Assembly (NCBI GenBank): GCA_026645875.1
Contig: JAPKMQ010000007.1
Location: forward strand, 1-34,965
DNA: 34,965 bases
From: Longilinea sp.
GTDB taxonomy: Bacteria; Chloroflexota; Anaerolineae; Anaerolineales; Anaerolineaceae
Direction: 5' to 3'
The position numbers and the translations under genes are program-made. The notes under the pieces are model-generated. The model had not been told where the DNA came from and did no database searches. It saw only the letters and a program-made list of their open reading frames with translations. The first letter of the stretch is position 1, and the number at the start of each line of letters is the position of its first letter. This document shows positions 1 through 34,965 of this stretch, piece after piece.

Positions 1-438
1 CAGAAGACGGTGCTTTCATTCGTCCTATATGGAGACCCGCTTGCATCCGCCGATCTGGCTGCCAGGCAGTCCAAGCAAGCCTTGCGGTTGAAAATCGGGC
101 TCCCGATTAAAACCGTGGCTGATCAATCCCTTTCGTCCGATTCACCGGCGGCGATCCAATCCGAGTGGATTCCTTACGCCAAAAAATCCGTGGAAGCTTA
201 CCTGCCAGGGTTGGATGACTCTAATGTGCAGGTACACCTGCAACGGCCCGCCGCGAACCCGGATCTGACCACGGCGCAAAAGGTGGGTTGGAGCCACAAG
301 AAATCTGTGAGCGTTCCAGACCGATATGTGGTTACGATCACCAAATCGGTGCCTACGGCTCGAAAAGAGCATACCCATTACGCCCGGGTGACGCTTGACC
401 AAAATGGAAAGATGGTAAAACTGGCAATTTCTCGATGA
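1..438 (+). CDS. C-terminal part of a protein, possibly C25/caspase-like (5' end outside window)
   Basis: The reading frame is open from base 1 and runs to the TGA at 436-438, so the gene starts upstream; the GTG at 10 is an internal codon rather than a convincing start. The first visible residues contain LYGDP, which resembles the short strand-loop closing the catalytic domain of gingipain-type (C25) and related caspase-fold peptidases. The remaining ~130 residues hold no motif I recognise: there is an acidic stretch, then a basic tail with alternating hydrophobic residues that could form a small beta-rich C-terminal domain. No membrane segment is visible. It is followed by a strong terminator at 463-502. 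The family assignment is a weak guess from one motif; that this is a real coding end is more secure. Confidence 0.45.
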   Translation, partial: QKTVLSFVLYGDPLASADLAARQSKQALRLKIGLPIKTVADQSLSSDSPAAIQSEWIPYAKKSVEAYLPGLDDSNVQVHLQRPAANPDLTTAQKVGWSHKKSVSVPDRYVVTITKSVPTARKEHTHYARVTLDQNGKMVKLAISR

Positions 439-462
439 CCAAATCCTGACCATCAGGTTCTG

Positions 463-502
463 AGCCCCCTTTCACCTCCAGAAAGGGGGCTTCCGTTTTT
501 TT
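463..502 (+). terminator. Rho-independent terminator after the first gene
   Basis: A perfect 11-bp stem pairs 463-473 with 481-491 across a 7-base loop and is followed by a run of seven T. It lies 25 bases after the stop of the first gene and separates it from the alaS promoter. Confidence 0.92.
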
Positions 503-514
503 CATGGATTCTTA

Positions 515-543
515 TTGATTCATTGGATTAGCTCGCTTATAAT
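515..543 (+). promoter_or_regulatory. Sigma-70-type promoter of alaS
   Basis: The -35 element TTGATT (515-520) and a perfect -10 element TATAAT (538-543) are separated by 17 bases. The nearest purine at suitable distance is A552, which would make the transcript start exactly at the leader helix described next. Confidence 0.82.
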
Positions 544-551
544 TTGATCTT

Positions 552-589
552 ACGTCTGTGCCGGGGGCGACCCCAGACAAAACAGATGT
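552..589 (+). promoter_or_regulatory. Structured 5' leader of alaS
   Basis: Bases 552-559 (ACGTCTGT) can pair with 582-589 (ACAGATGT) over eight pairs, including one G-U wobble at the third pair (G554-U587). Inside, GGGG (563-566) pairs with CCCC (571-574) around a GCGA loop, which fits the GNRA class. The structure sits between the predicted transcription start and the Shine-Dalgarno sequence (592-598). The pairing is directly visible; a regulatory role is inference. Confidence 0.55.
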
Positions 590-608
590 CAAAGGGAGCG
601 GTGCGGCA

Positions 609-3347
609 ATGGAAAAGTATCGAACAGGCGCAGAGATTCGCCAGGCATTCATTGATTTCTTTACTGAGCACGGGCACACGGCGGTTCCATCCTCATCCCT
701 GGTGCCAGGTGGGGATCAAACGCTGCTGTTTACTAATGCCGGTATGGTCCAATTTAAAGATGTTTTTCTTGGAACCGATCACCGGCCGTACACACGGGCG
801 GTGGATTCGCAGAAGTGCATGCGCGTAGCTGGAAAGCACAACGACCTGGATGATGTTGGCCGGGATGACACGCACCACACCTTCTTTGAAATGCTCGGAA
901 ACTGGTCGTTTGGCGATTACTACAAGAAGGAGGCCATCACCTGGGCATGGCAGTTGCTGACGGACGTTTTCGGGCTGGAAAAATCCAGGCTGTGGACCAC
1001 CTATTTCAAAGATGACAAGGGCGAAATTCCCACCGACACGGAAGCCGCTGAGAACTGGCGGCTGCAACCGGGCATCAACCCGGAGCATGTGCTTCCCTTT
1101 GGCCGCAAAGAAAACTTCTGGGAAATGGCGGAAACCGGGCCCTGTGGACCGTGCAGCGAAATTCACATCGACCGCGGGGCGGAATTCTGTGACAAGCAGG
1201 AAGTTGCCGGGCATGTTTGCCGGGTGAACGGTGATTGCGCCCGTTTCCTCGAGCTTTGGAACCTGGTGTTCATCCAATACAACCGGCTTTCTGCCACACA
1301 GTTAGAGCCCTTGCCCGCGACCCACGTCGATACCGGCATGGGCCTGGAACGCATCGTGTCGGTGATGCAGGGTGTGACCTCTAACTATCGCACGGACCTG
1401 TTGCTACCCCTGATGGAAACCGTTCGGGAATTGACCGGTCATTCGACGGCTGAGCGCGACGCGAATATTACGCCATACCGGGTGATTGCCGATCACAGCC
1501 GTGCGGCCACCTTCCTGATCGCTGATGGCGTGGTGCCGGGCAACACCGGCCGCAATTACGTCTGCCGCATGATCATTCGCCGGGCTGCTCGGTTTGGCAG
1601 CAAACTGGGTTTAAAGGAACCTTTCATGGCGAAGGTCAGCCAATCGGTCATCGAGATCTACGGCGAGGCCTACCCGGAGTTGCAAAAAAACCGCAATACC
1701 ATCCTGGAAAACTTCACACGCGAAGAGAAGCGCTTCCAGCGCACGGTGGATGCTGGAATGAGCCACCTGGATGATCTGTTGGATGAAATGCGCCAAGAAG
1801 GCCGAACTATGATGGATGGCCACAAGGCCTTTGATTTGTATGCCACACACGGTCTGCCGTTGGAATTGACTCGCGACGTGGCCCGCGAACAGGGCCTGGA
1901 CGTGGACGATGCAGGATTCCGGGCAGCCATGGACGAGCACCGGCTGGCCTCCGGCGCGGGTAAGGCCTTTGGGCCCCTGGGCGGCGAGGATGTTGATATT
2001 TACCGGACCACGCTCGAGAGCTTGATCGCCGAAGGAAAAATTGATAAGAATGGTGTCCGCTATGACCCGTATTCCGGACTTGAGGTCGAAGCACCCGTGC
2101 TCGGATTATTCCATGAGGGTGAAAGCGTCGATGCGGTTCAAGCCGGCGACGCGGTGGAGGTCATGCTGCCTAGAACCAGCTTCTACGTAGAAGCCGGCGG
2201 ACAGGTATCTGATGCGGGTTTGATCGTCTCCGCCGATGAGCCGCGCTGGGAAATCCGTGTGGATGACATGCGCAAACCCGCCGCGGGTGTGATCGTACAC
2301 GTTGGCGTGGTGGTCAAGGGCACGCCGCGCACCGGAGACGTGGCGATTGCGCGCGTCGATGCAGCCCGCCGCAAGGCAATTATGCGTAACCACACGGCCA
2401 CGCACCTGTTGCATGCCGAGTTGCACGCAGTTCTGGGCGACCATGCCCGCCAGGCGGGCTCTCTGGTGGCCCCTGACCGGCTGCGGTTCGATTTTACCCA
2501 CCCCGAAGCGATAACCCCGGACCAGTTGGATGAAATTGAGGTGAGCGTCAACCGCGCCATCCTGGAAAACCATCACCTGGAAACCGTGGTCAAGCCGTTG
2601 CAGCAGGCCATCGCTGAAGGTGCAATGGCGTTGTTTGGCGAAAAATATGCCGATACCGTGCGGACGATCTCGATCGGCAACGAAGACATCTTTTCCTACG
2701 AGCTCTGCGGCGGCACGCATGTCAATGAGACCGGCGATATTGGCATTTTCCTGATCACCAGCGAAGGCAGTGCAGCCGCAGGCATCCGCCGCATTGAGGC
2801 TGTGACCGGCCAAACTGCCTATAATCTAATCCGCCGGCGCTTCCATCAGTTGAAGGAAACCGCCGGGCTGCTGACCGCTTCGGTGGATGAAGTGACCGCG
2901 AAGACCCAGTCGCTGGTCGAGGATTTGGACAAATCCCGCAAGCAAAACCTCAAACTGCGCCAGGAACTGGTTGCGTTTGAGTTTGAGCGAAAACTAGCCG
3001 CGGTATCGCGCGTAGGTGATGTGCCAGTGCTGGCTGCTGTGCTGGGAAACGCGGACGCGGACACGCTGCGCCAGATGTGCGACCGCTTCCGGGAGAAACA
3101 TCCCTCCGGTGTAGTCGTTCTCGGATCGGCGGTGGATAACCGCCCCATGCTGATCGCTGCGGTCACGGACGATTTGGTTAAACGTGGGTTGAACGCTGGC
3201 GAGCTGGTGAAAGTGGCCGCCCAGGTGATCGGGGGCAGTGGCGGTGGCCGGCCCACGCTGGCTCAGGCGGGCGGCAAGGACGCTTCAAAATTAAGCGAGG
3301 CCATCGACCAGATCATTCCGCTGGTGAAGGCCAAATTAGGCATATAA
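609..3347 (+). CDS. alaS: Alanine--tRNA ligase
   Basis: Charges tRNA-Ala with alanine in the cytoplasm and clears mischarged Ser/Gly through its editing domain. The 912-residue protein has the full class II AlaRS layout: N-terminal catalytic domain with HHTFFEMLGN near residue 88 and GMGLERI as motif 3, an editing domain with HTATH (H595, H599), the zinc ligands C700 and H704 in CGGTH, and a C-terminal DHHA1 domain ending in a GGSGGGRP-type glycine-rich motif. The start at ATG 609 is preferred because AAGGGAG lies 10 bases upstream and because it begins the family's usual N-terminus; an upstream in-frame GTG at 558 lies inside the leader hairpin. Monocistronic, with its own promoter and a terminator at 3369-3404. 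Slightly longer than the ~875 residues of E. coli AlaRS; nothing essential is missing. Confidence 0.98.
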   Translation: MEKYRTGAEIRQAFIDFFTEHGHTAVPSSSLVPGGDQTLLFTNAGMVQFKDVFLGTDHRPYTRAVDSQKCMRVAGKHNDLDDVGRDDTHHTFFEMLGNWSFGDYYKKEAITWAWQLLTDVFGLEKSRLWTTYFKDDKGEIPTDTEAAENWRLQPGINPEHVLPFGRKENFWEMAETGPCGPCSEIHIDRGAEFCDKQEVAGHVCRVNGDCARFLELWNLVFIQYNRLSATQLEPLPATHVDTGMGLERIVSVMQGVTSNYRTDLLLPLMETVRELTGHSTAERDANITPYRVIADHSRAATFLIADGVVPGNTGRNYVCRMIIRRAARFGSKLGLKEPFMAKVSQSVIEIYGEAYPELQKNRNTILENFTREEKRFQRTVDAGMSHLDDLLDEMRQEGRTMMDGHKAFDLYATHGLPLELTRDVAREQGLDVDDAGFRAAMDEHRLASGAGKAFGPLGGEDVDIYRTTLESLIAEGKIDKNGVRYDPYSGLEVEAPVLGLFHEGESVDAVQAGDAVEVMLPRTSFYVEAGGQVSDAGLIVSADEPRWEIRVDDMRKPAAGVIVHVGVVVKGTPRTGDVAIARVDAARRKAIMRNHTATHLLHAELHAVLGDHARQAGSLVAPDRLRFDFTHPEAITPDQLDEIEVSVNRAILENHHLETVVKPLQQAIAEGAMALFGEKYADTVRTISIGNEDIFSYELCGGTHVNETGDIGIFLITSEGSAAAGIRRIEAVTGQTAYNLIRRRFHQLKETAGLLTASVDEVTAKTQSLVEDLDKSRKQNLKLRQELVAFEFERKLAAVSRVGDVPVLAAVLGNADADTLRQMCDRFREKHPSGVVVLGSAVDNRPMLIAAVTDDLVKRGLNAGELVKVAAQVIGGSGGGRPTLAQAGGKDASKLSEAIDQIIPLVKAKLGI

Positions 3348-3368
3348 ATTTCGCGTAGCCAATTAATA

Positions 3369-3404
3369 AACATCCTCCTGAGAAATTCAGGAGGATGTTT
3401 TGTT
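3369..3404. terminator. Terminator between alaS and the convergent aminopeptidase gene
   Basis: A perfect 13-bp stem pairs 3369-3381 with 3387-3399 around the loop GAAAT. The plus-strand side runs into TTTTGTT and the minus-strand side into TTTATTAATT, so it probably serves both convergent genes. Confidence 0.85.
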
Positions 3405-3415
3405 AGAAACTTGAT

Positions 3416-4852
3416 TTACTTCAGGTCTTCAAGGTATTTTAACAGCAACCGGACGCCAAACCCAGTTCCGCCCTTGGGACAGTATGGCAGGTCTTTCGGA
3501 CTGTCGGCCACGCCGGCGATATCCAGATGAGCCCAGGGATTGCCGTCGTCGACAAATTGCTTCAAGAACATCCCGCCCAGGATGGCGTGCCCTTCCCGTC
3601 CGCCGCTGTTCTTTATGTCAGCATCGTCGCCCTTGATGAGCTTGAAGTATTCATCATCCAGGGGCAGCCGCCATAACTTTTCGCCGGTTTGTTCGCCCGC
3701 CTCGAAGAGTTCGCCGGCGAGTTGATCGTCGTTGCTCATCAGGCCGGCTCGATTTCGTCCGAGTGCCACCACCACGCCGCCGGTTAATGTTGCCAGGTCG
3801 ATCATAGCGCGGGGCTGGAATTTCTGCTGGGCGTAGGTGAGCGAGTCTGCCAGCACCAGGCGGCCTTCCGCGTCCGTCGAAATGATCTCGATGGTGGTGC
3901 CGGAAAGCGCGCGAATGATATCATCGGGCCGGTAGGCCTCGCCGGAAATCATGTTCTCGGCTGCGCCGATTACGCCGATGACGGGCGTCTGGAGCTTCAG
4001 TTCCGCGGCGGCCCGCAGCGTGGCAATGACGGTGACGCCGCCGCACTTATCGTACTTCATCGTCTGGATGTTGGTGACATCCTTGAGTGAATATCCCCCT
4101 GTGTCAAAGGTGAGCGCTTTTCCGACAAGCACCACGGGCTTTGCACCGGAAGGTGGATTGTGGCCGGGATATTCCAGGATGATCAGGCGCGAGGGCGTTT
4201 TGCTTCCCTTGCCAACCGCCACAATTGCGCCAGCTCCCAGCGCTTCCAGGTCTTTTTCGTCCAGTACAGTGCAACGCAGCCCGGACTGTTCGGCCACCGT
4301 TTTGGCGCGTTCGGCCAGCGTTACCGGGTTGATGATGTTGGCGGGTTCATGCGACCAGTCACGAGAGAGATTGACCGCCGCGCTGATGGTCTGGCTGCGC
4401 CAGAGCGCGGTCTTCACGGCGTCGGGCTGTGAGGCGTGCAAAATTACCTGGCAGGATGATGGGGCTTCGTCCTGTTTTTTGTACCGGTCAAACCGGAACG
4501 ATCCAAGCAGCAGCCCTTCGAGTAGAGCAGGCAGGCTGTCAGCCACAGGGAATTGTGCCAGGTAGTCCACATCCAGGTGGATATTGGATACCCGGTTTTG
4601 CTCCAACCACCGTGCGAGACCGCCGCCGGCCTGCCGGAAGGAATCCTGGATGAGCTTATTGGGCTTGCCCAGCGACACAAGGGCGGTCTTGCCGTCCAGC
4701 AGCACAGTATCTCCGGCCTGCGCGCCGGCTTCGCCCAGGGCGGGCTTTTCAGCAGCCAGCTTGAAAACCACTTGCAATTCAGCGGCTGATGGCTTTTCCG
4801 GGATGATTTCAAATCGGATGAAAACTGCGGGTTCGATAAGCGGTGTGGTCAA
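3416..4852 (-). CDS. pepA: M17 family leucyl aminopeptidase (cytosol aminopeptidase)
   Basis: Removes N-terminal amino acids from peptides; a cytoplasmic hexameric di-metal enzyme by family. All ligands and catalytic residues can be placed: K245 and D250 in VGKALTFDTGG, K257, D268 in KYDKCGG, and D327, E329, R331 in STDAEGRL, each exactly 25 positions before its E. coli PepA counterpart. The family's usual NTDAEGR reads STDAEGR here, a mild change. The gene begins at a TTG (4850-4852), chosen because GGGAGG lies about five bases upstream and no ATG lies nearby in frame. It starts 32 bases after the metallophosphoesterase stop and is probably cotranscribed with it. Confidence 0.95.
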   Translation of the reverse strand: MTTPLIEPAVFIRFEIIPEKPSAAELQVVFKLAAEKPALGEAGAQAGDTVLLDGKTALVSLGKPNKLIQDSFRQAGGGLARWLEQNRVSNIHLDVDYLAQFPVADSLPALLEGLLLGSFRFDRYKKQDEAPSSCQVILHASQPDAVKTALWRSQTISAAVNLSRDWSHEPANIINPVTLAERAKTVAEQSGLRCTVLDEKDLEALGAGAIVAVGKGSKTPSRLIILEYPGHNPPSGAKPVVLVGKALTFDTGGYSLKDVTNIQTMKYDKCGGVTVIATLRAAAELKLQTPVIGVIGAAENMISGEAYRPDDIIRALSGTTIEIISTDAEGRLVLADSLTYAQQKFQPRAMIDLATLTGGVVVALGRNRAGLMSNDDQLAGELFEAGEQTGEKLWRLPLDDEYFKLIKGDDADIKNSGGREGHAILGGMFLKQFVDDGNPWAHLDIAGVADSPKDLPYCPKGGTGFGVRLLLKYLEDLK

Positions 4853-4884
4853 GAGTTCCTCCCGATGGTGAAAGGTAGATTGGA

Positions 4885-6042
4885 TCAGGAATCGCTTCCT
4901 GAGATTTCCCAGACCGTGATCTCAGGCGGGCACAGGAACCGGACGCGGGGTGCACCGGCGCCTTCCAGACCGATTCCGCGCGTGATGTAAAGGGTCATGT
5001 TGCCGAGTGAGTATTTCCCGGATTGAAAACGGCGTCCGTACAGCGACCCAGTCACGATGGCCCCCAGGCCGGGCAGTCGAACCTGCCCTCCGTGCGTGTG
5101 CCCGGATAGTTGGAGATCGATATCCAGCCCGGCAGCCTGCGGGGCAAGGTCGGGGCTGTGGTACAGCAGGATGGTAAACGAGTCGGATGGGGACTCAAGT
5201 ATCTGTCTGAGGAGCGGAAAATCGATAAACGGCTTGTGCGAGCAGGTCAGTCCAGCGATCCGAATGGCATCTTCTCCTACTGCAAGCGTCACGACATCCT
5301 GTTCCAATAATTGGATTGGCAGTCCGTCCAGTACCCGTGCCACGCTCTCCTCAAGGTCAACGGCTGGGCTGCCTTTAACGGCAAAAACACCCAGGGGCGC
5401 CTGCCAAGCCTGCATGACCTCACGTGCGGCCGCCTGGGCTGCCGGGTCGGTCAGGTAGGATAGGTTGAGGAAATCCCCCGAGAACAGGATCAAATCCGGT
5501 TGAAGGGATTTAACCAGGCTGGTCAACTGGCGTTCCCGCTCGGTCAAGCGTTCAACATGTAAATCGCCCAGGTGAAGCACGCGCAGTTTAGTCCCGGAGT
5601 GCAATTTGTTTGAAACCAGCTTTTGCCGGCTGACCTGTATGCGATGAGGCTCGATCCAAAAGCCGTAAATGACCAGTACTGTGCCCAGTACCTGCAGGAC
5701 AAGGTTGGCCGGCCAGGGCAGCAGGGCCGCCAGGCTTCTCCCGGCAACCAGCAGCGTCACCGGCGGTTTGGCGGGGCCGAACGACTTCTTATAAACCGGT
5801 AAAAGCGCCAGCAATGCCCAATCGAGCAGGAAAAATCCCCAAAGGATCAGACCAAAGCGCCAGTCCATCCTGGAGAAGGCGGCTGCGACGGCCAATAATG
5901 CCACCGCAAATACAAAGCTGGAGACCGATTGGATTTTTTCAAATCCATGCAAAACGGTATCCAATTCGTTATTGGCTGTTCCGGGAAAACTCCGTGTATT
6001 CGTGAAGTCGCGAACGGGGTATTCGTTGTTATCCATAATCAT
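4885..6042 (-). CDS. Membrane-anchored metallophosphoesterase (YkuE/YaeI-like) with an altered metal motif
   Basis: A 385-residue protein with three to four hydrophobic segments between residues 40 and 130, then a calcineurin-like phosphoesterase domain. Visible metal-site motifs are GDLHVE (D160, H162), SGDFLN (D190), YHSP (H295) and GHTHGG (H315, H317). The motif that should read GNH(D/E) after strand GVFAV reads KGSPAVD at 223-229, so the Asn and His normally binding metal and phosphate are absent. Relatives act on lipid-linked or UDP-sugar-type phosphoesters at the membrane; the substrate here is unknown. Two start codons are possible (ATG 6042 or ATG 6036). A promoter with a perfect TTGACA places the transcription start only a few bases upstream, so the mRNA is nearly leaderless. 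The aminopeptidase gene follows. Confidence 0.85.
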   Translation of the reverse strand: MIMDNNEYPVRDFTNTRSFPGTANNELDTVLHGFEKIQSVSSFVFAVALLAVAAAFSRMDWRFGLILWGFFLLDWALLALLPVYKKSFGPAKPPVTLLVAGRSLAALLPWPANLVLQVLGTVLVIYGFWIEPHRIQVSRQKLVSNKLHSGTKLRVLHLGDLHVERLTERERQLTSLVKSLQPDLILFSGDFLNLSYLTDPAAQAAAREVMQAWQAPLGVFAVKGSPAVDLEESVARVLDGLPIQLLEQDVVTLAVGEDAIRIAGLTCSHKPFIDFPLLRQILESPSDSFTILLYHSPDLAPQAAGLDIDLQLSGHTHGGQVRLPGLGAIVTGSLYGRRFQSGKYSLGNMTLYITRGIGLEGAGAPRVRFLCPPEITVWEISGSDS

Positions 6043-6054
6043 TAAGTATTATGG

Positions 6055-6083
6055 GGTATACCTTAATCCAAACCTCTTGTCAA
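6055..6083 (-). promoter_or_regulatory. Promoter of the metallophosphoesterase gene
   Basis: Reading on the minus strand, a perfect -35 TTGACA (6083-6078) and a -10 TATACC (6060-6055) are 17 bases apart. The -10 lies inside the palindrome GGTATACC. The predicted start is about 5 bases before ATG 6042, and no Shine-Dalgarno sequence is present. Confidence 0.65.
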
Positions 6084-6096
6084 ATTGTCTGGACTT

Positions 6097-6128
6097 AAAA
6101 ATAGCCAACTGGCGTCGCCATTTGGCTA
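6097..6128 (-). terminator. Terminator of the Flp pilin gene
   Basis: On the minus strand TAGCCAA and TTGGCTA form an outer stem (6128-6122 with 6108-6102), with an inner GGC/GCC pair, followed by five T (complement of 6097-6101). It lies 17 bases after the pilin stop codon. Confidence 0.7.
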
Positions 6129-6145
6129 AAATATTTCAGGCAAGC

Positions 6146-6292
6146 TTATATGTTGTCTACAATATTACTGTACAAATTCCCAATTGCCGGGCCTAGTAAA
6201 TACAATATAACCACCACAATGATACTTGCAAGGATAAGAATCAAAGCGTATTCAACCAAGCCCTGGCCTTTTTCTTTCAAGCTGAATAACAT
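6146..6292 (-). CDS. Flp/Fap type IVb pilin
   Basis: A 48-residue pre-pilin: a short basic leader ending in KEKG, then QGLVEYALILIL and a single hydrophobic segment of about 22 residues. Cleavage after G9 would put Glu14 at +5 of the mature protein, the hallmark of type IV pilins. The start at ATG 6292 is chosen for the strong AGGGGG site about eight bases upstream; a longer frame to 6358 lacks one. The gene is alone: terminators flank it on both sides and no tad assembly gene (ATPase, platform, secretin, prepilin peptidase) lies within the window, so its secretion machinery must be encoded elsewhere. Flp pili serve surface attachment in other bacteria. Confidence 0.88.
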   Translation of the reverse strand: MLFSLKEKGQGLVEYALILILASIIVVVILYLLGPAIGNLYSNIVDNI

Positions 6293-6360
6293 GATGAATC
6301 CCCCCTTGTTGGCAGGCATGCTGCGATGAACTGCAATAAAACGATTTACAGCAATCATAA

Positions 6361-6394
6361 TAAAACAAGCCGACAGAAAACTGACGGCTTGTTT
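6361..6394 (-). terminator. Terminator of the gcv operon
   Basis: AAACAAGCCG and CGGCTTGTTT plus an inner CAG/CTG form a 13-bp stem with one A-A mismatch around an AAAA loop (plus-strand sense); the minus-strand product ends in TTTTATTAT. It lies 22 bases after the gcvPB stop. Confidence 0.82.
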
Positions 6395-6415
6395 ATGTAG
6401 ATTTGTTGGAAGAAC

Positions 6416-7879
6416 TTAAATTTTATCTGGCAGCCAGCAGCAAAGCACCAGTTCTTTTGCGGCACGGACTTCATCCAACCGTCCCACGGGGGTGTGATGC
6501 GGCGCAGCGTGCAGGAGCTCAGGATTGGTGCGGGCTTCATCTGCGATCTTGATCAGCACATCGGCAAACCGGTCAAGCGTTTGCTTGTTCTCCGTCTCGG
6601 TTGGCTCGATCATCAGAGCCTCGTGCACGATCAGAGGGAAGTAATTCGTGGGCGGATGGAAATTGTAATCCATCAAGCGTTTGGCAATATCGAGCGCGTG
6701 AACATCCGGAGCGTCGTCCAGGTGGCCCTCCATGACGAATTCATGCATGCAGATTCGGTCGTAAGGCACATGGAAGGTGTTGCGCAGGCGCGCCAGCAAG
6801 TAGTTGGCGTTGAGCACGGCGCTCTCGGCAATGTCGCGCAGGCCGTCGGGACCATGCATGCTGATGTAATTATAGGCGCGCACCATCATGCCAAACTGGC
6901 CGTGGAAGGATTTCATCCGGCCAATCGTCTTTTCAGGGCGAACGAAGCCGTATAGCGGGGGAGTTTCCTCGTCGCCCTCTTCGATGATGTCGACAAGCGG
7001 GAATGGCAGGAAATCGACCAGGTGTTTAGCAACCCCGACCGGACCGGATCCGGGACCGCCGCCGCCGTGCGGCGTGGAGAAGGTCTTGTGGAGGTTGAAG
7101 TGCATAATGTCAAAACCAACGTCACCGGGACGGACGATTCCGAGCAGCGCATTCAAATTTGCGCCGTCGCCGTATACCAGGCCGCCAGCCGTATGCACCA
7201 GCCGGACGACCTCTTCCACATTCTGGTCAAACAGCCCCAGTGTGTTCGGGTTGGTCAGCATCAGGCCGGCAACGGTGTCATCAAGGACGGCTTTGAGGGC
7301 ATCCAGATCCACATTACCTTTTGCGTCTGTGGTGATGCCAACAACCTCAAAGCCGCTCATGGCAGAGGTAGCCGGATTGGTGCCGTGGGCGGAATCGGGG
7401 ATGAGGATCTTGTTGCGCTTCAAGTCGCCGCGGGCTTGATGGTAGGCGCGGATAATCAGGACGCCGGTATATTCGCCCTGAGCGCCGGCAGACGGTTGCA
7501 GTGTTACCCCGGCCATGCCGCAAATTTCAGCCAGCCAGAGCTGCAGTTCGTACATCATGGCCAGGTTGCCCTGGACGGTCTCAACCGGCTGCAACGGATG
7601 CGAGAACGCAAAACCGGGAAGCCGGGCAACCTCTTCGTTGATCTTCGGGTTGTATTTCATGGTGCAGGAGCCCAATGGGTAATACCCCGAGTCGATCGAG
7701 TAGTTCAGGTGTGAGAGGTTGGTGAAATGGCGGATGACATCCAATTCGGCAACTTCCGGCATCGGCAGCTCATCGCGGATGAGACCTTCAGGCAGGGCGG
7801 TCTCTGGCACGTCGCAAGCCGGGAAGCGGAACCCAATGCGGTCCTGCGAGGAAATTTCGTAAATCGTGGGCTCAGCCAT
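6416..7879 (-). CDS. gcvPB: Glycine dehydrogenase (decarboxylating) subunit 2
   Basis: Half of the heteromeric P protein of the glycine cleavage system; with GcvPA it decarboxylates glycine and loads the aminomethyl group on the lipoyl arm of GcvH. The 487-residue protein carries the pyridoxal phosphate lysine (K265) in NLHKTFSTPHGGGG and the usual substrate-loop motif SAHGTNPATS. The start ATG lies inside the last codons of gcvPA (8-base overlap) with GGAGGTG just upstream, so the two subunits are translationally coupled. Last gene of the operon, followed by a terminator. Confidence 0.97.
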   Translation of the reverse strand: MAEPTIYEISSQDRIGFRFPACDVPETALPEGLIRDELPMPEVAELDVIRHFTNLSHLNYSIDSGYYPLGSCTMKYNPKINEEVARLPGFAFSHPLQPVETVQGNLAMMYELQLWLAEICGMAGVTLQPSAGAQGEYTGVLIIRAYHQARGDLKRNKILIPDSAHGTNPATSAMSGFEVVGITTDAKGNVDLDALKAVLDDTVAGLMLTNPNTLGLFDQNVEEVVRLVHTAGGLVYGDGANLNALLGIVRPGDVGFDIMHFNLHKTFSTPHGGGGPGSGPVGVAKHLVDFLPFPLVDIIEEGDEETPPLYGFVRPEKTIGRMKSFHGQFGMMVRAYNYISMHGPDGLRDIAESAVLNANYLLARLRNTFHVPYDRICMHEFVMEGHLDDAPDVHALDIAKRLMDYNFHPPTNYFPLIVHEALMIEPTETENKQTLDRFADVLIKIADEARTNPELLHAAPHHTPVGRLDEVRAAKELVLCCWLPDKI

Positions 7880-9218
7880 TGTTCACCTCCTCCAGGGCTT
7901 CGCACAGGGCATCGATTTCGTCCTTGCTGACCATTTCTGTTACGGCAATGAGCATGTGACCGGCCAGCGACGGGTAGTCCTGGCCGAGGTCATAGCCGCC
8001 CAAAATATCATGGTCAAGCAGATGCCAGTTGATTTCATCCACTGGCTTTGGACATTTCACCACGAATTCATGGAAGAAGGGTGTTTGGGATACAACCAAG
8101 TAGCCATCTAGTTTGCTGATTTGCTCTGCCGCGTAATGTGCCTTCTGGTAGCACAGATTGGCCAATTGCTTGATGCCGTGTTTTCCGAGCAAGCTCATGT
8201 ATACCGTGGCAGCCAATGCCATCAGGCCCTGGTTGGTGCAAATGTTGGAGGTGGCTTTTTCGCGCCGGATGTGCTGTTCGCGCGCCGTCAGGGTGAGGAC
8301 ATAGCCGCGGCGGCCTTCAGCATCCGCGGTTTCACCCACCAGGCGGCCGGCAATCTTGCGCACATATTCCTTCTTGGTCGCAAAAATGCCCAAATAAGGA
8401 CCGCCGAATGAGAGCGGCAGACCGAGCGATTGGCCTTCGCCGACCGCGATATCGGCGCCCATTGCTCCGGGCGTCTTGAGCACGCCCAGGGACATTGGGT
8501 TGACGGCAACGGCAACGAGCGCGCCGAATTGGTGCGCCTTCTCGATCAGCGCGGTGAAGTCGAAGATTCGCCCGAAGAAATCGGGGTATTGAACCACCAG
8601 GAGCGCGGTGTTGTCATCCAGGAGCGCCGCTAAATCATCTGGTCCGCACATCGGATCAAGCTTTTCACCAGCGAGGTCAATATTCTCATAGCCGTCCATG
8701 TAGGTCTTGAGGACCTCGCGGTATTGCGGGTTGAGGCTGGGTGAAAGGATGAAGCGGGTGCGTTTACCTCGGAAGTGGTGATACGCCATGACAGCAGCTT
8801 CGGCGGTTGCGGTTGCTCCGTCGTAGTGCGATGCGTTGCTAACATCCATCCCGGTCAGATTGGCAATCAGGCTTTGATACTCGAATACCGCTTGCAGCGT
8901 ACCCTGCGATACTTCTGGTTGATAGGGTGTATACGCTGTGAGGAATTCGCCCCGGCGGATGATCGCATCCACCGCAGCGGGCGTGTAATGATAATACGCG
9001 CCGGCGCCCAGAAAACAGGCCAGGTCATGCGCGGTTTCGTTGGCTCCGGCCAACTCTTCCATTTGCATGCGGGCTTCAATTTCGGTAAACGCTGGCGGCA
9101 AATCCAGGTTGGGGAAACGCAGCTTGATTGGCACATCCGCAAACAAATCATCCAGTTTGCGAACGCCAATGACGCGCAGCATCTCCTCGCGTTCGGCATC
9201 CGTATGTGGGGTAAACAT
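7872..9218 (-). CDS. gcvPA: Glycine dehydrogenase (decarboxylating) subunit 1
   Basis: The N-terminal-type half of the split P protein, 448 residues, which is the normal length. It shows the conserved YTPYQPEVSQGTLQ and GPYLGIF segments and lacks the pyridoxal lysine, as expected for this subunit. It begins nine bases after the gcvH stop and overlaps gcvPB by eight bases. It ends in TGA, so TGA is a genuine stop codon in this organism, which matters for the in-frame TGA codons discussed elsewhere. Confidence 0.97.
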   Translation of the reverse strand: MFTPHTDAEREEMLRVIGVRKLDDLFADVPIKLRFPNLDLPPAFTEIEARMQMEELAGANETAHDLACFLGAGAYYHYTPAAVDAIIRRGEFLTAYTPYQPEVSQGTLQAVFEYQSLIANLTGMDVSNASHYDGATATAEAAVMAYHHFRGKRTRFILSPSLNPQYREVLKTYMDGYENIDLAGEKLDPMCGPDDLAALLDDNTALLVVQYPDFFGRIFDFTALIEKAHQFGALVAVAVNPMSLGVLKTPGAMGADIAVGEGQSLGLPLSFGGPYLGIFATKKEYVRKIAGRLVGETADAEGRRGYVLTLTAREQHIRREKATSNICTNQGLMALAATVYMSLLGKHGIKQLANLCYQKAHYAAEQISKLDGYLVVSQTPFFHEFVVKCPKPVDEINWHLLDHDILGGYDLGQDYPSLAGHMLIAVTEMVSKDEIDALCEALEEVNNG

Positions 9219-9227
9219 GGATTTGTT

Positions 9228-9611
9228 TTACTCCTTGGCGTGCTTCTCGTAACCTGCCGCATCCATCAGGGCATCCAGCTCAGCAGGGTTATCCAGTTCG
9301 ACCTTGATCATCCAGGCTTTCCCGTACGGATCGCTATTGACGAGTTCCGGGGTCTGGGGCAGGTCTTCGTTGATCGCAACCACCTTGCCGGAAACAGGCA
9401 GGTTGACATCCGCTGCGGCTTTGACAGATTCCACCGTGGCGATGGTGGTTTTCTTGGCCAGTTTATCGCCGATGCTCACGGTGATTTCGACAAAAACGAC
9501 GTCTGAAAGTTGTTCCTGTGCGTGATCGGTGACGCCAATGGTGGCGGTTTTGCCATCAACAAGGACCCATTCATCAGTGTTGGTGTATTTCAGGTTGGTA
9601 GGGATATTCAT
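9228..9611 (-). CDS. gcvH: Glycine cleavage system H protein
   Basis: Lipoyl carrier that shuttles the aminomethyl group between P and T proteins. The 127-residue protein has the lipoylation lysine K64 in ESVKAAADV followed by PVSG, and the C-terminal region typical of GcvH. A GGAGG site lies about five bases before the ATG at 9611. It is the first gene after the glycine riboswitch. The aminomethyltransferase gene gcvT, often in the same operon, is not in this window. Confidence 0.97.
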   Translation of the reverse strand: MNIPTNLKYTNTDEWVLVDGKTATIGVTDHAQEQLSDVVFVEITVSIGDKLAKKTTIATVESVKAAADVNLPVSGKVVAINEDLPQTPELVNSDPYGKAWMIKVELDNPAELDALMDAAGYEKHAKE

Positions 9612-9643
9612 GGTTGCCTCCGACTATATGGATACGAGTGTGG

Positions 9644-9678
9644 ATAGAAAATGGCGCGCACCAAGAAGATGCGCGCGC
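9644..9678 (-). terminator. Expression-platform terminator of the glycine riboswitch
   Basis: On the minus strand GCGCGCATC (9676-9668) pairs with GGTGCGCGC (9662-9654), nine pairs with one wobble around UUCUU, followed by ATTTTCTAT. It starts directly after the second aptamer, so its left arm can be shared with aptamer-proximal sequence, as in riboswitches that turn expression on with glycine. Confidence 0.65.
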
Positions 9679-9846
9679 TCTGTTGATGACCTGAGAGATT
9701 CGCCCGGCGGGTTTGCCCCTTCGGTGTCTTGCGACTTTCCAGAGGTTCTGGAGGGCAGGGTCCTGTTACCTGAGAGATTCGCGGTGGAAACGCCTTCCAG
9801 CCGTTTGCCCCTTCGGTGCCGGATGATTCCGGACTCTTCTCTACCC
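9679..9846 (-). promoter_or_regulatory. Tandem glycine riboswitch upstream of gcvH
   Basis: Two copies of the glycine aptamer lie head to tail on the minus strand. Each holds the conserved CACCGAAGGGGCAAA box (minus strand of 9804-9818 and 9712-9726) followed by AATCTCTCAGGT (around 9769-9780 and 9690-9700). The first aptamer spans about 9846-9762 and the second about 9755-9679, with the linker AACAGGACC between. Tandem architecture, order and placement before a gcv operon all fit the known glycine riboswitch class, which activates glycine catabolism at high glycine. Confidence 0.95.
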
Positions 9847-9981
9847 TCGCTATTCAATTGATGGGGACTACTAGGAATTGCTGGCTCCTTCATTATAACT
9901 GGAACCTTGCGAGCATGAGGCCGCTCACAAAAAAAATTATACCAGAATTCTCTTTTTACCGTGATGGTGAGTCAGGCCTAG
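9847..9981 (-). promoter_or_regulatory. Leader and probable promoter region of the gcv operon
   Basis: This gap holds no gene. Two perfect -10 hexamers TATAAT occur on the minus strand, at 9941-9936 (followed by an eight-T run) and 9897-9892. Neither has a good -35 at 16-18 bases, so which one is used is unclear. I found no terminator hairpin after the upstream rhodanese gene. Confidence 0.4.
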
Positions 9982-10473
9982 TTAAGGTTCAATTGGGTAG
10001 CCTGCGTTTGTCCACGCGCCCAACCCGCCCAGGAGGGGTTGTACCCGAGTAAAACCGGCATCCAGCAGTAAACGCGCTGCACGAGCGCTGGATTGTTCCG
10101 CTGGTCAGGTGCAGTAGGGAATGATCCAGGCATCCCGCTCAAGCTCTGGGATGGCTGATTCGATCTGCTCAAGCGGAATATTGACCGCGCCGGGGATACG
10201 CACCAGGTTAAAAGAATCAGCGGAGCGGACGTCCACGAAAATGGCCGTATTGGCATTAAAGGCGGTCAATGCGTCTGCCAGGCTGACTCGATCGATCTCT
10301 GGGTAAGGAATATCGCTAATGGCGGTCGGTTGTACGTTGGCCTGTGTGCCGCCAGCCTGTGAATTTATTAATGTCAGGATCAGAACAATTAAAATGAGTA
10401 CTGCCCCGACAGCGATGAGAATGAGTGGGCCGGTGCTGCTGGCAGGTTGAGCCCGTTTCTGTGATTTCGGCAT
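9982..10473 (-). CDS. Membrane-anchored rhodanese-like protein, probable selenoprotein (in-frame TGA)
   Basis: Read through one TGA (10107-10105, codon 123), the frame encodes 163 residues. An N-terminal segment of about 23 hydrophobic residues (15-37) anchors a rhodanese domain outside the membrane. Before the TGA lie FVDVRSADSF and IPGAVNIPLEQIE; after it follows PAEQSSARAARLL, then DAGFTRVQPLLGGLGAW and NAGYP, all typical rhodanese C-terminal elements in the same frame. The active loop reads Y-C-T-TGA-P; relatives often carry YCTCP or a similar CxC loop, so TGA replaces the second Cys. Ending translation at the TGA would remove a quarter of the domain. Start ATG 10473 has GAGGAG five bases upstream. 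A hairpin of SECIS-like geometry follows the TGA. Selenocysteine insertion is inference; a nonsense mutation or sequencing error is the alternative. Confidence 0.75.
10062..10104 (-). promoter_or_regulatory. Candidate bacterial SECIS hairpin
   Basis: Directly after the TGA, CCAGC (10104-10100) can pair with GCTGG (10066-10062); inside, GCGCT (nucleotides 17-21 after the TGA) pairs perfectly with AGCGC (27-31) around a CGUGC loop with G at its second position. Distance, stem and loop match the general pattern of bacterial SECIS elements and the position of the E. coli fdhF loop. Only base pairing is visible; function is inferred. Confidence 0.55.
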
Positions 10474-10537
10474 TGCAACTCCTCAACGAATAAGATTGTG
10501 ATAATGGTAAGGCAAGCAGATAAAAATAATATGAAAA

Positions 10538-11020
10538 TCATCCCGCCAGGGGCGCAATCTCCAAATCCGGGATCATTGCTTTGATCAGGTTTGATTCTAA
10601 AATCAAGGCATAGCCTTTTCTTCCAGAACCCAACGAGATGACTGGGTGAATAAAAACCGCCTCATCCGCCAGCACGCGAACGATTGTTCGCAGGCCAAAC
10701 GGGGTGACTGCGCCGATCTCATACCCAGTGACCCGCAGGACTTCCTCCGGCGTGGCGGTGGTCAATCTGCGCTCGCCCAGGTAGGCGCGCAATGCCTTCC
10801 AGGAGATTTGTCGATCCCCAGATGCCAGCACCAGGACAAAAGTTTCCGGGTTAAGCCGAAACAGGATGCTACGCACAATTTGATCGGAGCGTTGTCCGCG
10901 TTCTTCCGCAGCCTGTTCAAGAGAATGGATCTTTTGCTGGTGCTGAAAAATCGAAAAAGACATACCAGCCTGTTTCAAGGCCGCTACAGCTGGGGTGTCC
11001 AAGTGTTCAATGATAGGCAT
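10538..11020 (-). CDS. YbaK/EbsC-family aminoacyl-tRNA deacylase
   Basis: A 160-residue single-domain protein of the YbaK/ProX editing family, which hydrolyses mischarged Cys- or Ala-tRNA-Pro in trans. Family features visible are the Lys-containing strand after the N-terminal helix (QIVRSILF), GERRLTTATPEEVLRVTGYEIGAV split across residues about 80-105 with the GAVTPFGL loop, and the GSGRKGYAL motif near the C-terminus. The gene starts nine bases after the radical SAM gene stops, implying one operon, and the rhodanese gene follows 64 bases downstream. Exact tRNA specificity cannot be read from sequence. Confidence 0.88.
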   Translation of the reverse strand: MPIIEHLDTPAVAALKQAGMSFSIFQHQQKIHSLEQAAEERGQRSDQIVRSILFRLNPETFVLVLASGDRQISWKALRAYLGERRLTTATPEEVLRVTGYEIGAVTPFGLRTIVRVLADEAVFIHPVISLGSGRKGYALILESNLIKAMIPDLEIAPLAG

Positions 11021-11029
11021 GCCGCCATC

Positions 11030-12187
11030 TTACCACAAGGTCGGTTGATATGCGGGTTGGCGGCCTTCCAGGAGAATGAACGGCGCGGCTCTTTTCCAGG
11101 CAATCCCCAGCCGTTGCAGGTCGCCGGGCTGCTTGATTGGATTCCTGCGCCTGGCTTCGATCAGCGCATCCGCGGATTTTGGCCCAATTCCGGGGATGCG
11201 TAAAAGCTGCCAGCGCTCCGCGCGGTTGATCTCCACCGGCTGGGAAGAGAAATTCGCCTGTGCCCAGGCTCGCTTGGGATCCGAGTCGAGTGGAAGGAGT
11301 CCGGAGGCGTTGAAAGCAAAATCTTCAAGATTGAAACCGTAATCGCGCAACAGGAAGGAGGCCTGGTACAGCCGGAGTTGCCGGACCGGGTTCTCAGGCT
11401 GGAGATTCTCAAGCGGGGTATCGGTGACCGGGTTGAAGGCCGAGTAATAAGTTCTGGCCAGGCGCAGCCTGTTGATCAGGAATTCTGAGGTCGCCAGCAG
11501 TTCCAGGTCGTTTTCGCCGACAGCGCCGACAACAAACTGGGTGGTGAGGGAAGGCCAACGCCCTGACCAGCCCATCTGGCCGGGCAGGGTCTGGCGAATT
11601 TCCTCAGCCCAGCGAAGCGGCGAGAGCAATTCCTCCCAAAAATTCTTGTGGGGCGCCAGATTCCCCAGACGGGTTTCATTTGGCGCTTCCAGGTTGATCG
11701 AGATGCGGTCGGCAAGTTGCATGGCCCGCAGCACCTGGTCGCGTTCCGCGCCGGGCATAATTTTGAGGTGCAAATAACCACGGTACTGGTATTTATGTCG
11801 CAAAATTTCGGCAGCATCGATCAGCCGATCCTGGGTTTTCATTCCACCCGCGGCGATGCCAGAGCTGAGAAATAGGCCTTCGACGACATTTGCCCGCTGC
11901 ATGCTGATGAAAGCCGCGCTCAGCTCCTCGGGTTTTAACGTTTCACGGCGGAAATCTCTGCCTGCGCGAAATGGGCAATAGTAGCAATCACGCTCGCAGG
12001 CCGAAGTCAACAGAGTTTTTAGCAGCTTGACCCTACGACCGCCGGCAGCCGCCTGATACACCACCCCAGCTGAATCCGGCCGTGCTGCTGAACAGGCGGG
12101 CGGCATGTGCAACGACGGGTCGCCATCGGGTTCAAAGTCCATATTTTCCGAGAGCCGGTTGATCTGGGCGATTTTATCAGTCGACAT
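11030..12187 (-). CDS. Radical SAM protein with C-terminal helix-hairpin-helix (putative DNA modification/repair)
   Basis: The 385-residue protein carries the radical SAM cluster motif C64-x3-C68-x2-C71 (CERDCYYC) near the N-terminus, then a TIM-barrel-like core with AAGGMKTQDR and a strand motif SINLEAPNE, and finally an HhH DNA-binding segment LLRIPGIGPKSADAL. This matches the family called putative DNA modification/repair radical SAM protein, usually found beside a uracil-DNA glycosylase; no such gene is in this window. Its true reaction is unknown. The promoter's -10 box ends only six bases before ATG 12187, so the mRNA is probably leaderless. It likely leads an operon with ybaK and the rhodanese. 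Confidence 0.88.
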   Translation of the reverse strand: MSTDKIAQINRLSENMDFEPDGDPSLHMPPACSAARPDSAGVVYQAAAGGRRVKLLKTLLTSACERDCYYCPFRAGRDFRRETLKPEELSAAFISMQRANVVEGLFLSSGIAAGGMKTQDRLIDAAEILRHKYQYRGYLHLKIMPGAERDQVLRAMQLADRISINLEAPNETRLGNLAPHKNFWEELLSPLRWAEEIRQTLPGQMGWSGRWPSLTTQFVVGAVGENDLELLATSEFLINRLRLARTYYSAFNPVTDTPLENLQPENPVRQLRLYQASFLLRDYGFNLEDFAFNASGLLPLDSDPKRAWAQANFSSQPVEINRAERWQLLRIPGIGPKSADALIEARRRNPIKQPGDLQRLGIAWKRAAPFILLEGRQPAYQPTLW

Positions 12188-12193
12188 AAAACC

Positions 12194-12222
12194 ATTATAG
12201 AACTAATGTTTTATTAATGCAA
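12194..12222 (-). promoter_or_regulatory. Promoter giving a leaderless radical SAM mRNA
   Basis: On the minus strand the -35 TTGCAT (12222-12217) and perfect -10 TATAAT (12199-12194) are 17 bases apart. The expected start falls on or next to the ATG at 12187, and there is no room for a ribosome binding site. Confidence 0.65.
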
Positions 12223-12227
12223 GCATC

Positions 12228-12251
12228 AAAAAGCCCGGGAAAAACCCGGGC
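12228..12251 (-). terminator. Terminator of the DUF4342 gene
   Basis: GCCCGGG (12251-12245) pairs with CCCGGGC (12239-12233) around a five-T loop, followed by TTTTTGATG on the minus strand. It lies 25 bases after the stop codon. Confidence 0.9.
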
Positions 12252-12276
12252 GGTTGATAATGGAAAACCCCATAAC

Positions 12277-12552
12277 TTACGGGGTTTCATCGACTGGCGC
12301 AGGATTGACGCGTTCGACGACAATGGTCAACTTTACTGCCAGCGCAGCAATCGCCCCGATGGCGGCCCACACCGGCAGGAGCACAACGCCAACCACACCC
12401 AGGGTTAGTGGGATCTCGATGAGTGTCTGATCCTGTTCATTCTTGATGACGATGCGGCGGATATTGCCCTGGTGAATCAAATCTTTAATTTTCGCCACCA
12501 CGGCGTCGCCGTCAACCTTGTATTCTTCAAATCGCACATTGTCCTGATTCAT
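12277..12552 (-). CDS. DUF4342 family membrane-associated protein
   Basis: A 91-residue protein: an amphipathic N-terminal half with DAVVAKIKDLIHQGNIRRI, then IPLTLGVVGVVLLPVWAAIG as a hydrophobic segment and a short charged tail. This is the DUF4342 pattern; the function is unknown. The start ATG 12552 is chosen because AAGGAG lies seven bases upstream, whereas a longer frame to 12591 has no such site. It stands alone between the P-type ATPase gene and its own terminator. The 142 bases upstream of it show no feature beyond a possible TATAGT -10 near 12572. Confidence 0.85.
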   Translation of the reverse strand: MNQDNVRFEEYKVDGDAVVAKIKDLIHQGNIRRIVIKNEQDQTLIEIPLTLGVVGVVLLPVWAAIGAIAALAVKLTIVVERVNPAPVDETP

Positions 12553-12694
12553 GTCGTTCACTCCTTCCATAAATACTATACGCGATTTCAATCAAAATGT
12601 TGCAGGTTACTTTCGAGGCGGCCATGCCTAATTGGTTTTTGCTGCGGCTCGATTCAAACCGACCAGCGGCTAAGTAATAGGCGGCAACCAGCGT

Positions 12695-15457
12695 TTACGG
12701 CTTATCTTTCACCTGACGTCTGCGAACGAGCCACTTTTCCAGTTCGATGATCGCGAAGACCAAACCACTAGCCGCAACACTGACCAGTATGTCGATCCAA
12801 CCGAGTGCTTGCGTCTTGAGCAGGTTCTGAAAGAAAGGCATGTAAACACCGAGCACCAGGAGGACGAGGACGACGGTAGCTGAGGCTGCCAGTGCCCGGT
12901 TGCCTAACCAGCCTGTGGCGAAAATGGACTCCTGGCTGCTGCGGCTGGCAAAGGCCTGCAGGATTTGTGAGAGCGTCAGCGTCACAAAAATCATGGTCTG
13001 CCATTCCTGGCGGCCTGCGGTGAGGTACGCCGCACCGACCACCAGGGCGACCGAGCCAATGACTCCGCCAATCCACAAAAGTTGCAGTAAAAGATCGCGC
13101 GGCAGGACGTTTTGTTTGGGCGAATAAGGGGGGCGTTGCATCACGCCTTTTTCCGACTTTTCCAATCCCAGTCCTAATCCCAGCAGACCGTCTGTCAAAA
13201 GGTTCAAAAAGAGCAATTGAAGCGGCAGCAGTGGAACCGACGGCCCCAGCAGCGGGCCAAGCATGACCACCAGCACTTTGCCCAGGTTTCCTGCCAGGCT
13301 GAATTTGATGAACTTGCGCAAATTGTCGTAAATCGTCCGGCCTTCTTCAACAGCCGCGACGATTGTGGCAAAGTTGTCATCGGTCAAAACCATATCCGCG
13401 GCTTCCTTGGATACATCCGTACCTGTGATGCCCATGGCAACGCCGATATCGGCTTTTTTCAACGCAGGCGCATCGTTTACACCGTCACCGGTCATGGCGA
13501 CAATTTCTCCCTGATCCTGTAACAGTTGAACGATGCGCAATTTGTGTTCCGGGGAAACACGCGCAAAAACGGATACTTCGGGGATCTTCGCAGAGAGCTC
13601 GTCATTGCTCATCCGCTGCAGATCCTGGCCGGTGAGGACCAGGTCGTTTACCGCGATTCCCAGCTCTTTGGCAATATAACTGGCTGTCAGCGGATGATCG
13701 CCCGTGATCATGATGGGGCGAATTCCGGCTGCTTTGCTGGTGGCAACGGCTTCTCTGACTTCAGGGCGCGGCGGGTCAATCAGTCCGACCAGGCCGACAA
13801 AGGTCAACTGCTCTTCAATGGTCGCCGGGTCCAGTACTTCACTGCGAACCAGCGCGCGAAAGGCGATGCCCAGCACGCGCATTCCTTTGCCAGCCAGCTG
13901 GTCATTGGCTGCAAGGATGCGCTGCTGCCAGGATTCGGTGAGGGTTTCGGTGTGGTCGTCCGTCCAGACGGAGGTGGAATGTTCCAGCAAGCCGTCCACA
14001 GAGCCCTTGGTGAAGGCGACCAATGGATGGGCGGCTGTTTCGCTGAGAAAACCTGCCCCAAAAACCGCTCCAGTATCGTCTAAATTTGCCCGGTCGTGCA
14101 GCGTCGTCATGCGCTTACGTTCGGAATCGAAGCCCAATTCGGCTACTCGTGGGAGAAGACGGTCGAGGTCATTTTTCCAGATGTTGGCTTTGGCGGCCGC
14201 CACCACCAATGCAGCCTCAGTGGGATCGCCAAGCGAATGATAGGTGTTCTTTTCCTGATCGTGGACCAACTGAGCATCGTTGCACAGCGTCCCGCCGGCA
14301 AGCAGGATGGAAAGTGAATTGTGTTCCGCAAGCCCCGGGATGGGGTCGTTAAGATTAGCCAGCACGGGCATGCGTTGGCGATATTCTTCCGAAAGGTCAA
14401 CCCGGTGGCCGGCGACGTCCAGGATGGTGACCGTCATTCGATTCTCGGTCAGCGTGCCAGTTTTATCTGAACAAATCACGGTCACCGAGCCCAACGTTTC
14501 CACGGCAGGTAATTTTCGAATGAGCGAGCGGCGCTTTAGCATGCGTTGGGCACCTAGCGCCAGCGTGATGGTCACAACCGCGGGGAGGCCTTCAGGAACC
14601 ACGGCGACGGCCACGCTTACCCCTGTGAGCAGAAGCATGCGCCACTCCTCACCGCGCAATGCGCCCAAGAAGATGATGATGAGGGCAACGATCATCGCGA
14701 TGACCCCAAGGCGTTTTCCCAGCGTATCCAGGCGGCGCTGGAGGGGTGTCATTTCTGTTGTAGAAGACCGCAGTAATCCAGCGATCTTGCCAAGTTCAGT
14801 CTGCATGCCTGTGTAAGCAACCAGTCCCATGCCGCGGCCGCCTGTGACGAGGGTGCCCAGGAATGCCATGTTGCGCTGGTCTCCAGGGGACAATTCAGGC
14901 AAGGCCAGCGCTCCGGTCTGCTTTTCAACCGGCTCCGACTCGCCGGTGAGGGCGGCCTCCTGGATACGCAGGTTGACTGCTTCGACCAGGCGAACGTCTG
15001 CCGGGATGATATTTCCGGTTTCGATGAGGACCAGGTCGCCAGCGACCAGATCACGCGCGGATACTTCGATGATTTTGCCATCCCTTTTGGCGCGAACAAT
15101 GGGAACGGACATACGCTTGAGCGCCGCGATGGCCTTTTCAGCACGGTATTCCTGTGAAAAACCGATGACAGCATACAAAACGACGATTGCAAGGATTGCC
15201 AGCGCGTCTTTGAATTCGCCCAGAAAGGCTGAAATTCCAGCTGCCGCCATCAAAATGAGAACCATCGTGGCGGTGAGTTGTTCAAGCAGGATCTTCCAGG
15301 GCGATCTATTGCCCTGCTCGACCAATTCATTCGAGCCAAATTGCGTAAATCGTTGGCTGGCTTCGCCGGTGGATAGGCCATTCTCCAGAGTGGTTTTCAA
15401 TGCGTCGGCGGTTTCATCAATTGTCAGCGTATGCCAGAGTTTTCCAGGTGAGGTCAT
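12695..15457 (-). CDS. P2-type cation-transporting ATPase, probable Mn2+ (or Ca2+) exporter
   Basis: A 920-residue P-type ATPase with all catalytic marks: LTGESEPVE in the actuator domain, phosphorylation Asp331 in CSDKTGTLT, and GDGVNDAPALKKADIG at the hinge. Transmembrane metal residues align gap-free with SERCA: E289 in PEGLP (SERCA E309), N724 (N768), N752 and D756 in NLLTDG (N796, D800), but K727 replaces the site I glutamate E771. Site II is therefore kept and site I lost, as in one-ion Ca2+/Mn2+ pumps of the SPCA type. A manganese riboswitch with its own promoter precedes the gene. ATG 15457 is preferred (AGGA ten bases upstream, family-like N-terminus) over an in-frame GTG at 15493. 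Mn2+ as substrate is inferred from the riboswitch. Confidence 0.93.
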   Translation of the reverse strand: MTSPGKLWHTLTIDETADALKTTLENGLSTGEASQRFTQFGSNELVEQGNRSPWKILLEQLTATMVLILMAAAGISAFLGEFKDALAILAIVVLYAVIGFSQEYRAEKAIAALKRMSVPIVRAKRDGKIIEVSARDLVAGDLVLIETGNIIPADVRLVEAVNLRIQEAALTGESEPVEKQTGALALPELSPGDQRNMAFLGTLVTGGRGMGLVAYTGMQTELGKIAGLLRSSTTEMTPLQRRLDTLGKRLGVIAMIVALIIIFLGALRGEEWRMLLLTGVSVAVAVVPEGLPAVVTITLALGAQRMLKRRSLIRKLPAVETLGSVTVICSDKTGTLTENRMTVTILDVAGHRVDLSEEYRQRMPVLANLNDPIPGLAEHNSLSILLAGGTLCNDAQLVHDQEKNTYHSLGDPTEAALVVAAAKANIWKNDLDRLLPRVAELGFDSERKRMTTLHDRANLDDTGAVFGAGFLSETAAHPLVAFTKGSVDGLLEHSTSVWTDDHTETLTESWQQRILAANDQLAGKGMRVLGIAFRALVRSEVLDPATIEEQLTFVGLVGLIDPPRPEVREAVATSKAAGIRPIMITGDHPLTASYIAKELGIAVNDLVLTGQDLQRMSNDELSAKIPEVSVFARVSPEHKLRIVQLLQDQGEIVAMTGDGVNDAPALKKADIGVAMGITGTDVSKEAADMVLTDDNFATIVAAVEEGRTIYDNLRKFIKFSLAGNLGKVLVVMLGPLLGPSVPLLPLQLLFLNLLTDGLLGLGLGLEKSEKGVMQRPPYSPKQNVLPRDLLLQLLWIGGVIGSVALVVGAAYLTAGRQEWQTMIFVTLTLSQILQAFASRSSQESIFATGWLGNRALAASATVVLVLLVLGVYMPFFQNLLKTQALGWIDILVSVAASGLVFAIIELEKWLVRRRQVKDKP

Positions 15458-15625
15458 GCCTAATTGATCCTTTTCAGATATATGGACGAACACAACAATG
15501 AAACGGTGATCACGGCGAACGAAGGTTTTTCTATCTGACGATGCCTATTCATCCGATTGTCGGTTTTGTTTTTCAAAGCAGCCTTCCTTTGCTTAAGAAA
15601 ACCTGGACTATCCACCCAGTTAATT

Positions 15626-15656
15626 AAAAAGAGGCCAGCGTTTTATCGCTGGTCTC
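15626..15656 (-). terminator. Expression-platform terminator of the Mn2+ riboswitch
   Basis: GAGACCAGCG (15656-15647) pairs with CGCTGGCCTC (15640-15631), ten pairs with one wobble, followed by TTTTTAATT. Its left arm contains the GAGACC that closes the riboswitch aptamer, so aptamer folding and termination exclude each other. This predicts expression when metal is bound. Confidence 0.82.
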
Positions 15657-15738
15657 GCCAGTTGTTCCAGGTAACCGGGAGAAAAGACCCCGACATGACG
15701 ATTACCTACTCCGATTGAACCGGACGGCTACTCCCCAT
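15651..15738 (-). promoter_or_regulatory. yybP-ykoY (Mn2+-sensing) riboswitch
   Basis: The minus-strand RNA starts with the class signature GGGGAGUAGCC (15736-15726), has an internal CGUCAU, and ends with GGCGAGACC (15659-15651); these are the conserved elements of the two metal-binding loops of the yybP-ykoY class. It lies just after a strong promoter and before a P-type ATPase gene, a known context for this class. About 170 bases without a gene (15458-15625) follow before the ATPase start. Confidence 0.85.
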
Positions 15739-15748
15739 CAATTTATTT

Positions 15749-15777
15749 ATCTTACCAAGAACCGATATGCCTGTCAA
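15749..15777 (-). promoter_or_regulatory. Promoter of the riboswitch-ATPase unit
   Basis: On the minus strand a perfect -35 TTGACA (15777-15772) is followed after exactly 17 bases by TAAGAT (15754-15749). Transcription would begin a few bases before the GGGGAGUAG motif of the riboswitch. Confidence 0.85.
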
Positions 15778-15823
15778 ATTAATCTTAGATAAGGATTGTA
15801 CAACCCGAGAATATTGGATCCAG

Positions 15824-16999
15824 TTACAGCGCGGGTAATGATATTGTGAAGCGGCTGCCCAAGCCGGGTGTCGATTGCGCTTCAATTTTCCCGCCGTGGT
15901 TTTCAATAACTTCGCGCGCAATAGAGAGACCTAATCCAATGCCACGATAGAGGTTGTCGCCAATCCGCTCCGTATGAAAAAAGCGGTCATAAATATGCGG
16001 CATAATTTCAGGGCTGATCCCTGCGCCATGATCCGCGATGGCGATGTGGCACTGGCTGCCGGTTTGATCGACCGTAACAGTTACCTCACCGCCGGGCTGG
16101 CTGAACTTGATGGCATTATCCAAAATGGCAGCAATGGCCCGCTCAAGGCTCTTTGGGAAGGCGCGCACCAGGATTCCACGTGGTGGAAGTATCGTGGTCA
16201 GGAGGATGTTGTTGTTGGCGGCTGTTTGACGGTATTGTTCTACGGCGTTTTTGACGATGGGTGTGAGTTCAGTCGGCTTAAGATCCGGCAAGATCAGGTT
16301 CACCTCTTGAAGGAAAAGCAGGTTATTGACTAATGAGGTGATATCCTGAACATGGCGGCCAATGATATCCACGGCCGACCTTAAATCGGCATCATGCAGC
16401 TTGCCGGTTTGGATCATTTGGAGGTAGCCATTGGTGGCCATTAATGGCGTCCGCAATTCGTGTGCCAGAACGGTCAGAAATTCGTTACGGGCAACTTCCA
16501 GTTCGGCAAGTTGTTGGTAGGCCAGCGCCAGTTCTTTTGCCTTGACGCGCAAATCTTCAATCGCCATCTCGTCGTTTTCCCGTAAACGGCGACTGACTTC
16601 ACGGACCACGGCCAGGGAAATGCTTGAACTTTTTTCAAGCAGGTTGGAAAACGCATCCTTTTCCAACACGAGTACGGAGGCTGGTTCAACGGTCGCAACC
16701 GTGGCAGCTCTGGGCGCGTTATGGATGATTGCCATTTCGCCGAAAAAATCGCCTGCGGAAAGATGCTTGAGGATGCGTGTTTCGCCAGCATTGATGATTT
16801 TGGTGACGATAACCTTGCCTTCCAGGATGATATAAAAAGTAGTCTCGAACTCGCCTTCGTGGCAAAGAACGGTGTTTTCCGGCACTGTTTTCACGGTTCC
16901 GGATTGGACGATGCGGACGGCTTCCTCCTCATGCAGGCCTGGGAAGGCATGCAGCAGGGTGTGAATGAGCGTTGAGGTTGGGTCGATGTCGATTTTCAT
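15824..16999 (-). CDS. Sensor histidine kinase with N-terminal cyclic-nucleotide-binding domain
   Basis: A soluble 391-residue kinase. Residues about 15-125 form a Crp/cNMP-type beta-roll with GDFFGEMAII followed by APRAATVA, keeping the Arg that binds the nucleotide phosphate. A coiled linker leads to a HisKA domain with phospho-acceptor His180 in LAHELRTPL, then a HATPase domain with an N box (LDNAIKF), DHGAGIS and GIGLGLSIAREV. No transmembrane segment is present, so it senses a cytoplasmic signal. ATG 16999 starts 13 bases after the DUF1028 stop; an upstream ATG at 17050 overlapping that gene is possible, and neither has a clear ribosome site. No response regulator gene lies nearby. Third gene of an operon with a diguanylate cyclase. 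Confidence 0.93.
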   Translation of the reverse strand: MKIDIDPTSTLIHTLLHAFPGLHEEEAVRIVQSGTVKTVPENTVLCHEGEFETTFYIILEGKVIVTKIINAGETRILKHLSAGDFFGEMAIIHNAPRAATVATVEPASVLVLEKDAFSNLLEKSSSISLAVVREVSRRLRENDEMAIEDLRVKAKELALAYQQLAELEVARNEFLTVLAHELRTPLMATNGYLQMIQTGKLHDADLRSAVDIIGRHVQDITSLVNNLLFLQEVNLILPDLKPTELTPIVKNAVEQYRQTAANNNILLTTILPPRGILVRAFPKSLERAIAAILDNAIKFSQPGGEVTVTVDQTGSQCHIAIADHGAGISPEIMPHIYDRFFHTERIGDNLYRGIGLGLSIAREVIENHGGKIEAQSTPGLGSRFTISLPAL

Positions 17000-17012
17000 G
17001 GCTTGGCGCGGC

Positions 17013-17930
17013 TTATGAGGAAAGTTGATCCAGCGTTTCTGGGCTAACATTTAACAGGCCGGCGGCGGGCAGCCTGCGAAGCAGCGTCCGCCAGGCGGGC
17101 TGCTGGCGAAAAATTTCAGCAAGAATAGAGGATGCCTCGTCCACGCGTCCCAATTCCGCCAGGGTCACCGCGTGCCAGAATGGCAGCTCGAGGATTTCGG
17201 GAGCCAGGGATGCAGCCTTTTGATACGCATGCAATGCCTGATCAACATCACCCTCTCCCAGTTTTTCATCCCCCAGATTCATCGAGTCGTAGGCTTCGCG
17301 GAGACGGATCAACCGCCTCAACTCGGCAATCGGATTGGCGTGGTCTTCCACGCGCAGATCTACCAGGCGGTCTGCCCAGGGGCGGCCGGTGGAGTGGGGC
17401 GCAACCACCAGCAGCGCGGCGGATTGCATGCCACGGATATCCCCCCCGGCGGCTTGCCCGGCTTCCAATGCAGCCAACAGGCGGGCAGATAGATTTCCTT
17501 GCGAGTTGCGGTAAGCGTCCGCCATCGCCGGCCAGACGGTCGGAGAGGCCATCATGTTCGCTTGAACCGAGAAACCCATCCCGGACTCATGACCGGCGTC
17601 CTGAATGCAGCGAAGGCCGGTGTGCACCGCCACATCGTTATTCTTATCCACCATGGCCACCTGGCGAAGATCCCGCCCGCTGTCCGCCGCCAGCAGCCCG
17701 GCCAGCGCCTGCACAGCTGACCGTCCAGCACGCATCAGATCCAGCCCGAGCGGACCATAACTGGGATCCACCATGGATTGCGTGGCGATGACCCCGACCC
17801 CAGCCTCTCCCCACGTGACCAGGCTGCCCACAGAAAACCAGTGCGATTGAACCGCCGCACCCATTTCGCCCGTGAATGGATCGCGCGCAACGATCGAAAA
17901 AGTGTGCGCTAAGGGAAATCTGTTGATCAT
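17013..17930 (-). CDS. DUF1028 protein with C-terminal TPR-like region
   Basis: A 305-residue protein. Residues 8-215 match DUF1028, a predicted Ntn-hydrolase-like fold, with FSIVARDPFTGEMGAAVQS at the start and GFSVQANMM in the middle. From about residue 225 to 290 there are helical repeats of TPR type (DEKLGEGDVDQALHAYQKA, then ELPFWHAVTLAELGRVDEA). Biochemical function is unknown for the family. The start ATG overlaps the stop of the upstream diguanylate cyclase gene in an ATGA, implying coupled translation. It lies between two signalling genes. Confidence 0.9.
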   Translation of the reverse strand: MINRFPLAHTFSIVARDPFTGEMGAAVQSHWFSVGSLVTWGEAGVGVIATQSMVDPSYGPLGLDLMRAGRSAVQALAGLLAADSGRDLRQVAMVDKNNDVAVHTGLRCIQDAGHESGMGFSVQANMMASPTVWPAMADAYRNSQGNLSARLLAALEAGQAAGGDIRGMQSAALLVVAPHSTGRPWADRLVDLRVEDHANPIAELRRLIRLREAYDSMNLGDEKLGEGDVDQALHAYQKAASLAPEILELPFWHAVTLAELGRVDEASSILAEIFRQQPAWRTLLRRLPAAGLLNVSPETLDQLSS

Positions 17931-19840
17931 GATGCTCCGAATTCATCCAATAGTTGACTGCCATGCGCAGCCTTTTTGCGTCGTTTCTGGCGATACATAC
18001 GCAGATCGGCTTGAATCAGGGTTTGATTGATATCCCGGTTGGGATTGGTGGTGGCTCCGCCAATGGAAAAACTGATCTGATCCTGATTGGGGAGGTTGTT
18101 GTTGACTTCTTCGAGGTTGCGCCTCAATCGCAGGATGGCTTGATGCAATTGGTTTTCGTCAGTCTCAAAAAGGAGAATGGCAAACTCGTCACCGCCGATC
18201 CGGGCAATCACATCCCGGGTGCGAAAAGCGCTGACTAAAAGATGGGCAACTTTGCGGATCAACTGATCGCCCGCCCGGTGTCCGTCCTGATCGTTCACCT
18301 CTTTCAGTCCATCCACATCCACAATGATTATACTGGTATGCGGCGAAGTTCCAGCGTCATATTGGCGCAGGATATCATCAAAATGAGCCCGGTTATAAAG
18401 CCCGGTCATCGGATCGTGCGAGCTTTGATATCGTAGCTTTTCCTCGAGTTGTTTCCGCTCGGTGATATCGCGGAAGATGGCCAGGGTGCCATTGTAAACG
18501 CCATCAGAATTGTGCCGGGGTGTGGCGGTTACCAGCACTTCGCGAAGGTTGCCCGCAGCTGACTTCAGCGTAAGTTCATAAGAGGAGGAGATTCCGATGC
18601 GGCGTTTTTCGAGCTGTTCATTCAGGATATTCTTGTGCGTTTCTGGGATAAAAAACATTACGGGCTGGCCGATGACGTTATCCGGCGTGCTTTCGACCAG
18701 TTTTGCGCCTGCCTCATTGATGTAACTGATAATGCCGCTGGTATCGATCATCACAACCCCCTCTCCCTGATATTCAACCAGGAAACGGTAGCGTTGCTCA
18801 CTGATCCGCAGTGCATCCTCGATTTCGTAATGATGGCTAATATCGGTGAAATAGCAAAGCAAGTGTGAATTGGCTTCGGTATGATCAAAATACCATCTGC
18901 ACTTCATTTCTACGGGAACCAGAGCGCCGGACCGCGTGGTTAACTGACACTCGAGGGCGACAATATCCTGATTGCCAGCGCTTTTTTCATCCAGGAATTT
19001 CTGTAACTCCTCGCAGCAATCCAATCTGCCGACGATATCGCTGAAAAGCAGGTTGGAAACGTCATCATTTTGCGTGTAGCCAAGAATTTCCCGCGCAGAG
19101 GGGTTCATCGAAAGGATATTTCCCAGTGAGTCGCAAAGCAACATACCGTAGGGGGAGAGGTCGATCATCGCACGTGGGTAGGAATTTGTTTCCTGGCGAG
19201 GATTCGTTTGTTCAGCTGAGTTTTCGATCCATGACAGCAGCGTTGAAAAATGCCCGTTATTATTACTGTTTGGGACTGGGTTCTGCGCTTGAAAAATCGG
19301 GTTTTGGATGATTTGCTGATTGAGCAAGAGCCGGGGGTGCAGCTCCAGCAAGCGCATGGATGTGTGCAGATCCACGTGGTTTTGATCATAACTCAGGATG
19401 ATGGATGCGCCAGCGCGCGCCCGGTTGTGGAGATTGCTCAAGCCAGCAAAGTGGGCGTCAAAAATTTCCGGCATTTGAGCTGCCCAGGTCATTTCCATCC
19501 ACACACAAAGCGCAGAGAATCCTTCTTGGACGGATTCGGTTTCTCGCCGGCTGTACCAGCTTTCAAATTCCATCAAAATTGGTGAATTGTTGATGCCCAT
19601 CACGAGTTCCATTGTGGGCATCCTGTCTGTAAGGTAGCTGTTGGACTCCAACCAATGGGCAATGAGCCCGGAGTCGTTCTGGTCTCCCCCCGGGAGCAGG
19701 ACAACAGTTTTCTGTTTTTTGAGCTTCGCTTCGTTGATTTGCCAGGCGAAAGCTTCAGTTAAGCGCTGGGGCGTCTGATAAAAATGGGCAACAAGACCTT
19801 GAAAGGGCTTCTGGTTCTTGGGTTCTTCGGGTAAATGCAT
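17927..19840 (-). CDS. MEDS-PAS-PAS diguanylate cyclase (GGDEF)
   Basis: A 637-residue protein with no membrane segment. Residues about 10-200 form a MEDS domain, a sensory module first defined in DcmR and methanogen/methylotroph proteins, ending in a typical LLELHPRLLLNQQIIQNPIF. Two PAS domains follow (about 222-340 and 345-465; the second ends in FRDITERKQLEEKL) and then a GGDEF domain (about 475-625) with intact RIGGDEFAILL. The sequence RTRD five residues upstream is an inhibitory I-site of RxxD type, so it should make c-di-GMP with feedback control. ATG 19840 has GGAG eight bases upstream. First gene of the operon with the DUF1028 protein and histidine kinase. Confidence 0.93.
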   Translation of the reverse strand: MHLPEEPKNQKPFQGLVAHFYQTPQRLTEAFAWQINEAKLKKQKTVVLLPGGDQNDSGLIAHWLESNSYLTDRMPTMELVMGINNSPILMEFESWYSRRETESVQEGFSALCVWMEMTWAAQMPEIFDAHFAGLSNLHNRARAGASIILSYDQNHVDLHTSMRLLELHPRLLLNQQIIQNPIFQAQNPVPNSNNNGHFSTLLSWIENSAEQTNPRQETNSYPRAMIDLSPYGMLLCDSLGNILSMNPSAREILGYTQNDDVSNLLFSDIVGRLDCCEELQKFLDEKSAGNQDIVALECQLTTRSGALVPVEMKCRWYFDHTEANSHLLCYFTDISHHYEIEDALRISEQRYRFLVEYQGEGVVMIDTSGIISYINEAGAKLVESTPDNVIGQPVMFFIPETHKNILNEQLEKRRIGISSSYELTLKSAAGNLREVLVTATPRHNSDGVYNGTLAIFRDITERKQLEEKLRYQSSHDPMTGLYNRAHFDDILRQYDAGTSPHTSIIIVDVDGLKEVNDQDGHRAGDQLIRKVAHLLVSAFRTRDVIARIGGDEFAILLFETDENQLHQAILRLRRNLEEVNNNLPNQDQISFSIGGATTNPNRDINQTLIQADLRMYRQKRRKKAAHGSQLLDEFGAS

Positions 19841-19965
19841 CAAAACCGCTCCAATTCAAGCTCAAAGTATACTTACCGAATAAACAACTGGTTTATACTA
19901 TTGACTGAGTTTATTATAACAAGTATTCCCTTTGAACATTTACTATACTGGTCATAAATTCGTTG

Positions 19966-20667
19966 ATGGATAAAGAAGAGTTGAAATTCGTGCCGGCCGG
20001 GGAAGCCAGATCTGAACTGATCGTGGCGAAATCCAGGTTTATTGCCTGCGCCAACCATGCCGATGCGGTGGAGGATGCCAGGGAGTACATCGCCGCCATT
20101 ACCAGCGGATATCCAGATGCCACCCACCATGTGCCGGCATTCCTGATTGGTCACGGCGCAAGCGTGATCACACATTGCTCGGATAACGGCGAGCCTTCGG
20201 GCACGGCTGGCCGCCCCGTATTATCGGTGTTGACGGGGTCAGGGTTGGGCGATATTGCGGTTGTGGTGGTGCGTTACTTCGGTGGCACGAAACTGGGCAC
20301 GGGCGGACTGGTTCGGGCATACACCGAAGCCAGCCAACGAGTGATTGCGCAATTACCTCGTGCTGTGAAGGTGTCGGCCACGACTCTGATGTTCGAATTG
20401 GAGTATGCTCAACTGGCTACCGCCCGCCGACTGGTTAATCAACACCGCGGTGATATTCTGGATGAAGTATTCCAGGCGGACGTGTGCATGACGGTCCGGT
20501 TAATCTCTGACCAGATCCCAGAATTTGAAGCGGCGTTGCGCAATTTGGGGCGAGGAAGCATTCAGCCCTTGTTGGTTGAGGTTAACCCGGATTCGCTTTT
20601 TCCATTTTCATCAACGGCCGATTGGTTGCAGGCTTCACCAGGAAACGCTTCCGGTATGAAGAAATAA
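19966..20667 (+). CDS. YigZ/IMPACT family protein
   Basis: A 233-residue member of the YigZ (UPF0029, IMPACT N-terminal) family. It has the SRFIA segment near residue 25, the signature DNGEPSGTAGRPVL around residue 70 and VVVVRYFGGTKLGTGGLVRA near residue 100, followed by the ferredoxin-like C-terminal half. The family is tied to translation regulation in eukaryotes; its bacterial role is unclear. A TTG at 19963 precedes the ATG; no Shine-Dalgarno is seen, and a TATACT at 19944-19949 suggests a very short leader. Its last 86 bases overlap the 3' end of the gene on the other strand. Confidence 0.93.
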   Translation: MDKEELKFVPAGEARSELIVAKSRFIACANHADAVEDAREYIAAITSGYPDATHHVPAFLIGHGASVITHCSDNGEPSGTAGRPVLSVLTGSGLGDIAVVVVRYFGGTKLGTGGLVRAYTEASQRVIAQLPRAVKVSATTLMFELEYAQLATARRLVNQHRGDILDEVFQADVCMTVRLISDQIPEFEAALRNLGRGSIQPLLVEVNPDSLFPFSSTADWLQASPGNASGMKK

Positions 20668-21715
20668 GCAGGACAATCACAAACTGATACAGCGTGCTGA
20701 TGACGGCTGAGAACTGATCAATATAAAACACAATCAAATTCAAGCCGGTCAACCCCAAAATCATGCTGACCTGTGCCCAGAACAGACCGCGTTGTTCCTT
20801 GCCGATGAATATCAGGATGAGCGCAGCCAGGCTGAGTATGCCCAGGGCTGCCTGCAGCCCCACGCGGAGCAGGAACCAGTTGATGTTGTACTGGGGAGAA
20901 ATCTCACCGATGGTCAAAAATAGTGGCAGCGGGAATTGAAAATTGGTATAAAAGCGGTATATCAATAGGGAGATCACCTCAATTGTCGAGGTCAGACTCA
21001 GGATTCCCAACAATATGACCAACGCAATGCGGGTTATCCGCTGCGTGAAAAAATCCTCCAGGAAAGCAAGAATCCGGTCGCGGAAATGAATCCAGAAATT
21101 GAGCTTGCGCTCAACCACGCGCACTTGTTCACTTTCAAGGAATTTGAGAAGCTCGTCGGCAAGGTGGGCCAGTTCCGGCTCTTGTTTGGTTTGTGCGACG
21201 GTTTTCAGATCGGATAACAGGGTTTTCTTTTCATCGGCATCCAGATCGTTGTCGAGGACTTCAGCCATGCCGTGCAGGGCATGGTACAGGCGAATGCGGG
21301 GGGTGATTTTCTTCTCCTTGCGGATCTGGAAATAGAACAGTACGGTGAGCAGGAAAAATCCATAGATGATCGGGGCGGCGGGCGGGTAAAAGTAATCGTT
21401 GGATTGGGTGATAAATTTCCCAACCTCGTCTATGAAGAGTCCGACGCCGATTCCACTCAAGATTGCCGAGCTGGTGAAGGCCCATTGATTGAGGAAGAGC
21501 AGGGGGATCAGTGCAGCAACGAAGAGCAGCAATCCACCCCACAGTACGTGGGCAATATGCAGCTCGCTGTTGCCGATCTGCGGGTAGCCAGTTAATTCGA
21601 GAAACAGGCGGGTTATAATTACCGTCGCAGCAAAGCTTACCAGCGAGAGCAGAATCAGTTGTTCGGCTCCCGGTCGGCGGACACCGCTTCGAATGGGTAT
21701 TCCATCTGACTTCAT
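20582..21715 (-). CDS. Multi-pass membrane protein of unknown function
   Basis: A 377-residue protein I cannot assign to a named family. Hydrophobic segments are visible at about 18-40, 52-73, 78-97 and 110-128, then a soluble charged region of about 80 residues (135-215) with acidic and coiled-coil-like stretches, then four or five further segments up to residue 357. The tail is short and basic. The segment GVGLFIDEVGKFI in the third to fourth span and the FYPPAAPIIYG loop are the most distinctive stretches. Start ATG 21715 has an AGAGG site four bases upstream. Convergent with yigZ and overlapping its coding end by 86 bases. Confidence 0.85.
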   Translation of the reverse strand: MKSDGIPIRSGVRRPGAEQLILLSLVSFAATVIITRLFLELTGYPQIGNSELHIAHVLWGGLLLFVAALIPLLFLNQWAFTSSAILSGIGVGLFIDEVGKFITQSNDYFYPPAAPIIYGFFLLTVLFYFQIRKEKKITPRIRLYHALHGMAEVLDNDLDADEKKTLLSDLKTVAQTKQEPELAHLADELLKFLESEQVRVVERKLNFWIHFRDRILAFLEDFFTQRITRIALVILLGILSLTSTIEVISLLIYRFYTNFQFPLPLFLTIGEISPQYNINWFLLRVGLQAALGILSLAALILIFIGKEQRGLFWAQVSMILGLTGLNLIVFYIDQFSAVISTLYQFVIVLLISSYRKRFLVKPATNRPLMKMEKANPG

Positions 21716-21781
21716 GAGTACCTCTCCCGCATAGTCTCTTCATAGTATAGCAGCATCCCGCGTGGTTGGATTGGAGGCAAA

Positions 21782-22879
21782 ATCAAGCACAAACAGATTA
21801 ATGTCGCTTATTTTATCTCCCCGCACGGTTTTGGACACGCCGCGCGGGCCTGCGCGGTGATGGATGCAATTCGACAGATTACACCAACGGCAAAATTCCA
21901 CCTGTACACCACGGTGCCGGAATGGTTTTTCGCGGATTCACTGATTCAATCCTGGACCTATCACGCCTGCGTTACCGATATTGGCATGGTCCAGAAGACC
22001 GCTTTGCAGGAAGATGTTGATGCGACCCTCGAACAACTTGCCCGGTTTATCCCGTTCCCGGCCGGGCAGGTCCTGCGGTTAGCCGATGAGATGCGCGCCT
22101 TGAACGTCAACCTGATCTTGTGCGATATCTCGCCGTTGGGATTGCAGGCGGCGGCGCAGGCGGGACTTCCAGCGGTATTGATTGAAAACTTCACCTGGGA
22201 TTGGATTTATTCCGGGTATGCGGACAAAGTGGATCAATTCAAGCCGTTTGTTGATTATTTGCGAAACCAATTTTCATTGGCGACCGTGCATATCCGCACA
22301 GCGCCGTATTGCGATGTAACCCCTGCGGACCTGATTGCCGCACCCGTCAGCCGCCGACCGCGGAGCAGCCGTGATGAAACGCGTAACAGGTTAGGGATCG
22401 CGCCTGGTCAACGGGCAGTTTTGGTCACCATGGGTGGAATCGCAGACAAATGGGATTTCATCGGGTTGTGCCGGCTTTACCCGCAGACGTTGTTTGTGAT
22501 TCCCGCTGGCGCCGAGCGTGAATTGCGCGTAGCCAATATCCATTACCTGCCGCACCATCATTCATTTTTTCATCCGGACCTGGTGACGGCGTGCGACGCG
22601 GTGATTGGTAAGGTGGGCTACAGCACCATTGCGGAAACCTACTGGGCGGGCATTCCGTTTGGGTATATTTCGCGGCAGGGATTTCGCGAATCGGCCGAAA
22701 TGACTCGATTCATCCGGGCGAACATGCCTGGGTTGGAGATCTTTCAAGAGGAATTCGAACTGGGTGTGTGGCCAGACCGCATTGGCGACCTGTTGCAACT
22801 TAATCCCGTTTGGCGGGCTGGCGAAAATGGCGCCGGCCAGATTGCGGAGTATCTGGCCGGTCGGGGATTCATTGTGTGA
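21782..22879 (+). CDS. Glycosyltransferase-like protein (GT28/MurG-like fold) with a non-canonical start
   Basis: The C-terminal half contains VTMGGIADKW and DAVIGKVGYSTIAETYWAGIPF, resembling the GT-B donor site of MurG-like transferases and the N-terminal domain of plant arabinokinase. The conserved N-terminal loop FISPHGFGHAARA is encoded at about 21812-21850, in frame but upstream of the first ATG/GTG/TTG (GTG 21857). Going back to the in-frame stop at 21743 there is no standard start codon; the best candidate is ATC 21782, four bases after GGAGG (21773-21777), giving 365 residues beginning x-KHKQINVAYF. Either AUC is used as a start or a base change has removed an ATG. Substrate unknown. 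Confidence 0.8.
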   Translation: MKHKQINVAYFISPHGFGHAARACAVMDAIRQITPTAKFHLYTTVPEWFFADSLIQSWTYHACVTDIGMVQKTALQEDVDATLEQLARFIPFPAGQVLRLADEMRALNVNLILCDISPLGLQAAAQAGLPAVLIENFTWDWIYSGYADKVDQFKPFVDYLRNQFSLATVHIRTAPYCDVTPADLIAAPVSRRPRSSRDETRNRLGIAPGQRAVLVTMGGIADKWDFIGLCRLYPQTLFVIPAGAERELRVANIHYLPHHHSFFHPDLVTACDAVIGKVGYSTIAETYWAGIPFGYISRQGFRESAEMTRFIRANMPGLEIFQEEFELGVWPDRIGDLLQLNPVWRAGENGAGQIAEYLAGRGFIV

Positions 22880-22897
22880 AGATCACGATAAGCTGGA

Positions 22898-23194
22898 TCA
22901 GGTTTTGATCCAGTCCTTGATCATCGCGTTGAATTTAACCGGATTGAACTCCTGGAATGTATACCTTGCCAGGTGATTCTTTTGATAGGGATCGTCTGCA
23001 AAGAACGCCTGCAGGGTTTCAAGGTCTTCGCTGCGGGCAACCATAAAAGCGCCAGTCCTGGGCACCTTGGGTCCGGAGATCAGGAGAATATCCTGATCGT
23101 AGCCCGTTTGCAAGAAAGAACGGTGTTCATTGACGATTGGATCCAACTGGTCAGTGGGCACCAGGTATTGAATTTCAGCCAGAAAGTATTTCAT
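22898..23194 (-). CDS. YciI-like protein
   Basis: A 98-residue protein of the YCII family, a dimeric ferredoxin-like fold without settled function. Family marks are HRSFLQTGYDQ, LLISGPKVPRTGA and DDPYQKNHLARYTFQEF. ATG 23194 has AAGGAG six bases upstream; an open frame continues upstream through the hydroxylase gene but that part is a shadow. It follows the hydroxylase gene after 44 bases and is probably cotranscribed. A short perfect hairpin (22893-22913) overlaps the end of the coding region. Confidence 0.9.
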   Translation of the reverse strand: MKYFLAEIQYLVPTDQLDPIVNEHRSFLQTGYDQDILLISGPKVPRTGAFMVARSEDLETLQAFFADDPYQKNHLARYTFQEFNPVKFNAMIKDWIKT

Positions 23195-23238
23195 CGTGGT
23201 CTCCTTGACCCTGCCAAGATGGATGAACGATGCGGTTT

Positions 23239-23880
23239 TTACTCCGCCGGCTTGGTGCTGAACACCGAATCCCATATCGGCGAGGTGACTCCGAACCGTT
23301 TGGTAGGCGTCTTGTAATGGTGCTGCATGTGATAGCGTTTCAGGTATTTCAGGTAGCCCTCGCGCATGGCAAAGTGATGGGTGGCATAATGAATCATGTC
23401 GTATGCCAGGTAGCCCAGGATAAAACCGGAAAAAGTCGGTGCGATCCACAAGGGTGCTTTCAATAAAAACGTGAAAATCACATAGAAAAAGCCGTAGAAG
23501 AGGGCCGCCAGGGGAATGCTGAGGATCGGCGGCATGACCAGGCGGGTCTTGCATTGTGGCTGGGCATGGTGAATACCGTGAAACATGAAGAATATCTTTT
23601 GAGCTTTTTCGCTTTTGGCTTCGAAGTGAAAGAGAAATCGGTGCAAGGTGTATTCTGCCAGCGTCCAGAGGAACAGACCAACGAGAAAGGCAACCGGAAT
23701 GAAGAGGCCGGAGATCCCGGCGGGTAGCGTGATGATTGCACGAATCAGGAAGTAGAGACCCACGGGTAACCATATCAACAGAACAACCAGCGGACTGATG
23801 TGCGTGAAGAATTCCAAGAAATCGGATTTGAACAGGCGGATGGGCACATCGCTATGATTGGTGGGAAAGTGGTTTGACAT
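23239..23880 (-). CDS. Fatty acid hydroxylase / sterol desaturase family membrane protein
   Basis: A 213-residue integral membrane di-iron protein. The histidine clusters HRFLFH, HGIHH, HYATHH and HMQHH are all present in order, with hydrophobic spans between them, and the C-terminal TSPIWDSVF motif is typical of this family. Members hydroxylate fatty acyl chains (2-hydroxylation) or act on sterol and carotenoid substrates; which applies here cannot be told. ATG 23880 has GGAG eight bases upstream and is preferred over an upstream ATG at 23910. The 159 bases upstream contain no gene. Confidence 0.9.
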   Translation of the reverse strand: MSNHFPTNHSDVPIRLFKSDFLEFFTHISPLVVLLIWLPVGLYFLIRAIITLPAGISGLFIPVAFLVGLFLWTLAEYTLHRFLFHFEAKSEKAQKIFFMFHGIHHAQPQCKTRLVMPPILSIPLAALFYGFFYVIFTFLLKAPLWIAPTFSGFILGYLAYDMIHYATHHFAMREGYLKYLKRYHMQHHYKTPTKRFGVTSPIWDSVFSTKPAE

Positions 23881-23990
23881 TTTCGATTCTCCGCATATGA
23901 AGTTGGTCAAAATAAAGGGAAATGGATAACGTCAATCCAGTATATCACATCAAATTTCTCTACATGGGTTTATAAACGATCTTGATAAAA

Positions 23991-24020
23991 CTAAAAACCG
24001 CGCTAACAATCTGCGCGGTT
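23991..24020 (-). terminator. Terminator of the Sensor-domain gene
   Basis: AACCGCGC (minus 24020-24013) pairs with GCGCGGTT (24003-23996) and is followed by TTTTTAGTTTT; it lies 19 bases after the stop at 24040. Confidence 0.88.
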
Positions 24021-24039
24021 GAATTGTGTATCCGCCTGA

Positions 24040-24690
24040 TCAGGCAATGTTTGGTTGTTGATCAACCCTGGCATGGGTTATCCCGAGCATGATGCGGGCG
24101 AATTCGGCTTGCAACCGGGTCAGGAAGTTGAGTGCGTGCAATCCGGCTGGCGCCAGCAGCAAACCGGCAATGCACAAAAGCAATGCGTCGCTGAGCGAGG
24201 TGATCTGCATGAAGCCCAGGTCATAGGTGGCAAAACGGTAAGCAAACGGCGTGGCGATTAATGCCACAAGAATAGCAATGATTGTGACGACCGCTGTGAA
24301 ATTCAGGATTCCCAGCGGGAATCGGCAGAGCAGGTACACCAGTCCTTTCCAGGTGACTGGGTTGGTTAGATAGGCTTTGATTCGATCGAGGCTGCCGGCG
24401 GGAGCTTCAGCCGGTTTGGACATCGGCGGAATGTTGACGTGCAACAAGGAAATTGTCAGGGACCGCTCAAAGGCCGCCATTCCCCAGGTGATGAGCAGGA
24501 CTGCGGCCAGGATGGCCAGCCCGATCACGATGATGCTCAACGCCATTCCAAGGCTGATGCCTGTGACGAGAAAGACAAAATAAAAAATGCCCAGTGGAAA
24601 GCTTAGGGTTAGGAATACCAGGTTTAGATAGCTTTGTGATTTTGCCACCACGCCGAAGTAACTTTTTAATGTCTTGTCGAATGAATTCAT
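24040..24690 (-). CDS. Sensor-domain (PF13796-type) membrane protein
   Basis: A 216-residue protein made of two hydrophobic hairpins: segments near 22-40 and 45-70, a 30-residue polar loop, then spans near 110-135 and 160-185. The repeated motif FPLGI(L/F)xF in both halves and the SLGMALSIIVIGLAIL span match the Sensor domain that often stands N-terminal to histidine kinases or is encoded alone beside PspC and PadR-type regulators. It has no kinase part. ATG 24690 has GAGG five bases upstream; a longer frame to 24762 runs through the intergenic operator. Divergent from pspC. Confidence 0.78.
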   Translation of the reverse strand: MNSFDKTLKSYFGVVAKSQSYLNLVFLTLSFPLGIFYFVFLVTGISLGMALSIIVIGLAILAAVLLITWGMAAFERSLTISLLHVNIPPMSKPAEAPAGSLDRIKAYLTNPVTWKGLVYLLCRFPLGILNFTAVVTIIAILVALIATPFAYRFATYDLGFMQITSLSDALLLCIAGLLLAPAGLHALNFLTRLQAEFARIMLGITHARVDQQPNIA

Positions 24691-24705
24691 GATTGCCTCG
24701 ATTTC

Positions 24706-24722
24706 CGTATATCCAATATACG
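24706..24722. promoter_or_regulatory. Inverted repeat before the Sensor gene
   Basis: CGTATAT-CCA-ATATACG is a perfect 7-base inverted repeat with a 3-base centre, 15 bases upstream of the Sensor-domain start codon. It shares its half-site with the repeat at 24771-24783 and could bind one regulator. Confidence 0.5.
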
Positions 24723-24770
24723 CAACCTGTGCTGATAAGTTGCTGAACCCGTTCCGCAACATTCTCCGAT

Positions 24771-24783
24771 GTATAACGTATAC
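24771..24783. promoter_or_regulatory. Inverted repeat overlapping the pspC -10 region
   Basis: GTATA-ACG-TATAC is a 5-base inverted repeat with the same 3-base spacing. Its right half is part of TATACT (24779-24784), a plausible -10 element for pspC 31 bases before the ATG. Confidence 0.45.
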
Positions 24784-24814
24784 TGTAATAGCAAATCACT
24801 AAAGGAGACTGATT

Positions 24815-25045
24815 ATGTCTGAAACAAAACGGTTATATCGTTCCCGTTCACAGCGGATGATTAGCGGCGTGTGTGGCGGCCTGGGTTCATTCCTGGATAT
24901 CGATCCGACCATTATTCGTGTGGTTCTGGCAATTTTGACCTTCCCGTTTCCGGCCACCATCCTGGCGTATTTCATCCTGCTGCTGGTAGTGCCCGAAGAG
25001 CCCTTGAACCTGCCGCCCACAGACCCGACACAGCCATCTGCCTGA
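24815..25045 (+). CDS. PspC domain protein
   Basis: A 76-residue PspC-domain protein: a basic N-terminus with RSRSQRMISGVCGGLG, then IDPTIIRVV and one hydrophobic span of about 22 residues ending in LLLVVPEEP. Such small proteins are linked to envelope stress responses; pspA or other psp genes are not in the window. AAAGGAG lies six to seven bases before the ATG. Divergent from the Sensor-domain gene, with similar inverted repeats between the two. Confidence 0.93.
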   Translation: MSETKRLYRSRSQRMISGVCGGLGSFLDIDPTIIRVVLAILTFPFPATILAYFILLLVVPEEPLNLPPTDPTQPSA

Positions 25046-25073
25046 CCGGCAATTGTGGCTGAAAATCTGCTCG

Positions 25074-25116
25074 GAAAACAAAACGGACGCGCTTCATCAT
25101 CGTGCAGGCGCGTCCG
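25074..25116 (-). terminator. Terminator of the epimerase gene
   Basis: CGGACGCGC (minus 25116-25108) pairs with GCGCGTCCG (25092-25084) and is followed by TTTTGTTTTCC. It also lies 38 bases after pspC and may stop both genes, although its plus-strand tail is poor in T. Confidence 0.85.
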
Positions 25117-25132
25117 CTTGCTGTAAAAGACG

Positions 25133-26146
25133 TTATGATGCTTGCGTGTCATGCTGATGGAGATGCCACGACCGGAGAATGTCGTTCTCACGGTCGATGG
25201 ACAGGCCGGCTTTCCAGTCGTGGTTGGCGGGTCGATGGGTATGCCACTCATAGGTAGCTTGATAGGTTTCCTCAACCGGGCGGAAGGTAAGGCCTGCTGC
25301 CATGGCTTTCTTCGAATTGATCTTGAATAGTCCGTGCGATTCGGTATCCGCATCAGTCAGCCATAGGGGCAAATCGCTCCATGGATCAACGTGCTTCTTC
25401 AGCAGAAAGTTATCCTCGACCCAGGTCAGCGTAGCATAGCGGTTGAGTGCTTTCCGGCCGGCATCCAAAAAATGCTTCATGGTGAGCGGCGCGGCTGGTC
25501 CGACAGCGTTGTAAATCCCGGCGGCGCGGCTTTCCGCCAGGCGGATGACCCACTCAGCCAAGTCGCGCACATCAATGAATTGCACCTCGCGCTCAGGTCG
25601 CCCCGGGGCAAGGATTTCGCCGCCGCGCGCCATGCGGTGCGCCCAGTAAGTGAACCGGTCACTCTGATCATAAGGGCCGGCAATCAGGCCAGGACGGATG
25701 ACCAGCGAGCGGTCGGTCATCGCCTCAATCACCTCGCGTTCGCAAAGGGCTTTCAGAGGTCCGTAGGTATCGCCGGTCACATCTTCTGTTTCCTGAGCCA
25801 GTTGGGCCAGGGACGATTCTTCTGAGACGCCTGGCTCGGATACGTCCGCGTAGACAGATAACGTTGAAATGAAAATATACTGGTCGACTTCCCGGGCCAG
25901 CAGTCTGGCGGATTTTCGAACCAGACGGGGAATATAGCCGCTGGTATCGATCACCACGTCCCAATGCCTGCCCTCTAATTCCGCCAGGTCGCTATCACGG
26001 CTGCCGTAAAGCTTTTCAAGGCCGGGGAAAATGTTGGGGTTTGTCCGGCCGCGGTTATAGAGGGTAATTTCATGCTCTCGGTCAGTCGCGGCATCAACGA
26101 GCGCTCGCCCAAGGAAAACCGTACCGCCCAGAATCAGGATGCGCAT
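25133..26146 (-). CDS. NAD(P)-dependent epimerase/reductase (atypical extended SDR)
   Basis: A 337-residue Rossmann protein. It begins MRILILGGTVFLGRALV, the glycine-rich dinucleotide site in a GGTxFLG form, continues with VIDTSGY, FISTLSVYAD and TYGPLKALCE, in which Y-x3-K is the catalytic pair, and ends with a C-terminal substrate domain containing FIDVRDLAEWV. Relatives are annotated as NAD-dependent epimerases or reductases with unknown substrates. ATG 26146 is chosen for AAAGGA eight bases upstream and because it begins the Rossmann strand; the frame continues to 26254 without a site. A TATAAT at about 26208-26213 (minus strand) may be its -10. Confidence 0.9.
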   Translation of the reverse strand: MRILILGGTVFLGRALVDAATDREHEITLYNRGRTNPNIFPGLEKLYGSRDSDLAELEGRHWDVVIDTSGYIPRLVRKSARLLAREVDQYIFISTLSVYADVSEPGVSEESSLAQLAQETEDVTGDTYGPLKALCEREVIEAMTDRSLVIRPGLIAGPYDQSDRFTYWAHRMARGGEILAPGRPEREVQFIDVRDLAEWVIRLAESRAAGIYNAVGPAAPLTMKHFLDAGRKALNRYATLTWVEDNFLLKKHVDPWSDLPLWLTDADTESHGLFKINSKKAMAAGLTFRPVEETYQATYEWHTHRPANHDWKAGLSIDRENDILRSWHLHQHDTQAS

Positions 26147-26236
26147 GAAATGATCCTTTCCTGCCATTCGATGAGAAATCAGTGCCTTCTTTGCCAGTCT
26201 ACCCTTGATTATATAATTGTTTAATAAGTAGATGGT

Positions 26237-26273
26237 ATAAAACCGCCGCTCCAATTTTTCGAAGCGGCGGTTT
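26237..26273 (-). terminator. Terminator of the cyclophilin gene
   Basis: AAACCGCCGCT (minus 26273-26263) pairs perfectly with AGCGGCGGTTT (26250-26240), 11 bp, followed by TTTATACC. It lies 6 bases after the cyclophilin stop. Confidence 0.82.
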
Positions 26274-26279
26274 GGTTTC

Positions 26280-26771
26280 TCAGGCTGCGACTTCTTCCAC
26301 CGTAACGGTTTCCATTACGTCACCCTGGCGGATGGCATTCACTACATCCATCCCGTTAATCACCTTGCCAAAAACGGTGTGTTTGCCATTCAGGTGCGGT
26401 TGTGGCGAATGGGTGATGAAAAACTGGCTGCCATTGGTGTTGGGGCCGGCATTGGCCATCGAAATTACGCCAGTTTCGTGGATCAACGGATTGTTTTTGA
26501 CTTCGTCCTCGAAGCGGTAACCAGGACCGCCCATACCGGTTCCGGTCGGATCACCGCCCTGGATGACAAAATTGTTAATCACACGGTGGAACTTCACGCC
26601 GTCAAAGAACCCTTCCCGGATCAGGAAGACAAAATTATTGACAGTCTTTGGCGCGTGCTTTGGATACAAATCCAAAACAATCAAGCCGCGCGTCGTGTTC
26701 ATGGAAACACGGTATACCTTGCTTGCATCAATAGCCATGGTTGGTGGGGTCTTCCACTGTTTCTGAGACAT
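26280..26771 (-). CDS. Cyclophilin-type peptidyl-prolyl cis-trans isomerase
   Basis: A 163-residue cytoplasmic cyclophilin with no signal peptide. Active-site residues are in place: R63 in [14 protein letters not shown], the [14 protein letters not shown] loop, NGSQFFIT, and [13 protein letters not shown]. The N-terminal extension of about 18 residues before the first strand is not conserved. AAAAGGAG lies just before ATG 26771. It starts 17 bases after the PAS-protein stop, so the two are likely cotranscribed. Confidence 0.95.
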
Positions 26772-26788
26772 TCCTGCTCCTTTTCTGA

Positions 26789-27133
26789 TTACCTTTGCCG
26801 GATAAAATGTGACATTTCAAATGGGATGAACAACGATAGTTCGACAAAACCGGCGTACTCGCCGCCCTGATACCAAGGGGATTGGTAGATGAGCTTCTTC
26901 CTGCCCTTTTTTTCGATCGTATAGACATTTGGTTGCTGCGTATCCATCAGCATCTTCAGTTTGCTGCGCGAAGGCTCCGGGTGGCAATCGAGCACATTTT
27001 GGCCGAGCAACTTCGTGCCGCCGTCATCCGCAAGCACCTCGAGGGCCTGATCATTCATGTAGAGGATCGTGCCTTCCCGGTCACAAACCGTGATTGCCCC
27101 TGGAAACCCATCAATCCATGCAGGATAATTCAT
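26789..27133 (-). CDS. Single-domain PAS protein
   Basis: A 114-residue protein consisting of one PAS domain: [15 protein letters not shown], then a helix with [13 protein letters not shown] and a closing strand [12 protein letters not shown]. The DCHP motif is typical of the PAS group found beside hemerythrin-like and DUF438 proteins. No output domain is attached, so it would act by protein contact. ATG 27133 has GGGGAG five bases upstream. Its promoter overlaps the region of the divergent pcp promoter. Confidence 0.85.
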
Positions 27134-27161
27134 TTTTGCTCCCCGATACCAGAATAGTCCA

Positions 27162-27189
27162 ATTATAGTCGCTTCTGCCAGCGGGTAAA
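27162..27189 (-). promoter_or_regulatory. Promoter of the PAS-cyclophilin unit
   Basis: Minus-strand -35-like TTTACC (27189-27184) and perfect -10 TATAAT (27167-27162) are 16 bases apart; the leader would be about 22 bases and includes the GGGGAG site. Confidence 0.5.
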
Positions 27190-27222
27190 GTGGACTGTTT
27201 TCCCTGCATGCAGCGAGGGCGT

Positions 27223-27228
27223 TATAAT
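27223..27228 (+). promoter_or_regulatory. -10 element giving a leaderless pcp mRNA
   Basis: A perfect TATAAT ends seven bases before the ATG at 27236, leaving no room for a Shine-Dalgarno sequence. No good -35 is seen. Confidence 0.5.
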
Positions 27229-27235
27229 TGCGGGC

Positions 27236-27865
27236 ATGAATGATTCGACGAAAACAATCCTGCTGACAGGCTTTGAACCGTTTGGCGGCAGCCAAACGAA
27301 TCCATCCCAACTTGTGGCGCTGGCTTTGGATGGAAAAGGCGTTGGACGTAGCCAGATCAAGTCAGCCGTTCTTCCGGTGGATCGTACAGGCGGACCGCAA
27401 GCACTGCTGGAAAAAATGGCGTTATATCACCCAGCCGCTGTGGTTTGCCTGGGTGAGGCGTCACGAAGGACGGTTGTTTCGGTGGAAAAGATCGCCGTCA
27501 ATTGGATGGATTTCCGTATCCCGGATAACCAGGGCGAACAGCTTTGTGATCAAATGATTGACCCGGAAGGCCCGGCGGCCTACTTTTCCACCCTGCCGGT
27601 GCGCGAGATCTGTATGGAAATACTGTCTGGGGGAATTCCGGCGAAAATTTCCATGAGCGCAGGGACATTTCTATGCAACCAGGTTTTCTATACGGGGCTG
27701 CATTCCCTTGCGACCCAGAGTTTGGTTGTGCCGATGGGATTCATCCATTTGCCGTCCCTGCCGGAACAGGCATCCAGGGTCTCATCACCAATCGCCTCGA
27801 TGAGCCTGGAAACCAGCGTGCGCGCAGTTGAGATTGCTCTGGATGTCATCCAAAAAAGGATCTGA
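27236..27865 (+). CDS. pcp: Pyroglutamyl-peptidase I (pyrrolidone carboxyl peptidase, C15)
   Basis: Removes N-terminal pyroglutamate from peptides in the cytoplasm. The 209-residue protein has the catalytic triad E84 (in VEKIAVN), C147 (GTFLCNQVFY) and H171 (GFIHLPSLPEQ), each three positions after the classical E81, C144, H168. The start MNDSTKTILLTGFEPFGG is the family N-terminus. The YdcF-like gene follows after seven bases. Confidence 0.96.
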   Translation: MNDSTKTILLTGFEPFGGSQTNPSQLVALALDGKGVGRSQIKSAVLPVDRTGGPQALLEKMALYHPAAVVCLGEASRRTVVSVEKIAVNWMDFRIPDNQGEQLCDQMIDPEGPAAYFSTLPVREICMEILSGGIPAKISMSAGTFLCNQVFYTGLHSLATQSLVVPMGFIHLPSLPEQASRVSSPIASMSLETSVRAVEIALDVIQKRI

Positions 27866-27872
27866 TTAAGTC

Positions 27873-28667
27873 ATGTTTGTTTTTCTTTCCAAATTAATGC
27901 CCTTGTTTGTCTATCCGGTTGGTCTGGCTTGTTTGCTGCTGGCGTTTTCGCTGATTTTTTCCCGGCACCGCCGGCTGCGCAATACTTTGGTGGCAATTTC
28001 TCTGGCTGTTTTGTACCTGGCTTCCAACCGTTGGGTGGCATACCGTCTGGCGCAGACGCTGGAGTGGCAATATTTGCCGCCGCCGGAGATTCCAACCGTG
28101 GAAGCAATCGTTGTTCTGGGCGGGGGCACCGAATCGCGGCAATATCCCCGGCCGGCGGTGGAAATCAACGCGGCTGGAGACCGGGTGCTCTATGCCGCGC
28201 AGTTATTTCGGGAGGGAAAATCGCCGGTACTGCTGTTGAGCGGTGGCACGATCACCTGGCAGGATGGTGGTTCAGGCACGCCAGCGGAGGATATGGCTTC
28301 GATTCTGACTGCCATCGGAATTCCAGAATCGGCTTTGTGGCTGCAAAATCGCTCACAGAACACGCACGAGGACGCGGTGTATTCGGCGGAGATGCTCAAG
28401 GCGGCCGGCATTCAAAAAGTAATTCTGGTCACCTCTGCAGCGCATATGCCCCGGTCGGTGGCGCTGTTTACGCATGAGGGTATCGAAGTGGTGCCTGCAC
28501 CGGTTGATTTTACCGTCACCAGGGATGGGGTGAATAACCTGACTTCAGCCGGTTGGCAATCGACCCTGATTTCATTTCTGCCCAACACCAGCAGCCTGGG
28601 ATTAACCACAAACATCCTCAAGGAATACTTGGGCATCTGGATGTACCGGCTGCAGGGTTGGCTTTAA
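27873..28667 (+). CDS. YdcF/ElyC-like DUF218 membrane protein
   Basis: A 264-residue protein with two N-terminal membrane segments (about 5-28 and 34-50) and a DUF218 domain. Visible are IVVLGGGTESR, LLLSGGT, NTHEDAVYSAEML and VTSAAHMPRSV, the core motifs of the YdcF/ElyC/SanA group. ElyC affects undecaprenyl-phosphate and envelope polymer use in E. coli; the reaction is not settled. Its start is seven bases after pcp. It converges on the PfkB kinase gene with only four bases between stops and no terminator. Confidence 0.92.
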   Translation: MFVFLSKLMPLFVYPVGLACLLLAFSLIFSRHRRLRNTLVAISLAVLYLASNRWVAYRLAQTLEWQYLPPPEIPTVEAIVVLGGGTESRQYPRPAVEINAAGDRVLYAAQLFREGKSPVLLLSGGTITWQDGGSGTPAEDMASILTAIGIPESALWLQNRSQNTHEDAVYSAEMLKAAGIQKVILVTSAAHMPRSVALFTHEGIEVVPAPVDFTVTRDGVNNLTSAGWQSTLISFLPNTSSLGLTTNILKEYLGIWMYRLQGWL

Positions 28668-28671
28668 GCGG

Positions 28672-29589
28672 TTATCCCACCCGATAAATATCCGCGGCCA
28701 GCGCTTCCAGTTCAGGGGCGGTCAAAAAACCATCGGCGGCTGACACCGAGCCAATCTTATACGATGCAAAAACAACCGCCTTTTGCAGAGATGTATAAGG
28801 GTCCGCGGTATGCAGGAAACCATGAAGGAAGCTTGAGAAGAGCGCGTCGCCCGCGCCAATGGTGTTGACCACCGGGCGGGTTGTGACGGCGGGGATGCGC
28901 TCCATTTGGTGTCCATCCCGCAGGCCCAGTAGTGCGCCATTTTTTCCCATGCCAATGACAATAATTTCAGCTGGATAACGGTTCCAGATTTGGATTGTCC
29001 ACTGCTCGGGCGGCATTGGTAATTTATCGTCACTCATAAAAAGTATCGTCGCGGCTTGCATGAAGTCTCGGTTATAGGCGTCTTCCAGATTGGCGATGGC
29101 ATGCACGTCCGTCGCCACCATCCGGCCCTTTTTAACCGCGCTCGCAAGCAGCGGCCGTGAAAAATTGATGTTGCACAGGGCGCAAATTTTTGTGTCGCCG
29201 AGCGCCTGGTCGAACAACTCCGGCGGAAATTCCTGTTCCTGAATGTCCTTGAGGTCTGTATGAATTTGACGGCGGCCGTTGCCATCGTAGAGGATGACCG
29301 ATTGGGCAGTTTGGTCGGATAGTGACAGAACATACTTCCAGGGGATATTGTCCTCGATCAGTTTGGTCCTGACCTGCTGGGCGGCAATGTCCTTGCCGAT
29401 AAGGGACAGAAAGCGGACATCATCACCGAGGTTGGTTAGCGATTTGGACAGATTGTAACCCACACCTGATACGCTGGAGTTGATGCCAAAAAACGGGTAA
29501 GTGACCGGGTAATACTCCAGCGGAAACTCGGCGATTCGCAGCGTCGTTTCGATGTTGATCAAACCGGAAACCAGGATCGTATCTTTCAT
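28672..29589 (-). CDS. PfkB family carbohydrate kinase
   Basis: A 305-residue ribokinase-fold sugar or nucleoside kinase. The N-terminal SGVGYNLSKSLTNLG matches the PfkB first signature and NTIGAGDALFSSFLHG the second, with the catalytic Asp in GAGD near residue 246; the usual first Asp of DTxGAGD is Asn. An HAIANLEDAY stretch and FMSDDKL are in the usual nucleotide-side positions. The substrate cannot be read. It starts 30 bases after the recD2 stop and is probably cotranscribed with it. Confidence 0.9.
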   Translation of the reverse strand: MKDTILVSGLINIETTLRIAEFPLEYYPVTYPFFGINSSVSGVGYNLSKSLTNLGDDVRFLSLIGKDIAAQQVRTKLIEDNIPWKYVLSLSDQTAQSVILYDGNGRRQIHTDLKDIQEQEFPPELFDQALGDTKICALCNINFSRPLLASAVKKGRMVATDVHAIANLEDAYNRDFMQAATILFMSDDKLPMPPEQWTIQIWNRYPAEIIVIGMGKNGALLGLRDGHQMERIPAVTTRPVVNTIGAGDALFSSFLHGFLHTADPYTSLQKAVVFASYKIGSVSAADGFLTAPELEALAADIYRVG

Positions 29590-29619
29590 ACGGTATCTGC
29601 CACTCTCTCCAGAGTTGTG

Positions 29620-31824
29620 TTATGGGTTGAGAAGAAGTGCGCGCATGCGTTGGGCCAGGCGCGTGTTGCGTTGGCGGACCTGCTGGTTTCTAACCGCGGT
29701 GGCGATAGCCTGCCGGCTGCCCACCAGGACGACCAGCTTTTTCGCCCGCGTCACGGCCGTGTAGAGCAGGTTGCGTTGCAGCATCATGTAGTGTTGCGTC
29801 AACAGCGGGATGATGACCACTGGAAATTCAGACCCCTGTGCCTTATGGATGCTGATGGCATAGGCATGCAACAGGTCGTCCAACTGGGTGAGATCGTAGT
29901 CAACCGCGCGGCCATCTAACATGACGCTCAGGGTTGGCCCATCCAGGTCAATCTTTTGCAGAGTGCCGATATCACCGTTGAAAACCTGGCGGTCGTAGTC
30001 GTTGCGAATTTGCATTACGCGGTCACCCTCCCGGAAAATCCGGCTGCCGTGGCGCAGTTCAATTTTCTGCGCCACCGGCGGGTTGAGAACGGCCTGCAAC
30101 CGCTGATTTAATTCCGTTACGCCGGCCTCGCCGCGGTGCATGGGCGAAAGCACCTGGATATCCTGACGCGAATCGAAGCCGAATTTATTGTTTATGCGCT
30201 CAGAAGCCAGATCCACCACCCAGTCGGCGGTTTTGCGGGCATCGTTTTCGGCAAACAGGAAAAAGTCTTTGGATTCTTTTGGGAATTCCGGCAGCTGACC
30301 CTGATTGATGCGGTGCGCATTAAGAATGATGTAGCTGTCGTTTGCCTGTCGGTAGATGGTCATCAGGCGGGTGACGGGCAGGACGCCCGAATCGATGATG
30401 TCCCGTAATACATTCCCGGGGCCTACGGAGGGCAACTGATCTACGTCGCCAATCAACACCAGGTGTGTACCTTCGCCAACCGCTTCAATCAGGTGGTGCA
30501 TCAGGTAGATATCCACCATGGACATCTCGTCGATGACGATTAAATCGGCATCCAGCGGATTTTGCGCGTTGCGCGCGAACTGGTTCCCGGTAGCTGGCGA
30601 GTATTCCAGCAGACGGTGGATGGTACGTGCTTCCAGCCGGGTGGTTTCACTCAACCGCTTGGCTGCGCGGCCGGTAGGCGCGGCCAGCAGCACTGAATGT
30701 TTGGCCGCCAGAGTCAGTTCGATGATATTGCGGGTGATGGTGCTTTTGCCGGTGCCGGGGCCGCCGGTGATGATGGACACCTTGCGGGTCAAGGCAGTAT
30801 AGACCGCAGCCTTTTGGTCCTCGGAAAGCTGGATGGCGGAAAACTGGTCAATCGTCTGATCGATAACCTCCCGACCCGTTTCAATAAAATTCGCGATGCG
30901 ATCCGCCGGGGTGGTGAACAATCGGTGGAGATGCCAGGCTGTTTTGATCTCGGCGGTGAAGAGGCTACGCAGGTAAAGTGCGTCACCGTCCTGGATCAGG
31001 TCCTGGCGGTCGAGGAGCGCCTGGATCTGCGCCTGACACAGGGCAGGCTCGAGGTGTAATACCTCGGCTGTTTCTGTGGCAAGCTGGTCGCGCAGGGCAT
31101 AGCAATGACCCTCGCCGGCCAGTTTTTCCAGAGCGTAAAGCAAACCGGCGCGAATTCGAACCGGCGAGTCGGCTGGGACGCCAGTCTGGCGGGCAATCTG
31201 GTCGGCGGATATAAAGCCGATGCCATCAATGTCGGCGGCCAACTGGTACGGATTGGCGCGCACGATGCCAATGGCTGCATCCCCATAGGCTTTGTAGATT
31301 TTACCCGCCAGCCGGGCGCTGACGCCCTGTGATTGCAGAAAAAACATGATTTCCTTAATCTGCTTCTGATCTTCCCATCCTGCCAGGATTTGAGCGGCCC
31401 GCTTTCGACCGATTCCGGGCAATTCGCGCAGCCGTTCCGGCGTTTCATCCAGTACCTTGAGCGTGTTGACACCGAACTGCTCGACAAGCTGCGCCGCAGT
31501 TCGGGTTCCTACGCCGCGAATCACACCGCTGGACAAATAGCGGCGAATGCCTTCAATTGTGGTCGGCGCTTCGATGCTGAAATGGCGGATTTCAAACTGG
31601 CGGCCATATTGCGGGTGAAGCGTCCACAGGCCATGCAGCATGAGGGTTTCACCTACATTGACTCCCAGGAGATTGCCGACCACGGTGATTTCACCAACCT
31701 CCCCAGGCCGGCGCAATCGGGCGATGGTATAGCCGGTCTCATCGTTCTGGTAGGTGATCCGTTCTAGGTTACCGTTCAGGGTTTCGTATGGCAGGCCGGG
31801 TTGTTGCACGGATGGATTGGTCAC
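29620..31824 (-). CDS. recD2: RecD2-type 5'-3' DNA helicase
   Basis: A superfamily 1B helicase acting in DNA repair outside RecBCD. The protein (734 residues from GTG 31824) has an N-terminal OB-like region (LERITYQNDETGYTIARL), tandem HhH motifs (RELPGIGRKRAAQI and IDGIGFISADQIA), Walker A GGPGTGKST near residue 356, DEXX box VIDEMSMVD, LIGDVDQLPSVGPGNVL and the C-terminal motif AYAISIHKAQGSEFP. The frame stays open to an ATG at 31899, but GTG 31824 better fits the family N-terminus and lies seven bases after a TATAAT, implying a leaderless message; the longer form would add 25 unconserved residues. Confidence 0.94.
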   Translation of the reverse strand: MTNPSVQQPGLPYETLNGNLERITYQNDETGYTIARLRRPGEVGEITVVGNLLGVNVGETLMLHGLWTLHPQYGRQFEIRHFSIEAPTTIEGIRRYLSSGVIRGVGTRTAAQLVEQFGVNTLKVLDETPERLRELPGIGRKRAAQILAGWEDQKQIKEIMFFLQSQGVSARLAGKIYKAYGDAAIGIVRANPYQLAADIDGIGFISADQIARQTGVPADSPVRIRAGLLYALEKLAGEGHCYALRDQLATETAEVLHLEPALCQAQIQALLDRQDLIQDGDALYLRSLFTAEIKTAWHLHRLFTTPADRIANFIETGREVIDQTIDQFSAIQLSEDQKAAVYTALTRKVSIITGGPGTGKSTITRNIIELTLAAKHSVLLAAPTGRAAKRLSETTRLEARTIHRLLEYSPATGNQFARNAQNPLDADLIVIDEMSMVDIYLMHHLIEAVGEGTHLVLIGDVDQLPSVGPGNVLRDIIDSGVLPVTRLMTIYRQANDSYIILNAHRINQGQLPEFPKESKDFFLFAENDARKTADWVVDLASERINNKFGFDSRQDIQVLSPMHRGEAGVTELNQRLQAVLNPPVAQKIELRHGSRIFREGDRVMQIRNDYDRQVFNGDIGTLQKIDLDGPTLSVMLDGRAVDYDLTQLDDLLHAYAISIHKAQGSEFPVVIIPLLTQHYMMLQRNLLYTAVTRAKKLVVLVGSRQAIATAVRNQQVRQRNTRLAQRMRALLLNP

Positions 31825-31830
31825 ATGATA

Positions 31831-31836
31831 ATTATA
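31831..31836 (-). promoter_or_regulatory. -10 element before recD2
   Basis: TATAAT on the minus strand ends six bases before GTG 31824. No convincing -35 is visible. If used, the message is leaderless. Confidence 0.45.
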
Positions 31837-31927
31837 ATCCAACCAAATTTCCGGATTTGGCCGGAGAAAGCGCGCGTGGTGTTTTATAATTGCTTTCATC
31901 CCACAATAAAATAAATGAGGCGCTGCA

Positions 31928-33097
31928 ATGACCAGTTTGGTTTATTATGGTTCTCCCCGTCAGGCGCGGTTGGTGGCGGCTGAGACGCTGCCCGCGAAAC
32001 TGGACCTGATTTTGGATCGGCTGCACCTGCGTGAGCGGGTGAAGGATGAGGTGGTGGCCCTCAAGGTGCATACGGGCTGCAATATCAGTTACTCGGTGAT
32101 CCATCCGGTATTCATCCGCAAAGTGGTACAGGCGATCAAAGACGGCGGCGGGAAGCCCTTCCTGGTTGATCTTGATTGGGTGGTCAACGGCGCGGAATCG
32201 CGCGGATACACGCCAGAGGTGATTGGATGCCCGATCTACCCGGCAGCTGGACCGAACGAGCGCCACTTTTATGCCCACGAACGACAGTTCAAGAACCTGG
32301 ACACATGGAAGGTGTGCGGGATGATCGAAGAAGCATCCTTTTTGGTGAATTTTGCACACGCCAAGGGGCATCCGTCCTGTTCTTACGGCGGAGCGTTTAA
32401 GAACCTGGCCCTGGGGTGCATGGTCGGTGAAACGCGGAGCAAAATGCATGACGTGAGTCATTTTGACCGCTATTGGTTCGCGGAGCGCTGCCCGGATGCT
32501 GAAGCACGCCAGAAAATCATTGCCGCCTGCCCGCATGGGGCGATCATCCAGGATAAGTACAAGCCGGATGAATTGCACTTGCACATGGAAAACTGCAATC
32601 AATGCGGCCGCTGCCTGGAGGTCGCACCGAAGGGCAGCCTGAAAATCGACCCGGTCAACTGGGATAGCTTCCAGCAGGCAATGGCGATTAGCACGCAAAT
32701 CTCATTGTCCACATTTGCGCCTGGGAAGGCTACGCATCTAGTCCTGGCGACACACATGACGCCCGTATGTGACTGCTTTGGCTTTACCAGCATGCCCATC
32801 CTGCCGGACGCGGGCATATTCGGGTCGGATGACATTGTCGCGCTGGACCAGGCGGTGCTGGATGTTACTGCGAAAACGCCCTTGATCGAGGAAAACGTGC
32901 CGATGTCGATGGAAGTGCACACACGCAAGGGCCATCCGCTGCAATGGCTGCACGGACCGTACAAGGATCCCTACAAAGTTGTCGAATATGGGGCGCAGTT
33001 GGGACTCGGCAGCCAGGAATATGAGCTGTTGGACGTGCTGCCGGTGGAAAATCTGCGGCCTGCTCCGATGGGCTATATCAGCGCGCAGGGTAACTGA
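31928..33097 (+). CDS. DUF362 protein with a one-cluster ferredoxin insert
   Basis: A 389-residue DUF362-family protein (family motifs VALKVHTG, VDLDWVV, FAHAKGHPSCSYGGAFKNLALG). Residues about 185-240 form a ferredoxin-like insert. Only C201 of the AACPHGAI half and C223, C226, C229 of CNQCGRC remain; the first three cysteines of half one are missing and the fourth of half two is Ala233. In the two-cluster ferredoxin fold these four Cys bind one and the same cluster, so exactly one [4Fe-4S] cluster is expected. A later CDC motif (VCDCFG) is also present. GAGG lies seven bases before the ATG. The AhpD-like gene follows after 59 bases, suggesting a redox unit. Confidence 0.88.
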   Translation: MTSLVYYGSPRQARLVAAETLPAKLDLILDRLHLRERVKDEVVALKVHTGCNISYSVIHPVFIRKVVQAIKDGGGKPFLVDLDWVVNGAESRGYTPEVIGCPIYPAAGPNERHFYAHERQFKNLDTWKVCGMIEEASFLVNFAHAKGHPSCSYGGAFKNLALGCMVGETRSKMHDVSHFDRYWFAERCPDAEARQKIIAACPHGAIIQDKYKPDELHLHMENCNQCGRCLEVAPKGSLKIDPVNWDSFQQAMAISTQISLSTFAPGKATHLVLATHMTPVCDCFGFTSMPILPDAGIFGSDDIVALDQAVLDVTAKTPLIEENVPMSMEVHTRKGHPLQWLHGPYKDPYKVVEYGAQLGLGSQEYELLDVLPVENLRPAPMGYISAQGN

Positions 33098-33156
33098 AAG
33101 GACAACCGTTAAGCGTGGATGATCTTTCGGTAAGGATTACCAGTAGGAGGTGGTGA

Positions 33157-33534
33157 GTGAAAAACCGGCTGGACGATTTTAAATCCTACCGGCTGCGTAT
33201 GAACAGCCGGATTGCAGAAATTGATCACCTCGGTATCAAGCGATTTTTCAACCTGGATACCCGGGCATACAATTACGGCGCATTGGACGGCAAGACCAAG
33301 GAATTGCTCGGGCTGACGGCTTCAATGGTGTTGCGATGCAACGATTGCATCGACTATCACATTGTGCAATGCGTGGAAGCCGGGTGGAAGGATGAGGAAT
33401 TGTACGATGCGTTTAACGTGGCCCTAATTGTGGGCGGCAGCATTGTCATTCCACATCTGCGCCACGCCGTAGAAACGCTGGATTTAGTTCGCACCGAAAA
33501 AGGACAGACCAAGCCGCACCTTGAACCGGATTAA
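33157..33534 (+). CDS. Carboxymuconolactone decarboxylase / AhpD-like protein
   Basis: A 125-residue all-helical protein with the redox motif C61-x2-C64 followed by H68 (RCNDCIDYH), as in AhpD-type peroxidase-reducing proteins, and the helix GWKDEELYDAFNVALIVGG. This favours a thiol-redox role over decarboxylation. It starts with GTG 33157, with AGGAGG six bases upstream. Its stop TAA overlaps the stop of the opposite gene in a shared TTAA. Confidence 0.92.
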   Translation: MKNRLDDFKSYRLRMNSRIAEIDHLGIKRFFNLDTRAYNYGALDGKTKELLGLTASMVLRCNDCIDYHIVQCVEAGWKDEELYDAFNVALIVGGSIVIPHLRHAVETLDLVRTEKGQTKPHLEPD

Positions 33535-34427
33535 CCGCCGGCGTACCGGTCGATGATTGTCGAGACCTGACGCAGATACACAGGTCCAAAGATATTCAAA
33601 TGGTTCAGCAGGTGATACAGGTTGTACAGGTCTCTGCGTTCAGAATATCCCGGGTCGAGCGGCCATGTCTCGTTGTAAGCCTGATAGAAGCGGGCAGTGA
33701 ACCCCCCAAACAGCCCGGTGAATGCCAGTTCCGCTTCACGGTCGCCATAATAGACCGCTGGGTCGATCAACACAGGCAGGCCGGCGGGGCCGCAGAGGAC
33801 ATTGCCCGCCCACAGGTCGCCGTGCAGCAGGCTGGGCTGGACGGAATGCTCATCGATCCAGCGATCGAGGTGGTCGCAGATTTGGCTCAACTTATGGAGC
33901 TGTGCACCGGAAAAATATTCATGTTCTACAGACAGCTTGATCTGGGGGTGCAGCCGGTTCTCGCGGAAAAAGGCGACCCAGTCCGGTCGCCAGCTGTTAA
34001 TCTGCGAAATCGAACCGATGTAGTTGTCGTGATCCAGCCCATAGGCTTGCGGGGCAGCGCTTCGGTGCAGGGCCGCAAGTTGATGGCCGAGGCGTTCCTG
34101 GTCTCAGCCAGAGGCGTAGCCGGCCGGATCGATCCATTCCAGCAGGATAAAGGCGGGTTGGGAGTTGACCGCCAGCACCTGCGGTACCCGGATGGCATCA
34201 CTGGCAGCGAGCAATTTCAGTCCCCTGGCTTCAACCTCAAACATACCCTCTTGAGGTGCCGGGTTCCACTTCAACAGGTATGCATGCTTTTCGGTGATGA
34301 GTTGAAAGACCTGGTGGATGCAGCCGCCGCTCACCGGGATAATTTGCACGATTGGCGTGCCATCCCCCAGATCGACAAGAGACTGTACAAGCGCCGGAAG
34401 GATAGGGAGGTTGACCCTGTGAAGCAT
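33531..34427 (-). pseudogene. Fructosamine kinase-like gene interrupted by an in-frame TGA
   Basis: Read through codon 108 (TGA, 34106-34104), the frame gives a full-length family protein of 298 codons. Before the TGA: IIPVSGGCIHQVFQL, AYLLKWN and FILLEWIDP; after it, in the same frame: LAALHR, YGLDHDNYIGS, SWRPDWVAFFRENRL, the catalytic HGDLWAGN near residue 205 and DPAVYYGDREAELAF. These enzymes phosphorylate fructosamines or ribulosamines so that glycated proteins lose the sugar. The TGA falls in a variable loop with no conserved Cys and no SECIS-like hairpin follows, so a nonsense mutation (for example Trp TGG to TGA) or sequencing error is more likely than selenocysteine. It starts 11 bases after the dus stop. 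Confidence 0.75.
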
Positions 34428-34438
34428 GTTCAGACGGC

Positions 34439-34965
34439 CTAAGCGGGCGGGAGAACCGATTCGATCATTGCCCATACCTCCGCGGGATCCGTAGAGGTCA
34501 GCATTGCGCCCATGGTGTGATTGCTGACGGCATAGGGTGTGAGATAGCGTTTGAGGTGCTTGCGGAACAGGGTCAGCCCTCGATCCGGACCGTAAAAGTT
34601 GAGGTTGGCATCGAGGTGCTGGCGGATGGTTGTCCGCTCCAGGCGCGGGGGAACCTCCTGCCTGTCGAGTCGGGAGAAGATCCATGGGTTTCCAATGGCG
34701 GCGCGGCCGATCATCACCCCGTCGCAGCCTGTCTGAGCTTTGATTTGTTCAATATCCGCGACGGTCTTAACATCTCCATTGCCGATCACCGGGATGCGGA
34801 CAGCCTGTTTGATCTCGGCAATGGCATTCCAATCGACCGGACCGGTATAGCCCTGTTCGCGGGTGCGGGCGTGAACCGCAATCAGGGCGCCGCCGTTGTC
34901 TTCTATGATTTTGGCGATCTCAATGTAGTTGCGGCTGTCGCCGTCCCAGCCCAGGCGAATTTTTC
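34439..34965 (-). CDS. dus: tRNA-dihydrouridine synthase, C-terminal part
   Basis: The gene enters from beyond the right edge. The visible 175 residues hold the second half of the TIM barrel with HARTREQGYTGPVDW, PVIGNGDV and GVMIGRAAIGNPWIF, which bind FMN, and the C-terminal helical domain with RKHLKRYL. It reduces uridine in tRNA D-loops. The catalytic cysteine lies outside the window. The fructosamine kinase-like gene follows 11 bases after the TAG stop. Sequence resembles the DusB group, but this is not certain. Confidence 0.93.
   Translation of the reverse strand, partial: KIRLGWDGDSRNYIEIAKIIEDNGGALIAVHARTREQGYTGPVDWNAIAEIKQAVRIPVIGNGDVKTVADIEQIKAQTGCDGVMIGRAAIGNPWIFSRLDRQEVPPRLERTTIRQHLDANLNFYGPDRGLTLFRKHLKRYLTPYAVSNHTMGAMLTSTDPAEVWAMIESVLPPA

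Follow-up and report, generated by a model that had tools for sequence, protein, structure and literature searches.

Several kinds of rhodanese selenoprotein have been described, including a form with a Cys-x-Sec active-site loop (CxU) for which the model NF041203 is available (PMC13188914, PMC9312934). The family described by this model, rhodanese_LYCAU, appears as 'rhodanese-like form 3, CxU' in one survey (PMC13188914), and the CxU rhodanese is given as COG0607 form 2, CxU in another (PMC9312934). In the window, i.e., the whole 34,965-nucleotide stretch of DNA analysed here, the initial annotation proposed an unusual membrane-anchored selenoprotein rhodanese; its assignment as a selenoprotein stands, while the CxU type of rhodanese had already been described (PMC13188914). 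NF041203 is the best NCBIfam match of the window protein, whose score of 69.1 bits remains below the cut-off of 115, and the model matches all 36 NCBIfam-scanned members of the group (best member E 2.7e-28). The C-x-C/U loop that characterizes the model is present in the window protein as YCTU. As the best match lies under the cut-off, the curated test does not make the protein a member, and on the basis of sequence comparison it is placed in a sister subfamily that probably works like the NF041203 family. A literature search for rhodanese with Anaerolinea and selenocysteine, or for the Chloroflexota selenoproteome, returned nothing relevant.

The gene almost certainly encodes a full-length, membrane-anchored rhodanese with selenocysteine at codon 123 (Table 1). 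Its conventional open reading frame (10473..10105, minus strand) starts with ATG at 10473 and ends after 122 amino acids at the TGA at 10107-10105; another 40 codons follow in this frame up to a TAA at 9984-9982, giving a total of 163 residues, and this TGA is the sole interruption of the frame 10473..9982. The read-through sequence (...WIIPYCT-U-PAEQSSARAARLLLDAGF...GGLGAW...) comprises a basic N-terminus with a hydrophobic helix behind it, and then a rhodanese domain whose motif reads YCT-U-PAEQSSARAA. The score of the Pfam Rhodanese family (PF00581; gathering score 22.2) rises from 28.7 bits for the truncated product to 48.1 bits when the TGA is read as Sec, in agreement with the initial view that the frames on either side of the TGA form one rhodanese domain. 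AlphaFold, supplied with the window protein and 36 Cys homologues, predicts a helix at residues 17-39 and a pLDDT above 90 for most of residues 61-163; Foldseek matches the predicted domain to solved rhodaneses (E ~1e-9). The proposed N-terminal anchor is thus supported both by the sequence and by the predicted helix.

Table 1. Features of the selenoprotein rhodanese gene (coordinates within the window)
Feature	Coordinates	Strand	Evidence or remarks
Full selenoprotein gene, 163-residue membrane-anchored rhodanese	9982..10473	-	TGA read through, stop TAA
TGA codon 123, selenocysteine, YCT-U-P motif	10105..10107	-	TGA in 44/44 homologous loci and selection pattern 3' of the TGA
SECIS hairpin GCGCU-CGUGC-AGCGC	10074..10088, loop 10083-10079	-	Covariation and codon constraint; tree with at least 7 compensated switches
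N-terminal membrane helix, residues 17-39	10357..10425	-	Hydrophobic stretch behind basic N-terminus; AlphaFold helix 17-39
Rhodanese domain, residues ~60-163	9985..10296	-	Pfam PF00581 at 67-156; NF041203 at 60-162; Foldseek match to solved rhodanese structures
Likely ribosome-binding site, GAGGAG type, 5' of ATG	10480..10485	-	Read from the sequence

The homologue search covered the genome of the window (G000) and 120 relatives. Among these 121 genomes, 35 contain this domain type, in 44 homologous loci (L019-L062, the window locus included). All 44 loci carry a TGA at the same codon of the YCT-U motif and conserve the C-terminal part; among the next best matches without the TGA, those inspected belong to the ordinary CRSGNRS rhodaneses. 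Tyr120, Cys121, Thr122, Cys/Sec123, Glu126, and Ser129 are invariant. Over the 40 codons after the TGA, the gene of G000 differs from that of the congener G001 by 12 synonymous changes and one nonsynonymous change, and the dN/dS in this part is ~0.02-0.18 in six pairs. Were the TGA a plain stop, the gene would be a pseudogene, a truncated rhodanese, or the product of a sequencing error for TGC/TGT. TGA indeed terminates nine of the 25 main open reading frames of the window; however, a plain stop cannot account for a TGA shared by every locus together with so few amino acid changes downstream of it. Given also the covarying hairpin and the sel genes described below, the probability of a plain stop is negligible, and the pseudogene interpretation was rejected based on the conserved TGA and the SECIS. 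The selenoprotein rhodaneses constitute a subfamily common to dozens of related bacteria, a branch that had previously been unnamed. Standard gene calling stops the rhodanese 40 residues early, so members of this widespread subfamily would be recorded in annotations as broken rhodaneses.

The initial annotation also reported a hairpin after the TGA with a G in its apical loop, and this element shows covariation and codon constraint. In the window, the TGA is followed by 16 bases and then, from base 17, by the hairpin GCGCU-CGUGC-AGCGC; the loop of the hairpin, CGUGC, begins 22 nt after the UGA and has a G at the second position, a geometry that fits the general rules for bacterial SECIS elements. 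The 44 post-TGA stretches align without gaps, and RNAalifold, unprompted, finds in them one helix of five pairs (columns 20-24 with 30-34). Of the cells of these pairs, 98.1% are paired across the 44 loci, vs 15.8-58.1% in slid controls. The pair 24-30 is C-G in 34 loci, U-A in 10, and broken in none, while both sides of the pair 21-33 are changed in five loci. When the C-G/U-A label is mapped on the protein tree, seven switches are needed, and well supported branches require at least four of them. The wobble bases of two codons form the first pair and are compatible in 44/44 loci: if GCC encodes the first Ala, a G ends the codon two positions later, and if GCT does, this later codon is GCA. 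Codon usage in the loop is also biased, as CGT encodes the loop Arg in 35 of the 38 loci that keep this residue, compared with 17% at other Arg codons of the same genes (p 9e-24). In L044 the loop reads GGUCU, as in the fdhF SECIS of E. coli. The folding energy of the window hairpin stretch alone is unremarkable (z -0.3 to -1.5, single-sequence folding); the hairpin is established by comparison across loci, not by energy. The hairpin directly follows the UGA, has a small apical loop with a G among its first two positions, and covaries; it is a real SECIS.

The genome of the window encodes SelA (435 bits), SelB (above the cut-off, 631 aa), and SelD (L018 300-1235, G000:C68); selD has an in-frame TGA of its own (SSCAGUASK), followed by a hairpin with the loop UGAA at a distance similar to that of the rhodanese SECIS. 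A SAM riboswitch was observed near selA (L017 8590-8707, G000:C347). Of the four sel genes named in the initial annotation, selA, selB, and selD are present; tRNA-Sec (selC) was not found in the 387 contigs of G000 (90.6% complete), but it is present in both congeners, G001 (71.4 bits) and G002 (70.2 bits), which makes a gap in the assembly the likely reason for its absence. The matches to RF01852 in G000 turned out to be tRNA-Leu and tRNA-Trp and were rejected. Across the 121 genomes, tRNA-Sec and/or SelA accompany the gene in each of the 35 genomes that carry it, and the gene is absent from all 19 that lack both (p 8e-4, with the relatedness of the genomes ignored). The TGA might also be read through with another amino acid, by a leaky stop or a general recoding of TGA; apart from the missing tRNA-Sec in the G000 contigs, nothing specific favors this explanation. 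It is contradicted by the presence of selA, selB, and a Sec-containing selD, by the Cys found at the Sec position in homologues elsewhere, by the SECIS geometry and covariation of the hairpin, and by the termination of other genes of the window at TGA (gcvPA does end in TGA, as initially noted). Read-through with another residue is consequently very improbable, and general recoding was rejected on the same grounds.

Rhodaneses with Cys at the Sec position (YCTCP) occur in Nitrospira, Acidobacteriota, others, and one Anaerolineaceae among the named genomes scanned; the scan pattern demanded Cys at this position, so that only their existence counts and their number proves nothing. The homologues have Cys or Sec aligned with codon 123, as the initial annotation had anticipated, except for two distant relatives in the phylum, L188 (YTDQANE) and L189 (YGDAERP), which carry other residues at the Cys position as well as at the Sec position. 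The subfamily offers a clear set of Sec/Cys pairs within one fold, accompanied by covarying SECIS elements and by candidate double-Sec active sites, and this material would allow testing why Sec is chosen in an extracytoplasmic sulfur protein. Many of the YCTCP rhodaneses are apparently fused behind membrane domains that resemble DedA by sequence appearance, and in Anaerolineaceae NAT290 (L108) a CTC rhodanese follows a Na+/H+ exchanger-like (antiporter-like) domain. Sec counterparts of the latter exist in L062, L186, and L187, which combine a Na+/H+ exchanger-like protein with a C-terminal CTU rhodanese (exchanger confirmed by Pfam in L186).

In other families of the phylum, the homologues contain CTU and, in some cases, UTU. 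Two in-frame TGAs in the form U-T-U-P were found in L174 (G244), L175 (G380), L176 (G205), L177 (G321), L179 (G268), and L180 (G236), and in the form U-A-U-P in L178 (G220); L197 (G351) is a further match to the pattern with two in-frame TGAs. Most of the two-TGA rhodaneses have the same SECIS-like hairpin after the TGAs, and a reverse-read control pattern for the two-TGA motif gave no matches. These proteins are candidates for a double-selenocysteine active site. The UxU motif is absent from the text of a 2026 review of prokaryotic selenoproteins, and a text search yielded only an unrelated review. A set of rhodaneses across the phylum might use Cys-x-Sec and, in several lineages, Sec-x-Sec (UTU), with one short SECIS serving two UGAs two codons apart, an active site of the diselenide or selenenylsulfide type, and a location outside the cytoplasm in the window's branch; we consider the chances of this wider picture to be evenly balanced.

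The environment of the selenocysteine within the rhodanese fold can be aligned in two ways. All three MAFFT modes place Cys121 on the catalytic Cys of ordinary rhodaneses, followed by a two-residue insertion, whereas a profile alignment with 6mxv is gap-free and has the catalytic Cys opposite position 123. Judged from these alignments, the former placement, with Cys121 at the canonical catalytic position and Sec123 as an extra residue two positions on, appears more likely. The initial description of codon 123 as the second Cys of a CxC loop accordingly applies in part: homologues have Cys or Sec there, but the residue aligned in canonical rhodaneses is not Cys, and the Sec lies in a loop that is two residues longer.

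SelB and tRNA-Sec almost certainly decode UGA codon 123 as Sec under the direction of the hairpin just downstream, which doubles as the coding sequence for SARAA. The rhodanese domain is held by the single predicted N-terminal membrane helix, probably facing outside. The position of this helix behind a basic N-terminus suggests such a location, which we regard as very probable; the lipoprotein-like start (VAGC) of the related L181 is in line with it. In the proposed mechanism, a persulfide, polysulfide, or thiosulfate might donate sulfane sulfur to Cys121; Sec123 might resolve it through a Cys-S-Se-Sec bond, which another thiol system would then reduce. The protein would thereby act as an extracytoplasmic persulfide/disulfide redox enzyme or as a sulfur carrier. 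The assignment of Cys121 as sulfur acceptor and Sec123 as resolving residue is tentative, its probability falling somewhat short of even. The roles may also be exchanged, with Sec123 as the nucleophile that carries sulfur as a selenenyl sulfide and Cys121 as the resolving residue. Sec is the stronger nucleophile, and the 6mxv profile alignment agrees with this chemistry; the MAFFT alignments, with Cys121 on the catalytic Cys and the insertion after it, oppose it, and it is considered slightly less probable than the first assignment.

Neighboring genes differ between clades and hence imply no single pathway. A gene with a tRNA-editing domain is located upstream in seven homologous loci, and gcvH/gcvPA are located downstream in ten. 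In the window, a tandem glycine riboswitch (9678-9744 and 9748-9851, minus strand) lies between the rhodanese and gcvH. An MFS transporter is found at some loci, while in L033 and L049-L052 the genes after the Sec rhodanese encode a DUF1573 lipoprotein, a CCG-domain protein, and a FAD-linked oxidase (domains checked in L049). Directly upstream of the Sec rhodanese, L036, L046, L048, L057, and L059 have a P-type ATPase gene, with a heavy-metal domain in L057, the only one scanned. These five loci could point to an outer-face protein that handles metals (e.g., copper) instead of a sulfur enzyme; as the neighbors vary from clade to clade, such a role is improbable, and a sulfur-related function of the membrane-anchored rhodanese is preferred.

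Several described systems resemble the window protein in part. NF041203 rhodanese_LYCAU shares a rhodanese domain with a Cys-x-Sec active-site loop; the window protein differs in its additional N-terminal membrane helix, its YCTU loop, and a score of 69.1 bits, far under 115. Canonical single-domain rhodaneses (GlpE and PspE; PDB 1gmx, 3ilm, 3nhv, and 6mxv) have the same fold and the same position of the first Cys, whereas the window protein has a loop two residues longer (CTUPAEQS vs CRSGNR), a Sec, and a membrane anchor. The YCTCP/YCTUP membrane fusions (apparently DedA-like in Nitrospira and Acidobacteriota, Na+/H+ exchanger in L062, L186, and L187) possess the same loop, with Cys or Sec at the equivalent position, but their rhodanese stands behind a multi-pass membrane domain in place of a single helix. 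Finally, the TsoB rhodanese/DsbD fusion-like selenoprotein (NF045694) also contains a rhodanese domain with Sec; its motif is UxxxxU in a model of 572 positions, which the window protein matches weakly (23.6 bits vs 805).
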